From contig NZ_QXMG01000001.1 in the NCBI RefSeq assembly GCF_003569765.1, forward strand, positions 248,001-312,000: 64,000 nucleotides of DNA, read 5' to 3'. The notes under the pieces were generated by a model. It saw nothing but the letters and a program-made list of their open reading frames with translations. It was not told where the DNA came from and searched no databases. Positions 1 through 64,000 of this stretch are shown piece by piece. A program made the translations under genes and the position numbers. This stretch comes from Caldimonas tepidiphila (GTDB lineage Bacteria; Pseudomonadota; Gammaproteobacteria; Burkholderiales; Burkholderiaceae_C). How positions within the stretch are numbered: position 1 is the first letter of the stretch; every line of letters starts with the position of its first letter.

Positions 1-255
1 GGTCGAGAACGGTGCCAGGCCCAGCAATGCCGCCAACACCGAGGCCAGCACGACCGCGCCCGCCACCAGGTGGATGACGGCCGCATAGGGGGCCCATCGC
101 GCGGGATCGGCCGGCGCCTGGCCTTGCCGCACCGCCACTTCGGCAAAGTTGCGTCTCACGAGGATGGTCCAGGCGCGGCGGAAGCACAGCGCGGCGAGTG
201 CAAGGGCCAGCAGCAGCAGAAGCCAGGCGAAGACGACGGAAGCAGGAAGTTGCAT
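1..255 (-). CDS. Unknown membrane protein, 5' part only
   Basis: An open frame starts with ATG at 255 and runs off the left edge with 85 codons visible. Residues about 5-25 are a strongly hydrophobic helix rich in Leu and Ala, followed by a basic stretch (FRRAWTILVRR), which suggests an inner-membrane anchor. A second hydrophobic segment covers about residues 60-80 and runs to the edge. It lies 3' of the symporter operon on the same strand, behind the terminator hairpin at 305-334, so it is probably a separate transcript. I do not recognise the family. The start is the first ATG of a frame that stays open to the edge. Confidence 0.55.
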   Translation of the reverse strand, partial: MQLPASVVFAWLLLLLALALAALCFRRAWTILVRRNFAEVAVRQGQAPADPARWAPYAAVIHLVAGAVVLASVLAALLGLAPFST

Positions 256-304
256 GGTGTGAATGTCCGAGGGAAAGAGAGTGTGCCCCATGCCGGGCCC
301 ACAA

Positions 305-334
305 AGAGAAAAGCTCCCGCCGCGGCGGGAGCTT
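305..334 (-). terminator. Rho-independent terminator of the symporter operon
   Basis: A perfect inverted repeat, AAGCTCCCGC / GCGGGAGCTT with loop CGCG, lies at 311-334, just past the symporter stop codon at 356. Read on the minus strand the stem is followed by a T-rich tract (TTTTCTCTTT). This is the textbook form of an intrinsic terminator. Confidence 0.85.
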
Positions 335-355
335 CCTTCAGGTCAGGCGACCCGA

Positions 356-2158
356 TCAGTGGGCCTGGGCCGTGCCCGCGCCGCGCGGGGTGCGCATGTC
401 GTCCACCAGGTGCTGGATGTGCGCCGGCGGAGCGGCGGTCACCGCGCTCAGGCCGAAGGCCACCGCGAAGTTGACCAGCGCGCCGACGGTGCCGAAGGCC
501 TCCGGCGTGATGCCGAAGAAGCCGTTGGCGCCGCCCACCAGGCTCAGGTACTCCGTACCCTTGACGAAGAAGATGCCCTTGTGAGCGAACACGTAGAACA
601 GCGTGACGAACAGGCCGGCGAGCATGCCGACGATGGCGCCCTGGCTGTTCACGCGCTTGCTGAAGATGCCCATCATGATCGCGGGGAACAGCGTCGAGGC
701 TGCGATGCCGAAGGCCAGCGCCACGGTACCTGCGGCGAAGCCCGGGGGGTTCAGGCCCAGCCAGCCGGCCAGCACGATCGCGCCCGCCATCGAGATCTTG
801 CCCGCGAGCAGCTCGTTCTTCTCGCTGATCTTCGGGTTGAACACGCCCTTGATCAGGTCATGCGAGATCGCCGACGAAATCGCCATCAGCAGACCGGCAG
901 CGGTGGACAGCGCGGCAGCCAGACCACCCGCGGCGACCAGCGCGATCACCCAGTTGGGCAGCTGCGCGATCTCGGGGTTGGCCAGCACCATGATGTCGGG
1001 GTTGACGGTCAGCTCGTTACCCTTCCAGCCGGCGGCATCGACCTTGGCCTTCACCTCGGCACTGGTGGTCTTGTCGTTGTAGTACTGGATGCGGCCGTCG
1101 CCGTTCTTGTCCTCGAACTTCAGCAGGCCGGTCTTCTCCCAGCGCTTCATCCAGTCCGGACGGGCTTCGTACTGCAGGCTCGCGTTGGTGGCGTACAGGT
1201 CGCCGCCGCTCTTGACGGCCTCGTTGACGGTGCCCATCAGGTTGAAGCGGGCCATCGCGCCCACGGCCGGAGCGGTCGTGTACAGCAGCGCAATGAAGAC
1301 CAGCGCCCAGCCGGCGGACGAGCGGGCGTCCTTGACCTTCGGCACGGTGAAGAAGCGCACGATCACGTGGGGCAGGCCGGCGGTGCCGATCATCAGCGAG
1401 ATCGTGTAGAAGACCGTGTTGAGCGGGCTGCCAGCGTAGGCGGTCGTGTACTGGTTGAAGCCGAGGTCCGTCACGACCTGGTCCAGGCGGGCCAGGATCG
1501 GGGTGTCGGAGCCGGTCAGGTTGGAGCCCAGGCCTAGCTGCGGCAGGGGGTTGCCCGTCAGGTTCAGCGAGATGAAGATCGCCGGCACCGTGTAGGCGAA
1601 GATCAGCACCACGTACTGCGCGATCTGCGTGTAGGTGATGCCCTTCATGCCGCCGAACACCGCGTAGGCGAACACGATCGCCATGCCGATGTAGATGCCC
1701 ATGTCGGCCGTCACGCCGAGGAAGCGCGAGAACGCAACGCCCACGCCGGTCATCTGGCCGATCACGTAGGTGATCGAGGCGACCAGCAGGCAGATCACCG
1801 CCACGGTGCTGGCGGTCTGGCTGTAGAAGCGGTCACCGATGAACTGCGGCACGGTGAACTTGCCGAACTTGCGCAGGTACGGTGCCAGCAGCATCGCCAG
1901 CAGCACGTAGCCGCCGGTCCAGCCCATCAGGAAGACCGAGCCGCCGTAGCCCATGTTGGCGATCAGGCCGGCCATCGAGATGAAGGACGCGGCCGACATC
2001 CAGTCGGCCGCCGTGGCCATGCCGTTGGCCACCGGGTTGATGCCGCCGCCGGCGACGTAGTATTCCTTCGTGCTGCCCGCACGCGCCCAGACGGCGATGC
2101 CGAGGTAGAGCGCGAAGCTCAGACCCACGACGATGTAGATGGTGAGTTGCAGATCCAT
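356..2158 (-). CDS. Sodium:solute symporter large subunit (ActP-like, VC_2705 type)
   Basis: A 600-residue SSS-family (sodium:solute symporter) inner-membrane protein with about 13 hydrophobic segments. The N-terminal part carries typical SSS motifs (EYYVAGGGINPVANGMA, then TAADWMSAASF). Its closest relatives are annotated as cation/acetate symporters (ActP). The pairing with a small DUF4212 protein immediately upstream is instead the hallmark of the VC_2705 subfamily, in which the large and small proteins form one transporter. A hydrophilic loop of about 80 residues (around 320-400) with a D-N-G-D-G pattern separates two membrane blocks. The likely substrate is a small carboxylate such as acetate, by family inference only. 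The gene starts 9 nt after the small-subunit stop and ends before a strong terminator. Confidence 0.9.
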   Translation of the reverse strand: MDLQLTIYIVVGLSFALYLGIAVWARAGSTKEYYVAGGGINPVANGMATAADWMSAASFISMAGLIANMGYGGSVFLMGWTGGYVLLAMLLAPYLRKFGKFTVPQFIGDRFYSQTASTVAVICLLVASITYVIGQMTGVGVAFSRFLGVTADMGIYIGMAIVFAYAVFGGMKGITYTQIAQYVVLIFAYTVPAIFISLNLTGNPLPQLGLGSNLTGSDTPILARLDQVVTDLGFNQYTTAYAGSPLNTVFYTISLMIGTAGLPHVIVRFFTVPKVKDARSSAGWALVFIALLYTTAPAVGAMARFNLMGTVNEAVKSGGDLYATNASLQYEARPDWMKRWEKTGLLKFEDKNGDGRIQYYNDKTTSAEVKAKVDAAGWKGNELTVNPDIMVLANPEIAQLPNWVIALVAAGGLAAALSTAAGLLMAISSAISHDLIKGVFNPKISEKNELLAGKISMAGAIVLAGWLGLNPPGFAAGTVALAFGIAASTLFPAIMMGIFSKRVNSQGAIVGMLAGLFVTLFYVFAHKGIFFVKGTEYLSLVGGANGFFGITPEAFGTVGALVNFAVAFGLSAVTAAPPAHIQHLVDDMRTPRGAGTAQAH

Positions 2159-2167
2159 GACGCTGCC

Positions 2168-2428
2168 TTATTCCTCGTCAACGCCGTGAGCGCGGTCGAT
2201 GTCGCCCATCTTCTTCGCATAGAAGAAGATCAGCGCGATGTAGATGTAGATGGCTCCCTGCTGGGCGAACCAGAATCCCAGCGGATAGCCGCCGAGATGG
2301 ATGCTGTCGAGCATCGGCTTCAGGATGATCCCGAAGCCATAGGACACGACAGCCCACACGATCAATATCGGTATCAGCAGTCGCAGGGTCGCCTTCCAGT
2401 AGGCGTCATTCTTGGATTGCGTCGTCAT
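2168..2428 (-). CDS. Symporter small subunit, DUF4212 family
   Basis: This 86-residue protein has two transmembrane helices (about residues 15-38 and 48-70) joined by a short loop containing HLGGYPLGFWFAQQG, the conserved core of the DUF4212 / sodium:solute symporter small-subunit family. It probably sits beside the large subunit encoded 9 nt downstream and may help its assembly or transport. The start is the ATG preceded by a purine-rich site (GAAGAAGGAAGACGGAG). It is first in its operon and follows a 463-nt regulatory region. The family call is confident; the role beyond partnering the symporter is not known from sequence. Confidence 0.9.
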   Translation of the reverse strand: MTTQSKNDAYWKATLRLLIPILIVWAVVSYGFGIILKPMLDSIHLGGYPLGFWFAQQGAIYIYIALIFFYAKKMGDIDRAHGVDEE

Positions 2429-2891
2429 CTCCGTCTTCCTTCTTCATGGGATGGCTTGGCGGGACGAAGACCCGCCCGCTTCTTGCACTTTCGACCTGTC
2501 GCAGGGGTTGCGACTTTGAGCGCGGGCTCCACATTTGCGGTTTTTGCTTACGTGAAACTTAGCCCTAAAACGAAGGGTCGGACCCAGGAAGCCGCGGATG
2601 CCCGTAAGACGTTGAAAACATTGAGTTTTCACCCTACCTAGTGAAACTCCTAGCTGGGGATACCCCTTGGTATTGAAAAACCGTCGACAGCCCCAGGCGA
2701 GGGTCTGAAACGCCGCTCCGATCGCGAGAAATTACCGTCCGGTCTCGAGACCCGGAAGCTGCTGAGAGCCGGAAAGGCGCGATGAACCGGCCTCGGCCGC
2801 GAGGCATGGCTGCTGCGCGCCGGCCCGGGTTTGATGCGGCGCAGGAGCGGGGACCGCCCAGGTGCCGGCCGGGCCGGCGCGCCTGCCCGCG
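2429..2891. promoter_or_regulatory. Gene-free region between symporter operon and regA
   Basis: This region lies 5' of the symporter operon and 3' of regA. No credible gene was found; a 62-codon minus-strand frame at 2444-2632 lacks any family features. The part nearest the symporter (about 2530-2660) is more AT-rich than its surroundings and holds a dyad at 2613-2631 and two copies of GTGAAACT (2552 and 2641), so it is the likely symporter promoter. Nearer regA are a 12-nt palindrome GGTCTCGAGACC at 2741-2752 and a GCCGGC/GCCGGC stem at 2864-2878, which may help end the regA transcript. Confidence 0.5.
2613..2631. repeat. Inverted repeat, possible operator of symporter operon
   Basis: Arms TGAAAAC and GTTTTCA are perfectly complementary around the 5-nt centre ATTGA. 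It lies about 185 nt upstream of the small-subunit start in AT-rich DNA. Position and symmetry suggest a regulator site, but no known regulator consensus is recognised. Confidence 0.4.
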
Positions 2892-3428
2892 CTACTTGAC
2901 CCGCTGCTTCTCGAGCTTGCGCGCGAGCGTGCGGCGGTGCATCCCCAGTCGGCGCGCCGCCTCGGAAATGTTGAAGCCGGTGGCGGCGAGCGTCTCGTGG
3001 ATGTGCTCCCACTCCACCGTCTTGATCGACGTGGTGCGCTCCGTCAGGTCGACGCTGGCATCGCCCTGCTCGCGCCCGAAGGCCGCCTCGATGTCGTCGG
3101 TGTTGGCGGGCTTGGCGAGGTAGTGGCGTGCGCCGAGCTTGATCGCCTCGACGGCGGTGGCGATGCTGGCATAGCCGGTCAGCACCACGATGACCATCTG
3201 CGGGTCCTTCGCGTGCAGGAACTGCACGCACGACAGGCCTGAGCTGCCGCCCGCGAGCTTGAGATCCACGACCGCGTAGCCGGGGCGGTGCGACTCCGTC
3301 AGGGCCTGCACCTCGTCCAGCGTGGCGGCCCGGAGCACCTTGTAGCCGCGGCGCTCGAAGGAGCGCGCCAGCGTGCGGGCGAAGGCCTCGTCGTCCTCCA
3401 CGACGAGCAGTTCGCGTTCAGCGCTCAT
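2892..3428 (-). CDS. regA: Redox response regulator RegA (PrrA/ActR family)
   Basis: A 178-residue response regulator of the RegA/PrrA/ActR type. The receiver domain covers about residues 5-120, with the acidic pair in VVEDDEAF, phosphoacceptor Asp55 (VVDLKLAGG), a Thr in VLTGYAS and the Lys of YLAKPAN. A proline-free linker leads to a Fis-type helix-turn-helix at the C-terminus (ISEAARRLGMHRRTL), the nearly invariant DNA-binding motif of this family. In relatives it controls oxidases, photosynthesis, carbon and nitrogen fixation in response to redox state. It overlaps the end of regB by 11 nt, so the two are translationally coupled. Placement behind cyoABCD suggests the oxidase may be one of its targets. 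Confidence 0.95.
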   Translation of the reverse strand: MSAERELLVVEDDEAFARTLARSFERRGYKVLRAATLDEVQALTESHRPGYAVVDLKLAGGSSGLSCVQFLHAKDPQMVIVVLTGYASIATAVEAIKLGARHYLAKPANTDDIEAAFGREQGDASVDLTERTTSIKTVEWEHIHETLAATGFNISEAARRLGMHRRTLARKLEKQRVK

Positions 3429-4791
3429 CGCCCCCCTCCTCGTCAGCGTCGCCTGGCAGCACGAGCGAGGCCAGCGGCAGCCGGATCTCCACCTCGGCGC
3501 CGCCCTCGGGCCGGTTGCGCGCGGCGATGTGCCCGCCGAGCGTGCGCGCGACGTTGACCGACAGGAACAGGCCGAGCCCGCTGCCCGGCCGGCCCTTGCT
3601 GGACTGGTAGGGCTTGCCGAAGTGCGCCAGCATCTCCGGCGCGAAGCCCGGCCCCCGGTCCTGCACGCGCAGCACCAGCGTCTCGTCCTCGCAGTGCGCG
3701 AGCAGGGCCGGCGGCGCCTGCGGCGCCGCCTCCAGGGCGTTGTCCAGCACGTTGTCGATCATCTGCTTGAGCGCGGTGTCCGAGATGATGGGCAGATCGG
3801 GCAGTTCGTGCCGCTCGTAGCGGAATTCATGCGCCGGGCGGGTGGCACGCCATTGCGCCACGAGCTCGTCCAGGAAGGCGTGCAGCCTGGTCGCCACCGG
3901 CGCCTCGCCGCGCGTCTCGCCCGCCGACAGCAGGATGCCGGTGACGATGGCCTTGCAGCGGCGCAGCTGGACCTGCATCTCCTCGATCTCCTCGCGCAGT
4001 TCGGGGTCCTCGGTGAAGGGCGGCATGCGCGCCCAATCGCCCAGGATCACCGACAGCGTGGCGAGCGGCGTGCCCAGCTCGTGCGCGGCGCCCGAGGCGA
4101 GCAGGCCCATGCGCAGGATGTGCTCCTCCTCGGCGGCGCGCTGGCGCAGGTCGGCGAGCCGGGCGTCGCGCTCGCGCAGGTTGCGCCCGATGCGCACGAT
4201 GAAGAACACCAGCAGCGCGGCGTCGAGCGTGAAGCACAGCAGCAGCCCGTCGATGTAGTACGAGGACAGCACCGCGCCGGGTGCGTCGGGCAGGGCGAGC
4301 GGGCGGTGCCACTGCGTCAGCGCGAGCACGCACAGGATGGTCAGCACCACCATCGCCCAGCTGTAGTGCGGCTTGAGCAGCACCGCGCCCACCGCGACCT
4401 GCAGCAGGAACAGGAACAGGAAGGGGTTGTTGACGCCGCCGCTGTAGAACAGCAGCCCGCTGAGCACCGCGACGTCGACCAGCAGCCCGGCGAACAGCTC
4501 GCCGTTGCTGACGCCGCCGGCGAGCCGGTTGCGCACCCAGCACAGCGAGTTGAACAGCACCAGCGCCGCCAGCAGCGTCAGCATCTCGACCAGCGGCAGC
4601 CGGATGCCGAGCCCGAACTCCACCGTCAGGATGGTGGCGAGCTGCCCCGCCACCGCCAGCCAGCGCAGCTGGATGAGCTGCAGCAGGTTGTTGCGGCCGG
4701 CCCGGTTCTCCGGGGCGGCCTGCCCGCTGTCGCCCGCCTGCGGCGGGGCGGCCTCAATCCCGGGCGCCGCCACGCTCGGCATCTCCGGCAT
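3418..4791 (-). CDS. regB: Redox sensor histidine kinase RegB (PrrB/ActS family)
   Basis: A 457-residue membrane sensor kinase. Six hydrophobic segments occupy about residues 45-200. Between two of them lies GGVNNPF (118-124), the conserved ubiquinone-binding heptapeptide of RegB. The H-box (GAAHELGTPL) has the phosphorylated His237. Cys279 in RRCKAIV is in the place of the redox-active cysteine of Rhodobacter RegB. The ATPase domain shows NVLDNALEAAP (N-box), DRGPGFAPE (G1) and GSGLGLFLS (G2). By family knowledge it senses the quinone pool or respiratory flux and phosphorylates RegA. Its start overlaps the SURF1 gene by 38 nt, tying its expression to the oxidase operon. A more internal start would be needed to remove that overlap, but the N-terminal residues look unstructured and optional. 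Confidence 0.95.
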   Translation of the reverse strand: MPEMPSVAAPGIEAAPPQAGDSGQAAPENRAGRNNLLQLIQLRWLAVAGQLATILTVEFGLGIRLPLVEMLTLLAALVLFNSLCWVRNRLAGGVSNGELFAGLLVDVAVLSGLLFYSGGVNNPFLFLFLLQVAVGAVLLKPHYSWAMVVLTILCVLALTQWHRPLALPDAPGAVLSSYYIDGLLLCFTLDAALLVFFIVRIGRNLRERDARLADLRQRAAEEEHILRMGLLASGAAHELGTPLATLSVILGDWARMPPFTEDPELREEIEEMQVQLRRCKAIVTGILLSAGETRGEAPVATRLHAFLDELVAQWRATRPAHEFRYERHELPDLPIISDTALKQMIDNVLDNALEAAPQAPPALLAHCEDETLVLRVQDRGPGFAPEMLAHFGKPYQSSKGRPGSGLGLFLSVNVARTLGGHIAARNRPEGGAEVEIRLPLASLVLPGDADEEGGDER

Positions 4792-5557
4792 CGCGGCGCA
4801 ACTGCCGCTCCTCGCGCAGCAGGTAGGCCGTCGCGGCCGCCACCATCAGGGCCAGCGCGAACCAGGTGAGCGCGTACACCAGGTGGCTGTTGCTGAAGCG
4901 CAGCACCGTCAGGCCCGGGCGGGGCCAGGCCTCGGCCGCAGCGGCGTCGGCCGCCGCGTCGATGAAGTAGGGCGCGACCGCCCCGGCCCGCTCGGCGCCG
5001 CCCAAGCCGCGCGCGGCCGCGATAGCCTGCACGTCGCGCGAGTACCAGCGCCCGGCTGCAGGGTCGTTGTCCTGCAGCAGCCGGCCACCGGGCTCGGTGA
5101 GGCGCAGCAGCCCGCTCACCTCCTGCTCGGCGGCGGGCTCCTCGCCACGGCTCGCGCGCTCGCGCCGCTCGGGCGGAACGAAGCCTCGGTTGACGAGCAC
5201 CCAGAACCCGTCCTCGCTGCGCAGCGGCGTCAGCACCCAGAAGCCGCTGCCGAGCACCGTGTTGGCCTGCACCAGCGTCTCGAGCTCGTGCGCGAAGCGC
5301 CCGCGCACCTGCACGCGGCGGTACTCGTCCTCGGCCCGGCTCAGGCCCGGCCAGTCCGCGGGCCCGGGCGCCGGCACGGGCGCGGCCTGCTGGTGGCGCT
5401 CGATGCGGGCGATCAGGTCCTGCTTCCATGCCAGGCGCTGCACCTGCCACATGCCGAGCGCGACGAAACCCAGAAACAGCAAAGCCGCGATGCTCAGCAT
5501 CGCGGCCAGGGTGGCGGGCCGCCGGGGCCCGCGGATGTCTGCGTCGGACACGGTCAC
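4754..5557 (-). CDS. SURF1-family oxidase assembly protein
   Basis: A 267-residue protein with the SURF1 layout: an N-terminal membrane helix (about 18-38, ending in LGMWQVQRL), a large periplasmic domain, and a C-terminal helix (about 228-248) after SNSHLVYALTWFALA. The motif VNRGFVPP and the W-Y pair near residue 170 (GRWYSRD) are typical. SURF1 proteins help insert heme a in aa3 oxidases. Here the gene directly follows a quinol oxidase operon, with its GTG start inside the cyoD stop (GTGA), so it may serve this oxidase. The GTG start is dictated by that overlap. Confidence 0.9.
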   Translation of the reverse strand: MTVSDADIRGPRRPATLAAMLSIAALLFLGFVALGMWQVQRLAWKQDLIARIERHQQAAPVPAPGPADWPGLSRAEDEYRRVQVRGRFAHELETLVQANTVLGSGFWVLTPLRSEDGFWVLVNRGFVPPERRERASRGEEPAAEQEVSGLLRLTEPGGRLLQDNDPAAGRWYSRDVQAIAAARGLGGAERAGAVAPYFIDAAADAAAAEAWPRPGLTVLRFSNSHLVYALTWFALALMVAAATAYLLREERQLRRDAGDAERGGARD

Positions 5558-5934
5558 ATGGATTGCATGTCGTGGACGGGCATCATGTTGGTGTTGAGGT
5601 GGTACATCACCCAGATCGACCCCGCCAGCATGATGAAGATGACCACCGCCGTGAAGATCAGGGCGAGCATCGACCAGCCCCCCTCCACCTTGGTGTTCAT
5701 GTGCAGGAAGTAGACCATGTGGACGACGACCTGCACCGCCGCGAAGCCCAGGATCACCAGCGCGGTGGCGGTGGACGAGGGCAGCACCTTGTTCATCACG
5801 AGCCAGAACGGGATCGCGGTCAGCACCACCGACAGCAGGAAGCCGATCGCGTAGCCCTTGTAGCTCGCGTGGTAGCCGACGTCGTCGTGGTCGTCGTGGT
5901 GAGAGTCGTCGTGGTGGTGGTGTGAGTTGCCCAT
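5554..5934 (-). CDS. cyoD: Cytochrome o ubiquinol oxidase subunit IV (CyoD)
   Basis: A 126-residue protein with three transmembrane helices (about 26-47, 55-78 and 88-112), the family length and fold of CyoD/COX4-prokaryotic, needed for stable assembly of the CuB site. The core (VHMVYFLHMN) is well conserved. The first 22 residues are unusual: nine His and seven Asp in a tail beginning [18 protein letters not shown]. This tail could bind metal. It is encoded by a triplet-rich low-complexity stretch. The start overlaps the cyoC stop by one base (TAATG) and the end overlaps the SURF1 start by four. Confidence 0.93.
   Translation of the reverse strand: MGNSHHHHDDSHHDDHDDVGYHASYKGYAIGFLLSVVLTAIPFWLVMNKVLPSSTATALVILGFAAVQVVVHMVYFLHMNTKVEGGWSMLALIFTAVVIFIMLAGSIWVMYHLNTNMMPVHDMQSM
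5881..5925 (-). repeat. Triplet-rich low-complexity stretch encoding the His/Asp tail of CyoD
   Basis: The plus strand reads as nearly pure repeats of GTC, GTG and GGT units. On the coding strand these are runs of CAC/CAT and GAC codons. Such slippery in-frame repeats can change length between strains without breaking the frame. Confidence 0.6.
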
Positions 5935-6557
5935 TACAGCACTCCCATCAGGTAGACAAAGGTGAACACGCCGATCCAGATCACGTCCAGGAAGTGCCAG
6001 AACATCGACAGGCAGACCAGGCGGCGCTTGTTTTCCTTGATCAGGCCGAGCTTCTGGACCTGGAACATCAGCGTGACGAGCCAGATGGTGCCGAAGGCCA
6101 CGTGCAGGCCGTGGGTGCCGACCAGCGCGAAGAAGGCCGACAGGAAGGCGCTGCGCTGCGGACCCGCGCCCTGCTCGATCAGGTGCGCGAACTCGTAGAT
6201 CTCGATGCCGAGGAAGGCCAGGCCGAACAGGCCGGTGACGCCCAGCCAGGTGAGCACGCCCTTCTTGTTGCCCTTGAGCATCGCGATCATCGCGAAGCCG
6301 TAGGTGATCGACGAGAACAGCAGCATCGCGGTGTTCGCCGCGATCAGCTTCAGGTCGAACAGGTCGGCCCCCGAGGGGCCGGCCGCGTAGCTCTTGCCCA
6401 GCACCGCGTAGACCGCGAACAGCACCGCGAAGATGAGGCAGTCGCTCATCAGGTACAGCCAGAAGCCCAGGAGCGTGCCGTGCTGCGGGTGGTGGTCGCC
6501 CTTGTCGTAGAAGAGCGGCGCCGGGCCGCCCGCCGTCAGAGTGGTGGATTGACTCAT
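5934..6557 (-). CDS. cyoC: Cytochrome o ubiquinol oxidase subunit III (CyoC)
   Basis: A 207-residue heme-copper oxidase subunit III of the quinol oxidase type with five transmembrane helices. Family motifs include [18 protein letters not shown] near the N-terminus, [11 protein letters not shown] in the middle, THGLHVAFG and the C-terminal [19 protein letters not shown]. The ATG at 6557 is chosen because it starts directly before the conserved region; the frame stays open further upstream but that part reads against cyoB. The gene starts 17 nt after cyoB ends and shares one base with cyoD. Confidence 0.95.
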
Positions 6558-6574
6558 GTTGTTTCTCGCTCGGC

Positions 6575-8578
6575 TCAGGCCCGCGCCGCCGCCAGCGCCA
6601 GGCTGCGGGCGTTCTCGGTGCGCGCCACGTCCTCGGCCGGGATGTAGAAGTCGCGCTTGTAGTTGAAGGTGTGCACGATGCACGCGACCACCGTCACGGC
6701 GAACGACACCGCGGCCAGCAGCCACATGTGCCAGATCAGCGCGAAGCCGAGGACCGTGCTCAGGCCCGCGATCACGACGCCGGCGGCGGTGTTCTTGGGC
6801 ATGTGGATCGGCTTGAAGCCGCTCTCCGGGCGCTGCGCGCCGCGCTTCTTCATGTCGGCCCAGGCGTCGATGTCGTGCACCACCGGCGTGAAGGCGAAGT
6901 TGTACTCCGGCGGCGGCGAGGAGGTGGACCACTCCAGCGTGCGGCCGCCCCAGGGGTCACCGGTGACGTCGCGCAGCTGCTCGCGGCGGAAGTAGCTCAC
7001 CACCAGCTGGAGGATGAAGGCGGCGATGCCGATCGCGATCAGCACGGCGCCGAGCGCGGCGATCTGGAACCAGATCTGCAGCGACGGGTCCTCGAAGCGG
7101 CTCATGCGGCGCGTCACGCCCATCAGGCCCAGCACGTACAGCGGCATGAAGGCGAGGTAGAAGCCGATCAGCCAGAACCAGAACGAGACCTTGCCCCAGA
7201 ACGGGTCGAGCTTGTAGCCGAAGGCCTTCGGGTACCAGTAGGTGATGCCGGCGAAGATGCCGAACAGCACGCCGCCGATGATGACGTTGTGGAAGTGCGC
7301 GATCAGGAACAGGCTGTTGTGCAGCACGAAGTCCGCCGCTGGCACCGCCAGCATCACGCCGGTCATGCCGCCGATCACGAACGTGACCATGAAGCCGATC
7401 GTCCACAGCATCGGCACCTCGAACTCGATGCGGCCGCGGTACATCGTGAACAGCCAGTTGAAGATCTTCGCGCCCGTCGGAATCGAGATGATCATCGTCG
7501 TGATGCCGAAGAAGGCGTTCACGCTCGCGCCCGAGCCCATCGTGAAGAAGTGGTGCAGCCACACGACGTAGGACAGGATCGTGATCACGACCGTGGCGTA
7601 GACCATCGACGCGTAGCCGAACAGCTTCTTGCGGCTGAAGGTCGACACCACTTCCGAGAAGATGCCGAACACCGGCAGAACCAGGATGTAGACCTCGGGG
7701 TGGCCCCAGATCCAGATCAGGTTCACGTACATCATGGCGTTGCCGCCGAGCTCGGAGGTGAAGAAGTTCGTGCCGACGTAGCGGTCGAGCGTCAGCAGCG
7801 CCAGCACCGCGGTCAGGATCGGGAACGCGGCCACGATCAGCACGTTGGTGCACAGCGAGGTCCACGTGAACACCGGCATCTTCATCAGCGTCATGCCCGG
7901 CGCGCGCATCTTGACGATGGTCGCGATCAGGTTGATGCCTGACAAGGTTGTCCCGACCCCCGACAACTGCAGGGCCCAGATGTAGTAGTCCACCCCCACG
8001 CCCGGACTCTGCAGGATGCCCGACAGCGGCGGGTAGGCCAGCCAGCCGGTGCGCGCGAACTCGCCCAGGAACAGCGACACCATCATCAGGATGGCGCCGC
8101 TGGCGGTCATCCAGAAGCTGAAGTTGTTCAGGAAGGGGAAGGCCACGTCGCGCGCGCCGATCTGCAGCGGCACCACGTAGTTCATGAAGCCCGTGATCAG
8201 CGGCATCGCCACGAAGAAGATCATGATCACGCCGTGGGCGGTGAAGATCTGGTCGTAGTGGTGCGGCGGCAGGAAGCCGGCGTTGTCGCCGAAGGCGATG
8301 GCCTGCTGGGCGCGCATCAGCAGCGCGTCGGCGAAGCCGCGCATCAGCATGACCAGGCCCAGGATCATGTACATGATCCCGATCTTCTTGTGGTCGATGC
8401 TGGTGATCCAGTCGCGCCACAGCGGGCCCCAGACCCGGTAGTAGCTCATCGCGGCCAGCAGGGCGATCCCGCCCAGCACGACGGCCACGAAGGTCATGTG
8501 AACGATGGGATCGTGGGGTATCGCCTCCCAACTGAGGCGCCCCAGGATTAGCTTGCTGAGTTCGGGATGGTCGAACAT
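6575..8578 (-). CDS. cyoB: Cytochrome o ubiquinol oxidase subunit I (CyoB)
   Basis: A 667-residue catalytic subunit with about 15 transmembrane helices, which reduces oxygen to water and pumps protons using ubiquinol. The metal ligands are visible: His in FTAHGVIM (low-spin heme), [10 protein letters not shown] with the His-Tyr pair and the proton-channel Glu, the VWLHHFF pair for CuB, and [12 protein letters not shown] for both hemes. The quinone-site residues of CyoB are present too (RGFAD and HHYDQ), so this is a quinol oxidase and not a cytochrome c oxidase. It is preceded by cyoA (59 nt gap) and followed by cyoC. Confidence 0.97.
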
Positions 8579-8637
8579 CTTGGTTCTCTAGGAGAGTACG
8601 GGAGGCGTACCGGCGGCCTGAGGCCGCCGATGCCGAA

Positions 8638-9696
8638 TCAGGGCTGGGTGCTGTCGCTGAGGGTCTGCGCGACGCCGAGCGGGTTGTTCGGCGTGCACAG
8701 CGAGGCGACGACGGTGCGCTGCGTGTCGCGCCACGGCTGGCTCGTGGTGCCGGCAATGCCGGCCTTGCCCAGGCCGCCGCGGGCGTCGATCGCCATCATC
8801 TGGTCCATGCACATTTTCGTGCCGTCGACGCAACGGTTCAGGATGGCCGTGTACAGACCCTTCTCCACCTCGGAGTAACGGCGCACCGGCTCACGCTCGC
8901 TCGGCTTTTCGAGTTGCAGGTAGGCGTCGCGGCTGAGCATCTGGCCCTGCTGCTTGTTGAGCGCCACCCAGCTCTCGAAGTCGGACTCGCTCAGGCCGCG
9001 GAACTTGAAGCGCATGTGCGAGAAGCCGTCGCCGCTGAAGTTGCCCGAGAAGCCGTCGTAGCTGCCGACCTTGTTGATCACGGCATGCAGCTTGGTCTCC
9101 ATGCCCGGCATCGCGTAGATCTGCCCCGCCAGCGCCGGGATGAAGAAGGAGTTCATCACCGTCGACGAGGTGATCTTGAACTGGATCGGACGGTCGATCG
9201 GCGCGGCCAGCTCGTTGACCGTGGCGATGCCCTGCTCCGGATAGAGGAACAGCCACTTCCAGTCCAGGGCCACCACCTCGACCACCAGCGGCTGCATGCC
9301 CGCCGGGATCGGGCGCTGCGCGTCGATGCGGTCCAGCGGCCGGAAGGGATCGAGCTTGTGGGTGCTGATCCAGGTGATCGTGCCCAGCGCGATGATGATC
9401 AGCAGCGGCGCGCCCCAGATCACCAGCTCCAGCTTCGTGGAGTGGTCCCAGTCGGGGTCGTAGGTGGCGGACTTGTTCGACGCGCGGTAGCGCCACGCGA
9501 AGAACAGCGTCAGGAAGATCACCGGCACGATGATGATGAGCATCAGCAGCGTGGAGGTGACGATGAGGTCCGCCTGCTGAGCGGCAATGTCGCCCGAGGG
9601 CTTCATCACCACCATGTTGCAGCCGGCCAAGGACAGCGCCACGGCCATCAGGCCGAGGCGAGCCCAAACTCTATGGATCAGGTTAGTGGGTGACAT
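8638..9696 (-). CDS. cyoA: Cytochrome o ubiquinol oxidase subunit II (CyoA)
   Basis: A 352-residue lipoprotein subunit. The signal peptide ends in the lipobox LAGC (Cys26). Two transmembrane helices (about 43-65 and 87-110) precede a periplasmic cupredoxin-like domain with WISTHKLDPF and VVALDWKWLFLYPEQ. The CuA ligands of cytochrome c oxidases are missing, as expected for a quinol oxidase. A C-terminal extension (about 280-352) with a Cys pair around KMCMDQM is typical of proteobacterial CyoA. It is the first gene of the cyo operon. Downstream genes are cyoB, cyoC, cyoD, SURF1, regB and regA. No heme O synthase gene (cyoE) is found in the window. Confidence 0.96.
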   Translation of the reverse strand: MSPTNLIHRVWARLGLMAVALSLAGCNMVVMKPSGDIAAQQADLIVTSTLLMLIIIVPVIFLTLFFAWRYRASNKSATYDPDWDHSTKLELVIWGAPLLIIIALGTITWISTHKLDPFRPLDRIDAQRPIPAGMQPLVVEVVALDWKWLFLYPEQGIATVNELAAPIDRPIQFKITSSTVMNSFFIPALAGQIYAMPGMETKLHAVINKVGSYDGFSGNFSGDGFSHMRFKFRGLSESDFESWVALNKQQGQMLSRDAYLQLEKPSEREPVRRYSEVEKGLYTAILNRCVDGTKMCMDQMMAIDARGGLGKAGIAGTTSQPWRDTQRTVVASLCTPNNPLGVAQTLSDSTQP

Positions 9697-9743
9697 CAGT
9701 GATTCCGCTCGGTCGGGAAAACGCTAGTTGCGAACCGCGCGCG

Positions 9744-9769
9744 AATGTAACCTGATTGAGCCAGATCAA
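9744..9769 (-). promoter_or_regulatory. cyoA promoter -10 with overlapping FNR/Anr-like box
   Basis: On the minus strand the sequence TTGATCTGGCTCAA (9756-9769) matches nine of ten fixed bases of the FNR/Anr consensus TTGAT-N4-ATCAA. A possible -10, TACATT, follows at 9744-9749, which would place transcription start near 9737 and the box centre near -25. A site there would block RNA polymerase, fitting the known repression of cyo by FNR in Escherichia coli. The -10 and start are inferred by eye. Confidence 0.55.
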
Positions 9770-9810
9770 GGATTGGACATTTTGTCTCACCCCCCCTGCC
9801 CCACTCCGCC

Positions 9811-11178
9811 ATGACAAGTCCCACCTTCGCTTCCCCCGCCCCGCTCCCGCCCCTGTCACGCCCCCAGCACGACCGCTCCCGGCCGCCCGACGCAAGCCGG
9901 GACGACGCGAGCGTCGCCCCGGGCGACATCGCCGTCGGCGTGGTGATCGGCCGGGCGTCCGAGTACTTCGACTTCTTCGTCTACGGTATCGCCTCGGTGC
10001 TGGTCTTCCCCGCGGTGTTCTTCCCCTTCGCGAGCCGGCTGGAGGGCACGCTCTACGCCTTCGTGCTGTTCGCCTTCGCCTTCGTCGTGCGGCCGATCGG
10101 CACGCTGGCCGGCATGGAGATCCAGCGCCGGCTGGGGCGCAGCACCAAGCTCGCCGTCTCGCTCTTCCTGCTCGGGGGCTCCACCGTCGGCATCGCGCTG
10201 CTTCCGAGCTACCAGACCCTGGGCATCTGGGCCGTCGCGATGCTGGCGCTGTTCCGCATCGGGCAGGGCCTCGCGCTCGGCGGCTCCTGGGACGGGCTGC
10301 CGTCGCTGCTGGCGCTGAACGCGCCGGAGAACCGGCGCGGCTGGTACGCGATGCTGGGGCAGCTCGGCGCGCCGCTCGGCTTCCTGGTCGCCTGCAGCGT
10401 GTTCGCCTACCTCTGGAGCAACCTGTCGAGCGCCGACTTCCTCGACTGGGGCTGGCGCTTCCCCTTCTTCGTCGCCTTCGCGATCAACGTGGTGGCGCTG
10501 TTCGCGCGGCTGCGCCTGGTCGTGACGCACGAGTACGAGCGCGAGCTCGAGGCGCACGAGCTCGAGCCCTGCGACGAGCGCGAGTTGCTGAGCACCCAGG
10601 GCCACAACATTTTCGTCGGCGCCTTCGCCGCGCTGGCGAGCTACGCGCTGTTCCACATCGTCACGGTGTTCCCGCTGTCGTGGGTGATGCTGTACTCGGA
10701 GCAGTCGATCGGCGACTTCCTCGGCACGCAGATCATCGGCGCGCTGCTGGCCGCCGCCGCGATGCCGGTCTCGGGCCTGGTGGCCAACCGCATCGGGCGG
10801 CGCAGCACGCTCGGCAGCTTCGCGCTGCTCGTCGCGGTGTTCGGCCTGTTCGCGCCGCTGCTGCTCGACGGCGGCACGCTCGGCCAGAACCTGTTCATCC
10901 TGATCGGCTTCGTGCTGCTGGGCCTGTCCTACGGCCAGGCCGCCGGCGCGGTGACCTCCAACTTCCTGCCGCGCTTCCGCTACACCGGCGCTGCGCTGAC
11001 CGCCGACCTCGCCTGGCTGATCGGCGCGGCCTTCGCGCCGCTGGTGGCGCTCGGCCTGTCGGTGCGCTTCGGGCTCGGCGCGGTCACCGTCTACCTGCTG
11101 TCCGGCGCGGTCTGCACGCTGCTGGCGCTGCGCACCAACCGGGTGCTCTCGCGCCGCAAGGCCGGCTCGGACGAGTAG
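9811..11178 (+). CDS. MFS transporter, metabolite:H+ symporter (MHS) type
   Basis: A 455-residue inner-membrane transporter with 12 hydrophobic segments. The start of helix 1 (SEYFDFFVYGIA) and FVVRPIGTLAG are typical of the MHS group (ShiA, ProP, KgtP, CitA), and RIGRRSTLG in the second half is a loop 8-9 signature. The first 35 residues are Pro/Ser-rich and not conserved. No strong ribosome-binding site is visible before the ATG, but no other start lies before the first helix. The substrate cannot be told from sequence; relatives take up organic acids, osmolytes or aromatic acids. It is transcribed away from cyoA, sharing a 114-nt intergenic region. Confidence 0.88.
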   Translation: MTSPTFASPAPLPPLSRPQHDRSRPPDASRDDASVAPGDIAVGVVIGRASEYFDFFVYGIASVLVFPAVFFPFASRLEGTLYAFVLFAFAFVVRPIGTLAGMEIQRRLGRSTKLAVSLFLLGGSTVGIALLPSYQTLGIWAVAMLALFRIGQGLALGGSWDGLPSLLALNAPENRRGWYAMLGQLGAPLGFLVACSVFAYLWSNLSSADFLDWGWRFPFFVAFAINVVALFARLRLVVTHEYERELEAHELEPCDERELLSTQGHNIFVGAFAALASYALFHIVTVFPLSWVMLYSEQSIGDFLGTQIIGALLAAAAMPVSGLVANRIGRRSTLGSFALLVAVFGLFAPLLLDGGTLGQNLFILIGFVLLGLSYGQAAGAVTSNFLPRFRYTGAALTADLAWLIGAAFAPLVALGLSVRFGLGAVTVYLLSGAVCTLLALRTNRVLSRRKAGSDE

Positions 11179-11197
11179 TAAGGGGCAGGAGCAAGGT

Positions 11198-11276
11198 GCG
11201 CTGCCGCCGCGGAGGGCGGCAGCGCCTGCCGCCGAGGCATCGGGCCCGGGGATCTCGCGATCCCCGGGCCCGATGC
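11198..11276 (+). terminator. Two tandem GC-rich hairpins after the MFS gene
   Basis: The first hairpin has perfect 11-bp arms (11198-11208 / 11215-11225) and a 6-nt loop. The second has perfect 18-bp arms (11237-11254 / 11259-11276) and loop TCGC. There is no run of T after either stem, so they may act as Rho-assisted terminators or as RNA 3'-end protectors. Confidence 0.6.
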
Positions 11277-11406
11277 GCTTGGCAAGCGCCGCAAGGAGGC
11301 CCCAGCCCCCGGCAGGGCAGGCGCGGCGCGCCTAACATCGGGCCTGCCGGGGCCCCTCTTCCGGGGCGGCGGAAACGACGACGGTTCGACGATCAAGGAG
11401 AAGGAC

Positions 11407-11832
11407 GTGGCGATCGGCTGGTTGAGCGCGCTGAAGGTGATTCCCTGGGGACAGGTGATCCAGCATGCGCCGGATGTACTGCAGGGCGCGCGGCGGCTGA
11501 TGGAGCGCCAGCGCGGCGAGGCGCCGCCCCCGCCGCCTGCGCCCCCCATGGCGCGCACGGAGGGGGTGCCGCCCTCGCCGGGCACGCCGGGCCTGCAGGA
11601 GGCGCGCCTCGCGCAAGTCGAGGCGGGGCTGTCGGATCTGCACTCGCGGCTGGCGGCCCACGCGGAGCAGCAGCGACGCGGCGACGAGCTGCTGGCGGCG
11701 CTGGCCGAGCAGAACGCGAGCCTCGTCGAGGCGGTGGACGTGCTGCGCGCGCGCAACCGCCTGCTGCTCGGCGCCACGGCGGTGCTCGCGGTCGCGGTCG
11801 TCGCGCTCGCCTGGCGGGTGCTGGGCGGCTGA
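11407..11832 (+). CDS. Small tail-anchored coiled-coil protein, unknown function
   Basis: A 141-residue protein starting at GTG 11407 behind a good ribosome-binding site (AAGGAG, 11396-11401). Residues 45-62 are Pro-rich (PPPPPAPP), residues about 62-115 form a predicted coiled coil rich in Ala, Leu, Glu and Arg, and a C-terminal transmembrane helix (about 119-137, LLGATAVLAVAVVALAW) ends with only a few residues beyond it. This layout suggests an inner-membrane protein with a cytoplasmic coiled coil. I do not recognise a named family. It stands alone between two hairpin regions, so it is probably monocistronic. Confidence 0.75.
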   Translation: MAIGWLSALKVIPWGQVIQHAPDVLQGARRLMERQRGEAPPPPPAPPMARTEGVPPSPGTPGLQEARLAQVEAGLSDLHSRLAAHAEQQRRGDELLAALAEQNASLVEAVDVLRARNRLLLGATAVLAVAVVALAWRVLGG

Positions 11833-11870
11833 GTCCCCGGGCCCGCGCCGCTCGCCGCGGCCCTCGCCTC

Positions 11871-11888
11871 CCCCCGCTTTCGCGGGGG
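11871..11888 (+). terminator. Hairpin after the small coiled-coil gene
   Basis: Stem CCCCCGC / GCGGGGG with loop TTTC lies 38 nt past the stop codon. A wider pairing is possible between GAGTCCCC (11831) and GGGGACTC (11885). There is no clear T tract; a run of C and T follows. Confidence 0.55.
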
Positions 11889-12067
11889 ACTCCTCTCCCT
11901 CCCCGTGCCTGCAGGCTCTCCAGCCGATCCGCGCTGCGGCATCGTGGGGCGGCCGCGCGCTGCCGCGGCGCAAGCCGGGCCGGCCTTCCCCGCGATGCCG
12001 CCACCGCGGACCGGGGGGGCGGCCCTCCGATCGCGAAGAGCGAGTTCACGACAAGAGGAAGTGGACC

Positions 12068-14185
12068 ATGGAGACGAACTTCGAACCACGGGCCCGCCTG
12101 CGCAACATTCCCCGCGCCGTCGCCGCGCTCGGCGCGCTGCTGGCGCTGGCGGCGCAGGGCGCCGCAGAGGCCCGCCCCGCGGGGCTGCCGGAAGGCGTGC
12201 ACCAGGTGCGCAAGAGCGCCTACGACGGCACGAGCGACGACCTGCTGACGGCCGGGCTCGGCCATTCCGGCCTGGCCTCCCCGTTGGCACCGCCGGTCTC
12301 CGACCCGCCCACCGCGGCGGAGCTGCGCCGCCTCGCGATCTACACGAACTACCGCGCGCTCGTCGACATGACCCCCGCGGGCGGCTACGGCAGCTTCTAC
12401 GGCCCCGCGGTGGACCTGCAGGAGCGGCCCACTGGCGGCGAAGGCAGGATCGCCGGGGTCGAGTACCTCGCCTACGCGAAGGGCACCTCCTGGCAGAACG
12501 CGACGCTGATGGTGCAGATCCCGGCCCACTTCGACCCGCAGCGGCCCTGCATCGTCACCGCCACCTCGTCGGGCTCGCGCGGCGTCTACGGCGCGATCTC
12601 GACCGGCGAGTGGGGGCTCAAGCGCGGCTGCGCGGTGGCCTACACCGACAAGGGCACCGGCGGCGCGCCGCACGACCTGAGCAAGGACACGGTGCCGCTG
12701 ATCGACGGGCTGCGCGTCGGGGCGGGCGACGCGGACAAGGAGAGCGTCGCCTTCGAGGCCCGGCTCAACGCGCAGCAGCTGGCGAAGTTCAACGCCGCCA
12801 CGCCGCAGCACTTCGCCTTCAAGCATGCGCACTCGCAGCGCAACCCGGAGAAGGACTGGGGCCGCTTCACGCTGAAGGCGGTGGAGTTCGCGTTCTGGGC
12901 GCTCGACGACCACTTCGGGCGGCCGGCCGGCGTGGCGCAGCCGTCCTTTCGCCCCGCCAACACGCTGGTGATCGCGTCGAGCCTGTCCAACGGCGGCGGC
13001 GCGGCGCTGGCGGCGGCCGAGCTCGACACCGGCGGCCTGATCGACGGCGTCGCGGTCAGCGAGCCCTCGGTGCAGCCACCCGCCTCGCCGGCCGTCACGG
13101 TGCTGCGCGGCGGCCGGCCAGTGGCGCGCTCGGGGCTGCCACTGTACGACTACATGAGCTGGGCCAACCTGATGCAGCCCTGCGCGGTGCTCGCGCCGGA
13201 ACTCTCGCAGGCGCCGGGCCTGTCCTTCGTGATCGCGGCCTTCGCGGTGAATCGCTGCGCCGCGCTGAAGGCGGCCGGCCTCGTGTCCGGCGACACCCCC
13301 GCGGCACAGGCCGCTTCGGCGCTGGAGCGCCTGCTCGAACACGGCTGGGAGCCGGAGGCCGGCCCGCTGCACGCCTCGCACGCGGCCTTCGAGGTGGCCT
13401 CGGCGGTGACGGTCACCTATGCCAACGCCTACTCGCGCGCCAGCGTGACCGAGCGGCTGTGCGGCTTCGGCTTCGCGGCAACGGGGACGGGCGGCGCGAT
13501 CGTGCCGCTGGCGCCCGCCTCGCTCGCGTCGATGTTCGCCACCGGCAACGGCGTGCCGCCCTCGGCTGGGGTCCAGCTCGTCAACGAGAACGCCCCGGGC
13601 GGGCCGCGGCGCAGCCTGCTGTCGGCCTCCGCGAGCACGGGGCAGGCGGACTTCAACACCGACGGCGCGCTGTGCCTGCGCGCGCTGCTGACGGCCGACA
13701 CGCCGCGCGCGCAGGCGCTGCGCACCGGCATCGACGAGACGCGCCGCAGCGGGCGGCTGCACGGCAAGCCGGCGCTGATCGTGCACGGCCGTGCCGACGC
13801 GCTGCTGCCGGTCAACCACACCTCGCGGCCCTATGCGGCGCTCAACCGCGCGGTCGAGGGCGACGCGAGCCGGCTGTCCTACATCGAGGTGACGAACGCG
13901 CAGCACTTCGATGGCTTCATCGGCCTGCCCGCGCTGCTGCCCGGCCTCGACACCCGCTTCGTGCCGTTGCACGTCTACCTGAACCGGGCGCTCGACGCGA
14001 TGTACGCGCACCTGAGCGAGGGCCGGCCGCTGCCGCCCAGCCAAGTGCTGCGCACGCTGCCGCGCAGCGGCACGCCGGGCGCTGCCCTCCCCCTCACGAG
14101 CGCGAACCTGCCGCCCTTCGCTGCGCAGCCGACCGCGGCCGACCGCATTCGCATCGAGCCGGGCCGCATCGACGTGCCGAACTGA
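12068..14185 (+). CDS. D-(-)-3-hydroxybutyrate oligomer hydrolase
   Basis: A 705-residue protein matching the 3HB-oligomer hydrolase family (usual length about 690-720). It splits 3-hydroxybutyrate dimers and oligomers released from polyhydroxybutyrate into monomers. An N-terminal hydrophobic segment (about 17-35) looks like a signal peptide, so it may act in the periplasm or outside. The nucleophile is expected to be Ser307 in SLSNGGGAA, a variant of the lipase box found in this family. Other conserved stretches are ATSSGSRGVYGAI, TDKGTGGAPHDL, and GKPALIVHGRADALLPVNH near the C-terminus with a likely catalytic Asp, then NAQHFDGF with the likely His. The ATG follows an AGAGGAAG site. It suggests that the organism makes or feeds on polyhydroxybutyrate. 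Confidence 0.93.
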   Translation: METNFEPRARLRNIPRAVAALGALLALAAQGAAEARPAGLPEGVHQVRKSAYDGTSDDLLTAGLGHSGLASPLAPPVSDPPTAAELRRLAIYTNYRALVDMTPAGGYGSFYGPAVDLQERPTGGEGRIAGVEYLAYAKGTSWQNATLMVQIPAHFDPQRPCIVTATSSGSRGVYGAISTGEWGLKRGCAVAYTDKGTGGAPHDLSKDTVPLIDGLRVGAGDADKESVAFEARLNAQQLAKFNAATPQHFAFKHAHSQRNPEKDWGRFTLKAVEFAFWALDDHFGRPAGVAQPSFRPANTLVIASSLSNGGGAALAAAELDTGGLIDGVAVSEPSVQPPASPAVTVLRGGRPVARSGLPLYDYMSWANLMQPCAVLAPELSQAPGLSFVIAAFAVNRCAALKAAGLVSGDTPAAQAASALERLLEHGWEPEAGPLHASHAAFEVASAVTVTYANAYSRASVTERLCGFGFAATGTGGAIVPLAPASLASMFATGNGVPPSAGVQLVNENAPGGPRRSLLSASASTGQADFNTDGALCLRALLTADTPRAQALRTGIDETRRSGRLHGKPALIVHGRADALLPVNHTSRPYAALNRAVEGDASRLSYIEVTNAQHFDGFIGLPALLPGLDTRFVPLHVYLNRALDAMYAHLSEGRPLPPSQVLRTLPRSGTPGAALPLTSANLPPFAAQPTAADRIRIEPGRIDVPN

Positions 14186-14195
14186 GCCGCGCCGT

Positions 14196-14216
14196 CCGCC
14201 CCGGCTGCCGGGGCGG
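14196..14216. terminator. Bidirectional hairpin between converging genes
   Basis: Stem CCGCCCCGG / CCGGGGCGG with loop CTG sits 10 nt after the hydrolase stop and 5 nt before the stop of the opposing binding-protein gene. It has no T tract but is well placed to end both transcripts. Confidence 0.55.
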
Positions 14217-14221
14217 CGCGC

Positions 14222-15343
14222 TCAGCGCTGGAAACGCCCATCGGGCCCGATGACGGACAGGTCGGCGAACTCCACGCCACTGCGATCGCCGGGGCCGAAG
14301 CTCAGCTCCAGCCCGCCGAGGTCGTAGCGGCGCAGGCCCTCGAGCGCCTGCACCAGCCTGGCCGGCGTCACGCCGGGGCCGGCGCGCCGCAGGCCCTCGG
14401 TCAGCACCTTGGCGGCCGTGTAGCCCTCGAGCATCGCCGGCGTCAGCTCGGCGATGCCGCGGGTGCGCGCCAGGTCGGCCGCCTCCTTCACCAGTGGCGA
14501 GGCCATCGAACGCTCGTACGGGAAGACCTGGGTAACGATCGTGCCGCGCGCGTGCTCGCCCATCAGCCTGATGAAGCCGCCCGAGGCGTTGTTCGACAGA
14601 GTGACTACCTGCGCGCGCGAGCCCGCCTGCCGCAGCACCTGCGTGCCGGATGCGACGGAGGCGGCCGCGCCGATGAACATCACCGCCTGTGCCTGCTCCT
14701 GCATCACGCGCTGCGCGATGCGGCTGAAGTCGGGCCGGGCGCGGTCGAATTTTTCTAGGAAGAGCGGCTGCAGCCCGACCGCTTCCAGCCCGCGCAGCGC
14801 GCCCTGCACCGCGTCGGCGCCGAAGGAATCGTCGGTCTGCAGCAGCGCGATGCGCTGGATGCCGATCTGCGCGAGGTGGCGCACCGCGCGCTCGGCCTCG
14901 CGCTGGTAGGGCGCGCGCACGTTGAACACCAGCGGATGCGCCGGCCGGTGCAGCAGCATCGCGCCGGTCGAGGGAGCCACCAGCGGCACCTTGAACTCGT
15001 TGATCACCGGCAGCAGCGCCTCGGCGTGCGGCGTGCCGCGGTTGAGGAAGAGCGCGACCACCCCCTGCTCGGCGATCAGTTTGCGGCCGAGCTCGGCGGT
15101 GAGCTTCGGGTCGAACTTGTCGTCCGCCGTCAACAGCTCGATCTTCTGGCCGTGGATGCCGCCGCGTTCGTTGACAGTGTCGAACCACAGCCGTGCGCCC
15201 TGGGTGTTCTCCTGCACCCCGGTCGCCACCGCGCCGGTGAAGCCCGAGGGCTGGCCGATGCGGATCTGCGCCTGCGCCGGCCCGTCCCCTGCCGCCAGGG
15301 ACAAGGAAGCGCCGAGTGCGAACAGTCGGAACAGACGTCTCAT
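14222..15343 (-). CDS. Periplasmic substrate-binding protein, branched-chain amino acid type
   Basis: A 373-residue protein with a signal peptide cleaved near AQAQ (about residue 26), followed by the two-lobed Peripla_BP_6 fold of LivJ-like binding proteins. It starts the mature part with IRIGQPSGFTGAVATG and has GQKIELLTADDKFDP, both typical. No permease or ATPase genes are nearby, so it is an orphan receptor for an ABC transporter encoded elsewhere. In Burkholderiales such orphans are very numerous and bind amino acids, aromatic acids or other small molecules. The ligand cannot be stated from sequence. Confidence 0.9.
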   Translation of the reverse strand: MRRLFRLFALGASLSLAAGDGPAQAQIRIGQPSGFTGAVATGVQENTQGARLWFDTVNERGGIHGQKIELLTADDKFDPKLTAELGRKLIAEQGVVALFLNRGTPHAEALLPVINEFKVPLVAPSTGAMLLHRPAHPLVFNVRAPYQREAERAVRHLAQIGIQRIALLQTDDSFGADAVQGALRGLEAVGLQPLFLEKFDRARPDFSRIAQRVMQEQAQAVMFIGAAASVASGTQVLRQAGSRAQVVTLSNNASGGFIRLMGEHARGTIVTQVFPYERSMASPLVKEAADLARTRGIAELTPAMLEGYTAAKVLTEGLRRAGPGVTPARLVQALEGLRRYDLGGLELSFGPGDRSGVEFADLSVIGPDGRFQR

Positions 15344-15513
15344 GGAAAACCCTTGGTTACATGAAAGACCGGCAGTGTTCCACCGCGCCGGGCCGGCCCC
15401 GATGTGGAAAACCGCAGCCTGCCTGCACGCGGCAAGGGGGCTCCCGGACGGCGCCGGCAGCGCCGGGACGCGCTTCCTAGAATGGCTGCCCCTCCTCCAT
15501 CGAGCCCAGCCTC

Positions 15514-18500
15514 ATGTCCTCCGGAGTCATCCGCATCCGCGGCGCGCGCCAGCACAACCTCAAGAACCTCGACCTCGACCTGCACACCGGCGAGCTGACG
15601 GTGGTCACCGGTCCGAGCGGCTCGGGCAAGTCGAGCCTGGTGTTCGACACGCTCTACGCCGAGGGCCAGCGCCGCTACGTCGAGACCTTCAGCGCCTATG
15701 CGCGCCAGTTCCTCGACCGCATGGACCGCCCTGCGGTGGACAAGGTCGAGGGCGTGCCGCCGGCGATCGCGATCGACCAGACCAACCCGGTGCGCACCTC
15801 GCGCTCGACGGTCGGCACGATGACCGAGCTCAACGACCACCTGAAGCTGCTCTACGCGCGCGCGGCGCAACTCTTCGACCGCGTCTCGGGCAAGCCGGTG
15901 CGGCAGGACGACCCGGAGTCGATCTATGCCACGCTGATGGCGCGCACCGCGCCGCTCAACCCGCGGCTGGTGGTGACCTTCCCGGTCGAGCTGCCGGCGC
16001 AGACCTCGCAGGAAGAGATCGAGCAGTGGCTGTCGGCGAGCGGCTTCACGCGCGTGCAGGCCGAGCGCGAGGTGGCGACGCCGACCGGGCCGCGCAAGCT
16101 GCTCGACGTGGTCGCCGACCGCTTCCGCATCCAGACCACCGAGAAGGCGCGCGCGATCGAGGCGCTGGAAGTGGCGCTCAAGCGCGGCAGCGGGCGCGTC
16201 AACGTCTACGTGTTGCAGGAGGAGGGCGAGCCCGAGCTGTGGCGCTTCTCGTCCGGCCTGCACTGTCCCGACAGCGACCTGCGCTACTCGCAGCCCTCGC
16301 CTGCGATGTTCTCGTTCAACTCGGCCTTCGGCGCCTGCGAGGCCTGCCGCGGCTTCGGCCGCGTGATCGGCGTGGACTGGGGCCTGGTGATCCCGGACCA
16401 CCGCAAGACGCTGCGCTCGGGCGCGATCAAGGCGATCCAGACGCCGGCCTGGAAGGAGATCCAGGCCGACCTGCTGAAGTACGCCGGCGCGGCCGGCATC
16501 CCGCGCGACACCGCGTGGAGCCAGCTGTCGGAGGAGCACCGGCACTGGGTCATCGAGGGCGGCGCGGACTGGAAGGGCGACTGGAACCGCCAGTGGTACG
16601 GCATCCGCCGCTTCTTCGAGTACCTCGAGAGCAAGGCCTACAAGATGCACATCCGCGTGCTCTTGTCCAAGTACCGCAGCTACACGCCCTGCCCGGCCTG
16701 CGGCGGCGCGAGATTGAAAACCGAGGCGCTGCAGTGGCGGCTCGGCGACAAGGCCGGCGCTGACGCGGTGCTGCCGCCCGCGCAGCGCTTTCTCCCCGTG
16801 GGCGTGTCGTGGAGCCGCGCGCAGCTCGAAGCGTTTCCGGGCCTGAGCCTGCACGACCTGATGCTGCTGTCGATCGAGCGGCTGCGGCGCTTCTTCGACA
16901 CGCTGACGCTTCCGAGCACGATGCTCGACGAGGCGCTGGAGCTGCTGCTGCTGGAGATCCGCACGCGGCTGAAGTACCTGTGCGACGTGGGCCTGGGCTA
17001 CCTGACGCTGGACCGCCAGAGCCGCACGCTCTCCGGCGGCGAGGTGCAGCGCATCAACCTGACGACCGCTCTGGGCACCTCGCTCGTGAACACGCTCTTC
17101 GTGCTCGACGAGCCGAGCATCGGGCTGCACCCGCGCGACATGAACCGCATCGTCGAGGCGATGCAGCGCCTGCGCGACGCTGGCAACACGCTGGTGGTGG
17201 TCGAGCACGACCCGGCGGTGATGCTCGCCGCCGACCGCGTGCTCGACATGGGCCCGGGGCCGGGCGCCGCCGGCGGCCAGCTCGTGTTCGACGGCTCGCC
17301 GGAAGAACTGAAGGCCGCGCCGACGCTGACCGGCACCTACCTGGGCGCGCGCCGGCAGGTCGGCATCGGCCTGCGCCGGCTGGTGGACGCGAGCACGCCC
17401 AAGCTCGTGATCGAGGGCGTGCGCGAGCACAACCTGCGCAATGTCTCGGTGGAGTTCCCGCTGCAGCGCCTGGTGTGCGTGACCGGCGTGTCCGGCTCGG
17501 GCAAGAGCACGCTGATGCAGGACGTGCTGTTCCCGGCGCTGGCGCGCCACTTCGGCCAGGCCACCGAGACGCCGGGCGAGCACGACCGGCTGCTCGGCGC
17601 CGACTGGCTCACCGACGCGGTCTTCGTCGACCAGTCGCCGATCGGCAAGACCGCGCGCTCGAACCCCGCGAGCTACGTCGGCGCCTTCGACACGATCCGC
17701 GCGCTGTTCGCCGACTCGTCGCTCGCGCGCGAGCGCGGCTACGGCGCCGGCATGTTCAGCTTCAACGCCGGCGACGGGCGCTGCCCGACCTGCGGCGGCT
17801 CGGGCTTCGAGCATGTCGAGATGCAGTTCCTCTCCGACGTCTACCTGCGCTGCCCGGATTGCGACGGCCGGCGCTACCGCGCCGAGATCCTCGAGGCGAC
17901 GATCGAGCGCGGCGACAGGGCGCTCAACGTCGCCGACGTGCTGGAGCTGACGGTCGCCGAGGCGGTGAAGCTCTTCGGCGCGGACCGCGAGGTGGTGCGC
18001 GCGCTGCAGCCGCTCGCCGACGTGGGCCTGGACTACGTCAAGCTCGGCCAGCCGGTGCCGACGCTGTCGGGCGGCGAGGCGCAGAGATTGAAACTCGCCG
18101 GCTTCCTGGCCGAGGCGGCGAAGAACGCCACGGCGAGCAAGCAGAAGCTCGCGAGGAAGGGGACGCTGTTCCTCTTCGACGAGCCGACCACCGGCCTGCA
18201 CTTCGACGACATCGCCAAGCTGATGCGCGCGTTCAGGAAGCTGCTCGACGCCGGCCACTCGCTGATCGTGATCGAGCACAACCTCGACGTGATCCGCGCG
18301 GCGGACTGGCTGGTCGACCTCGGCCCCGAGGGCGGCGAGGCCGGTGGCGAGATCGTCTGCACCGGCACGCCCGACGACGTGAAACAACACCCCACCTCGC
18401 ACACCGGCGCCGCGCTGCGCGACTACGACAAGGCGCTCGGCCAGGGCGGCCTGGCGGTCGAGGAAGGCCGGCCGCTGCAGAGCGTCGCGCTCGCGCGCCG

Positions 18501-21258
18501 CCGCGAGGCGCGGCAGGCGGGTGAAGAGGTGATCCGCATCGTCAACGCCCGCGAGCACAATTTGAAATCGCTCGACGTGGACATCCCGCGGGGGAAATTC
18601 AGCGTCGTCACCGGCGTGTCGGGCTCGGGCAAGTCCACGCTCGCCTTCGACATCCTGTTCAACGAGGGCCAGCGCCGCTACCTCGAGTCGCTCAACGCCT
18701 ACGCGCGCTCGATCGTGCAGCCGGCGGGCCGGCCCGAGGTGGACGCGGTCTACGGCATCCCGCCCACCGTCGCCATTGAACAACGCCTGTCGCGCGGCGG
18801 GCGCAAGAGCACGGTGGCGACCACCACCGAGCTGTACCACTTCCTGCGCCTGCTCTACGTGAAGCTCGGCGTGCAGCACTGCCCGGTGTGCACGCCGGAC
18901 GCGCGCGTGCCGGTGCAGCCGCAGACGGCGGAGTCGATCGCCGCGCAGCTGATGCGCGACTACCGCGGCCGCCACATCGGGCTGCTGGCGCCGCTGGTCG
19001 TCAACCGCAAGGGCGTCTACACCGACCTCGCGAAATGGGCCAAGGCGCGCGGCCACACCCACCTGCGCGTCGACGGCGCGTTCCTGCCGGTCGATCCCTG
19101 GCCGCGGCTGGACCGCTTCAAGGAGCACACGCTCGAGCTGCCGGTCGGCGACATCGTCGTCGCGCCGGCCAACGAGGCCGAGCTGCGCGCGCTGCTGGGC
19201 CAGGCGCTCGAGGCCGGCAAGGGCGTGCTGCATGTGCTCAGCTCCCTCGACGGCCTGCGCGAATCGATGGCCGAGGGCGGCAGCGGCGCCGGCATCGGCG
19301 AGCTGCGCGTGTTCTCCACGAAGCGCGCCTGCCCGAGCTGCGGCACCAGCTTCCCCGAGCTGGACCCGCGCCTGTTCTCCTACAACAGCAAGCACGGCTG
19401 GTGCGGCGACTGCGTCGGCACCGGCGTCGCGCTCACGCGCGAGCAGCGCCGCGCGCTCGACGACTCGATCCGCGACGACGGCGAGCGCGGCCGCGAGCAG
19501 AGCTTCGCCGAGCCCGAGGTCGAGGACGTCGGCGAGCAGCCCTGCGGCACCTGCCACGGCGCGCGGCTGAACGCGACCGCGCTCGCGGTGCGCTTCCATG
19601 GCGAATCGATCGCGCAGATCGCGGCGCGCTCGGTCGAGGAGGCCCGCGACTGGGTCGAGGCGCTGCCCCTGGGCGAGCGCGAGCAGGCGATCGCGCGCGA
19701 CGTGGTCAGCGAGATCCGCAACCGGCTCGAGTTCCTCGGCGACGTGGGCCTGGGCTACCTGACGCTCGACCGCGCCGCGCCGACGCTGTCGGGCGGCGAG
19801 GCGCAGCGGATTCGCCTCGCGGCGCAGCTCGGCTCCAACCTGCAGGGCGTGTGCTACGTGCTCGACGAGCCGACCATCGGCCTGCACCCGCGCGACAACC
19901 GCATCCTGCTCGATGCCCTGGAAAAGCTCGGCAGCCTCGGCAACACGCTGGTGGTGGTCGAGCACGACGAGGACACGATCCGGCGTGCCGACCACATCAT
20001 CGACATCGGCCCCGGCGCGGGCAAGCGCGGCGGCCGCGTGGTCGCCCAAGGAACGGCCGCGGAGCTGGCGCGCCACGAGGACTCGCTCACCGGCCGCTTC
20101 CTCGCCCGGCCGCTGCTGCACCCGCTGCAGCCGCGGCGGCCGGTCGCGCGCGACAGCGCGCGGCTCGTCGTGAAGGGCGCCGAGCTGCACAACCTGCGCA
20201 AGGTCGATGCCGGGGTGCCGCTGCACCGGCTGGTCGCGGTGACCGGCGTGTCCGGCTCGGGCAAGTCCACGCTCGCGCGCGACGTGCTGCTCGCCAACGT
20301 GCAGGCCATCATCGCCAGCCGGGGCAAGGGGCTGCCGGCGCCGCAGGGCTGCAAGTCGGTCGAGGGCTGGGAGCTGATCGACCGCGTGCTGGAGGTGGAC
20401 CAGACGCCGATCGGCAAGACGCCGCGCTCCTGTCCGGCGACCTACATCGGCTTCTGGGACATGATCCGCAAGCTCTTCACCGAGACGCTGGAAGCCAAGG
20501 CGCGCGGCTACGCCGCGAGCCGCTTCAGCTTCAACACCGGCGCCGGCCGCTGCCCGGCCTGCGAGGGCCAGGGCCTGCGCACGATCGAGATGAGTTTTCT
20601 CCCTGACGTGAAGGTGCCCTGCGACGTCTGCCACGGCGCACGCTTCAACGCCGAGACGCTGGCCGTCACCTGGCGCGGCAGGAACATCGGCGAGGTGCTG
20701 AACATGGAGGTCGACGAGGCGGTGGAGTTCTTCGCCTCGATGCCCTCGATCGCGCACCCGCTGCAGCTGCTCAAGGACGTGGGCCTGGGCTACCTGACGC
20801 TGGGGCAACCGTCGCCGACGCTGTCGGGCGGCGAGGCGCAGCGCATCAAGCTCGTCACCGAGCTGTCGAAGGTGCGCGACGACGTGACGCGCCGCGGCAA
20901 CAAGGCGCCGCACACGCTCTACGTGCTCGACGAGCCGACGGTCGGCCTGCACATGGCCGACGTCGAGAAGCTGATCCGCGTGCTGCACCGGCTGGTCAAC
21001 GGCGGGCACAGCGTGGTGGTGATCGAGCACGACCTCGACGTGATCGCCGAGGCCGACTGGGTGCTCGACCTCGGCCCCGAGGGCGGCACCGGCGGCGGCC
21101 GGATCGTCGTCGCCGGCACGCCCGAGCAGCTGGTCGCGTCGGGCAGCCACACCGGCGTGTCGCTCGCGCCGGTGCTGGCGCGGCAGGCGCCGGCGGAAGA
21201 ACAGGACGAGGGGACGACGGACACACACGAGGCGCCCTTGGCGCAACAATCCCGGTGA
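15514..21258 (+). CDS. uvrA: Double-length UvrA-like excinuclease subunit A
   Basis: A 1914-residue protein made of two complete UvrA-like units joined head to tail. Four Walker A motifs begin near residues 33 (GPSGSGKSS), 658, 1034 and 1578 (GVSGSGKST). Four ABC signatures (LSGGE) lie at about 506, 851, 1425 and 1770. Zinc-type cysteine pairs (for example CEAC, CPAC, CPTC, CPSC, CPAC) occur in each half. A normal UvrA is about 940-970 residues with two ATPase cassettes and works as a dimer to detect DNA damage for UvrBC; here one chain holds the whole dimer equivalent. Fused UvrA-like proteins are known in several Burkholderiales beside a standard UvrA, so this is probably the second copy (UvrA2-like), and its repair role is inferred. 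No SOS box was seen upstream. Its stop codon overlaps the next start (TGATG). Confidence 0.92.
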   Translation: MSSGVIRIRGARQHNLKNLDLDLHTGELTVVTGPSGSGKSSLVFDTLYAEGQRRYVETFSAYARQFLDRMDRPAVDKVEGVPPAIAIDQTNPVRTSRSTVGTMTELNDHLKLLYARAAQLFDRVSGKPVRQDDPESIYATLMARTAPLNPRLVVTFPVELPAQTSQEEIEQWLSASGFTRVQAEREVATPTGPRKLLDVVADRFRIQTTEKARAIEALEVALKRGSGRVNVYVLQEEGEPELWRFSSGLHCPDSDLRYSQPSPAMFSFNSAFGACEACRGFGRVIGVDWGLVIPDHRKTLRSGAIKAIQTPAWKEIQADLLKYAGAAGIPRDTAWSQLSEEHRHWVIEGGADWKGDWNRQWYGIRRFFEYLESKAYKMHIRVLLSKYRSYTPCPACGGARLKTEALQWRLGDKAGADAVLPPAQRFLPVGVSWSRAQLEAFPGLSLHDLMLLSIERLRRFFDTLTLPSTMLDEALELLLLEIRTRLKYLCDVGLGYLTLDRQSRTLSGGEVQRINLTTALGTSLVNTLFVLDEPSIGLHPRDMNRIVEAMQRLRDAGNTLVVVEHDPAVMLAADRVLDMGPGPGAAGGQLVFDGSPEELKAAPTLTGTYLGARRQVGIGLRRLVDASTPKLVIEGVREHNLRNVSVEFPLQRLVCVTGVSGSGKSTLMQDVLFPALARHFGQATETPGEHDRLLGADWLTDAVFVDQSPIGKTARSNPASYVGAFDTIRALFADSSLARERGYGAGMFSFNAGDGRCPTCGGSGFEHVEMQFLSDVYLRCPDCDGRRYRAEILEATIERGDRALNVADVLELTVAEAVKLFGADREVVRALQPLADVGLDYVKLGQPVPTLSGGEAQRLKLAGFLAEAAKNATASKQKLARKGTLFLFDEPTTGLHFDDIAKLMRAFRKLLDAGHSLIVIEHNLDVIRAADWLVDLGPEGGEAGGEIVCTGTPDDVKQHPTSHTGAALRDYDKALGQGGLAVEEGRPLQSVALARRREARQAGEEVIRIVNAREHNLKSLDVDIPRGKFSVVTGVSGSGKSTLAFDILFNEGQRRYLESLNAYARSIVQPAGRPEVDAVYGIPPTVAIEQRLSRGGRKSTVATTTELYHFLRLLYVKLGVQHCPVCTPDARVPVQPQTAESIAAQLMRDYRGRHIGLLAPLVVNRKGVYTDLAKWAKARGHTHLRVDGAFLPVDPWPRLDRFKEHTLELPVGDIVVAPANEAELRALLGQALEAGKGVLHVLSSLDGLRESMAEGGSGAGIGELRVFSTKRACPSCGTSFPELDPRLFSYNSKHGWCGDCVGTGVALTREQRRALDDSIRDDGERGREQSFAEPEVEDVGEQPCGTCHGARLNATALAVRFHGESIAQIAARSVEEARDWVEALPLGEREQAIARDVVSEIRNRLEFLGDVGLGYLTLDRAAPTLSGGEAQRIRLAAQLGSNLQGVCYVLDEPTIGLHPRDNRILLDALEKLGSLGNTLVVVEHDEDTIRRADHIIDIGPGAGKRGGRVVAQGTAAELARHEDSLTGRFLARPLLHPLQPRRPVARDSARLVVKGAELHNLRKVDAGVPLHRLVAVTGVSGSGKSTLARDVLLANVQAIIASRGKGLPAPQGCKSVEGWELIDRVLEVDQTPIGKTPRSCPATYIGFWDMIRKLFTETLEAKARGYAASRFSFNTGAGRCPACEGQGLRTIEMSFLPDVKVPCDVCHGARFNAETLAVTWRGRNIGEVLNMEVDEAVEFFASMPSIAHPLQLLKDVGLGYLTLGQPSPTLSGGEAQRIKLVTELSKVRDDVTRRGNKAPHTLYVLDEPTVGLHMADVEKLIRVLHRLVNGGHSVVVIEHDLDVIAEADWVLDLGPEGGTGGGRIVVAGTPEQLVASGSHTGVSLAPVLARQAPAEEQDEGTTDTHEAPLAQQSR

Positions 21259-21695
21259 TGGACTCCACTGCCTCCCCCCCCTTGCCTGCCGGACTGCTCG
21301 ACTGCGAGGGCACCCTGGTGCAGGCGCTGCGCGCCTCGATCCCGCGCCTGATGGCGGTCTATGCCTTCGGCAGCCGGATCTCGGGCGATGCCGGCCCCGA
21401 CAGCGACCTGGACCTCGCCGTGCTGGTCGAGGGCTATGCCGATCCGCTCGTGCTGTGGGAGTTGTCGGGAACGCTGGCCGATCTGGCCGGCTGCCCGGTG
21501 GACCTGCTGGACCTGCGGGCCGCTTCGACGGTGATGCAGCACCGGATTCTCACCACCGGCCTGCGCCTGTGGGCGCGCGACGTGCAGGCGGGCCTGTTCG
21601 AGAGCTTCGTGCTGAGCGAGAAGACCGCGCTCGATACGGCCCGGGCCGGGCTGCTGGCCGACATCGCGAAGGATGGGAGGATCCATGGCGGATGA
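21258..21695 (+). CDS. MntA-like minimal nucleotidyltransferase (antitoxin type)
   Basis: A 145-residue protein with the minimal nucleotidyltransferase signature: VYAFGSRISGDAGP followed by DSDLDLAV, i.e. a GS motif and two catalytic Asp. Proteins like this are paired with HEPN-domain partners. In the characterised MntA-HepT modules the nucleotidyltransferase is the antitoxin and neutralises HepT by adding AMP groups to its active-site Tyr. The ATG at 21258 shares one base with the UvrA stop; a GTG immediately before it is a possible alternative. The overlap with the HEPN gene downstream supports a single operon with UvrA. Confidence 0.85.
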   Translation: MDSTASPPLPAGLLDCEGTLVQALRASIPRLMAVYAFGSRISGDAGPDSDLDLAVLVEGYADPLVLWELSGTLADLAGCPVDLLDLRAASTVMQHRILTTGLRLWARDVQAGLFESFVLSEKTALDTARAGLLADIAKDGRIHGG

Positions 21696-22122
21696 CGTGC
21701 TGCTCAACAAGGCCGCGACGATCGAGCGCTGCGTGGCCCGCGCCCGCGAGGAGTACGCGCGCGGGCCGGACAGCTTCGCCACCGACTACACACGCCAGGA
21801 CGCGGCCATCCTCAACATCCAGCGCGCCTGCGAGGCGGCGCTGGACATGGGCCAGCACCTGGTGCGGCGCGAAAGGCTGGGGGTGCCGCAGAGCGCCCGC
21901 GACGTGTTCGCTCTGCTGTCGCGGGCCGGATGGATCGAGCCGGCGCTCGCCGATGCGCTCAAGCGCATGGTGGGCTTCCGCAACGTGGCGGTGCACGACT
22001 ACCAGGCCTTGCAGTTGCCGATCACCGTCAAGGTCATCACTGAGCACCTGGACGAGTTTCTCGACTATTCGCGGGCCCTGCTGCTGAAGGACGGGGACAG
22101 GGCGGGCCCGTCGTCCGGCTGA
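21685..22122 (+). CDS. HepT-like HEPN ribonuclease toxin
   Basis: A 145-residue all-helical HEPN protein. The RNase motif Rx4HxY is intact: Arg99, His104 and Tyr106 in RNVAVHDYQ. This motif is found in HepT toxins, and the Tyr is the residue modified by MntA. The start at 21685 is preferred because GGGAGG precedes it and relatives begin at MADDVLLNKA; another ATG lies 12 nt upstream. The gene overlaps the nucleotidyltransferase by 11 nt. Toxin activity is inferred from family knowledge. Confidence 0.85.
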   Translation: MADDVLLNKAATIERCVARAREEYARGPDSFATDYTRQDAAILNIQRACEAALDMGQHLVRRERLGVPQSARDVFALLSRAGWIEPALADALKRMVGFRNVAVHDYQALQLPITVKVITEHLDEFLDYSRALLLKDGDRAGPSSG

Positions 22123-22141
22123 AAGCCGCAGGCGCAGGAAT

Positions 22142-22732
22142 TCATTGCGGCTGCAGCCAGCCCACCCGCCCCTGCCCCGCCTCGCCGACGCGCCTGACGA
22201 AGGCGTCCGCCGCGTCCTGCGGCAGGCTGATGCGCAGCTCGACCTGGCTGCCGTGCGCCACGTCGAGCAGCACCGCGCCGGCCGCGTCGATCTCGCGGCG
22301 CAACAGGCCCTCGAGCGCGTAGGGCACCGTGCAGCGCAGCGTCGCGAGCTTTCGCAGCGGCACCTTCTGCGCCTGCAACAGCGCCTGCGCCACCGCGTCG
22401 GTGTAGGCGCGCACCAAGCCGCCGGCGCCGAGCTTCACGCCGCCGTAGTAGCGCACGACGGTGGCGAGCACGCCCTCGAGGTCCTGGTGGCGCAGCACGT
22501 CGAGCATCGGCCGCCCGGCGGTGCCGCCGGGCTCGCCGTCGTCGACCGCAGCCGACTGGCCGCCGGCGAGCAGCGCCCAGCAGACATGCGCCGCCCCCAG
22601 ATGCTCGGCGCGCAGCTGCGCGACGCGCCCCTGCGCCGCGGCGCGGTCGGGCACCGCCTCGACGCAGCCGAGGAAGCGGCTCTTCTTGATCGTCAGGTCG
22701 CTATGGACGGCAGAAGCGAGCGAGAACGGCAC
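22142..22732 (-). CDS. YigZ/IMPACT family protein
   Basis: A 196-residue protein of the UPF0029/IMPACT family. The N-terminal IMPACT domain carries [22 protein letters not shown] and the family signature [14 protein letters not shown] ferredoxin-like C-terminal domain (about 130-196) follows. The cellular function is not settled; structural work on YigZ suggests nucleic acid or nucleotide binding, and the eukaryotic relative regulates translation. The GTG start is one base after the YitT stop, so the pair is probably co-transcribed. No earlier ATG is available in frame without overlapping YitT. Confidence 0.9.
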
Positions 22733-22733
22733 C

Positions 22734-23348
22734 TCACATCCCCAGGTAGCGGCCGGGCCGGTGGTTGATCGCCAGCACCAGGTTCAGCGCCACCGCGCCG
22801 AGCACCGACAGCAGCACGCGCTGCGGCTCGACGGTCGAGAAGGCCGCCAGCACGATCACGCCGTCCACCGCCATCTGCACCTTGCCGGCGCGCCAGCCCC
22901 AGCGCTCCTGCAGGTAGAAGGCGACGATGCCGACGCCGCCGAGGCTGGCCTTGTGGCGGAACAGGATCAACAGGCTGGTGCCCATCAGCAGCCCGCCGAT
23001 CACCGCCGCGTAGAGCGGCTCCAGCCGCTCGATGCCGAGCACCAGCGGCTGCAACTCGGCGAACACCGACAGCAGCGCCACCGCGGCGAAGGTCTTCACC
23101 GTGAAGGCCCGCCCCATGCGGCGCAGCGCCAGCCAGTAGAAGGGCAGGTTGACGAGAAAGAAGACCGGGCCGAAGCCGAGGCCGCTCCAGTAGTGCAGCA
23201 GGAAGGCGATGCCGGCGGTGCCGCCGGTCAGCAGGCCGGCATGCGCGTAGAGCGCGAGGCCGAGCGACAGCATCAGCGTCGCGACGACGAGCGCCTGCGC
23301 GTCCTCGAGGTGGGTGTGGCGCACGGCGGGCGGAGGGGAGGCTTGCAT
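22734..23348 (-). CDS. YitT family membrane protein
   Basis: A 204-residue integral membrane protein with about five or six hydrophobic segments. It has the YitT (DUF161) features: [19 protein letters not shown] early on, and [20 protein letters not shown] in the second half. It lacks the soluble C-terminal domain seen in Gram-positive members. The function is unknown; a transport role is likely. It is first in a two-gene minus-strand unit with yigZ. Confidence 0.88.
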
Positions 23349-23657
23349 GGGACGGAGCGACGCGGAAAGGACGGGGGCGAAGAATCAGGGATTCTCGCAG
23401 TTGACAGGCGGCCCGCGCCTCGATCGCGGGCCGCCGCTAGAATGATGCGATGCAACATCCCCCCGCCCTTCCCCAGGGCCCGGCCGCGCGGACCTGTCCG
23501 CCCTAGCGGGCGGCCCGCGCCGGGAGTCCGCCGCAGGACTCCGTCCCGGCCGCGCCGGGACCGAACCCGTCTCTCCGCTCGACACCGCCCCGGTGTCCCC
23601 CTGTCGTCCGCGTCCGGCTGCCGCGCGCGGCGATGCGATCCATTGCGAGCTCCCTTC
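23349..23657. promoter_or_regulatory. Divergent region between yitT and the SulP gene
   Basis: A 309-nt gene-free region holding the promoters of both units. Near yitT there is an inverted repeat GGCGGCCCGCG / CGCGGGCCGCC (23407-23417 / 23425-23435), then a possible -10, TAGAAT (23438-23443), reading toward the SulP gene. Four hairpins then follow in the presumed SulP leader at 23498-23597. Confidence 0.5.
23498..23597 (+). promoter_or_regulatory. Multi-hairpin leader upstream of SulP gene, candidate structured RNA
   Basis: Four successive perfect stems lie within 100 nt, ending 60 nt before the SulP start: CCGCCC/GGGCGG (23498-23513), GGAGTCC/GGACTCC (23523-23542), GTCCCGGC/GCCGGGAC (23543-23561) and GACACCG/CGGTGTC (23581-23597). 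Such density is higher than in other intergenic regions here. No known riboswitch class is recognised. In GC-rich DNA some stems occur by chance. Confidence 0.4.
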
Positions 23658-25139
23658 ATGTCCCTCGACTCCATCCGCCAGGAGTGGTTCTCCAACGTGC
23701 GCGGCGACCTGCTGTCCGGCCTCGTCGTCGCGCTGGCGCTGATCCCCGAAGCCATCGCCTTCTCCATCATCGCGGGCGTCGATCCGAAAGTGGGGCTCTA
23801 CGCCTCCTTCTGCATCGCCGTCGTGATCGCCTTCACCGGCGGGCGCCCGGGCATGATCTCGGCCGCCACCGGCGCGATGGCGCTGGTGATGGTCACGCTC
23901 GTCAAGGAGCACGGCCTGCAGTACCTGCTCGCCGCGACGTTGCTGACCGGCGTGCTGCAGATCGCTGCCGGCTATCTGCGCCTCGGCGTGCTGATGCGCT
24001 TCGTGTCGCGCTCGGTGGTCACCGGCTTCGTCAACGCGCTGGCGATCCTGATCTTCATGGCGCAGCTGCCCGAGCTCACCGGCGTGAGCTGGGTGGTCTA
24101 CGCGATGGTCGCCGCGGGCCTGGCGATCATCTACCTGCTGCCGCTGCTGACGCGCGGGGTGCCCTCGCCGCTGGTGTGCATCGTGGTGCTGACGGCGGCC
24201 TCGCTCGCGCTCGGCCTGGACGTGCGCACCGTCGGCGACATGGGCGAGCTGCCCGACAGCCTGCCGGTGTTCCTGCTGCCGGACGTGCCGCTCACCTGGG
24301 AGACGCTGCGCATCATCGCGCCCTACTCGGTCACGCTCGCGGTGGTGGGCCTGCTCGAGTCGCTGATGACGGCGCAGATCGTCGACGACCTGACGGACAC
24401 GGCCAGCGACAAGAACCGCGAGTGCAAGGGCCAGGGCATCTCCAACATCGCCGCCGGCCTGCTCGGCGGCATGGCGGGCTGCGCGATGATCGGCCAGTCG
24501 GTCATCAACGTGAAGTCGGGCGGGCGCGGGCGGCTGTCCACCTTCGCCGCGGGCGTGCTGCTGCTGATCTTCGTCGTCTTCCTCGGCGACTGGGTGGGGC
24601 GCATCCCGATGGCGGCGCTGGTCGCGGTGATGATCATGGTGTCGATCGGCACCTTCAGCTGGGCCTCGCTGCGCGACATCCGGCGCCTGCCCTGGAGCTC
24701 GAGCGTGGTGACCTTCGCCACCGTCGCGGTGGTGGTCGCGACGCACGACCTGGCGCAGGGCGTGCTGGTGGGCGTGCTGCTGAGCGGCCTGTTCTTCGCG
24801 CACAAGGTCGGCCGCGTGCTGCACGTCGGCTCGCGCCTGGAGGACGGGGGCCGCGAGCGCGTCTACACCGTGGTCGGGCAGGTGTTCTTCGCGTCGGCCG
24901 ACGCCTTCGCCGCGGCCTTCGACTTCAAGGAGGTGGTGCCGAAGGTGCGCATCGACGTGAGCCGGGCGCACTTCTGGGACATCACCGCGGTGAGCGCGCT
25001 CGACCGCATCGTGCTGAAGTTCCGCCGCGAGGGCACGACGGTCGAGGTGACAGGACTGGACACGGCGAGCGCGACGATGGTCGACCGCTTCGGCGTGCAC
25101 GACAAGCCGGACGCGGACGCGCGGCTGATGGGCCACTGA
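23658..25139 (+). CDS. SulP family anion transporter with STAS domain
   Basis: A 493-residue transporter of the SulP/SLC26 family. The membrane part (about 1-385) begins with [21 protein letters not shown], a SulP hallmark, and contains [20 protein letters not shown]-terminal STAS domain (about 410-493) includes [15 protein letters not shown], which replaces the usual anti-sigma-like core. Family substrates include sulfate, bicarbonate, and dicarboxylates, so the substrate is open. The ATG at 23658 begins at the conserved N-terminus although the frame is open further upstream. It is followed 25 nt later by a universal stress protein gene, a common pairing that suggests nucleotide- or stress-linked control. 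Confidence 0.9.
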
Positions 25140-25164
25140 GAAACCAGGAAGCAAGGAGACCGTG

Positions 25165-26034
25165 ATGGACAAGGTGATCGCCTGCATTGCCGACCGGGCC
25201 GACGGCGACGACGTCTGCGCGCACGCCGCCTGGGCTGCGACGCGGCTCGGCACGCCGCTGGAGCTGCTGCACGTGCTGGACCGGCATCCCGAGACCGCGC
25301 CGGTGCAGCCGCAGGACCTGAGCGGCAGCATCGGCGTCGATGCGCAGGAGGCGCTGCTCGCGCAGCTCGCGACGCTCGACGAGCAGCGCGCTCGCGTCGC
25401 GATGGAGCACGGCCGGCTGCTGCTGCAGTCGGCACGCGAGGCGGCCGAGCGCGCCGGCGTCGCGCAGGTCGAGACGCGGCAGCGCCACGGCGCACTGGTC
25501 GACACGCTGCTCGAGCTCGAGCCGGGCACGCGGCTGTTCGTGCTCGGCGCCGGCCGCCACCACCGCGAGGACGGCCCGGGCGGGCGGCTGCACCTGGACC
25601 ACCGGCTCGAGCGGGTGGTGCGCGCGGTGCAGCGGCCGGTGCTGGTCGCCTCGCGCGGCAGCTTCACGGCGCCGGCGAGCGCGCTGATCGCCTTCGACGG
25701 CAGCGCCACCGGCCGCGCGATGGTCGAGCGCGTCGCGGCCAGCCCGCTGCTGCGCGGCCTGCCGCTGCACGTGGTGATGGCCGGCGGCGAGCGCGCCGGC
25801 CGCGAGGCGCTGGACTGGGCGCGAGCCCGGCTCGAGGCCGCAGGCTTCGACGCTCAGGCCGCGCAGCTCGCGGGCGAAGCGGAGACGGCGATCGGCGACT
25901 ACCAGCGCCGCCACGGCCTGTCGCTGCTGGTGATGGGCGCCTACGGCCACTCGCGCATCCGCCAGCTGATCGTGGGCAGCACGACGACGACGATGCTGCG
26001 CACCAGCGCCGTGCCGGTGTTGATCCTGCGCTGA
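25165..26034 (+). CDS. Universal stress protein, two UspA domains
   Basis: A 289-residue cytoplasmic protein with two tandem Usp domains (about 1-150 and 155-289). The second has the ATP-binding pattern G-x2-G-x9-GS in GAYGHSRIRQLIVGST. The first is degenerate at that place. AAGGAG at 25153-25158 sits 6 nt before the ATG at 25165, which decides against the adjacent GTG. It is probably co-transcribed with the SulP gene. Usp proteins bind ATP or signal molecules in stress; a role in regulating the transporter is only inferred from neighbourhood. Confidence 0.9.
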   Translation: MDKVIACIADRADGDDVCAHAAWAATRLGTPLELLHVLDRHPETAPVQPQDLSGSIGVDAQEALLAQLATLDEQRARVAMEHGRLLLQSAREAAERAGVAQVETRQRHGALVDTLLELEPGTRLFVLGAGRHHREDGPGGRLHLDHRLERVVRAVQRPVLVASRGSFTAPASALIAFDGSATGRAMVERVAASPLLRGLPLHVVMAGGERAGREALDWARARLEAAGFDAQAAQLAGEAETAIGDYQRRHGLSLLVMGAYGHSRIRQLIVGSTTTTMLRTSAVPVLILR

Positions 26035-26053
26035 GCCGACGGCGCGGCCCGCC

Positions 26054-26707
26054 TCAGCGGCGGGCCGCCTTGCGCCGCAGCGCCTGCCACAGCCGCCAGC
26101 CCAGCAGCAGCGCGACGATCGCCGCGTAGACCGCCACCTCGGCGAAGTCGTTCTTGCCGGCGCGCATCCAGAAGAAGTGCAGCAGCGCGAGCAGCGCCAC
26201 CGCGTAGACCGCGCGGTGCAGCGCCTGCCAGCGCGCGGCGCCCAGCGCCTTGATCGCCCGGTTGAACGAGGTCGCCGCCAACGGCAGCATCAGCGCCCAG
26301 GCGGCGAAGCCGACCAGGATGAAGGGGCGCTTGGCGATGTCGCGGGCGATCTCGTCGGGGTAGAGCCCCATGTCGAACCAGGCGTAGGCGAGCAGGTGCA
26401 GGCTGGCGTAGAAGAAGACGAACAGCCCGAGCATCCGGCGGAAACGCGCCAGCGCCGGCCAGCCGAAGCCCTGGCGCAGCGGCGTGACCGCGAGCGCGAT
26501 GCACAGCAGGCGCAGCGTCCAGTCGCCGAGCGAGCGGATCAGGGCCTCGGCCGGGTTGGCGCCGAGCCGGTCCGCCGCCACGCTGAAGAACAGCCAGACC
26601 AGCGGCGCGAGCGCGAGCAGAAACAGCGCCGGCTTCGCGGCGCGGTGCAGCAGCAGCCGGTTCACGCCGGCGGCCCGGGCAGCCGCGGCGGCGACGGGAC
26701 TCGCCAC
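26054..26707 (-). CDS. msrQ: Heme-binding membrane subunit MsrQ
   Basis: A 217-residue inner-membrane protein with about six transmembrane helices of the ferric-reductase-like type (YedZ/MsrQ). Conserved features are RRMLGLFVFFYASLHLLAYAW with a heme-ligand His, and RWQALHRAVYAVALLALLHFFW with two more His. MsrQ passes electrons from the quinone pool or flavin reductase to MsrP for repair of oxidised methionines in the periplasm. The GTG start lies 7 nt after the msrP stop. Confidence 0.93.
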   Translation of the reverse strand: MASPVAAAAARAAGVNRLLLHRAAKPALFLLALAPLVWLFFSVAADRLGANPAEALIRSLGDWTLRLLCIALAVTPLRQGFGWPALARFRRMLGLFVFFYASLHLLAYAWFDMGLYPDEIARDIAKRPFILVGFAAWALMLPLAATSFNRAIKALGAARWQALHRAVYAVALLALLHFFWMRAGKNDFAEVAVYAAIVALLLGWRLWQALRRKAARR

Positions 26708-26714
26708 CCGGGCC

Positions 26715-27707
26715 TCAGAAGAACCTGCGCAGGTCCATGCCGGCGTAGAGCGAGCCGACCTGCGCCTCGTAGCCGTTGAACATCAGCGTGCGCCGCTTGC
26801 GCGCGAACAGCCCGTCCTCGCCGATGCGCCGCTCGGTCGCCTGGCTCCAGCGCGGGTGGTCGACCTCCGGGTTGACGTTGGAGTAGAAGCCGTACTCCTG
26901 CGGCGCGGACTTCATCCACGCGGTGGTCGGCTGCTTCTCGACGAAGCGGATCCGCGCGATCGACTTCGCGCTCTTGAAGCCGTACTTCCACGGCACCACG
27001 AGGCGCAGCGGCGCGCCGTTCTGCTTGGGCAGCACCTCGCCGTAGAGGCCGAAGGCGAGCAGCGTCAGCGGCTGCATCGCCTCGTCCATGCGCAGCCCCT
27101 CGACATAGGGCCAGTCCAGCACGCGGGAGCGGAGTCCGGGCATCTGCTTCGGGTCGGCGAGGGTGTGGAACTCGACGTACTTCGCGTTGCCGGTCGGCTC
27201 GACGCGCCGGATCAGCTCGGCGAGCGAGTAGCCGACCCAGGGAATCACCATCGACCAGCCCTCGACGCAGCGCAGCCGGTAGGTGCGCTCCTCCATCGGC
27301 GCGAGCTTCAGCAGCGCGTCGAGGTCGAAGGTGCCGGGCTTCCTGACCTCGCCCTCGACCACCACGGTCCACGGCCGCGTCTTCAGGGCCTGGGCGTGGC
27401 GCGCCGGGTCCTCCTTGTCGGTGCCGAACTCGTAGAAGTTGTTGTAGCCGCTCACGTCCTCGTAGGCGGTCGGCTTGTCCATCGTCACCGCGCCGGGCAC
27501 CGTGCTGCGTGCGCCGGGCAGCGGCGGCAGCTTTCCGGGGGGCGCGGCCTGCGCGAAGGCCTCGCGCCCGGCCCAGGCGGCGAGCGCCGCGCCCGCGCCG
27601 CCGGCGGCCATCCAGCGCAGCCAGTCGCGGCGCTGCTCGTAGACGGCGCGCGGCGTGATCTCGGACGACAGCGGGTGCTCGAAACCCCGTTCCTTGCGCT
27701 TGGACAT
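26715..27707 (-). CDS. msrP: Periplasmic methionine sulfoxide reductase MsrP, catalytic subunit
   Basis: A 330-residue molybdopterin enzyme (YedY family). The N-terminus has a Tat signal ([13 protein letters not shown]) with a cleavage region near FAQA. The Mo-ligating Cys is in [15 protein letters not shown]. Further family motifs are [15 protein letters not shown] and [16 protein letters not shown]. It reduces methionine sulfoxide in oxidised periplasmic proteins, in partnership with MsrQ. The ATG at 27707, with GGAG six nt upstream, is preferred over a TTG one codon earlier. Confidence 0.95.
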
Positions 27708-27801
27708 CAATGACTCCTGCGGCGTGTGGGACTCCCGCCGGTGGGTGGAAGGATCAGGTTCGACATGCCGCGGGAGCGCCGGTTCCGGCCGGGGACGGGA
27801 A

Positions 27802-29148
27802 TCAGAGCTCGCCGTAGGAGTGCAGCCCCGACAGGAACATGTTGACGCCGAGGAAGGCGAAGGTCGTGACGACCAGGCCCACCAGCGCCCACCAAGCGGC
27901 GACCGTGCCGCGCAGGCCCTTCATCAGCCGCATGTGCAGCCAGGCCGCGTAGTTGAGCCAGACGATCAGCGCCCAGGTCTCCTTCGGGTCCCAGCTCCAG
28001 TAGCCGCCCCAGGCCTCGGCGGCCCACAGCGCGCCGAGGATGGTGGCGATCGTGAAGAAGGCGAAGCCGACCGCGATCGCCTTGTACATCACGTCGTCGA
28101 GGACTTCCGGCGCCGGCAGCCGCTCGGCGATGCGCCGGCGCGCGGCGAGGATGCCGCCGACGATCAGCGCCGAGATGCCGAAGTACAGCGCCCAGTAGGT
28201 GCTCAGGCCCCCTTCCGCGCCGGGCGACTTGCGGAACACCAGCGGCTCGAAGCAGAGGATGACGCCGAGCAGCCACAGCGGCGCGAGCTTCCACCAGCGC
28301 GTCTCGCTCGCGTGCTGGCGCACCAGGTAGGCGAAGGCCACCATCGCGGCGATCGCGAAGGTGCCGTAGCCGATGAAGTTGGCCGGCACGTGCAGCTTCA
28401 TCCACCAGCTCTGCAGCGCCGGCACCAGCGGCTGGATCGCATGCGCCTCGCGCTCGACCGTGTACCACAGCAGGAAGCCGGTCGCGGCGCTGACGACGAG
28501 CATCACGAAGGCGCCGAGCGCGCGGGTGCGGTAGTGGTGCTCGTAGTAGAGGTAGAACAGCGCCGTCATCCAGACGAACATCACGAACACCTCGTAGAGG
28601 TTGCTCACCGGGATGTGGCCGATGTCGGGCCCGATCTGGTGGCTCTCGTACCAGCGCACCAGCGTGCCGACCAGCGCCATGAATACCGCGGCCCAGGCCA
28701 GGCGCGAGCCGATCGTCTGTGCGGTGCCTTCGGTGCCGCGCCCGAAGAAGCCGATCCAGTAGAACGCCGTGCTCATGAACACGAGCATGCTCATCCACAG
28801 GATCGCGCTCTGGCTCGACAGGAAGTACTTCAGCAGGAACACGTTGTCGGCCTGCGCGAGGTCGGCGCCGAAGGCGTCGGGGGTGCGCCCGTAGAGCGCG
28901 ATCGCGAGCAGCGACGCGGCGGCGACGCCGAGCATCAGGGGTTTCAGCCGACCCCAGAACCAGCCGAGCCAGATCAGCGACGGCGCGCTGCCGGCGAGGA
29001 TCCACTGCTCGTACTCGTTCATCGCGCCGCTGTAGCGGCTGAAGGCGAAGCCGGTACCGGCGATCACCAGCGCGGCGAACAGCCAGTCGAACCAGCTGCG
29101 GCGGGCGAAGTAGCCCGGGGCGTTCAAGTCGAGGGTCGTGGTGGTCAT
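27802..29148 (-). CDS. ccsB: Cytochrome c biogenesis protein CcsB/ResC (CcsA family)
   Basis: A 448-residue heme-handling membrane protein of System II cytochrome c maturation. It has about eight to ten hydrophobic helices. The tryptophan-rich WWD motif is seen as [15 protein letters not shown], with the flanking conserved His in [12 protein letters not shown] and [11 protein letters not shown]. With ResB it carries heme to the periplasm and attaches it to CxxCH motifs. The ATG overlaps the resB stop by four bases (ATGA). The gene symbol varies between communities (ccsA, ccsB, resC). Confidence 0.93.
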
Positions 29149-31283
29149 GCGGCCTCCGGGGGGCGCTGGGCGGCGCGGGTATCGAGCAGGTGCCGGCGCA
29201 GGTCCTCGAACTCGCGGTCGAGGTCCAGCGTCTGGCGCGTGGTGGACAGCGCGGCAGTGAGCTGGGTGGAACCCTCGCCGGCCGGCTGCAGCCAGATCCA
29301 CAGCCGGCGCTCCTTCACGTAGAGCATCGCGAACACGCCGATGACGAGGAACAGGCAGCCGAGGTAGACCAGCGTCTTGCCCGGCGCGCGCGCGAGCTGG
29401 AAGACGCTCGCCTGCACCTGCGTGAAGTCCTTGAGCTGGAACAGCACCGGCGCGGGATAGAAGAAGGAGTCGCTGAGCGACAGCACCGACTGCGTCATGA
29501 AGGCCTGCGTGACGCCGTCGGGCGGCAGCGGCTTCAGGCCCGCCTGCTCGCGGCTGAGCTGCAGCAGCTCGAACAGCACGCCGTTCATGATGCGGATCAG
29601 CACCTCCGAGGCGCGCGCGCGCTCGGCCTCGGGCACGTTGGCCTCGATGAAGTCGGAGATCGCCTGCAGGCCCCCCGGCGCCGCGTCGCCGGACTTCACC
29701 GGCTCGGCGCCGGCGAACAGGTTCATGCTGCGCCGCGCCGAGACCGCGAGCTGCTCGGCGAGCTCGGGCCGGCCCTCGGGCAGCGCCTGCGCGACGTAGC
29801 GCGCCACCGCGCGGTCGCGCAGGCGCGGGTCGTGCAGCGCGTCGCGCAGCCGCATCCAGCCCTCGAGGCTGCCGCTCTCGTCCGCCGGGATGCGCAGGTA
29901 GCGGAAGGGCTCGGCCGGCGTGTCGCGCATGCCGGCGAGGAAGACGCGCTGGCCGTCGATCTCGATCGGCAGCATGTAGTTGTTGAACTCGCGCGCCTGG
30001 CCGCTCGCGTCGCGCAGCTTGTAGCTCACCGAGGGGCCGACGTTGCTCAGCTGTCGCTCGGTGCGCGTCTTGACGCCCGAGCCGAGGTGGCTCTCGAGGC
30101 TGCGCGCGAGGTCGACCTTGCGCACGTCGGCGCCGCTGCCGCCGCCGTTCGCCCCGTCGCTCATGTTCTCGACGTTGACGACGCGCAGGCCGACGAACTC
30201 GAGCGTGAGCTTCTCGTCGCGGTTGGTGAGCACCGTCGAGCCGCCGATCTCGCCCTCGACCTCGAAGCGCTGCCCGCCCTGGCGCAGCGGCCAGCCCTGC
30301 AGCGTGAGCCGGGAGCCGCCGTCGTCGAAGCTCGACTGGTAGATCGCGATGCCGCGGTGGTAGGCCGGCTCGTTGACCTTCACGGTGGCGGGCCTCTTCT
30401 CGCCGGTCTCGTGGTCGTGGATCACGATCTCGCTCGCGAAGAGCTTGGGCATGCCGGTGTCGTAGTACTCGACGATGAACTTCTTCAACTCGATCGAGAA
30501 CGGCAGGTCCTGGATCACGACGCCGTCGGCAAGGTTCAGGATCGCCGCGTTGCCGACCGCACCCTCGGGCACCAGCATGTTGCCGCGGAAGGTCGGGTTG
30601 GTGGCGGCGAGGCGGTGCTGCGCCGGCACGTCGCGGATGAAGCCGCCCCCCATGTAGGGCGTCTTGTCGGCGAGCGCCATCTGCGCGCGCACGATCAGGT
30701 CGCCGTCGAGCAGGCCGCCGACGCAGATCAGCACGATCGCCGAGTGCGCGGCGATGTAGCCGAGCTTGTTGGCCGCGCCCTTCTTGGCCGCGACCATCAC
30801 GCCGTGCTCGCGCACCTGCGCGCGCGCCTTCCAGCCGTTGCGCTGCAGCAGGCGCGAGAGGCGGTCGAGCGCCTGCTGGGGCGTCTCGGCGAGCGAGCCC
30901 GAGGTCTTGTGGTGGAAGGCCGACAGGCTCTGCTCGCGCACGTGCTCCTTGTAGGTCTTCAGGTCCGCGAGGATCTTCGGCGTGTGGCGCGCGATGCACA
31001 GGCTCGTGGAGATCACGAGGAAGGCCAGGATCAGCAGGAACCACCACGCGCTGTAGACCGCGTACAGGTTCAGCGCGCCGAACACTTCGGCCCAGAAGGG
31101 ACCGAACTGGTTGACGTAGTTGTTGAAGGGCTCGTGCTGCTTGACGACGGTGCCGATCACCGAGGCGATGCAGATGATCGTCAGCAGGGCGATCGCGAAT
31201 CGCATCGAGGACAGCAGTTCCACTGCATCGCGCAGCTTGCGCGATCCGGATCGCACTTCAAGACCGGTGGTGGAGGCTGACAT
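29145..31283 (-). CDS. resB: Cytochrome c biogenesis protein ResB
   Basis: A 712-residue ResB-family protein. Three N-terminal helices (about 25-50, 80-105, 165-190) precede a large periplasmic domain (about 200-620), and a last helix at about 640-660 (LVYLGCLFLVIGVFAML) is followed by a cytoplasmic tail. The N-terminal ELLSSMRFAIALLTIICIASVIGT and VKQHEPFNNYVNQFGPFW are typical. It forms the System II heme transporter with CcsB encoded downstream. The likely clients in this window include cytochrome c4 encoded just upstream. Confidence 0.94.
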   Translation of the reverse strand: MSASTTGLEVRSGSRKLRDAVELLSSMRFAIALLTIICIASVIGTVVKQHEPFNNYVNQFGPFWAEVFGALNLYAVYSAWWFLLILAFLVISTSLCIARHTPKILADLKTYKEHVREQSLSAFHHKTSGSLAETPQQALDRLSRLLQRNGWKARAQVREHGVMVAAKKGAANKLGYIAAHSAIVLICVGGLLDGDLIVRAQMALADKTPYMGGGFIRDVPAQHRLAATNPTFRGNMLVPEGAVGNAAILNLADGVVIQDLPFSIELKKFIVEYYDTGMPKLFASEIVIHDHETGEKRPATVKVNEPAYHRGIAIYQSSFDDGGSRLTLQGWPLRQGGQRFEVEGEIGGSTVLTNRDEKLTLEFVGLRVVNVENMSDGANGGGSGADVRKVDLARSLESHLGSGVKTRTERQLSNVGPSVSYKLRDASGQAREFNNYMLPIEIDGQRVFLAGMRDTPAEPFRYLRIPADESGSLEGWMRLRDALHDPRLRDRAVARYVAQALPEGRPELAEQLAVSARRSMNLFAGAEPVKSGDAAPGGLQAISDFIEANVPEAERARASEVLIRIMNGVLFELLQLSREQAGLKPLPPDGVTQAFMTQSVLSLSDSFFYPAPVLFQLKDFTQVQASVFQLARAPGKTLVYLGCLFLVIGVFAMLYVKERRLWIWLQPAGEGSTQLTAALSTTRQTLDLDREFEDLRRHLLDTRAAQRPPEAA

Positions 31284-31316
31284 GGATCAATTATCCCGGG
31301 TGGCGAAAAACCACCG

Positions 31317-31355
31317 CAAAAAAAAAGGCGGGCACCCTTTCACAGGCCCCGCCTT
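31317..31355 (-). terminator. Rho-independent terminator of the cytochrome c4 gene
   Basis: On the minus strand, AAGGCGGG pairs with CCCGCCTT across a 15-nt loop, followed by a run of nine T. It lies 43 nt past the cytochrome stop and just before resB, so the two are transcribed separately. Confidence 0.9.
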
Positions 31356-31397
31356 CGAGATCTACAGCGAGAGGACGCGACTGGTCGCGTCTTCGGT

Positions 31398-32012
31398 TCA
31401 GCGCAGTCCGGCCACGTAGTCGGACACCGCCTTGATTTCGCGATCCGACATCTTCGCGGCGATCTGCACCATCTGCGAGCTGTTGGGACGCTTGCCGTCG
31501 CGGAAGGCGACCATCTGCGCCTCGACGTAGGGGCCGTGCTGGCTGCCGATGCGCGGGTACTGCGCCGGGATGCCGGCGCCGGTCGGGCTGTGGCAGGCCG
31601 CGCAGGCGGGCACCTGCTTCGACGCGATGCCGCCGCGGTAGATGCTCTCGCCCAGGCGCACCAGGTCCTTCTGCGTCGCGGCGCCCTTCTCGGCCTGCTT
31701 GGAGGCGTAGAAGGCGGAGACGTTGCGCATGTCGTCCTCGCTCAGCATCGAGGCGAAGCCCTGCATCACGGGGCTCGGGCGCTTGCCGGACTTGAACTCG
31801 GCGAGCTGCTTGACCAGGTACTCCGGGTGTTGCCCCTGCAGGATCGGGTTCGCCGGCGCGCCGCGGCTGCCGTCGAAGGTGTGGCAGGCGGCACACACCT
31901 GGGTCGCGATGGCCTGACCCTTTTCGAGGTCGGGCTTCGCCGCGGTTTGGGCCATGGCAGCGGGAGCCACCACCATCGCGGCGGCCAGCAGCAGGGAGAC
32001 GACGGGCTTCAT
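31398..32012 (-). CDS. Diheme cytochrome c4
   Basis: A 204-residue periplasmic diheme cytochrome. The signal peptide runs from MKPVVSLLLAA to AMA (cut near residue 21). Two CAACH heme sites occur, the first at 40-44 and the second in the C-terminal half, each followed by a Met ligand region (SPVMQGFASML and NSSQMVQIAAKM). The ATG at 32012 starts at the signal peptide; a longer frame would need a TTG start 24 nt upstream. It carries electrons in the respiratory chain, for example to cytochrome c oxidases. Confidence 0.94.
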   Translation of the reverse strand: MKPVVSLLLAAAMVVAPAAMAQTAAKPDLEKGQAIATQVCAACHTFDGSRGAPANPILQGQHPEYLVKQLAEFKSGKRPSPVMQGFASMLSEDDMRNVSAFYASKQAEKGAATQKDLVRLGESIYRGGIASKQVPACAACHSPTGAGIPAQYPRIGSQHGPYVEAQMVAFRDGKRPNSSQMVQIAAKMSDREIKAVSDYVAGLR

Positions 32013-32025
32013 GCTTTGAAAAGGG

Positions 32026-32055
32026 TTGGGGTACAAAACCTAGGGATTTTACAAT
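32026..32055 (+). promoter_or_regulatory. Putative engB promoter
   Basis: TTGGGG (32026-32031) and TACAAT (32050-32055) are separated by 18 nt. The -10 overlaps the first possible ATG (32054), which supports the second ATG at 32066 as the true start and leaves only a few nucleotides of leader. Confidence 0.45.
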
Positions 32056-32065
32056 GGTCCGCAGC

Positions 32066-32845
32066 ATGACCGACCAAAATACTCCAGGGGCCGCGCGAAG
32101 CGAATCCGCGCGCCCCGCCCCGGCCGCCCCGTCCCCCGGCAAGGCCGCCCTCGCGTGGGCCCACACCGCCCGCTTCCTGACCACCGCCAGCGCGCTGCAC
32201 CAGCTGCCCACCACCGAGCTACCGGAGATCGCCTTCGTCGGCCGCTCCAACGCCGGCAAGTCCACCGCCATCAACACGCTGACGCAGCAGCGCCAGCTCG
32301 CCTTCGCGTCGAAGAAGCCCGGCCGCACGCAGCACATCAACCTGTTCGAGCTCGGCCCCAAGAACGCCGCCGACACGCTGCTCGCCGACCTGCCCGGCTA
32401 CGGCTACGCCGCGGTCGAGCGCGCCGCCAAGCTGCGCTGGCAGCAGGTGATGGCCGACTACCTGGAGATCCGCCGCAACCTCGGCGGCGTGGTGCTGATG
32501 GTCGATTCGCGCCACGGCCTGACCGACCTCGACCGGCAACTGCTGCAGTTCGTGTCGCCGCGCGTCGGCACCGGCGAGATGAAGCTGCTGGTGCTGCTGA
32601 CCAAGGCCGACAAGCTCAACCGCAAGGAGAGCGCCGAGGCGCTGCGCAAGGTGCAGGAGATGCTCGGCGAGATCGCCACCGACGAGGCCGACATCTCGGT
32701 GCTGCTGTTCTCCGCGCTCAAGCGCACCGGGCTCGAGGACCTGGCGCTGACGCTGCGCGGCTGGACGCAAGCGCTGCAAGTGCCGCAAGCTGTGCCGCAG
32801 GACGCACCGGAAACGCCGGAAACGCCTCCGGCCGGCGAGCCGTGA
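32066..32845 (+). CDS. engB: Ribosome biogenesis GTP-binding protein EngB (YihA/YsxC)
   Basis: A 259-residue TrmE-Era-EngA-like GTPase. G1 is FVGRSNAGKST, G2 KPGRTQHIN, G3 DLPGYGYA, G4 TKADK, G5 FSALK. It is needed for assembly of the 50S subunit. Core homology starts near residue 35; the Ala/Pro-rich N-terminal 30 residues and the C-terminal 25 residues (rich in Pro and Glu) are not conserved. It is divergent from cytochrome c4 with a 53-nt gap. Confidence 0.95.
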   Translation: MTDQNTPGAARSESARPAPAAPSPGKAALAWAHTARFLTTASALHQLPTTELPEIAFVGRSNAGKSTAINTLTQQRQLAFASKKPGRTQHINLFELGPKNAADTLLADLPGYGYAAVERAAKLRWQQVMADYLEIRRNLGGVVLMVDSRHGLTDLDRQLLQFVSPRVGTGEMKLLVLLTKADKLNRKESAEALRKVQEMLGEIATDEADISVLLFSALKRTGLEDLALTLRGWTQALQVPQAVPQDAPETPETPPAGEP

Positions 32846-32874
32846 GAAATTTCAAGAAATTTTCGCAAAAGCTC

Positions 32875-32904
32875 TTGCCAACCCGGCAGGGTCGGCGCTA
32901 GAGT
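32875..32904 (+). promoter_or_regulatory. tRNA-Met promoter
   Basis: TTGCCA (32875-32880) and TAGAGT (32899-32904) are 18 nt apart, and the predicted transcription start near 32911 is 5 nt before the mature tRNA end. Confidence 0.55.
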
Positions 32905-32915
32905 AGCGGTCTGTT

Positions 32916-32992
<77 letters not shown>

Positions 32993-33000
32993 AAAAATCC

Positions 33001-33037
33001 AAAAGCCTTGTGAAGCAGTGCCTCACAGGGCTTTTTC
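33001..33037 (+). terminator. Terminator after tRNA-Met
   Basis: AAAAGCC-TTGTGA pairs with TCACA-GGGCTTTT around a 9-nt loop, followed by TTTTTCGTTT. It is a clear intrinsic terminator 9 nt after the tRNA. Confidence 0.85.
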
Positions 33038-33113
33038 GTTTGCGAGAGACTTCCCGGCCTGTCCCGACCCCTGGCCGGCGAGTCGGCCCCTGCACAGCCC
33101 CTGGATCCACACC

Positions 33114-33506
33114 ATGACCCGCTGTCCTCCCGCCTGGCCCGCCCTCGCGCTGGCCGCCGCGCTCGCCCTGCCCGCCACCGCGCAGGAACAGGTGCAGCGC
33201 AGCTTCCCGCAGAACGCGCTGCGCGGCCAGATCGCCGTCGTGCAGCCGCCCGAGATCACGCTCAACGGCCAGCCGGCGCGCCTCGCGCCCGGCGCGCGCA
33301 TCCGCGGCCGCGACAACCTGCTGGTGATGTCCGGCGCGATCGTCGGCCAGGCCTTCCCGGCGAACTACACGCTGGACACCTACGGCCTGGTGATGGACGT
33401 CTGGCTGCTGCGCCCCGAGGAGGCCGGGCGACCCTGGCCCCGGACCCCGCAGGAAGCCGCCGCCCTGAATTTCGACCCGGTCGCGCAGACCTGGTCCAAG
33501 CGCTGA
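33114..33506 (+). CDS. Conserved-looking exported protein, unknown function
   Basis: A 130-residue protein with a signal peptide (about 1-24, cut after ATA or AQ). The mature part has a short repeat-free beta-rich look: [25 protein letters not shown], then [20 protein letters not shown]. The order of strands suggests a small beta-sandwich. It lies 11 nt before miaB, which suggests co-transcription, and follows the tRNA terminator. Start M at 33114 gives the signal peptide; longer frames would add uncharacteristic residues. I do not recognise a named family. Confidence 0.75.
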
Positions 33507-33517
33507 AGGACCCCGAC

Positions 33518-34864
33518 ATGAGCGACGCCAAGACCGGCAAGAAGGTCTACATCAAGACCTTCGGCTGCCAGATGAACGAGTACGACTCGGACAAGATGTC
33601 CGACGTGCTGGGCGCGGCCCAGGGCTACGAGCCCACCGACGACCCCGAGCAGGCCGACCTGATCCTCTTCAACACCTGCTCGGTACGCGAGAAGGCGCAG
33701 GAGAAGGTCTTCTCCGACCTCGGCCGCATCAAGCACCTGAAGGCCAAGGGCGTGAAGATCGGCGTCGGCGGCTGCGTCGCGAGCCAGGAAGGCGCCGCGA
33801 TCATCGAGCGCGCGCCCTACGTCGACGTGGTCTTCGGCCCGCAGACGCTGCACCGCCTGCCCGAGATGCTGGCGCGCCGCGACGAGACCAAGCGCCCGCA
33901 GGTCGACATCAGCTTCCCCGAGATCGAGAAGTTCGACCACCTGCCGCCCGCGCGCGTCGAGGGCTCATCCGCCTTCGTGTCGATCATGGAAGGCTGCTCG
34001 AAGTACTGCAGCTACTGCGTCGTGCCCTACACCCGCGGCGAGGAGGTCTCGCGCCCGTTCGAGGACGTGCTGGTGGAGGTCGCGGGCCTCGCCGACCAGG
34101 GCGTCAGGGAAGTGACGCTGCTCGGCCAGAACGTCAACGCCTACCGGGGAAAGATGGGCGAGTCGGGCGAGATCGCCGACTTCGCGCTGCTGATCGAGTA
34201 CGTCGCCGAGATCCCCGGCATCGAGCGCATCCGCTACACGACGAGCCACCCGAACGAGTTCACGCAGCGCCTGATCGACGTGTACGAGAAGGTGCCGCAA
34301 CTCGTCAGCCATCTGCACCTGCCGGTGCAGCACGGCTCGGACCGCATCCTGATGGCGATGAAGCGCGGTTACACCGCGCTGGAATACAAGAGCACGATCC
34401 GCAAGCTGCGCGCGGTGCGCCCCGGGATCAGCCTGTCGAGCGACTTCATCGTCGGCTTCCCTGGCGAGACCGAGGACGACTTCCAGAAGATGATGAAGCT
34501 GATCGAGGACGTCGGCTTCGACGCGAGCTTCAGCTTCGTGTTCAGCCCGCGGCCGGGCACGCCCGCGGCGGCGCTGCACGACGACACGCCCAAGGAGGTC
34601 AAGCTCGCGCGGCTGCAGACGCTGCAGGCGGCGATCGAGGCCAACGTGCGCCGCATCAGCGACAGCCGCGTGGGCACCGTGCAGCGCATCCTGGTCGAGG
34701 GCCCCTCGCGCAAGGACCCGAACGAGCTGATGGGCCGCACCGAGTGCAACCGCATCGTCAACTTCGCGGGCGCCCCGCGCCTCGCGGGCCGGATGATCGA
34801 CGTGAGGATCACCAGCGCCCTGCCGCACTCGCTGCGCGGCGAGGTGCTCACCCGCGGCGACTGA
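33518..34864 (+). CDS. miaB: tRNA-2-methylthio-N6-isopentenyladenosine synthase MiaB
   Basis: A 448-residue radical SAM methylthiotransferase. The N-terminal domain has the three cluster cysteines in [18 protein letters not shown] and GGCVASQ. The radical SAM motif CxxxCxxC is in [22 protein letters not shown] domain (about 380-448) binds tRNA. It adds the methylthio group to position 37 of tRNAs reading U-starting codons. Confidence 0.97.
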
Positions 34865-34889
34865 AGCCGCCTCCCTGCCGCGCCCGGGC

Positions 34890-35162
34890 TCAGTTCCGGC
34901 GCGGCAGCCAGCCCAGCGCCACGGCGATCGCGAGCACCATTGCGCCGTGCGTCAGCATCAGCCCGTCGCGCCCCTCGAGCGCCAGCCCGCCGAGCACCGC
35001 CAGCACAGCGGCGGTGGCGCTCCAGGCCAGCATGCGCGTCAGCGGAACAGCCCCGAGCGCCGCGCCGCCGATGAGCTTGGCCAGCAGCGAGGCGATCAGC
35101 GCGGTGCCGAGCGGCAGCGCGAAGAGGTTGGCGAGATGCAGCAGCGCGTCGATCGGACTCAT
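34890..35162 (-). CDS. Small membrane protein, unknown function
   Basis: A 90-residue protein with about three hydrophobic segments (8-30, 38-60 and 66-85). The start at ATG 35162 precedes the first helix; a longer frame reaching 35234 would run into the hemA control region. It is convergent with miaB and divergent from hemA. No family is recognised. Confidence 0.6.
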   Translation of the reverse strand: MSPIDALLHLANLFALPLGTALIASLLAKLIGGAALGAVPLTRMLAWSATAAVLAVLGGLALEGRDGLMLTHGAMVLAIAVALGWLPRRN

Positions 35163-35220
35163 GGAAGGCAGGCGGGCAGGGGTGAAGAGCGGGCCGCCTC
35201 GCCCACACGGACGGCATGGC

Positions 35221-35234
35221 TTGACCCATATCAA
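35221..35234 (+). promoter_or_regulatory. FNR/Anr-like box upstream of hemA
   Basis: TTGACCCATATCAA matches nine of ten fixed bases of TTGAT-N4-ATCAA. Its centre is about 70 nt upstream of the hemA ATG. In pseudomonads hemA is under Anr control, so oxygen-dependent heme synthesis is plausible. Confidence 0.6.
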
Positions 35235-35284
35235 GACATCAAGGGTCTAAGCTCCGGCCAAGTCCTTGAATAAGCTCGAAATTT

Positions 35285-35290
35285 TATAAT
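35285..35290 (+). promoter_or_regulatory. hemA -10 element
   Basis: A perfect TATAAT ends 6 nt before the hemA ATG, so transcription should start at or next to the start codon. No ribosome-binding site is present in the short interval. No good -35 lies at 17 nt, fitting an activator-dependent promoter. Confidence 0.6.
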
Positions 35291-35296
35291 CGGTCC

Positions 35297-36592
35297 ATGA
35301 GCGTGTTTGCCCTCGGCCTCAACCACACGACCGCACCCGTCGATCTGCGCGGTCGTTTTGCGCTTGCTCCCGAGCAACTGGGCCCCACGCTGCGCTCGCT
35401 GCGCGAGCGGCTGAGCCTCGCGCCGCCCGAGGCCGCGCTCGTCTCCACCTGCAACCGCACCGAGCTGTACTGCGCGGCGCCGCTCGAGGCGGTGCGCCCG
35501 GCCATGGACTGGCTCGCGGGCCTCGGCGGCATCGCATCGGCCCGGCTCGCCGACCACACCTACGTGCTCGAGCGGGAGCGCGCCGCGCGCCACGCCTTCC
35601 GTGTCGCCAGCGGCCTCGACTCGATGGTGCTCGGCGAGCCGCAGATCCTCGGCCAGATGAAGCAGGCGGTGCGCGAGGCGGATGCCGCCGGCACGCTCGG
35701 CACCACGCTGCACCAGCTGTTCCAGCGCTCCTTCGCGGTCGCGAAGGAGGTGCGCACCTCCACCGAGATCGGCTCGCACTCGATCAGCATGGCCGCCGCC
35801 GCGGTGCGCCTCGCGGCGCAGCTGTTCGAGGACCTGCGCGAGATCCGGATCCTGTTCGTCGGCGCCGGCGAGATGATCGAGCTCGCCGCGACGCATTTCG
35901 CCGCGCGCAACCCGCGCGCGATGGCGGTGGCCAACCGCACGCTCGAGCGCGGCGAGAAGCTCGCGACGCACTTCGGTGCCGAGGCGATGCGCCTCGCGGA
36001 CGTGCCGCAGCGGCTGCACGAGTTCGACGCGGTGGTGTCCTGCACCGCGAGCACGGTGCCGATCATCGGACTCGGCGCGGTCGAGCGCGCGCTCAAGAGC
36101 CGGCGCCATCGCCCGATGTTCATGGTCGACCTCGCGGTGCCGCGCGACATCGAGCCCGAGGTGGCGCAGCTCGACGACATCTACCTCTACACCGTCGACG
36201 ACCTGTCGGCGGTGGTGCAGACCGCCGGCGAGAAGCGCCAGGCGGCCGTGGCCCAGGCCGAGGCGATCATCGAGACCGGCGTGCAGAGCTTCGTGCACTG
36301 GCTCGACCAGCGCGCGACCGTGCCGCTGATCCGCGCGCTCAACACCCAGGCCGACGCCTGGCGCGCCGCCGAGATCGCGCGGGCGCGCAAGCTGCTCGCC
36401 AAGGGCGCGGACATCGACTCCGTGCTCGAGGCGCTGTCGCGCGGCCTGACGCAGAAGATGCTGCACGGCACGATGGCCGAGCTCAACAGCGCCGACGCCG
36501 AGCAGCGCCAGCAGCTCGCGCAGACCGTCTCGCGCCTGTTCCTGCGCGGCGCGAGCGGCCCGACGACGCTTCCCGCCGACGAAGACCGCTAG
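35297..36592 (+). CDS. hemA: Glutamyl-tRNA reductase HemA
   Basis: A 431-residue enzyme that reduces glutamyl-tRNA to glutamate-1-semialdehyde, the first committed step of C5 heme synthesis. The catalytic Cys52 is in [10 protein letters not shown], followed by [18 protein letters not shown] and the NADPH domain ([15 protein letters not shown]). A C-terminal dimerisation helix ends the protein. It heads a run of genes (prfA, prmC) on the same strand, a common proteobacterial order. Its promoter has a FNR-like box and a TATAAT next to the ATG. Confidence 0.97.
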
Positions 36593-36692
36593 CGACGCGG
36601 CCTCGCGCGCCCTATGCAGGGGCGCGGCCGGCGGCGCGGCGGCTCCACCGCGCCTGCAAAGTCCCCCGCTTCGTCCGCGAGAACCCCCTCCC

Positions 36693-37793
<1,101 letters not shown>

Positions 37794-37797
37794 GCGC

Positions 37798-38622
37798 ATG
37801 GCGACGCTTCGCGACGCACTGATCGAGGCCCGGAACCTCGGCCTCGAGCGGCTCGATGCGCAGGCGCTGCTCGGCCACGTGCTCGGCCGCCCGCGCAGCT
37901 GGCTGCTTGCGCACGACGGCGACGCGCTGCCCGAGGCCGAGCAGCGGCGCTACGAGGCGCTGGTGCGCCGCCGCGCCGCCGGCGAGCCCTTCGCCTACCT
38001 GGTCGGCGAGAAGGAGTTCTGGGGCCTGAGCCTGCAGGTCGGTCCCGCGGTGCTCGTGCCGCGGCCGGACACCGAGACGCTGGTCGAATGGGCGCTGGAG
38101 TGCCTGCACGGCCTCGCCACGCCGCGCGTCGCCGACCTCGGCACCGGCAGCGGCGCGATCGCGCTGGCGCTCAAGTCGGCCCGGCCCGACGCACGGATCT
38201 GCGCCGTCGACCTGAGCCCGGAGGCGCTCGCGATCGCGCGCGGCAATGCCGCGCGGCTCGGGCTCGAGATCGAGTTCCGCGCCGGGCACTGGTGGCAGGC
38301 CTTCGGCGGCGAGGCGCAGGCGGGCTTCGAGCTCGTCGTCAGCAACCCGCCCTACATCGCCGAGGGCGACCCGCACCTGCCGGCGCTGCGCCACGAGCCC
38401 GGCATGGCGCTGAGCTCGGGCGCCGACGGGCTGGACGCGATCCGAGAGATCGTCGCCGGCGCGCCGGCGCACCTCGCGGCCGGCGGCCGGCTGCTGTTCG
38501 AGCACGGCCACGACCAGGGCGCCGCGGTGCGCGCGCTGCTGGAGCACGCCGGATTCGCCCAGGTGCAGACGCGCCGCGACCTCGGCGGCAACGAGCGCTG
38601 CACCGGCGGCCGGCTCACCTGA
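37798..38622 (+). CDS. prmC: Release factor glutamine methyltransferase PrmC
   Basis: A 274-residue SAM-dependent methyltransferase. The SAM site is VADLGTGSGAIALAL and the catalytic NPPY motif is in VVSNPPYIAEGD. The N-terminal helical domain (about 1-75) binds the release factor. It methylates the GGQ glutamine of RF1 and RF2. The start follows the prfA stop closely, indicating one operon. Confidence 0.96.
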   Translation: MATLRDALIEARNLGLERLDAQALLGHVLGRPRSWLLAHDGDALPEAEQRRYEALVRRRAAGEPFAYLVGEKEFWGLSLQVGPAVLVPRPDTETLVEWALECLHGLATPRVADLGTGSGAIALALKSARPDARICAVDLSPEALAIARGNAARLGLEIEFRAGHWWQAFGGEAQAGFELVVSNPPYIAEGDPHLPALRHEPGMALSSGADGLDAIREIVAGAPAHLAAGGRLLFEHGHDQGAAVRALLEHAGFAQVQTRRDLGGNERCTGGRLT

Positions 38623-38793
38623 TCAGGCCTCGGGGCAGGCGCGGCGGGCATTCCGCACGCTTTCGCCCGCCGGCCGGCCCCCGAATGCGGGGCATGCGGG
38701 GGATCCCCGAGCCGGGCGCCCCTGCGCGGCGCTAGCATGGAATCGCACCACGCACGGTCCCATGGGGCGCTTGCCCGGCGAAAGGAGTACGCG

Positions 38794-39405
38794 ATGACGC
38801 TGCGTCCGCAAGCCTTGGAACTGCTGGCGGCCGCCGCGCTGGCGGCCGCCCTGCCCCTCGCCCATGCGGCGGAGCGCGGCGAGACCGCCGGGCCCGGCCT
38901 CGGCTACGCGCTGCCGCTCGGCGCGCAATGGCAGGCGCGCCTCGGCACCAGCGCCGCGACCCGCCCCCTGCATGCCGAGGCCGAACCCGCCGCACGCAGC
39001 CTGTCGCTGCTTGGCGACTACTACATCCCCCAGGCCTTTGGCCTGCGCGCCACCGGTGGCATCGTGCTCGGCAAGGGCGAGGGCCGCGCCGGCCCCACGC
39101 TGTGGCCGGCGCTCGGCCAGCGCGCGGGCCTGTCCTACGGCGGTCTGGTCTCCTGGAGCCTCGACGATCGCGCTGCATATGAGGTCGCCCCCTACTTCGG
39201 CCTCGGCTACACCGGCCTCGCGGTGCAGGGCAGCCTGGGCTTCTTCGCCGACGTCGGCCTGCGCGGCCTCCAGCCCCGCTCGGGCGTGCGGCTCGGCGGC
39301 GCGCCGGCCAGCCTGCACCGCGACGGCGAGCCGGAAATCTGGCGCCCCTGGCGCGAGTGGCGCCTGGAGCCCGTGCTGCAGCTCGGCGTGTCCTACGCGT
39401 TCTGA
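38794..39405 (+). CDS. Probable outer-membrane beta-barrel protein, unknown function
   Basis: A 203-residue protein with a signal peptide (about 1-25, AHA cut). The mature part alternates short amphipathic strands and ends in an aromatic residue (GVSYAF), the usual C-terminal signal of outer-membrane barrels. Stretches such as [32 protein letters not shown] and [13 protein letters not shown] look like beta hairpins. It is about the size of an 8-stranded barrel such as OmpW/OmpA-like. AAAGGAG precedes the ATG by 6 nt. The barrel call is inferred; family unknown. Confidence 0.65.
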
Positions 39406-39536
39406 AGGGCGGCGCCGCAGCGGCGAGCGGCCTGCCCGCTCCTCGGCTGGCCGCCGAGCAGTCTCCCCGTAGCAGCGTTGCCGTCGGCATTTGCTCTATA
39501 AAGGCGGCTGTTTCACATTTCACAGGCGCAGCGATC

Positions 39537-39854
39537 ATGAGCGACGTTCAGCAACGCATCGACGACATCGTCAAGAACAACCGGGTGGTGCTCTTCATGA
39601 AGGGCAGCGCGCAATTCCCGATGTGCGGCTTCTCGGGCCGCGCCGTGCAGATCCTCAAGGCCTGCGGCGTGAACGACCTGAAGACGGTCAACGTGCTCGA
39701 GGACGAGGAGATCCGCCAGGGCATCAAGGAATACGCGAACTGGCCGACCATCCCGCAGCTCTACGTCAACGGCGAGTTCGTCGGCGGCTCGGACATCATG
39801 ATGGAGATGTACCAGGCGGGCGAGCTGCAGCAGGCGCTCGGCGCCCAGGCTTGA
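39537..39854 (+). CDS. grxD: Monothiol glutaredoxin Grx4 (GrxD)
   Basis: A 105-residue monothiol glutaredoxin with the CGFS active site at 30-33 ([14 protein letters not shown]) and the glutathione-binding [16 protein letters not shown] near 69-84. In this family it binds and transfers 2Fe-2S clusters with glutathione and BolA partners. Its stop codon lies inside the start of ubiX, so the two are probably coupled. Confidence 0.96.
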
Positions 39855-40417
39855 GCGCGCCGCAGCGGCTCGTCGTCGGCGTCACCGGCGCCTCCGGCGC
39901 GGTGTACGCCGTGCGGCTGCTCGAACGCGCCCGCGCACTGCGGCTCGAGACGCACCTGGTCGCGACACCGGCCGGGCTGCTCAACGCGCACCACGAGCTG
40001 GGGCTCGACCGCCGCGCGCTCGAGTCGCTGGCCGACCATGCCTACTCGCCCGGCGAGGTCGGCGCCTGCATCGCCAGCGGCAGCTTCGATGCTGCGGCGA
40101 TGGTGGTCGCGCCCTGCTCGATGAAGACGCTCGCGGCGATCGCGCACGGCCTGTCGGACAACCTGCTGACGCGCGCGGCCGACGTGACGCTGAAGGAGCG
40201 GCGCCGGCTGCTGCTGATGGTGCGCGAGACGCCCCTCAACCTCGCGCACCTGCGCAACATGACGGCGGTCACCGAGATGGGCGGCATCGTCTTCCCGCCG
40301 CTGCCGGCCTTCTACCACCGCCCGCAGAGCATCGACGAGCTGGTCGACGACACGGTCGAGCGCGCGCTCGCGCTGCTCGGCGCGCCGGCACAGCCGCGCA
40401 ACTGGACCGGCCTGTAG
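39851..40417 (+). CDS. ubiX: Flavin prenyltransferase UbiX
   Basis: A 188-residue UbiX-family protein that makes prenylated FMN, the cofactor of UbiD-type decarboxylases in ubiquinone synthesis. Motifs are [16 protein letters not shown], the [28 protein letters not shown] phosphate and FMN site (here quoted in part: [10 protein letters not shown]), and [13 protein letters not shown]. The start must be TTG at 39851 (TTGA overlap with the grxD stop), since no ATG or GTG lies between the grxD stop and the conserved region. Confidence 0.93.
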
Positions 40418-40458
40418 CCGGCCTCTTCCCGCCGCCCCTGCGGGGGCGCACCCCTCGC

Positions 40459-41103
40459 TCAGCCCGCCGGCTCCAACCACAGACGCCGCGACGCGAACAC
40501 CGCGTTCGGGTATTCGGCACGCCCGCGGCTGCCGTTGTAGCGGCCGAGCGCGAGGAACAGGTCGCCGCGCTCGATGTCGAGGTAGTGGCGCAGGATCACG
40601 CAGCCGAAGCGCAGGTTGGTCTGCATGTGGAAGAGCCGCGCCGGGTCGCCGTCGCCGATCAGCCGGCTCCAGAACGGCATCACCTGCATGTAGCCGCGCG
40701 CGCCGACCGAGCTGATCGCGTACTTGCGGAAGCCGCTCTCGACCTGGATCAGCCCCAGCACCAGCGCGGTCTCGAGGCCGGCGCGGCGCGACTCGTACCA
40801 GACCGTCTCGAGGAACTCGATGCGGGTGTGCTGGTCGGGCTTGCGGCGGCGCAGCCGCTCGCTCATCGTGCCGAGCCAGCGCAGGTAGGCCAGGCGCGGC
40901 TCGATGTCGTCGAAGGCCGGCCTGGGCGGCGCGAGGTCGGCCACCGCCGCCGACAGCGCGGTGCGCACCGCGTTGGCGAGCGGCTCCTCGATCTGCCGGC
41001 CGGCCCGCGCCGGGCCCGGCAGCAGGCAGGCGCCGAGCGCGGCGCCGAGCAGGCCGCGCCGCGACACGAGGCCGCGGCACGGCGGCGGCATGGGATGGTC
41101 CAC
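40459..41103 (-). CDS. Lytic transglycosylase, SLT domain
   Basis: A 214-residue exported lytic transglycosylase. A signal (RRGLLGAALGACLLPGPARA, about 15-35) is followed by an SLT domain with LGLIQVESGFRKYAISSVGARGYMQV, where the Glu of QVESGF is catalytic, and LGRYNGSRGRAEYPNAV. It cuts murein glycan strands, releasing anhydro-muropeptides. The GTG at 41103 is backed by GGGGAG 7 nt upstream; an ATG at 41091 is possible. It converges with ubiX and stands upstream of nothing else on its strand. Confidence 0.9.
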   Translation of the reverse strand: MDHPMPPPCRGLVSRRGLLGAALGACLLPGPARAGRQIEEPLANAVRTALSAAVADLAPPRPAFDDIEPRLAYLRWLGTMSERLRRRKPDQHTRIEFLETVWYESRRAGLETALVLGLIQVESGFRKYAISSVGARGYMQVMPFWSRLIGDGDPARLFHMQTNLRFGCVILRHYLDIERGDLFLALGRYNGSRGRAEYPNAVFASRRLWLEPAG

Positions 41104-41145
41104 CCTCGGGCTCCCCGGAACGCTTCAGCGCCCTCTTCCGCCGGC

Positions 41146-42891
41146 TCAGCGCCCCAGGCGCCCCTTGAGCAGGTCCAGCACCTCGGCGACGGCCACCGGC
41201 GTGGCCTGCGCGTCGCGCCGGCCCTGGTACTCGAGCCGCCCCTCCTTCAGGCCGCGGTCCGAGATCACGACGCGGTGCGGCACGCCGACGAGCTCCCAGT
41301 CGGCGAACATCGCGCCCGGGCGCTCGCCGCGGTCGTCGAGCATCGCGTCCACGCCGAGCGCGGTGAGCTCGTCGTGCAGCCGGTCGGCCGCCGCCTTCAC
41401 GTCGGCCGAGCGGTCGTAGCCGATCGGGCAGATCACGACGGTGAAGGGCGCCATCGCGTCCGGCCAGACGATGCCGCGCTCGTCGTGGTTCTGCTCGATC
41501 GCGGCGCCGAGCAGGCGCGTGACGCCGATGCCGTAGCAGCCCATCTCCATCAGCTGCGGCTTGCCCTTCTCGTCGAGGTAGGTCGCGTCCATGGCCTTGG
41601 AGTACTTGGTCCCCAGGTAGAACACGTGGCCGACCTCGATGCCGCGCTGGATCGCGAGCACGCCCTTGCCGTCCGGGCTCGGGTCGCCCTCGACCACGTT
41701 GCGCAGGTCGGCGACGAGGTCGGGCTCGGGCAGGTCGCGGCCCCAGTTGGCGCCGGTGAAGTGGAAGTCCGCCTCGTTGGCGCCGCAGACGAAGTCCGCC
41801 ATGCGCGCCACCGTGCGGTCGGCCACGACCTTCACCGGCTGCTTCAGGCCGATGGGGCCGAGGTAGCCCGGCTTGCAGCCGAAGTGGGCATCGATCTCGG
41901 CCACGGTGGCGAAGCGGAAGCCCGCCTTCAGGCCCTCGATCTTGCCGGCCTTGACCTCGTTGAGGTCGTGGTCGCCGCGCACCATCAGCAGCCAGACCGT
42001 GGTCTTGACGACCTCGCCGTCCTCGCCCAGCTCGTCGGTGGCCAGCACCAGCGACTTCACGGTGCGCTCGAGCGGCAGGCCCAGCAGCTCGGCGACGTCG
42101 GCGCAGGTGGCCTTGCCCGGCGTGGGCGCCTTGACCAGCGGCTCCTGCGGCGCGGCGCGCTCGGCCAGCAAGGGCAGCGCCTCGGCCAGTTCGATGTTGG
42201 CGGCGTAGTCGCTCGTCGGGCAGTAGACGATCGCGTCCTCGCCGGTGTCGGCGATGACCTGGAACTCGTGCGAGCGGTCCCCGCCGATGGCGCCGGTGTC
42301 GGCCGCCACGGCGCGGTACTGCAGCCCCATGCGGTCGAAGATCGCGATGTAGGCCTTGAACATCGCGTCGTAGCTGCGGCCGGCGGACTCCACGTCACGG
42401 TCGAAGGAGTAGGCGTCCTTCATCGTGAACTCGCGCCCGCGCATGATGCCGAAGCGGGGCCGGCGCTCGTCGCGGAACTTGGTCTGGATGTGGTAGAAGT
42501 TCTTGGGCAGCTGCTTGTAGCTGCGCAGCTCCTGGCGCGCGATGTCCGTCACCACCTCCTCGGAGGTGGGCTGGATGATGAAGTCGCGCTCGTGGCGGTC
42601 CTTCACGCGCAGCAGCTCCGGCCCCATCTTGTCGAAGCGACCGGTCTCCTGCCAGAGCTCGGCCGGCTGCACCACCGGCATCAGGAGCTCGACGGCGCCG
42701 GCGCGGTTCATCTCCTCGCGGATGATGGCCTCGACCTTGCGGATCACCCGCAGGCCCATCGGCATGTAGTTGTAGATCCCGGCGCCCAGGCGCTTGATCA
42801 TGCCCGCCCGCATCATCAGCTTGTGGCTGACGATCTCGGCGTCGGCGGGGGCTTCCTTCAGGGTGGAGATGAAGAACTGGGAGGCTTTCAT
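41146..42891 (-). CDS. proS: Prolyl-tRNA synthetase (bacterial type with editing insert)
   Basis: A 581-residue class II synthetase. Motif 1-3 regions are present: [48 protein letters not shown] and [13 protein letters not shown]. The YbaK-like editing insertion (about 240-370) lies between motifs 2 and 3, with [24 protein letters not shown]. It charges tRNA-Pro. The start ATG is the first before [10 protein letters not shown]. It diverges from rppH across a 139-nt control region. Confidence 0.96.
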
Positions 42892-42974
42892 GTGGGAAGA
42901 GGGAACAGCTGGCTGCCGGCGGTCCGCAGCCCGGGAGCGGGGGCGGCGCAGGAGAGGCGCGCAGGGTTGAGGAC

Positions 42975-43010
42975 TTGAAACCGCACCGGCCGGTGCAATA
43001 ATGGTTTCAA
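42975..43010 (+). promoter_or_regulatory. rppH promoter with 14-bp palindrome in its spacer
   Basis: TTGAAA (42975-42980) and AATAAT (42997-43002) form a promoter with 16-nt spacing. The spacer is occupied by the perfect palindrome GCACCGGCCGGTGC (42983-42996). Outer arms TTGAAACC and GGTTTCAA (42975-42982 / 43003-43010) add a second level of symmetry. This is strongly operator-like. Confidence 0.55.
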
Positions 43011-43030
43011 TAGTATTTCGAGGTCCGATT

Positions 43031-43606
43031 ATGCTCGACCGTGAAGGCTTTCGGCCCAACGTCGGCATCATCCTGCTCAACCAGCGAAACCAGGTTTTTT
43101 GGGGCAAGCGCATCCGCACGCACTCTTGGCAGTTCCCCCAAGGAGGCATCAAGCACGGAGAGAGCCCCGAGCAGGCGATGTTCCGTGAGTTGCATGAGGA
43201 AGTGGGGCTGCGACCCGAACATGTGCGCATCCTGGCACGCACGCGCGACTGGCTGCGCTACGAGGTGCCCGACCACTTCATCCGCCGCGACGCGCGCGGC
43301 CACTACCGGGGCCAGAAACAGATCTGGTTCCTGCTGCAGCTGATGGGTCGCGACAGCGACATGAACCTGCGCGCCACCGACCACCCCGAGTTCGACGCGT
43401 GGCGCTGGAACGAGTACTGGGTGCCGCTCGACGTGGTGATCGAGTTCAAGCGCGACGTCTACCAGATGGCGCTGACCGAGCTGGCGCGCTTCCTGCCGCG
43501 GCACAACCACCACAACCGCTACCTGCGCGGCGGCATGCGCCATGGCCATGCGCCGCAGGCGGTGGTGGAGACGCCGGGTGGCTCCGACGGCGGCCGGCAG
43601 GGCTGA
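43031..43606 (+). CDS. rppH: RNA pyrophosphohydrolase RppH
   Basis: A 191-residue Nudix hydrolase. The Nudix box is [23 protein letters not shown] (quoted in part: [10 protein letters not shown]). [11 protein letters not shown] and VFWGKRI match RppH. It removes pyrophosphate from mRNA 5' ends, which starts decay by RNase E. The start is the ATG at 43031 ([12 protein letters not shown] follows). The C-terminal 30 residues are Gly/His-rich and not conserved. The promoter upstream has a prominent palindrome. Confidence 0.94.
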
Positions 43607-43639
43607 GGAAGGCCCCTTCCTGCCGCCGCCCTCGCGTGC

Positions 43640-44761
43640 TCAGGCGAGCACGACGAGGTTGGTGCGGTGGATCATCTCCGGCTCGGCGGTGTAGCCGAGC
43701 AGCCGCTCGATCTCCGTCGAAGGCTTGCGCGCGATCAGGCGCGCCTCGGCACTCGAGTAGTTGGCGAGCCCGCGCGCCACCTCGGCGCCCTGCGCGCTGC
43801 GCACCGCGATCACGTCGCCGCGGTGGAACTCGCCGGCGACCTCGACCACGCCGATCGGCAGCAGGCTCTTGCCCCCGTCGCGCAGCTTGGCGACCGCGCC
43901 GTCGTCGACGATCACCGCGCCGCGCAGCTGCAGGTGGTCCACCATCCACTGCTTGCGCGCCGCCTGCTTGGCGGTGCCGGCGACCAGCGCGGTGCCGATC
44001 GCCTCGCCGGCGGCGAGCCGGATCAGCACGTCGGGCTCGCGCCCCCAGGCGATCACGGTGCTCGCGCCGCTGCCGGCCGCGCGCTTGGCGGCGAGGATCT
44101 TCGTGATCATGCCGCCGCGACCGATGCTCGAGCCGGCGCCGCCGGCCATGCGCTCGAGCTCGGGCGTGCCGGCGGCCGCCTCGTGGATGAACACCGCGTC
44201 CGGGTCCTTGCGCGGGTCGGCCGAGTACAGGCCCTTCTGATCGGTCAGGATCACGAGCGCGTCGGCCTCGACCAGGTTGGCCACCAGCGCGCCGAGCGTG
44301 TCGTTGTCGCCGAACTTGATCTCGTCGGTGACGACGGTGTCGTTCTCGTTGATGACCGGCACGACCCGGTGGCCGAGCAGCGTCAGCAGCGTCGAGCGCG
44401 CGTTCAGGTAGCGCTCGCGGTCGGCGAGGTCGGCGTGCGTGAGCAGCACCTGCGCGCTGCCGAGGCCGTACTCGCGCAACTGGGTCTCGTAGATCTGCGC
44501 GAGGCCCATCTGGCCGACGGCGGCCGCGGCCTGCAGCTCGTGCACCTCCTTGGGCCGCGTCGACCAGCCCAGGCGCTTCATGCCCTCGGCGATCGCGCCG
44601 CTCGAGACCATCACCACCTCGCGGCCGTCGCGCACCAGCGCCGCGAGCTGCCGCGACCAGTTGCCGATCGCCTCGGCGTCGATGCCCCGGCCCTCGTTCG
44701 TCACGAGGCTGGAGCCGACCTTGACGACGATGCGCCGCGCGTTTTTCAGAACCTCACTCAT
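43640..44761 (-). CDS. proB: Glutamate 5-kinase ProB
   Basis: A 373-residue proline biosynthesis enzyme that phosphorylates glutamate. The kinase domain includes [46 protein letters not shown] and GTGGMxTK-like [15 protein letters not shown]-terminal PUA domain (about 285-373) follows. It is downstream of obgE by 34 nt and probably shares its transcript. The start at 44761 begins the conserved [13 protein letters not shown]. Confidence 0.95.
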
Positions 44762-44795
44762 GCCGGACTCGAAGAGAGAAAGTGGGAAGAAGCCT

Positions 44796-46335
<1,540 letters not shown>

Positions 46336-46365
46336 GGTTTAACTCCTGGAGTCGTGACGGACGGG

Positions 46366-46677
46366 TCAGACGTTCACCGAGGCAATCTCGAGCTCGGTGT
46401 AGGTCTGGCGATGGCCCTGGTGCTTCTGGTAGTGCTTGCGACGGCGCAGCTTGAAGATGCGAACCTTGTCGTGCTTACCCTGTGCCACCACGGTGGCCTT
46501 CACGCTTGCGCCAGCAACCAAGGGAGTGCCGACCTGGAGTTCCGCGCCGTTACCCACGGCGAGCACCTGGTCGATCACGATCTCTTGGCCGACGTCCGCA
46601 GCAATCTGTTCTACCTTGATCTTTTCGCCGGCTGCAACCTTGTATTGCTTGCCACCGGTTTTTATGACCGCGTACAT
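46366..46677 (-). CDS. rplU: 50S ribosomal protein L21
   Basis: A 103-residue L21 beginning [15 protein letters not shown], a diagnostic start, and ending with the basic region [18 protein letters not shown]. It binds 23S rRNA. It heads the L21-L27-(Obg-ProB) unit and has a leader of some 165 nt with hairpins. Confidence 0.97.
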
Positions 46678-47005
46678 ATCAGCCCCTTACAGTCCTGGAA
46701 GGACTTGTGCGAAGGAAGGTGCCGACCGTGCACACAAGGCACATCCGGCGACACCTCCCGGTTACCGTCCGGAAATGGCTTCCGGACCCTCTGCGAGCGG
46801 CCCGGGCGGACCGCAAATGAAAACCCCGACCCAATGAGCCGAGCCCGCGAGTGTAGCACATGCGGGCGCGAGACAACAGGACCCCCGCGGCGGCTGCCGA
46901 CACGGAAGAGCGCGCCTCCCGCGCCATCCGCCGCCGCCCCCCCACGTGAGCGGAAGCGCGGCACCCCTTTCTATAATCCGGACACATTTGCTCCAGGCTG
47001 TGCGC
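46678..47005. promoter_or_regulatory. Divergent control region rplU / ispB
   Basis: A gene-free 328-nt region. For rplU, an extended -10 (TGCTACACT on the minus strand, TACACT at 46850-46855) predicts a leader of about 165 nt with a strong stem GTCCGGAA/TTCCGGAC (46767-46787) and a short stem AGTCC/GGACT (46691-46705) just before the ribosome-binding site AAGGGG. For ispB, TATAAT lies at 46972-46977. Confidence 0.55.
46972..46977 (+). promoter_or_regulatory. ispB -10 element
   Basis: A perfect TATAAT is 29 nt upstream of the chosen GTG start of ispB. A -35 match at 17 nt is not evident. Confidence 0.5.
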
Positions 47006-47998
47006 GTGCCCCCTGCATCCAACCCCTCCCCCGCCCCCGTCGACCTCGTCAGCCTCATGGCCCCGGACATGGCCGAGGTGGACGCACTGATCCGGCGCCG
47101 CCTGTCGTCCGAGGTCGCCCTGATCGACCAGATCTCCCACTACATCATCAACGCCGGCGGCAAGCGCATCCGGCCGATGCTGGTGGTGCTGGTCGCCAAC
47201 GCGCTCGGTTTCCAGGGGCCGGAGCGGCACGAACTGGCGGCGGTGGTGGAATTCATCCACACCGCCACGCTGCTGCACGACGACGTCGTCGACGAGTCGG
47301 CGCTGCGCCGCGGCCGCGACACCGCCAATGCGCTGTTCGGCAACGCCGCGAGCGTGCTGGTCGGCGACTTCCTCTACTCGCGCGCCTTCCAGATGATGGT
47401 GTCGGTGGACCGCATGCGCGTGCTCGACGTGCTGGCCGAGGCGACCAACGTGATCGCCGAGGGCGAGGTGCTGCAGCTGATGAACATGCACGACCCGGGC
47501 ATCTCGGTCGACGACTACCTGAAGGTCATCCGCTACAAGACCGCCAAGCTGTTCGAGGCCAGCGCCCGGCTCGGCGCCGTGCTCGCCGAGGCACCGCCCG
47601 AGGTCGAGACCGCCTGCGCCGATTTCGGCCGCGCGCTCGGCACCGCCTTCCAGCTCGTGGACGACCTGCTCGACTACGAGGGCTCGACGCAGCAGCTCGG
47701 CAAGAACGTCGGCGACGACCTGCGCGAGGGCAAGCCGACGCTGCCGCTGCTGGTGGCGATGCAGCGCGGCGACGCGGATCAGCGCGCACTGATCCGCACC
47801 GCGATCGAGCACGGCGAGGAGGAGCGCCTGCCCGAGATCCTGCAGATCGTGAAGGACACGGGGGGCCTGGACGCCACGCGCGACGCCGCCCGCACCGAGG
47901 CGGACCGCGCCCGCGCAGCAATTTCTTCACTACCCCCTTCCATCTGGCGCGAAGCTCTGTTAGAGTTATGTGCTCGGTCGGTGATGCGCTCTTTCTGA
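47006..47998 (+). CDS. ispB: Octaprenyl diphosphate synthase IspB
   Basis: A 330-residue trans-prenyltransferase making the ubiquinone side chain. Both Asp-rich motifs are present: LLHDDVVDES and QLVDDLLDYEGS. GGKRIRPMLV and EGEVLQLMN are typical. The start is uncertain: GTG at 47006, preceded by CCAGG, gives an N-terminus of family length; GTG 47000, TTG 46988 and ATG 47057 are alternatives. It is divergent from rplU, a common arrangement. Confidence 0.93.
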   Translation: MPPASNPSPAPVDLVSLMAPDMAEVDALIRRRLSSEVALIDQISHYIINAGGKRIRPMLVVLVANALGFQGPERHELAAVVEFIHTATLLHDDVVDESALRRGRDTANALFGNAASVLVGDFLYSRAFQMMVSVDRMRVLDVLAEATNVIAEGEVLQLMNMHDPGISVDDYLKVIRYKTAKLFEASARLGAVLAEAPPEVETACADFGRALGTAFQLVDDLLDYEGSTQQLGKNVGDDLREGKPTLPLLVAMQRGDADQRALIRTAIEHGEEERLPEILQIVKDTGGLDATRDAARTEADRARAAISSLPPSIWREALLELCARSVMRSF

Positions 47999-48052
47999 GA
48001 CAGAATCGATCGGGACAGTCGGGTGCCGCAACGGTGCCGCAGTGACTGAAAA

Positions 48053-48129
48053 CGGGGTGTAGCTTAGCCTGGTAGAGCGCTACGTTCGGGACGTAGAGGC
48101 CGGAGGTTCGAATCCTCTCACCCCGACCA
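48053..48129 (+). tRNA. tRNA-Pro (anticodon CGG)
   Basis: A 77-nt cloverleaf with CCA encoded. Acceptor CGGGGTG / CACCCCG, discriminator A; anticodon stem CTACG / CGTAG enclosing TTCGGGA gives anticodon CGG; T arm GGAGG-TTCGAAT-CCTCT. It begins 55 nt after ispB. Confidence 0.95.
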
Positions 48130-48153
48130 GATTTCCTTGAGCCGAGAACGTCA

Positions 48154-48169
48154 CCCGCCATTCGGCGGG
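48154..48169 (+). terminator. Short hairpin after tRNA-Pro
   Basis: CCCGCC / GGCGGG with loop ATTC, followed by CTTCTCTC. It is a moderate terminator candidate 24 nt after the tRNA. Confidence 0.55.
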
Positions 48170-48299
48170 CTTCTCTCACGGTCCGGCTGCTTCCGCAGGT
48201 TTACAGTCATTTACGAATCGGCGATGATTCGCCCTCCCTGCGCTCGCGCGGGGTTTTCCTTTGCTGTCACCTACTTGTGCGGATTTCGCGATACCTGAC

Positions 48300-50021
48300 A
48301 TGAACGCACCGGCGGAGATTTCGACGCCCACCCTGTCCGGCGTGGCCCGCGTGCTGGTCCATGCAGGTCGACTGGATGCCAAGCGCGCGGAAGCGCTGGC
48401 CAAGACCGCGGCGGAGAAGCGCCAGAGCTTCGTCTCTGCCGTGATCGAGGCCAATGCCGTGTCGGCGGGCGACCTGGCCCATACGCTCGCGCGCGCGTTC
48501 TCGCTGCCGCTGGTGGACCTGTCCGCGCTGGACGCGCAGCGCCTGCCCACCGGGCTGATCGAGCCCAAGCTCGCCGCCCAGTACCGCGTGCTGGTGCTGG
48601 CCAAGCGAGGCAGCCGGGTCTTCGTGGCCGGCGCCGACCCGACCGACCAGGAGGCGCTCGAGCGCATCAAGTTCGCGACGCAGCTGACGCCCGAGTGGAT
48701 CATCGTCGAGCACGACAAGCTCGCGAAGCTGATCGAGGCGAGCACGGCCACCACGACGCAGTCGCTGGACGCGATCGTCGGCGACGACTTCGAGTTCGAC
48801 CTCCCCGAGGAGGATGCGGCCGCGGGCAGCGACGCGTCGGAGGTCAGCAACGAGGTCGAGGACGCGCCGGTGGTGCGCTTCCTGCAGAAGATGCTGACCG
48901 ACGCGATCAACATGGGCGCGTCCGACCTGCACTTCGAGCCCTACGAGTACACCTACCGGGTGCGCTTCCGCATCGACGGCGAGCTGCGCGAGATCACGCA
49001 ACCGCCGATCGCGATCAAGGACAAGCTGTCCTCGCGCATCAAGGTCATCTCGCGGCTCGACATCTCGGAGAAGCGCGTGCCGCAGGACGGCCGCATGAAG
49101 CTCAAGTTCGGCTCCAAGGCGATCGACTTCCGCGTCAGCACGCTGCCCACGCTGTTCGGCGAGAAGATCGTGATCCGTATTCTCGACCCGTCCAGCGCCA
49201 AGCTCGGCATCGAGGCGCTCGGCTACGAGAAGCCCGAGAAGGAGCGGCTGCTGCACGCGATCTACCGCCCCTACGGCATGATCCTGGTGACCGGCCCGAC
49301 CGGCTCGGGCAAGACGGTGTCGCTCTACACCTGCCTGAACCTGATGAACCAGCCGACGGTCAACATCTCGACCGCCGAGGACCCGGCCGAAATCAACCTG
49401 CCCGGCGTCAACCAGGTCAACGTCAACGACAAGGCCGGGCTCACGTTCGCGGCGGCGCTGAAGTCCTTCCTGCGCCAGGACCCGGACGTGATCATGGTCG
49501 GCGAGATCCGTGATCTCGAGACCGCCGACATCGCGATCAAGGCCGCCCAGACCGGCCACCTGGTGCTGTCGACGCTGCATACCAACGACGCGCCGACGAC
49601 GCTCACCCGGCTGCGCAACATGGGCGTGGCGCCCTTCAACATCGCCTCCAGCGTGATCCTGATCACGGCACAGCGCCTCGCGCGGCGACTGTGCGAGAAA
49701 TGCAAGGAGCCGACGACGTATCCTCGCGAGGCGATGCTCAAGGCCGGCTACTCGGACGCCGATCTCGACGACAGCTGGAAGCCGTACCGTGCGGTCGGCT
49801 GCCCGAGCTGCAACAACGGCTACAAGGGACGGGTGGGCATCTATCAGGTGATGCCGATCTCCGAGACCATGCAGCGCCTGATCCTGGCCGACGCCTCGTC
49901 GATGGACATCGCCGTCCAGGCACGCAGCGAGGACGTGCGGGATCTGCGCCAGTCGGGACTCTACAAGGTGCGCCTGGGCGTCACCACTCTTGAAGAAGTG
50001 ATCTCGGTCACCAACGAATAG
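48300..50021 (+). CDS. pilB: Type IV pilus assembly ATPase PilB
   Basis: A 573-residue GspE/PilB-type ATPase that powers pilus extension. The N-terminal MshEN-like domain covers about 1-150, and the ATPase core carries GPTGSGKTVSLY (Walker A), VIMVGEIRDLETADIA (Walker B), and HLVLSTLHTNDAP (His box). The zinc tetracysteine site is CEKCKEP...CPSCNNGYKGR. The start at ATG 48300 begins the conserved N-terminus; a longer frame lacks support. It is first of the pilBCD operon. Confidence 0.96.
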   Translation: MNAPAEISTPTLSGVARVLVHAGRLDAKRAEALAKTAAEKRQSFVSAVIEANAVSAGDLAHTLARAFSLPLVDLSALDAQRLPTGLIEPKLAAQYRVLVLAKRGSRVFVAGADPTDQEALERIKFATQLTPEWIIVEHDKLAKLIEASTATTTQSLDAIVGDDFEFDLPEEDAAAGSDASEVSNEVEDAPVVRFLQKMLTDAINMGASDLHFEPYEYTYRVRFRIDGELREITQPPIAIKDKLSSRIKVISRLDISEKRVPQDGRMKLKFGSKAIDFRVSTLPTLFGEKIVIRILDPSSAKLGIEALGYEKPEKERLLHAIYRPYGMILVTGPTGSGKTVSLYTCLNLMNQPTVNISTAEDPAEINLPGVNQVNVNDKAGLTFAAALKSFLRQDPDVIMVGEIRDLETADIAIKAAQTGHLVLSTLHTNDAPTTLTRLRNMGVAPFNIASSVILITAQRLARRLCEKCKEPTTYPREAMLKAGYSDADLDDSWKPYRAVGCPSCNNGYKGRVGIYQVMPISETMQRLILADASSMDIAVQARSEDVRDLRQSGLYKVRLGVTTLEEVISVTNE

Positions 50022-50059
50022 ACCGGATCGATTGGGGAGGCGAGTTCCCCGGAGACACC

Positions 50060-51280
50060 ATGGCAACTGCGGCAGTCGCAAAGAAGAACCCGGACCCCGT
50101 CTTCGAGTGGGAAGGCAAGGATCGCAACGGCAAGTCGGTGCGCGGCGAGATGCGCGCAGGGGGCGAGGCGGCCGTCACCGCCAGCCTGCGGCGACAGGGC
50201 GTGCTGGTCTCCAAGATCAAGAAGCGCCGCATGAAGGGCGGCGGCTCGATCAAGCAGAAGGACATCGCGATCTTCACGCGGCAGCTCGCCACGATGATGC
50301 GCGCGGGCGTTCCGATGCTGCAGTCCTTCGAGATCGTCGCGCGCGGCAGCACCAATCCCAAGCTGACCAAGCTGCTGCTCGAGATCAAGACCGACGTCGA
50401 GACCGGCACCAACCTGTCGTCCGCCTTCCGCAAGCACCCGCTGCACTTCGACGCCCTGTATTGCAACCTGGTCGAGGCCGGCGAAGCCGGCGGTATCCTG
50501 GAGGCGCTGCTCGACCGGCTGGCGGTCTATCAGGAAAAGACCATGGCCCTCAAGGGCAAGATCAAGTCGGCGCTGACCTATCCGATCGCGGTGCTGGTGG
50601 TCGCCTTCGGCGTGCTGGCCGTCATCATGATCTTCGTGATCCCGGCCTTCAAGGAAATCTTTTCCTCCTTCGGCGCCGAGCTCCCGGCCCCGACGCTGCT
50701 CGTGATGGCGATGTCGGAGTTCTTCGTCGCCTACTGGTGGGCCATCTTCGGTGGACTCGGAGGAGGCGTGTACTTCTTCATGCAGTCCTGGAAACGTTCA
50801 GAGAAGATGCAGCGCGTGATGGACCGCCTGCTGCTGAAGGTGCCGATCTTCGGCCCGCTGGTGAACAAGTCCGCGGTCGCCCGCTGGACGCGCACGCTCG
50901 CGACCATGTTCGCCGCCGGCGTGCCGCTGGTCGAGTCGCTCGACTCGGTGGGCGGCGCCGCGGGCAACGCGGTGTTCGCCGATGCCACCGAGAAGATCCA
51001 GAAGGACGTCTCGACCGGCTCCAGCCTGACCGCCGCGATGCAGACGACCGGGGTGTTCCCGACGATGGTGCTGCAGATGTGCGCGATCGGCGAGGAATCG
51101 GGCTCGATCGATCACATGCTCGGGAAGGCCGCCGACTTCTACGAGGAGGAGGTCGACGAGGCCGTCAAGGGCCTCTCCAGCCTGATGGAGCCGATCATCA
51201 TCGTCGTCCTCGGCGGCCTCATCGGCGGCATCGTCGTCGCGATGTACCTGCCGATCTTCAAGCTCGGGCAGGTCGTCTGA
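50060..51280 (+). CDS. pilC: Type IV pilus inner-membrane platform protein PilC
   Basis: A 406-residue GspF-family protein. Two cytoplasmic GspF domains (about 70-195 and 275-400) flank membrane helices. Typical stretches are FTRQLATMMRAGVPMLQSFEI and its repeat WTRTLATMFAAGVPLVESLD. It links PilB to pilin in the membrane. It starts 38 nt after pilB and shares one base with pilD (TGATG). Confidence 0.96.
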   Translation: MATAAVAKKNPDPVFEWEGKDRNGKSVRGEMRAGGEAAVTASLRRQGVLVSKIKKRRMKGGGSIKQKDIAIFTRQLATMMRAGVPMLQSFEIVARGSTNPKLTKLLLEIKTDVETGTNLSSAFRKHPLHFDALYCNLVEAGEAGGILEALLDRLAVYQEKTMALKGKIKSALTYPIAVLVVAFGVLAVIMIFVIPAFKEIFSSFGAELPAPTLLVMAMSEFFVAYWWAIFGGLGGGVYFFMQSWKRSEKMQRVMDRLLLKVPIFGPLVNKSAVARWTRTLATMFAAGVPLVESLDSVGGAAGNAVFADATEKIQKDVSTGSSLTAAMQTTGVFPTMVLQMCAIGEESGSIDHMLGKAADFYEEEVDEAVKGLSSLMEPIIIVVLGGLIGGIVVAMYLPIFKLGQVV

Positions 51281-52143
51281 TGGAGATCGATCCCCAAATT
51301 GAGGCGTGGCTGCTGTCGCCGGCGCTGCTGGCCGTGCTCGGCCTGCTCGTCGGCAGCTTCCTGAATGTCGTGATCCACCGCCTGCCGCAGATGCTCGAGC
51401 GGCAATGGCGGCGCGACAGCGCCGAGCTGCTCGGACAGGCACCCGAGGAGCCGCAGGCGCCGCTGAGCCTGGTGGCGCCGCGCTCGCGCTGCCCGCGCTG
51501 CGGCCACGAGATCCGCTGGTACGAGAACATCCCGGTGCTGAGCTGGCTCGCGCTGCGCGGCCGCTGCTCGAGCTGCAACAACCCGATCCCGCTGCGCTAC
51601 CCGCTCGTCGAACTGCTGAGCGCGCTGCTGTTCGCCGGCGTCGGCCTCACGCTCGGCCAGCAGCCCGCGGCGCTGCTGTGGTGCGGCGTGATGGCGGTGC
51701 TGCTGGCGCTGAGCTTCATCGACTGGGACACCACGCTGCTGCCCGACGACCTGACGCTGCCGCTGATGTGGGCGGGGCTCGTCGCCGCGGCCCTGGGCTG
51801 GAGCGGGCTGACGCTGTCGAGCGCGCTGTGGGGCGCGGTCGCGGGCTACATGACGCTGTGGTCGGTCTACTGGCTCTTCAAGCTCACCACCGGCAAGGAA
51901 GGCATGGGCTACGGCGACTTCAAGCTGCTGGCCGCCCTCGGCGCCTGGCTGGGCCCGGCGATGCTGCTGCCGCTGCTGATCGGCGCCTCGCTGCTCGGCG
52001 CGGTCGTCGGCCTCGTGATGAAGCTCGGCGGCTCGCTGCGCGAGGGGCGCTACGTGCCCTTCGGCCCCTTCCTCGCCGGCGCCGGCATCGCGCTGTTCTT
52101 CATCGGCGAACGCACCGTGCTCGCCTGGCTCGGCTGGCGCTGA
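51280..52143 (+). CDS. pilD: Prepilin peptidase / N-methyltransferase PilD
   Basis: A 287-residue membrane aspartic protease with about eight helices. GSFLNVVIHRLP at the N-terminus, the zinc tetracysteine pair CPRCGHE and CSSCNNP, and the two catalytic Asp in SFIDWDTTLLPDD and GMGYGDFKLL are all present. It cuts and methylates type IV prepilins and type II secretion pseudopilins. Confidence 0.96.
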   Translation: MEIDPQIEAWLLSPALLAVLGLLVGSFLNVVIHRLPQMLERQWRRDSAELLGQAPEEPQAPLSLVAPRSRCPRCGHEIRWYENIPVLSWLALRGRCSSCNNPIPLRYPLVELLSALLFAGVGLTLGQQPAALLWCGVMAVLLALSFIDWDTTLLPDDLTLPLMWAGLVAAALGWSGLTLSSALWGAVAGYMTLWSVYWLFKLTTGKEGMGYGDFKLLAALGAWLGPAMLLPLLIGASLLGAVVGLVMKLGGSLREGRYVPFGPFLAGAGIALFFIGERTVLAWLGWR

Positions 52144-52154
52144 GGGACGGCGGC

Positions 52155-52787
52155 ATGGATCTTGCACCGCGGCGCGCCCCCGCGGTCCGCCGCGTCGGCC
52201 TGACCGGCGGCATCGGCAGCGGCAAGAGCACGGTCGCCGAACTGCTCGCGCGCCGCGGTGCCTGGATCGTCGACACCGACGCGATCTCGCGCTCGCTCAC
52301 CGCGCCCGGCGGCGCTGCGATCGAGGCGCTGCGCGAGCGCTTCGGCGGGGAATTCATCGGCGCCGACGGCGCGCTCGACCGTGCGAGGATGCGCGAGCTC
52401 GTGTTCCGCGACCCGCAGGCGCGGCAGCGGCTCGAGGCGCTGCTGCATCCCCTGATCCGCCAGGAAACCCAGGCGCAGGCCGCGCGCGCCGCGCCCGGGC
52501 AGATCGTCGTCTTCGACGTGCCGCTGCTGGTCGAGTCGGGGCGCTGGCGCGAGCAGGTCGACCTGATCCTGGTGGTCGACTGCAGCGAGGAGACCCAGGT
52601 GCGGCGCGTGATGCAGCGCTCGGGACTGTCGCGCGACGCGGTGCAGCGCATCATCGCGCAGCAGGCCGGCCGCGCGCAGCGCCTGGCGGTGGCCGATGCG
52701 GTGATCGTCAACGAGGGGCTCGACCTGGAGCAGCTCGAGGCGCGCGTGCAGGCGCTGTGGGAGGACTGGCAGCGCCCGCGTGCCTGA
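52155..52787 (+). CDS. coaE: Dephospho-CoA kinase CoaE
   Basis: A 210-residue kinase doing the last step of coenzyme A synthesis. The P-loop is GLTGGIGSGKSTVAELLA near residue 16, followed by IVDTDAISRSL. VVFDVPLLVESG is typical. It follows pilD by 11 nt, as is usual in proteobacteria (pilD-coaE-zapD-yacG). Confidence 0.95.
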   Translation: MDLAPRRAPAVRRVGLTGGIGSGKSTVAELLARRGAWIVDTDAISRSLTAPGGAAIEALRERFGGEFIGADGALDRARMRELVFRDPQARQRLEALLHPLIRQETQAQAARAAPGQIVVFDVPLLVESGRWREQVDLILVVDCSEETQVRRVMQRSGLSRDAVQRIIAQQAGRAQRLAVADAVIVNEGLDLEQLEARVQALWEDWQRPRA

Positions 52788-52902
52788 ACCGGGCGGGCAC
52801 GGCGCGCCGGTCTTTTGCCGGATGACGAGGGCTGTGAAACAATCGGGCGCTTTTCCATAGCGGCCCGGCCCAGGCTTGGCGTTGTGCCCCAGGAAGCCCG
52901 CA

Positions 52903-53658
52903 TTGATCCGCTACGAGTACCCTTTCAACGAGAGCGTCCGCACCCTGCTGCGGCTCGAACACCTGTTCGACCGCCTCGGCCAGCTGATCGCGCGCGAGCC
53001 GCCGGTGGATCACCACTTCGCGCTGCTCACGCTGTTCGAGCTGATGGAGGTCGCGGCCCGCTCGGACCTGAAGCCGGACCTGCTGCGCGAACTGGAGCGG
53101 CAGAAGGCCCAGTTCAACGGCTACCGCGGCAACCCGCAGATCTCGGAACACGCCCTCGACGAACTGGTGGCCCGCATCGACGAGGCCATCGAGGGCGTGA
53201 ACCAGCTGCCCGGCAAGACGGCGCCCGTGCTGGCGGGCCACGAGTGGCTGCTGACGGTGCGCAGCCGCATCGCCGTTCCGGCCGGCACCTGCGCCTTCGA
53301 CCTGCCGCTCTACCATGCCTGGCAGCACCGCGCGGCCTCCGAGCGGCGTTCCGACCTCGCGGCCTGGAGCGCGCCGCTCGCGCCGCTGGCGCAGGCCCTG
53401 CGGCTCATCCTGGGACTGCTGCGCGATTCGGGGGTACCGCATCGCGTCGTCGCCGAGCAGGGCCTGTTCCAGCAGAGCCTGCCGCCGACGCGCAGCTTCC
53501 AGCTGCTGCGCATGCGCATCGACCCGACGCTCGGCCTGGTGCCCGAGATCACCGGCCACCGGCTGATGGTGTCGATCCGGCTGATGCAGCAGGAACCGGG
53601 CGGCCGACTGCGCCCCGCCACCGACAGCGCCAGCTTCGAGCTGACGCTGTGCGCATGA
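52903..53658 (+). CDS. zapD: Cell division protein ZapD
   Basis: A 251-residue protein of the ZapD (YacF) family that bundles FtsZ filaments. It starts with IRYEYPFNESVRTLLRLEHLF, the conserved opening of the family, and includes FELMEVAARSDLKPDLLREL and WLLTVRSRIAVPAGTCAFDLP. The TTG at 52903 is chosen because relatives begin there and AGGAAG lies 6 nt upstream; a TTG at 52876 would add nine residues. Confidence 0.93.
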   Translation: MIRYEYPFNESVRTLLRLEHLFDRLGQLIAREPPVDHHFALLTLFELMEVAARSDLKPDLLRELERQKAQFNGYRGNPQISEHALDELVARIDEAIEGVNQLPGKTAPVLAGHEWLLTVRSRIAVPAGTCAFDLPLYHAWQHRAASERRSDLAAWSAPLAPLAQALRLILGLLRDSGVPHRVVAEQGLFQQSLPPTRSFQLLRMRIDPTLGLVPEITGHRLMVSIRLMQQEPGGRLRPATDSASFELTLCA

Positions 53659-53721
53659 AAGCTGCTGCTCCCGCTGCACCGACGCCGCCTGCCTGCCGTC
53701 CGCCCCGAGCGAGAGACCGCC

Positions 53722-53967
53722 ATGAGTGACACCCCCCTGAAGCCGCGCCTCGTGCGCTGCCCCGCCTGCGGCGGCGACAGCCTCTACGCGACCGAGAACC
53801 CGTTCCGCCCGTTCTGCAGCCCGCGCTGCAAGAACATGGACTTCGGCGCCTGGGCGAGCGAGGCCTACCGCGTCGAGTCGCGCCCCGGTCCGGAAGACCT
53901 GCCCGAGGACCTGGGACCGGAGCCGGGCGATGCCGGGCGCGCCGCCCGGGGGCCGCGCAGCCACTGA
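53722..53967 (+). CDS. yacG: DNA gyrase inhibitor YacG
   Basis: An 81-residue zinc protein with CPACGG and FCSPRCKNMDFGAWASE, i.e. the four zinc cysteines of YacG. It binds GyrB and blocks gyrase in E. coli. The C-terminal 25 residues are acidic and Pro/Gly-rich and not conserved. It ends the pilD-coaE-zapD-yacG run. Confidence 0.95.
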   Translation: MSDTPLKPRLVRCPACGGDSLYATENPFRPFCSPRCKNMDFGAWASEAYRVESRPGPEDLPEDLGPEPGDAGRAARGPRSH

Positions 53968-53992
53968 GCCGCGGCGCGGCAGCCGCCGCCCG

Positions 53993-54454
53993 TCAGCCGG
54001 AATGCGTCGCGCCGGTGAAGCCGCGCTCCTCGGCGAACCACTGCAGCACCGGCACCGTGCCGGGCAGCACCGGCTGCACCTGCACCGGCAGCGCCTGCCA
54101 GGCCATCTGCTGGCGCTCGCGCATCTCGAACTCGCCCGCCCAGTCGTAGACCTTGCAGAAGTGCAGCCGCACCAGCGCGTGCGGATAGTCCATCATCTCG
54201 ACCTTCCAGGGATGCGCGGCGCCGATCGTGATGCCGAGCTCCTCGTGCAGCTCGCGCCGCAACGCCTGCTCCACCGACTCGCCGGCCTCGAGCTTGCCAC
54301 CCGGGAATTCCCAGTGGCCCGCGTAGACCTTGCCCTCGGGACGCGAGGTCAGCAGGAAGCGACCCTCGGCGCCTTGCGCATCGCGCTCGATCAGCACGCC
54401 GACGGCGACGTCGACCGGCGTGCGCCCGCCGGCCTGCAGCGTCGGCTCAGACAT
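53993..54454 (-). CDS. mutT: Nudix hydrolase MutT (8-oxo-dGTP type)
   Basis: A 153-residue Nudix protein. The box runs from GGKLEAGESVEQALRRE to LHEELGI, matching G-x5-E-x7-REUxEExGU. It lies with VDVAVGVLIERD and HWEFPGGK, typical of MutT that cleans 8-oxo-dGTP. It overlaps the upstream AAA ATPase gene by 8 nt. Confidence 0.9.
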   Translation of the reverse strand: MSEPTLQAGGRTPVDVAVGVLIERDAQGAEGRFLLTSRPEGKVYAGHWEFPGGKLEAGESVEQALRRELHEELGITIGAAHPWKVEMMDYPHALVRLHFCKVYDWAGEFEMRERQQMAWQALPVQVQPVLPGTVPVLQWFAEERGFTGATHSG

Positions 54455-55382
54455 GGTCCAGCCCCTCCGGCACCTCGGCCGACACCGCCGGTGCCGCGGG
54501 CGCAGCTGCGGGCGACACCGCGCGCCCGGCGAAATCCTTCGCGAACTGGTAGGCGACGCGGCCCGAGCGCGAGCCGCGCTCGAGCGCCCACACCAGCGAG
54601 GCCTGGCGCGCCGCCGGCAGCGCCTCCTCGGGCACGCCGAGGTTGCGCAGCCACTGCTCGACGATCGCCAGGTACTCCTGCTGGCTGAAGGGATAGAAGC
54701 TGATCCACAGCCCGAAGCGCTCGGACAGCGAGATCTTCTCCTCCACCACCTCGCCGGGATGCACCTCGCCGTCCTCGGTGTGCTTGTAGCTGAGGTTGTC
54801 CCGCATGTACTCGGGCAGCAGGTGGCGCCGGTTCGAGGTGGCGTAGATCAGCACGTTCGGCGTCGCGGCGGCCACCGAGCCGTCGAGGATGGACTTCAGC
54901 GCCTTGTAGCCCGGCTCGCCCTCGTCGAAGCTCAGGTCGTCGCAGTAGACGATGAAGCGCTCGGGCCGCCCGGCCACCAGCTCGACGAGGTCGGGCAGGT
55001 CCACCAGGTCCGCCTTGTCGACCTCGATCAGCCGCAGTCCCTGCGGCGCGAACTCGTGCAGGCAGGCGCGGATCAGCGAGCTCTTGCCGGTGCCGCGCGC
55101 GCCGGTCAGCAGCACGTTGTTGGCGCTGCGCCCGGCGACGAACTGCTCGGTGTTGCGCAGCAGCCGCTCCTTCTGGCCGTCCACCTCCCGGAGGTCGGCG
55201 AGCCGGATCAGGCCGACATGGCGCACCGGCTCGAGCAGGCCGCGCCCGGCGCGCTTGCGGTAGCGGAAGGCCACCGAGGCCTGCCAGTCGGGCGCCGCGA
55301 GCGGCTGCGGCAGCACGGCCTCCAGACGCGACAGCAGCCCTTCGGCGCGCAGGAGCAGGGATTCAAGCGATGCGGAACTCAT
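54447..55382 (-). CDS. AAA ATPase, DUF815 family
   Basis: A 311-residue ATPase. The P-loop is LLTGARGTGKSSLIRA and the Walker B region is RFIVYCDDLSFDEGE. VLIYATSNRRHLLPEYMRDN and SLSERFGLWISFYPFSQQEYL are characteristic of DUF815 proteins. Many proteobacteria carry one next to mutT or argJ; function unknown. The C-terminal 35 residues are Ala/Pro-rich and variable. Confidence 0.9.
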   Translation of the reverse strand: MSSASLESLLLRAEGLLSRLEAVLPQPLAAPDWQASVAFRYRKRAGRGLLEPVRHVGLIRLADLREVDGQKERLLRNTEQFVAGRSANNVLLTGARGTGKSSLIRACLHEFAPQGLRLIEVDKADLVDLPDLVELVAGRPERFIVYCDDLSFDEGEPGYKALKSILDGSVAAATPNVLIYATSNRRHLLPEYMRDNLSYKHTEDGEVHPGEVVEEKISLSERFGLWISFYPFSQQEYLAIVEQWLRNLGVPEEALPAARQASLVWALERGSRSGRVAYQFAKDFAGRAVSPAAAPAAPAVSAEVPEGLDHV

Positions 55383-55437
55383 GGGGTCTCCCGGGTGAGC
55401 CGCGCAGTGTAGCGACCGGCCGGCGCCCCGTGCGGCC

Positions 55438-56115
55438 TCAGCGGCTCAGCAGCGCCAGGCCCAGGTCCAGGTGCTCGGTCGGCAGCCGCCTGAAGCCCGA
55501 GCGGGCATAGCGTTGCAGCCGCCCGAGCAGCAGGCTCGTGAGCGCCGAGGCGCGTGCCTGTGCCTCCACCGTCGGCGTCTCGGCGCCCGCCGCGTCGAGG
55601 GCGGGACGCAGGCTCTGGCGCAACTGCGCCTCGACGCGGTCGAAGAACTGGTTCATGCGCGTCTGCAGCCGCTCGTGCTCGTAGACCAGCGCATCGCCGA
55701 CCATCACGCGGGCCATGCCCGGGTTCTTCTCGCCGAACTGCAGCACCACCGCCGCGATGCGCTGCGCCTGCACGCGGCCGTCTTCCTCGCGCTCGGTGAT
55801 CTGGTTGACGAGCGAGAAGACGCTGTGCTCGATGAAGTCGATCAGGCCCTCGAACATCTGGGCCTTGCTCGCGAAGTGGCGGTAGAGCGCCGCCTCGCTC
55901 ACCTCGAGCCGCGCCGCGAGCGCCGCGGTCGTGATGCGCTCGGCGCCCGGCTGCTCCAGCATCGCGGCGAGCGTCTGCAGGATCTGGATGCGTCGTTCGC
56001 CCGGTTTGAGCCGACGGCGCACCGGCACCGGGGCGGCGGTTTCGGTAGAGGGTGCCTCCTCGGCACGCTCGGGGTCGAGTTCGAGAGCTGCCGGCTCCAA
56101 CACTTGCTCGGACAT
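55438..56115 (-). CDS. slmA: Nucleoid occlusion factor SlmA (TetR family)
   Basis: A 225-residue TetR-type protein. The N-terminal helix-turn-helix contains ITTAALAARLEVSEAALYRHF followed by KAQMFEGLIDFIEHSVF, a SlmA signature. In E. coli it binds DNA near the nucleoid and blocks FtsZ assembly. It follows the HAD gene by 9 nt and belongs to the argB-HAD-slmA unit seen in betaproteobacteria. Confidence 0.93.
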   Translation of the reverse strand: MSEQVLEPAALELDPERAEEAPSTETAAPVPVRRRLKPGERRIQILQTLAAMLEQPGAERITTAALAARLEVSEAALYRHFASKAQMFEGLIDFIEHSVFSLVNQITEREEDGRVQAQRIAAVVLQFGEKNPGMARVMVGDALVYEHERLQTRMNQFFDRVEAQLRQSLRPALDAAGAETPTVEAQARASALTSLLLGRLQRYARSGFRRLPTEHLDLGLALLSR

Positions 56116-56124
56116 CGAGAATCC

Positions 56125-56811
56125 TCAGATTTTTAGTAACTTTTGTAGCGAACGGATTCTCGCACAGACATAGGCCGGTTTTCGGCGCAAGTGAACGCCA
56201 ACCTCGGGATCCGTGCGACAAGCACGGAGATAGCGTTGCATCCACACGGTGCGCATGCCGACGCGGCGCGCCGCCTTCTGGTGCTCGAGCGTGTCCTCGA
56301 CCAGCACGCAGCGCGAGGCCGGCACCTTCAGCCGCGCCGCGACGAAGCGCAGCATGCGGGCGTCGGGCTTGGGTCGCCACTGGCCGAACATGCGCATCCT
56401 CTCGATGCTGAGGATGCCCTCGAAGTGCTCGGCGAGCCCGAGCGCGGTGAGCACGCGGCGCGCATAGCCCGCCGGCGCGTTGGTCAGCACGAAGCGCCGC
56501 CCCGGCAGGCGGGCGAGCACCGCGCGGTCGTGCGCATGGCTGCTCAAACCCGGCTCGATGCCGGGCAGGCGGTGCGTGTCCTCGAGGAAATGCGCGGCGC
56601 GGATGCCGTGGTGGCGCGCGAGGCCGAGCAGCGTCGCGCCGTAGCGCTGCCAGTAGTGCTGGCGCAGCCGCTGCGCCTCGGCCTCGTCGACGCTGAGCTC
56701 GCGCACGATGAACGCGGTCATCGCCGCGTTGATCGCCGGGAAGCAGGCGCGCGAGGCGTCGTGCAGCGTGTTGTCGAGGTCGAACAGCCACACGGTGCGC
56801 GGCTGCGCCAT
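56125..56811 (-). CDS. HAD-family pyrimidine 5'-nucleotidase
   Basis: A 228-residue HAD phosphatase (SDT1/YjjG-like). Motif I is WLFDLDNTLHDAS, motif II FVLTNAP, and motif IV VLVEDTLEHQKAAR. The helical cap lies at about residues 20-90. It likely dephosphorylates pyrimidine nucleotides. The start is set at ATG 56811, close to motif I; a TTG at 56850 (overlapping the argB stop) would add 13 unconserved residues. Confidence 0.85.
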   Translation of the reverse strand: MAQPRTVWLFDLDNTLHDASRACFPAINAAMTAFIVRELSVDEAEAQRLRQHYWQRYGATLLGLARHHGIRAAHFLEDTHRLPGIEPGLSSHAHDRAVLARLPGRRFVLTNAPAGYARRVLTALGLAEHFEGILSIERMRMFGQWRPKPDARMLRFVAARLKVPASRCVLVEDTLEHQKAARRVGMRTVWMQRYLRACRTDPEVGVHLRRKPAYVCARIRSLQKLLKI

Positions 56812-56846
56812 GCGGCCGCGTCCGCCCCCCGCGGTCGGCCTGCCGC

Positions 56847-57761
56847 TCAATGCGAGCGGATCATCGTGCCGTAGGCCTGCTCGGTCAGGATCTCGAGCAG
56901 CATCGCGTGCGGCACGCGGCCGTCGATGATGTGCACCGCGTTGACGCCGCTCCTGGCCGCATCGAGCGCCGAGGCGATCTTGGGCAGCATGCCGCCGGAG
57001 ATCGTGCCGTCGGCGAACAGCGCGTCGATCTCGCGCGCCGAGAGATCGGTCAGCAACTGGCCGCTCTTGTCGAGCACGCCCGGCGTGTTGGTCAGCAGCA
57101 TCAGCTTCTCGGCCTTGAGCACCTCGGCGAGCTTGCCGGCGACGACGTCGGCATTGATGTTGTAGCTCTCGTTGCTCTCGCCGAAGCCGATCGGCGAGAT
57201 CACCGGGATGAACTGGTCATCCTGCAGCGCCTTCACGACGCTCGGGTCGATCGCGACGATCTCGCCGACCTGGCCGACGTCGTGCTCCTTGCTCGGGTCG
57301 TCGCGGTCCTTGAGCTTGAGCTTGGTCGCCCGGATCATGCCGCCGTCGCGGCCGGTCAGGCCCACCGCCTTGCCACCCACCGCGTTGATCAGGCCGACGA
57401 TGTCCTGCTGCACCTCGCCGGCGAGCACCCACTCGACGACTTCCATCGTCTCCTCGTCGGTGACGCGCATGCCCTGCACGAAGGTGCCCTTCTTGCCGAC
57501 CTTCGCGAGCGCCTCGTCGATCTGCGGGCCGCCGCCATGCACGACGACCGGGTTCATGCCGACGAGCTTGAGCAGCACGATGTCCTCGGCGAAATCCTGC
57601 TGCAGCGCCGGGTCGGTCATGGCGTTGCCGCCGTACTTGATCACCATGGTCTTGCCATGGAACTTGCGGATGTAGGGCAGCGCCTGGGCCAGGATCTCGG
57701 CCTTGTCGCGCGGGTTGATGTGCGAAATGTCGGCGGGTGCGCCGGTGGCCTGGGCGTTCAT
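56847..57761 (-). CDS. argB: Acetylglutamate kinase ArgB
   Basis: A 304-residue kinase for the second step of arginine synthesis. The N-terminal [18 protein letters not shown], then [15 protein letters not shown] and the C-terminal [18 protein letters not shown] are typical of ArgB. The ATG at 57761 follows GGAG by 9 nt; the frame is open 9 nt further but only with a TTG. It heads the argB-HAD-slmA run. Confidence 0.96.
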
Positions 57762-57913
57762 GCGCGGCAACTCCGGAAAAACACGGGTGGAAAAGATCGC
57801 AGGATTGTAGGTGCCGGCCGCCCCGCCGAGTCGCCCGCGAGGGAACCGGGCGCCCGCAGGACGGTGAAGAATGCCCGCTCACCCGGCGACGGGCCCGCCC
57901 TTGCAGGCTTGCC

Positions 57914-57919
57914 TATACT
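57914..57919 (+). promoter_or_regulatory. -10 element of the copper cluster's first gene
   Basis: TATACT ends 7 nt before the ATG at 57927, so the transcript may begin at or next to the start codon. No ribosome-binding site is visible. A nearby dyad, AGGC-TT-GCCT, lies at 57905-57914, where an operator could be. Confidence 0.4.
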
Positions 57920-57926
57920 TGCGCCC

Positions 57927-58325
57927 ATGCCCTGGCGCCTCGTCCTGTTGTGGTTGTGCATCGCCCTGCTGCCCCTGCGCGGCTGGGCGGGCGTCGCCAT
58001 GCCGGCGCCCGCGGCGGCCGCGCCTGCCGCGGCGGTCCAGGAGGCGGCAGCCCGGCCTTGCCACGGCGCGGCCGCGGTCGAGAACCTGCAGGAAGAATTC
58101 CACGAACATCGCCACGGCGCGACGGCGCACGCCGACGCTGCCGCCTCGATGCAGCCGGGCGCGGGCACCTGCGCGCTGTGCGACATCTGCCATGGCGCGG
58201 TCGCGCCGCCGGTGCTGGCCTTCGAGGGCTTCGCGCCGATGAATCCGGGCGCGCCACCCGCCTGGGAGCCGCGGTCGCCCGGCCGGCTGGCCACGCACGA
58301 GTTGTTCCGACCTCCCCGCGCCTGA
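57927..58325 (+). CDS. Small secreted Cys/His-containing protein of the copper cluster
   Basis: A 132-residue protein with a signal peptide (about 1-22, PWRLVLLWLCIALLPLRGWA). The mature part has a His-rich stretch (EFHEHRHG, around 58-65) and a CxxCxxCH-like motif in CALCDICHG (around 82-90). These suggest metal binding, and gene context points to copper. It resembles small DUF2946-type proteins found in copper-response loci, but I cannot confirm the family. It starts the seven-gene plus-strand cluster. Confidence 0.65.
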   Translation: MPWRLVLLWLCIALLPLRGWAGVAMPAPAAAAPAAAVQEAAARPCHGAAAVENLQEEFHEHRHGATAHADAAASMQPGAGTCALCDICHGAVAPPVLAFEGFAPMNPGAPPAWEPRSPGRLATHELFRPPRA

Positions 58326-58460
58326 TCGCCGAGACGCGTCGCGCGCCCCGTGCCGCGACGCCCGACGCCGGCCTGCCGCTTTTTCCGGCCTGGCCGTCCC
58401 GTGCCGCCCCGCCTGTCGCCCCGACACGCGGTGCGCACGCTGTCCCGGAGCGATCCGTCG

Positions 58461-58922
58461 ATGAATCCCATTCCTTTGCGGCCGGCCCTCGCGCTGGCAT
58501 TCGCGGCCCTGGCCCTCGCGCTGCCGGTCCGCGCCGAAATCCCCTACCGCTCGGCCTTCGAGGCGGTGCGTCCCCACACCGATCCGCAGGCCCTCGGCTG
58601 GCGCGCCGCCAACGAGCAGGTGGCGGCGCTCGGCGGCCACGCGGGTCACCTGCGGGCCGCGGCCGCACCCGCGGCGCCCGCCACGCAGCCGCAAGACAGC
58701 CCTCCGGCCGGCACGCCGGCACCCGCAACGCAGCAGCCGGTACACGGCGCTCACGGCGCCTCGGGCGAGCGCACCGCCGCAGGCGAAGGCGGCATGCCGG
58801 CTTGCCCGATGCACGCGCAGATGCCTGCCCAAATTCACGGGCAGATGCACGGACAGATGCACGGCAAGACGCAGGGCATGCGCTGCCATGGCGGCGCGCC
58901 GCAAGCCGGAGGCGTGCGATGA
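58461..58922 (+). CDS. Exported His/Met-rich protein of the copper cluster
   Basis: A 153-residue protein with a signal peptide (about 1-25, cut after VRA). The N-terminal mature part is a conserved-looking block (EIPYRSAFEAVRPHTDPQAL then GWRAANEQVA). The middle is Ala/Pro-rich linker and the C-terminal 30 residues hold repeated HGQM units (HGQMHGQMHGKTQGM) plus CPMHAQM and RCHGG. Met/His repeats bind Cu(I) in CopA/CopB-like proteins. It overlaps the TolC-like gene by four bases (ATGA). Function inferred only from composition and context. Confidence 0.7.
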   Translation: MNPIPLRPALALAFAALALALPVRAEIPYRSAFEAVRPHTDPQALGWRAANEQVAALGGHAGHLRAAAAPAAPATQPQDSPPAGTPAPATQQPVHGAHGASGERTAAGEGGMPACPMHAQMPAQIHGQMHGQMHGKTQGMRCHGGAPQAGGVR

Positions 58923-60325
58923 GGAGAGGACCCGCCTTCAGGCTCGCCGTGCCGGTGCTGGCCGCGCTGCTGGCCGGCTGCGCCTCGCTCGACCCCGGGC
59001 AGGCCACCGGCGAGGCCTCGCGCCGCATCGAGCCGCTCGCCGGCGAGGGCGTGGCCCTGTCGCGCGACGCCGCGGACCGCGCCGCGCGCGAGGCTCGCGT
59101 CGCGCAATGGCTGGCCGCGCCGCTCGCCCAGGACGACGCGGTGCGGCTCGCGCTCGTCAACAGCCCGGCGCTGCAGTCGATGCTGGCCGCGAGCTGGGCC
59201 GCGCAGGCTGAGGCGCGCCAGGGCGGGCGGCTGCCCAACCCGCGGCTCGCGCTCGAGCGCCTGGTGCAAGGGCACGACGTCGAGATCGGCCGCGCGCTGA
59301 GCTTCGGCCTGCTCGACCTGCTGACGCTGCCGCTGCGCCAGCGCGCCGCGACGCAGGCGATCGAGGCCGAGCGCCTGCGCCTGGCGCAGGAGGTGCTCGC
59401 GCTCGGCCTGCAGGTGCGCCAGCAGTGGGTGCGCGCGGTCGCGGCGCAGCAGCTGCAGCACTACCACGCCGAGGTGCAGGAGGCGGCCGAGGCCGCCGCC
59501 GAGCTCGCGCGCCGCATGCAGGCGGTCGGCAACTGGAGCCGGCTGCAGCGCGCGCGCGAGCAGGCCTTCCACTCCGAGGCCAGCGCGGGTCTGGCGCGCG
59601 CGCGCCAGGCCGCGCTCGCCGAGCGCGAGGCGCTGGTGCGCCTGCTCGGGCTCGACGCGGCGCAGGCGCAGTCGCTGCGGCTGCCCGAGCGCCTCGCGGA
59701 GCTGCCGAAGCAGCCGATCTCCGCCGAGGCGGTGCTCGCGTCGGCCAAGGAGGACCGGCTCGACCTGCGGCTCGCGCGCCAGCGCCTCGCCGCCGCGCAG
59801 CGCGCCGAGGGCAGCACGCGCTGGAGCAGCGTCGGCGACCTGGAGCTCGCCTACATCCGCAACAGCGAGACGCACGAACCGGTGCAGCGCGGCTGGGAGC
59901 TCGAGATCGCGCTGCCGCTGTTCGACCTCGGCGACGCGCGCCGCGCCGGCGCGTCCGCGCAGACGCTCGCCGCGCTCGCGCAGCTGCGGCAGGTGCAGCT
60001 CGAGACCGCCTCGCAACTGCGCGAGCGCTACCACGCCTGGCGCAGCGCGCACGACATCGCGCGCCACTACCGCGACGAGCTGGTGCCGCTGCGCAAGACC
60101 ATCGCCGAGGAGATGCTGCTGCGCTACAACGGCATGCTCGTCGGCGTGTTCGAGCTGCTGGCCGACGCACGCGAGCAGCGCGCCAGCGTGATCGCCGCGA
60201 TCGAGGCGCAGCGCGACTTCTGGCTCGCCGACGCGGCGCTCGAGGCCGCGCGGCTCGGCGCGCCGCTCGCGCCCGCCCCCCTCTCCGCGCCAGGTGCCGC
60301 GGCGACCGCCCCCCAAGGACACTGA
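58919..60325 (+). CDS. TolC/CusC-family outer-membrane lipoprotein
   Basis: A 468-residue outer-membrane efflux protein. The lipobox is LLAGCASLD near residue 20, so it is lipid-anchored. The rest is helical with the two-repeat pattern of the OEP family (RLALVNSPALQSMLA, then RRMQAVGNWSRLQRAREQ in repeat 1 and LQLRERYHAWRSAHDIA-like in repeat 2). CusC-type proteins form the outer-membrane channel of metal pumps. No CusA or CusB homologue lies nearby, so its partners are unknown or elsewhere. Confidence 0.9.
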   Translation: MRRGPAFRLAVPVLAALLAGCASLDPGQATGEASRRIEPLAGEGVALSRDAADRAAREARVAQWLAAPLAQDDAVRLALVNSPALQSMLAASWAAQAEARQGGRLPNPRLALERLVQGHDVEIGRALSFGLLDLLTLPLRQRAATQAIEAERLRLAQEVLALGLQVRQQWVRAVAAQQLQHYHAEVQEAAEAAAELARRMQAVGNWSRLQRAREQAFHSEASAGLARARQAALAEREALVRLLGLDAAQAQSLRLPERLAELPKQPISAEAVLASAKEDRLDLRLARQRLAAAQRAEGSTRWSSVGDLELAYIRNSETHEPVQRGWELEIALPLFDLGDARRAGASAQTLAALAQLRQVQLETASQLRERYHAWRSAHDIARHYRDELVPLRKTIAEEMLLRYNGMLVGVFELLADAREQRASVIAAIEAQRDFWLADAALEAARLGAPLAPAPLSAPGAAATAPQGH

Positions 60326-60326
60326 G

Positions 60327-61712
60327 ATGACGACGAGACGACTCTTCCTCGGCGGCGCGGCGCTCGCCGCCGCCGCCGTCGGCCGCGCGGCGATGGCCGC
60401 GCTGCCCGAGCCGGTGCTGCGCACCGACACCGCTTCCGCGCCTCCGCTCGAGCCCTCGGCCGGGCGGCCCTACCGGCCGGTCGTGACGCTCAACGGCTGG
60501 AGCCTGCCCTTCCGCATGAACCAGGGCGTGAAGGAGTTCCACCTGGTGGCCGAGCCCGTGATCCGCGAGTTCGCGCCGGGCATGAAGGCGCAGCTGTGGG
60601 GCTACAACGGCTCCTCGCCCGGCCCGACCATCGAGGTGGTCGAGGGCGACCGCGTGCGCATCTTCGTCACCAACCGCCTGCCCGAGCACCACGCGGTGCA
60701 CTGGCACGGCCAGCGCCTGCCCAACGGCATGGACGGCGTCGGCGGCCTCACGCAGCCGCACATCCCGCCCGGCAAGACCTTCGTCTACGAGTTCGAGGCG
60801 CGGCGCCCCGGCACCTTCATGTACCACCCGCATGCCGACGAGATGACGCAGATGGCGATGGGCATGATGGGCTTCTGGATCACGCACCCGAAGGACCCGA
60901 AGCGCACGCCCGGCTACGCCGACTGCGACCGCGACTTCGTGTTCCTTCTCAACGCCTTCGACATCGAGCCCGGCAGCGCGACGCCGAAGGTCAACACGAT
61001 GCTCGACTTCAACCTCTGGTGCTTCAACAGCCGCGTCTTCCCGGCCATCGACCCGATGGTGTGCCGGCTCGGCGACCGCGTGCGCATCCGCGTCGGCAAC
61101 CTGACGATGACCAACCACCCGATGCACCTGCACGGGCACGAGTTCGTCGTCGCCGGCACCGACGGCGGCTGGACGCCGCCCGGGTCGCGCTGGCCCGAGA
61201 TCACCGCCGACATCGCGGTCGGGCAGATGCGCGCGCTGGAGTTCATCGCCGACGAGCCCGGCGACTGGGCCTTCCACTGCCACAAGAGCCACCACACGAT
61301 GAACGCGATGGGCCACGACGTGCCGACGATGATCGGCGTCGACCACCGCGAGGTGGTGCAGAAGATCCAGAAGCTGATCCCCGACTACATGGTGATGGGC
61401 GAGCGCGGCATGGCCGACATGGGCGAGATGGAGATGCCGCTGCCCGACAACACGCTGCCGATGATGACCGGCACCGGCCCCTTCGGCGCGCTCGAGATGG
61501 GCGGCATGTTCACCACCGTCAAGGTGCGCGAGGGCCTCGCGCGCAACGACTGGCGCGACCCCGGCCACTACCGGCACCCGGCCGGCACCGTGGCCTACGA
61601 ATGGAGCGGCGCCACGCCGGCGCCGGCGCGTGCCGCCGCGCCGGCCTCCGCCTCTGACAACCCGCCGCTGCGCGCACGCAAGCCGCGCGAAGGAGAACCC
61701 CATGCGCATTGA
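60327..61712 (+). CDS. Periplasmic multicopper oxidase
   Basis: A 461-residue multicopper oxidase with a Tat-type signal (TTRRLFLGGAA). The four copper-binding blocks are present in order: HWHGQRLPNGMDGV, YHPHADEMTQM, HPMHLHGHEF, and FHCHKSHHTMNAMG with the type 1 Cys. Met-rich stretches occur (QMAMGMMG and MADMGEMEM). It likely oxidises Cu(I) to the less toxic Cu(II), as CueO and PcoA do. It starts 1 nt after the TolC-like gene and overlaps the cupredoxin gene by 11 nt. Confidence 0.93.
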   Translation: MTTRRLFLGGAALAAAAVGRAAMAALPEPVLRTDTASAPPLEPSAGRPYRPVVTLNGWSLPFRMNQGVKEFHLVAEPVIREFAPGMKAQLWGYNGSSPGPTIEVVEGDRVRIFVTNRLPEHHAVHWHGQRLPNGMDGVGGLTQPHIPPGKTFVYEFEARRPGTFMYHPHADEMTQMAMGMMGFWITHPKDPKRTPGYADCDRDFVFLLNAFDIEPGSATPKVNTMLDFNLWCFNSRVFPAIDPMVCRLGDRVRIRVGNLTMTNHPMHLHGHEFVVAGTDGGWTPPGSRWPEITADIAVGQMRALEFIADEPGDWAFHCHKSHHTMNAMGHDVPTMIGVDHREVVQKIQKLIPDYMVMGERGMADMGEMEMPLPDNTLPMMTGTGPFGALEMGGMFTTVKVREGLARNDWRDPGHYRHPAGTVAYEWSGATPAPARAAAPASASDNPPLRARKPREGEPHAH

Positions 61713-62220
61713 TCTTTCCCTGCTGCGTCCGGCGCTCGCCGCCGGCCTGTGCACCGCACTGCTCGCGGCGCTGCCCGCCGCCGCGCTCGCGCACGGCGCC
61801 GCCGGCCATGCGCCGAAGGCGGCAACGGCTGCTCCGTCGACCGAGTCCTACCCCTGGGGCCGCGAGGGCCGCGCCGCCGACGTGACGCGCACCATCGAGG
61901 TCGACATGAAGGACGCGCTGCGCTTCGTGCCGGGCGAGCTGCGCTTCAGGCGCGGCGAGACGGTGCGCCTGGTGGTGCACAACAGCGGTCGGGTGATGCA
62001 CGAGCTGGTGCTGGGCACCGAGGCCGAGCTCAAGCGCCATGCCGAGCTGATGAAGCAGCACCCCGGCATGGAGCACGACGAGCCCTACATGGCGCACGTC
62101 GCGCCGGGCGAGCGCGCCGAGATCGTCTGGACCTTCGACAAGCCCGGCCGCTTCATGTACGGCTGCCTGCTGCCCGGGCACTTCGAGGGCGGCATGGTCG
62201 GCCGCATCGTCGTGCGATGA
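61702..62220 (+). CDS. Periplasmic cupredoxin-like copper protein
   Basis: A 172-residue protein with a signal peptide (about 1-30, ending ALA). A single cupredoxin domain carries a likely type 1 copper site: His in VMHELVLG, and Cys, His and Met in CLLPGHFEGGM. An additional His/Met-rich insertion (KRHAELMKQHPGMEHDE) lies before the Cys. It may store copper or pass electrons or copper to the oxidase. AAGGAG precedes the ATG by 6 nt. Confidence 0.9.
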   Translation: MRIDLSLLRPALAAGLCTALLAALPAAALAHGAAGHAPKAATAAPSTESYPWGREGRAADVTRTIEVDMKDALRFVPGELRFRRGETVRLVVHNSGRVMHELVLGTEAELKRHAELMKQHPGMEHDEPYMAHVAPGERAEIVWTFDKPGRFMYGCLLPGHFEGGMVGRIVVR

Positions 62221-62355
62221 ACCTGCCGCCGATGCGCAGGCGCCGCGATCCGTGAGCGTTTGCGCACTGTTTCGTGCACTGATTGAACCCTCGGCACGCG
62301 CACCGGCTCCAATGCCGGAGCGGCCCGCGTGCCGACATCCCCCGAGGAGTTCCCG

Positions 62356-62826
62356 ATGAATTCACGCCGCCAGTTCCTTCTCGGCGCCACGGCCGCCGCG
62401 ACCGCGCTCGCGCTCGGCCCGGCGCTCGCCGCGCCGGCGAAGCCGCAGATCGAGGTCTGGAAGTCGCCCAGCTGCGGCTGCTGCCAAGGCTGGGTCGAGC
62501 ACCTGGAGAAGAACGGCTTCGAGGTCAAGGTCAACGACGTGCCGGGCCCGGCCGACTATCGCGAGAAGTTCGGCCTCGCCGCGCAGTACGGCTCCTGCCA
62601 CACCGCCAAGGTCGGCGGCTACGTGCTCGAGGGCCATGTGCCGGCGCGCGAGATCCACCGGCTGCTGAAGGAGAAGCCGCAGGCGCTCGGCCTCGCGGTG
62701 CCCGGCATGCCGGTCGGCTCGCCCGGCATGGAGGTCGAGAGCGGCCGCGTCGACGCCTACGAGGTGCTGCTCGTCACGAAGGACAACCGCGCCAGCGTCT
62801 ACCAGCGCTACGCCGCCAAGGCTTGA
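62356..62826 (+). CDS. DUF411 metal-binding protein
   Basis: A 156-residue exported protein. The signal has a Tat-like SRRQFLLGA. The DUF411 core (about 35-150) holds KSPSCGCCQGWVEHL, AAQYGSCHTAKVGGYVLEGHVP and GMPVGSPGME. Members occur in copper-resistance loci and are thought to bind copper through these Cys and Met residues. GAGGAG precedes the ATG by 6 nt. Confidence 0.9.
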   Translation: MNSRRQFLLGATAAATALALGPALAAPAKPQIEVWKSPSCGCCQGWVEHLEKNGFEVKVNDVPGPADYREKFGLAAQYGSCHTAKVGGYVLEGHVPAREIHRLLKEKPQALGLAVPGMPVGSPGMEVESGRVDAYEVLLVTKDNRASVYQRYAAKA

Positions 62827-62899
62827 GCCGCGGCGAGGCGCCCCCAACTACCGATGAGGCGCGCGGCCGCGCCGCGCCCGAGAACCCTGGAATCCCGAG

Positions 62900-63184
62900 A
62901 TGAAGAAGCTGATTTCCCTGATGATCGCCCTGCTCGGCGCCACCGGCGCCTTCGCGCAGTCCCCGCTCTCCGAGGGCGAGGTGCGCAAGATCGACAAGGA
63001 GCAGGGCAAGGTCACGATCAAGCACGGCGAGATCAAGAACCTCGACATGCCGCCGATGACGATGGTCTTCCGCGCCCAGCCGCCTGCGCTGGTGGACAAG
63101 GTGCAGGTCGGCGACAAGGTGCGCTTCCAGGCCGAGAAGGTCAACGGCACCTACACCGTCACCGCGCTCGAGCGCGCGCAGTAA
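62900..63184 (+). CDS. CusF-like periplasmic copper-binding protein
   Basis: A 94-residue protein with a signal peptide (about 1-19, AFA cut). The mature part is a small OB-fold of the CusF family: IKHGEIKNLDMPPMTMVF supplies the His and two Met copper ligands. The Trp that caps the site in E. coli CusF is not in the expected place (an Asn-Leu precedes the Asp). CusF delivers Cu(I) or Ag(I) to a CusCBA pump or stores it. It ends the cluster. Confidence 0.92.
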   Translation: MKKLISLMIALLGATGAFAQSPLSEGEVRKIDKEQGKVTIKHGEIKNLDMPPMTMVFRAQPPALVDKVQVGDKVRFQAEKVNGTYTVTALERAQ

Positions 63185-63201
63185 GAAGCGCGACATCCTC
63201 C

Positions 63202-63226
63202 GGCGGGGCCGCCGCGTCGTCCCGCC
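63202..63226. terminator. Hairpin between converging cusF-like and ptsH genes
   Basis: GGCGGG / CCCGCC with a 13-nt loop lies 17 nt after the CusF-like stop. It has no T tract. It is a weak terminator candidate. Confidence 0.35.
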
Positions 63227-63293
63227 CGCCGCGCAGGGGCCCGCAGCTCCTGCCTGTGCGCCGCCGAACCTGCGTGGCGCGCCTCTTCCCCGC

Positions 63294-63563
63294 CTATTCG
63301 CCCTCGCCGAACTTGTCGTCGATCAGCGCGACGAGCGCGTCCATCGCGGGCTGCTCGTCCGGGCCGCTGACCTCGATCTCGACCTCGGTGCCGAGGCCGG
63401 CGGCCAGCATCATCACCCCCATGATGCTCTTGGCGTTGACGCGCCGCCCGTTGCGGCTCATGAAGACATCGCTCTTGAAGGAGCCGGCGAGCTTGGTGAG
63501 CTTGGCCGAGGCCCGCGCGTGCAGGCCGAGCTTATTGCTGATCTTGATGGTGCGCTGGATCAT
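63294..63563 (-). CDS. ptsH: Phosphocarrier protein HPr
   Basis: An 89-residue HPr. The phosphorylated His15 is in KLGLHARASAKL and the regulatory Ser46 region is AKSIMGVMML. It takes phosphate from EI and gives it to EIIA proteins. It overlaps the EIIA gene by 32 nt, a conserved arrangement of the regulatory phosphotransferase system in betaproteobacteria, in which sugar EIIBC components are absent. Confidence 0.95.
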   Translation of the reverse strand: MIQRTIKISNKLGLHARASAKLTKLAGSFKSDVFMSRNGRRVNAKSIMGVMMLAAGLGTEVEIEVSGPDEQPAMDALVALIDDKFGEGE

Positions 63564-63978
63564 GTCCCGGTTTCTGGGCTTGGTTCTGGGGCCGGGCCGT
63601 CGCGACCTGCATCACGCCCTGCGTGGCACCGGCCAGTGCGCGCGTGAGGACCATGTCCAGCGACTCGTGCTGGTAGCACAGCGTGCGCCAGAGCATCGGC
63701 ACGTTGACGCCCGAGACCACCTTGACCTGCACGCCGTCGGCGAGCCGCTGCGCGACGTTGCAGGGCGTCGCGCCGAACACGTCGGTGAGGATCAGGGCCT
63801 CGGGCTGGAGCACCCGCTCGAGCAGCGCGCGCGCCTGCGTCTCGGTCTCCTCCGGAGACGCGTCGGGCTGCACGTCCAGCGTCTCGAGCGTGGCCGCGCA
63901 CTCCGGGAAGGTGTGGTGCGCGCAGGCCTTCAGGGCGCTGGCCAGCGGGGCATGGGCGATGATGAGGATGCCGGTCAT
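63532..63978 (-). CDS. Mannose-family PTS EIIA protein
   Basis: A 148-residue EIIA of the mannose (EIIA-Man) fold, with likely phospho-site His9 in ILIIAHAPLASALK. LTDVFGATPCNVAQRL and VSGVNVPML are family motifs. It probably regulates other proteins by its phosphorylation state, with HPr encoded downstream. The C-terminal 20 residues are Gln/Pro-rich and lie in the region shared with ptsH. Confidence 0.93.
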   Translation of the reverse strand: MTGILIIAHAPLASALKACAHHTFPECAATLETLDVQPDASPEETETQARALLERVLQPEALILTDVFGATPCNVAQRLADGVQVKVVSGVNVPMLWRTLCYQHESLDMVLTRALAGATQGVMQVATARPQNQAQKPGHDPAHHQDQQ

Positions 63979-64000
63979 GGTGGGGTCAAGCTGGGGGATT

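Follow-up and report, generated by a model that had tools for sequence, protein, structure and literature searches.

A TolC-fold outer-membrane factor paired with a two-domain multicopper oxidase in a probable copper operon of Caldimonas tepidiphila

Gene content of the locus

Seven plus-strand open reading frames (ORFs) occupy positions 57927-63184 of the window, by which we mean the whole 64,000-nucleotide stretch of Caldimonas tepidiphila DNA that was analysed. Checking the ORFs in the window confirmed the seven genes described in an earlier note on this DNA, including those for a TolC/CusC-like lipoprotein, a multicopper oxidase (MCO), a cupredoxin, a DUF411 protein and a CusF-like protein. 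The features are as follows.

57927-58325, plus strand: CopL/DUF2946/CutF-like upstream ORF (uORF), 132 residues; from its sequence, a probable cis-acting copper sensor
58326-58460, plus strand: intergenic leader with a hairpin over the probable ribosome-binding GGA of the P2 gene
58461-58922, plus strand: P2, a small exported protein of 153 residues with a His/Met-rich C-terminus
58919-60325, plus strand: outer-membrane factor (OMF), a lipoprotein of the TolC/CusC fold, 468 residues; lipobox with C21; OEP, PF02321
59528-59539, plus strand: first helix-hairpin tip of the OMF, residues 204-207 (GNWS), a turn in the structure model
60125-60136, plus strand: second helix-hairpin tip of the OMF, residues 403-406 (YNGM), a turn in the model and the class signature
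60327-61712, plus strand: two-domain MCO (P0003), 461 residues; Cu-oxidase_3 and Cu-oxidase_2
61275-61310, plus strand: HCHKSHHTMNAM, MCO residues 317-328, Cys-containing copper-ligand motif of the type-1 site in domain 2
61702-62220, plus strand: CopI-like cupredoxin, 172 residues; Copper-bind
62356-62826, plus strand: DUF411/CopG protein, 156 residues; DUF411; Tat signal
62900-63184, plus strand: CusF-like periplasmic copper chaperone, 94 residues; CusF_Ec

The P2 stop codon overlaps the OMF start codon (ATGA), and a by-eye reading places argB and HPr at the flanks of the cluster. No RND, adaptor or ATPase gene was matched among the ORFs of the cluster with the Pfam families, which bears out the earlier statement that CusA, CusB and a P-type ATPase are missing; with neither permease nor adaptor, this is not a CusCFBA-type RND system.

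The three genes at the 3′ end encode recognizable copper proteins. The cupredoxin matches Copper-bind above the curated cut-off (29.3 bits) and falls short of the CopI equivalogs NF051440 and NF047895 (102.7 against 280 and 61 against 200 bits). The DUF411 protein also exceeds its curated cut-off (95.4 bits), has a Tat signal (17.9 bits, cut-off 16.7) and the motif CGCC, which agrees with the CxCC of CopG, and matches 6wis at 1.9e-30, the structure of Pseudomonas aeruginosa CopG (PMC8456105). The last protein matches CusF_Ec (PF11604) with 102.5 bits, again above the curated cut-off, and 1zeq at 9e-7. CopC had no match anywhere in the own genome.

The MCO contains Cu-oxidase_3 (130.9 bits, residues 82-189) and Cu-oxidase_2 (111.7 bits, residues 219-333), both above the curated cut-offs, in addition to a twin-arginine signal recognized by eye and a long Met-rich C-terminal extension. 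Domain 1 carries HPH and domain 2 carries HCHKSHHTMNAM with the Cys ligand, of which columns 317-326 and 328 are invariant in 6 aligned sequences; two-domain MCOs with the T1 site in domain 2 are termed "type B". The score against the CopA/PcoA oxidase family TIGR01480 is far lower than required (151.8 against 478.95 bits). Ranked by sequence, the solved relatives are 2zwn, 4f7k ("Laccase"), 6vow ("multicopper oxidase") and 3g5w, of which 4f7k and 6vow are longer chains. Two-domain MCOs are expected to be homotrimers, and 2zwn and 3g5w are trimeric. A two-domain laccase of Streptomyces is likewise described as a trimer (PMC10419308).

The upstream ORF and copper regulation

The first small ORF (P0001) has a Sec-type signal sequence as judged by eye, the motif CALCDIC and the C-terminal residues FRPPRA, and it is the first gene of a metal operon, as are the CopL, DUF2946 and CutF-like uORFs. 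Its match to CopL_fam (NF033807) spans nearly the whole length at 22.9 bits, under the cut-off of 40, and the Pfam search gave no match to DUF2946 (PF11162) in the window uORF. A profile of the uORF family finds the window uORF at E 8.9e-26, with that uORF itself in the training set. In an alignment of 60 proteins, comprising P0001 and 59 of its 111 distinct relatives (the 52 others include the truncated L118 and most rows from the sample of the order), P129 and P130 are invariant and C82, C85 and C88 are conserved in at least 90%. In the full set of 117, CxxC occurs in 106 and PP in 114. Among 60 scanned uORFs, 34 match CopL and 23 match CzcI at E 0.01 or better, and 19 match DUF2946 at E 0.1 or better.

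Most such operons start with a CopL/CutF-like uORF or have an adjacent CopRS pair instead: the uORF stands alone in 102 of 151 loci and CopRS alone in 30, with both in 9 and neither in 10, an alternation that has little strength left when relatedness is taken into account (median p 0.06). A metal regulator is probably present in the cluster, as the resemblance of its first ORF to copper-sensing uORFs suggests, and the claim that there was none is probably wrong in view of the sub-cut-off CopL match and the Cys and PP signature. The same applies to one of the "two small unknowns" of the earlier note, which is probably the CopL/CutF-like uORF; the second is the small exported protein P2.

The leader behind the uORF folds with a minimum free energy of -68.1 kcal/mol (z -2.6), a value equalled by 2 of 200 shuffles of this single sequence, and a 4-bp hairpin, CGGA-GCGA-UCCG at 58446-58457, is predicted from the same single sequence to mask the probable ribosome-binding GGA of the P2 gene. 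A consensus scan found no promoter, and no clear CueR-type operator was seen by eye upstream of 57927. In the search for copper regulators elsewhere in the genome, which the earlier note had advised, CueR (168.8 bits) was matched on contig C5, just downstream of a heavy-metal ATPase, and no CopR/CusR-type regulator exceeded the cut-off (best 174.8 against 279.2 bits). The uORF end has a C-over-G stretch that, in 71 of 117 loci, falls within the highest 10% when compared with operon stretches of equal size. We give it no weight as a hint of a Rho terminator, as in CruR, since intergenic and coding DNA differ in composition anyway.

An outer-membrane factor class linked to the oxidase

The OMF matches OEP (PF02321) with 82.6 bits, above the curated cut-off. 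Because searches of PDB sequences with two OMF alignments gave zero matches (one at E 0.01 or better, the other at E 1 or better), the evidence for its fold consists of the Pfam match and models. The structure model (pLDDT 88.2, pTM 0.86) has four strands (109-117, 120-130, 307-317 and 323-331) and two helical hairpins, and Foldseek relates it to TolC and CusC at 3e-13 to 3e-12. The first tip turns between helices 137-203 and 208-243 and the second between helices 339-403 and 407-446; G204 in the former and Y403, N404 and M406 in the latter are invariant in 52 sequences. The YNGM motif of the second tip was present in 158 of 166 OMFs from MCO loci, and a YNGM-like motif in none of 25 pump-type OMFs.

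An OMF homologue was identified by profile match upstream of the MCO in all 166 evaluable loci, which are what remains of 170 MCO loci after 4 that begin at a contig end, and no more than 100 bases separate it from the MCO match in 157 of the 162 loci measured. Searched from the other side, in 160 genomes of the order, the OMF class yielded 52 profile matches, corresponding to 51 genes in 50 genomes, and all 51 adjoin MCO sequence: 49 by coordinates, one next to an MCO cut by a contig end and one running into a partial MCO. Of 158 distinct loci, 4 have pump genes in the same co-directional run, in every case together with a pump-type OMF; anywhere in the fetched stretch such genes occur in 32 of 158, and 11 of these 32 have no recognised pump-type OMF there. 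Judged by gene neighbourhood, this OMF class accompanies the two-domain MCO and not efflux pumps.

In the genome scoring, which covered the best 4 first-look candidates per genome in the pump search and the best 10 in the linkage search, 15 of 62 MCO genomes had no CusA/CzcA-type pump above the cut-off, and 8 of the 15 have a four-strand OMF. Genomes of this kind may hold further pumps, of the RND or ABC type, with adaptors that could act through the OMF. A single frame joining OMF and MCO in locus L245 was rejected as a fusion; both parts are truncated, and deletion or misassembly is likelier than a designed fusion. The conserved order of the two genes may equally reflect co-regulation. We found no description of such an OMF-MCO pair, or of a barrel-less TolC, in the open-licence literature.

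According to the earlier note, the lipoprotein might work with a remote pump, and a cusBA operon elsewhere without its own cusC would explain the set simply. Such an operon was looked for and not found. Contig C12 of the own genome carries a complete run of OMF, adaptor, RND, CusF and CusF (cusCBAFF), whose CusA scores 1535.8 bits to that of E. coli, and a second CusA/CzcA-type pump on contig C29 also adjoins an OMF; a remote cusBA lacking cusC is therefore rejected. Because cusCBAFF has its own cusC and the OMF class accompanies the MCO, the absent pump is no gap. It is nevertheless conceivable that the OMF acts in the usual way as the outlet of a distant pump, CusBA or another RND or ABC system, and stands beside the MCO through shared copper induction. 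The fold with its four strands would suit this explanation, nine RND-family places were found in the own genome (one a 33-bit partial match), and TolC of E. coli serves many pumps. We consider it unlikely: both CusA/CzcA-type pumps of the own genome have adjoining OMFs, some genomes without such a pump above the cut-off keep a four-strand OMF, the gene is linked to the MCO throughout and not to RND or ABC adaptors, and YNGM stands in place of the tip sequence of the 25 pump-type OMFs. The proposal of a remote partner is thereby weakened.

Moreover, relatives that could not act as ducts exist. Of 158 distinct loci, 32 have an OMF that is without at least two of the four beta strands and retains YNGM; the barrel is kept in the other 126, the window included (the variant-tip loci L131, L138, L179 and L218 stand outside this count and the tree). 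A lipobox is present in 119 of the 126 OMFs with a barrel and in 1 of the 32 without. P2 is 28-35% identical to three plasmid homologues, and its W-AN core recurs fused onto the barrel-deficient homologues, in 24 of 32 compared with 0 of 126 with a barrel. On a FastTree tree of the MCO, from which four duplicates had been dropped, barrel deficiency requires at least 6 changes, with 3 independent contrasts on supported branches; the large clade has a support of 59. Caldimonas manganoxidans is among the species with a barrel-deficient OMF, and no uORF was found there. For barrel loss with CopRS or the uORF, the tree offers 3 supported independent pairs, too few for an association. Three proteins were withdrawn as candidates, since the strand count gave all four strands: L176 and L148, "short" by motif distance, and L090, apparently barrel-less through the choice of start codon.

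The main barrel-deficient clade has 17 members of 359-370 residues, with 64% mean column identity and 50 invariant columns. The member that was modelled, from an alignment that included barrel-type relatives, has no barrel strands and, unlike 14 of the 17 aligned members, no match in Pfam; its best structural matches are OMFs (Foldseek E 3e-6), and by VIA the first 29 entries, which are OMFs, have Z 18.9-13.6 and the next 7.2. As alignments and this model indicate, with alignment as the basis outside the modelled clade, the outer-membrane barrel is lost in several lineages that retain both the helix tips and their MCO partner. One could argue that these are decayed OMF genes and that the pairing is hitch-hiking in copper islands. 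Some divergent members do match the profiles weakly (two at 29-31 bits), and the L245 frame resembles a deletion or misassembly. Against this, the main clade is uniform and its members keep signal-like N-termini and the tips and carry the P2 motif; decay is a very improbable explanation. Because some relatives have lost the membrane-spanning part, the OMF is probably not a pump outlet. These relatives suggest that outer-membrane exit is not its essential role; most lineages nevertheless keep the barrel, usually with a lipobox, so for them a role in the outer membrane or as a channel is important.

Proposed function and relation to known systems

Our favoured reading, to which we assign a probability of roughly 0.6, is an operon that detoxifies copper(I) in the periplasm independently of a pump and in which the TolC-fold protein is the partner of the oxidase, through a contact that we infer. 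The uORF would be translated and exported, and copper on its cysteines would alter the progress of the ribosome at the C-terminal PP; by analogy with CutF, for which this has been demonstrated, the effect would switch on the downstream genes. CusF, CopG and the cupredoxin would supply the MCO, which would turn Cu(I) into less toxic Cu(II). The helical tube of the OMF would serve as a docking platform that holds the MCO by the YNGM tips of its periplasmic end, and a trimeric MCO would match a trimeric tube. In the window species the OMF would tether the MCO to the outer membrane and might offer Cu(II) a way out, whereas relatives deficient in the barrel would form a soluble complex. The other proposal of the earlier note, periplasmic oxidation with a different exit route, comes closer, except that the barrel-deficient forms suggest exit to be inessential.

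A more specific and tentative version, which we hold at less than even odds, is a class of TolC-fold proteins serving no pump, each a trimeric tube with its YNGM end capped by a trimeric oxidase and the three-fold axes aligned. In most lineages the tube would keep the oxidase at the outer membrane; where the barrel and nearly always the anchor were lost and P2 was mostly fused, it would become a soluble scaffold.

The detoxification operon has its closest competitor in an analogue of PcoAB/CopAB, in which the OMF replaces PcoB/CopB and acts at the outer membrane to move or sequester copper. The two readings overlap; what sets the analogue apart is that it cannot do without the outer membrane. 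An oxidase and an outer-membrane protein do follow a CopL-like ORF, and the plasmid homologues sit among copper genes, in records that label the OMF genes "TolC family protein". However, PcoB is a different barrel protein to which the OMF shows no homology, PF02321 being its sole Pfam match. In addition, separate CopB-like ORFs were encountered, with 3 best matches among the first 112 loci, and the barrel-deficient forms suggest that the outer-membrane location is dispensable. We regard the analogue as a possible but not the favoured account.

TolC-fold proteins are taken to be the outlets of efflux pumps, and a widespread MCO-linked class, partly on plasmids and able to shed its membrane portion, would call for that view to be corrected. 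If the detoxification reading is true, an outer-membrane channel has turned into a soluble scaffold, and the OMF-MCO pairs offer a simple test of what an oxidase needs at the outer membrane. A probable copper-sensing uORF is also added to a widespread copper operon.

Among known systems, PcoAB/CopAB (CopL-CopA-CopB) pairs a copper oxidase with an outer-membrane protein downstream of an ORF of the CopL type; the window differs in having a TolC-fold OMF rather than PcoB and an MCO far below the CopA model. E. coli CusCFBA is alike in the OMF fold (CusC, 3pik) and in a CusF-like protein, but the window cluster has no CusA or CusB, and the cus run elsewhere has its own OMF. The two-domain laccases and MCOs 2zwn and 3g5w are relatives of P0003 by sequence, to which P0003 adds about 70 residues in front, about 130 Met-rich residues behind and a dedicated OMF. 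CutO of the Rhodobacter capsulatus operon cutFOG (CutF, CutO, CutG) is not known to be of the two-domain type. It is described as larger, with T1 Cys473 and a Met-rich stretch that separates domain 1 from domain 2. In cutFOG, the CutF uORF is followed by a Tat-exported MCO and a CopG-like protein (PMC9973294, PMC8456105); the likeness to the window lies in a uORF with Cys and C-terminal PP that heads the operon, and the difference in the absence of OMF, P2, cupredoxin and CusF. The survey in PMC9973294 reports OEP (PF02321), then TonB-like proteins and PCuAC, downstream of CutF-like genes and assigns those OEPs to RND efflux systems, whereas the OEP behind the window uORF is linked to an MCO instead.

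The copper cluster and the pumps of its genome

The seven plus-strand genes described in the earlier note (window 57927-63184) were confirmed, and they are flanked by minus-strand genes that we read by eye as argB and HPr.

Genes of the cluster in order of transcription
P0001, plus strand, first gene: 132 aa, exported by eye, with CALCDIC and a C-terminal FRPPRA; the upstream ORF (uORF)
P0002 (P2), plus strand, second gene: 153 aa, His/Met-rich end
P0007, plus strand, third gene: 468 aa, outer-membrane factor (OMF) lipoprotein; OEP Pfam match over cut-off
P0003, plus strand, fourth gene: 461 aa, multicopper oxidase (MCO); Cu-oxidase_3 and Cu-oxidase_2 Pfam matches over cut-off
P0004, plus strand, fifth gene: cupredoxin; Copper-bind Pfam match over cut-off
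P0005, plus strand, sixth gene: DUF411; Pfam match over cut-off
P0006, plus strand, seventh gene: CusF; Pfam match over cut-off

The stretch from P2 to the cupredoxin is tightly packed because the OMF start falls within the P2 stop and the cupredoxin start within the end of the MCO gene, and no plus-strand terminator-like site was found within the seven-gene run. The absence of a pump from the cluster itself also holds, there being no RND-type set among its seven genes. The genome G000 (5.47 Mb, 178 contigs, completeness 99.69%), in which the window occupies 248001-312000 of contig C1, has nine RND-family places, of which one is a 33-bit partial match. Two RNDs are of the CusA/CzcA type (1364.6 and 784.8 bits vs a cut-off of 701.45) among the five of the nine places taken into this scoring, and a separate scan likewise gave two. 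The pump on contig C12, at 1535.8 bits against E. coli CusA, is a true CusA relative. According to the earlier note, a cusBA operon elsewhere without its own cusC would explain the set simply; no such operon was found in G000, and the C12 run, OMF-adaptor-RND-CusF-CusF, carries its own OMF. The two CusF-like ORFs of C12 (locus L183, 7116-8109) lie in tandem downstream of cusA. The pump on contig C29 has a same-strand OMF nearby. In addition, three heavy-metal ATPases score over cut-off, as does a CueR on contig C5 with a heavy-metal ATPase directly in front of it; no CopR/CusR over cut-off was found in G000. This genome thus has both ATPase export and Cus efflux outside the cluster.

Elsewhere in the window, a plus-strand frame of 1914 aa at 15514-21258 carries UvrA interaction and DNA-binding domains together with matches to ABC-type ATPases; its product is a UvrA-like protein of unusual length. 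Opposite it, the minus strand is open for 1969 codons, with no family match there.

Pairing of the OMF with the MCO

We collected 170 annotated MCO loci (window 1, plasmid 5, relatives 26, named 80, order sample 58), of which four begin at a contig end. An OMF-homologue profile match lies upstream of the MCO in all 166 assessable loci (109 + 57), and in the 162 loci whose OMF was also found by its tip motif, the median distance from the end of the OMF frame to the MCO match is 18 bases (at most 100 in 157). The order sample comprised 160 genomes of the window's order, each at least 95% complete; the MCO was found in 62 of them at a threshold of E 1e-90. The OMF profile A8, scored on the ten top first-look candidates of each genome, gave 52 matches at E 1e-45 or better in 50 of the 160, representing 51 OMF genes, one having been split. 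The MCO adjoins the OMF by coordinates for 49 of these 51; in L246 the OMF adjoins an MCO cut by a contig end, and in L245 it is continuous in frame with a partial MCO. From these counts, we consider that the OMF class and the MCO belong together. The L245 frame (6333-7931, minus strand) lacks the tip of the OMF and, of the oxidase, most of what precedes the HCH motif, and we read it as a deletion or misassembly.

Pump genes share the co-directional run in only 4 of 158 distinct loci, with a pump-type OMF also there in all four. They occur anywhere in the fetched stretch in 32 of the 158; a pump-type OMF accompanies them in 21, and none was recognised by small profiles in 11. Moreover, scoring of the best four candidates per genome gave no CusA/CzcA-type pump over cut-off in 15 of the 62 genomes with the MCO; in 8 of these 15, the OMF has the complete set of four strands.

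The OMF-MCO set is widespread and in part mobile. The OMF matched 334 plasmid records by tblastn, 28 of them over at least 80% of the query, and it adjoins a 'copper oxidase' in all five that we looked at (Comamonas antarctica, Polaromonas naphthalenivorans, Pseudoalteromonas donghaensis, Massilia and Burkholderia multivorans), across which MCO identity is 70-73%. The choice of cupredoxin, DUF411, CusF and CopCD differs among the five, only Comamonas having the full set of the window's later genes. On the Comamonas and B. multivorans plasmids, a separate, neighbouring TolC-adaptor-RND set has a TolC of its own. Scanning genomes with the MCO alignment yielded at least 565 confirmed places, and the 80 loci kept are, by title, mostly from Betaproteobacteria, with some from Gammaproteobacteria.

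Loss of the barrel and retention of the helix tip

The model of the window OMF is an ordinary OMF (pLDDT 88.2, pTM 0.86) with strands at 109-117, 120-130, 307-317 and 323-331 and structure matches to TolC, CusC and OprM; YNGM forms the turn joining helices 339-403 and 407-446. In a set of relatives, same-genus included, the homologue has 359-370 aa, without a lipobox and lacking strand-bearing stretches in both repeats. An OEP match at E 0.1 or better was obtained for 14 of 17 short homologues (best 3.5e-8), and none at this level for the modelled Caldimonas manganoxidans homologue. The model of the latter (pLDDT 82.9), from an alignment of 18 barrel-deficient rows (query counted) and 14 barrel-type rows, shows a pair of long helical hairpins and lacks barrel strands. 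In structure searches, OMFs match it best (Foldseek E 3e-6). The first 29 VIA entries (Z 18.9 to 13.6; rmsd 3.7-8.4 over 239-268 residues) are OMFs by title, save three titled 'membrane protein', which we take to be OMFs; the next entry, unrelated, has a Z of 7.2.

Of 162 proteins aligned with P0007, 34 lack two or more of the four strands, or 32 of 158 after four duplicates were dropped; the MCO loci L081 (G006, same genus) and L139 (Caldimonas manganoxidans ATCC BAA-369) were judged duplicates. On the MCO tree (FastTree), barrel deficiency needs at least six changes and falls in a clade of 22 (support 59), a clade of 5 and five single lineages, with three independent contrasts on supported branches. 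A lipobox occurs in 119 of 126 proteins with a barrel vs 1 of 32 without. By regular expressions composed after the motif was seen, the P2 core motif lies in the same frame as the OMF in 24 of 32 without a barrel vs 0 of 126 with one. The lone lineages L093, L189, L227 and L233 are further, apparently separate barrel-deficient forms; the P2 motif was found by search in the first three, and a similar stretch by eye in L233.

The second hairpin tip is retained despite barrel loss, reading YNGM in 158 of 166 (otherwise YNAM three times, HNGM, YNDM, YSGM, YFGM and YNAN), and a YNGM-like motif occurs in 0 of 25 pump-type OMFs of the same loci. Of 162 OMF proteins, 123 end in His, barrel present or not; this His is a possible conserved copper ligand.

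The upstream ORF, a proposed mechanism and known systems

The search for P0001-like ORFs covered same-strand positions 900-4500 bases ahead of the MCO and found one in 117 of 170 loci (112 of 158 distinct). CxxC is present in 106 of the 117 and a PP no more than 8 residues from the stop in 114, counts that depend on a profile trained on such proteins. In an alignment of P0001 with 59 of 111 relatives, P129 and P130 do not vary, while C82, C85 and C88 are each conserved in at least 90%. Family matches among these 60 are weak (CopL 34, CzcI 23, DUF2946 19; best E 4e-8), and P0001 itself is under the CopL cut-off. Among the 151 loci whose upstream sequence is long enough, the uORF occurs without CopRS in 102, an upstream CopRS without the uORF in 30, both in 9 and neither in 10 (Fisher p 2e-15, kinship ignored). 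On the tree, 11 independent pairs gave 5.4 opposite and 0.1 same; because the median p is 0.06, the apparent opposition of uORF and CopRS is suggestive only. The intergenic RNA of the window is predicted to fold more stably than shuffled versions (z -2.6); in the window sequence alone, a short hairpin spans the likely ribosome-binding GGA of P2. According to published work, CutF controls the oxidase CutO through a copper-dependent delay of CutF export, and CruR controls a transporter operon through Rho-dependent termination, where the effect of copper is reversed (PMC9973294; PMC9426467; PMC8456105).

Starting from the demonstrated cluster parts, OMF-MCO pairing and barrel loss, we propose that copper on the nascent uORF would switch the operon on. 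Oxidation of Cu(I) would fall to the MCO, copper around it would be handled by the cupredoxin, CusF and CopG, and the OMF would be the platform of the MCO. In the boldest step, a trimeric MCO would cap the periplasmic end of the OMF tube with three-fold symmetry, a natural arrangement because two-domain MCOs and OMFs are both trimers. The solved relatives 2zwn and 3g5w, first and fourth by sequence, are trimeric two-domain MCOs. A two-domain MCO trimer is also described in PMC10419308.

Our search of the open-licence literature found neither the OMF-MCO pair nor a barrel-less TolC homologue described. A survey of CutF-like ORFs lists OEP genes among the commonest neighbours and describes them as RND-pump-associated (PMC9973294). 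The window set comes nearest to cutFOG, PcoAB/CopAB and CusCFBA. It differs from CusCFBA in having no pump, from PcoAB/CopAB in being without PcoB and a CopA-type oxidase, and from cutFOG in its added OMF and two-domain oxidase; it shares parts with each of these systems and is a member of none.
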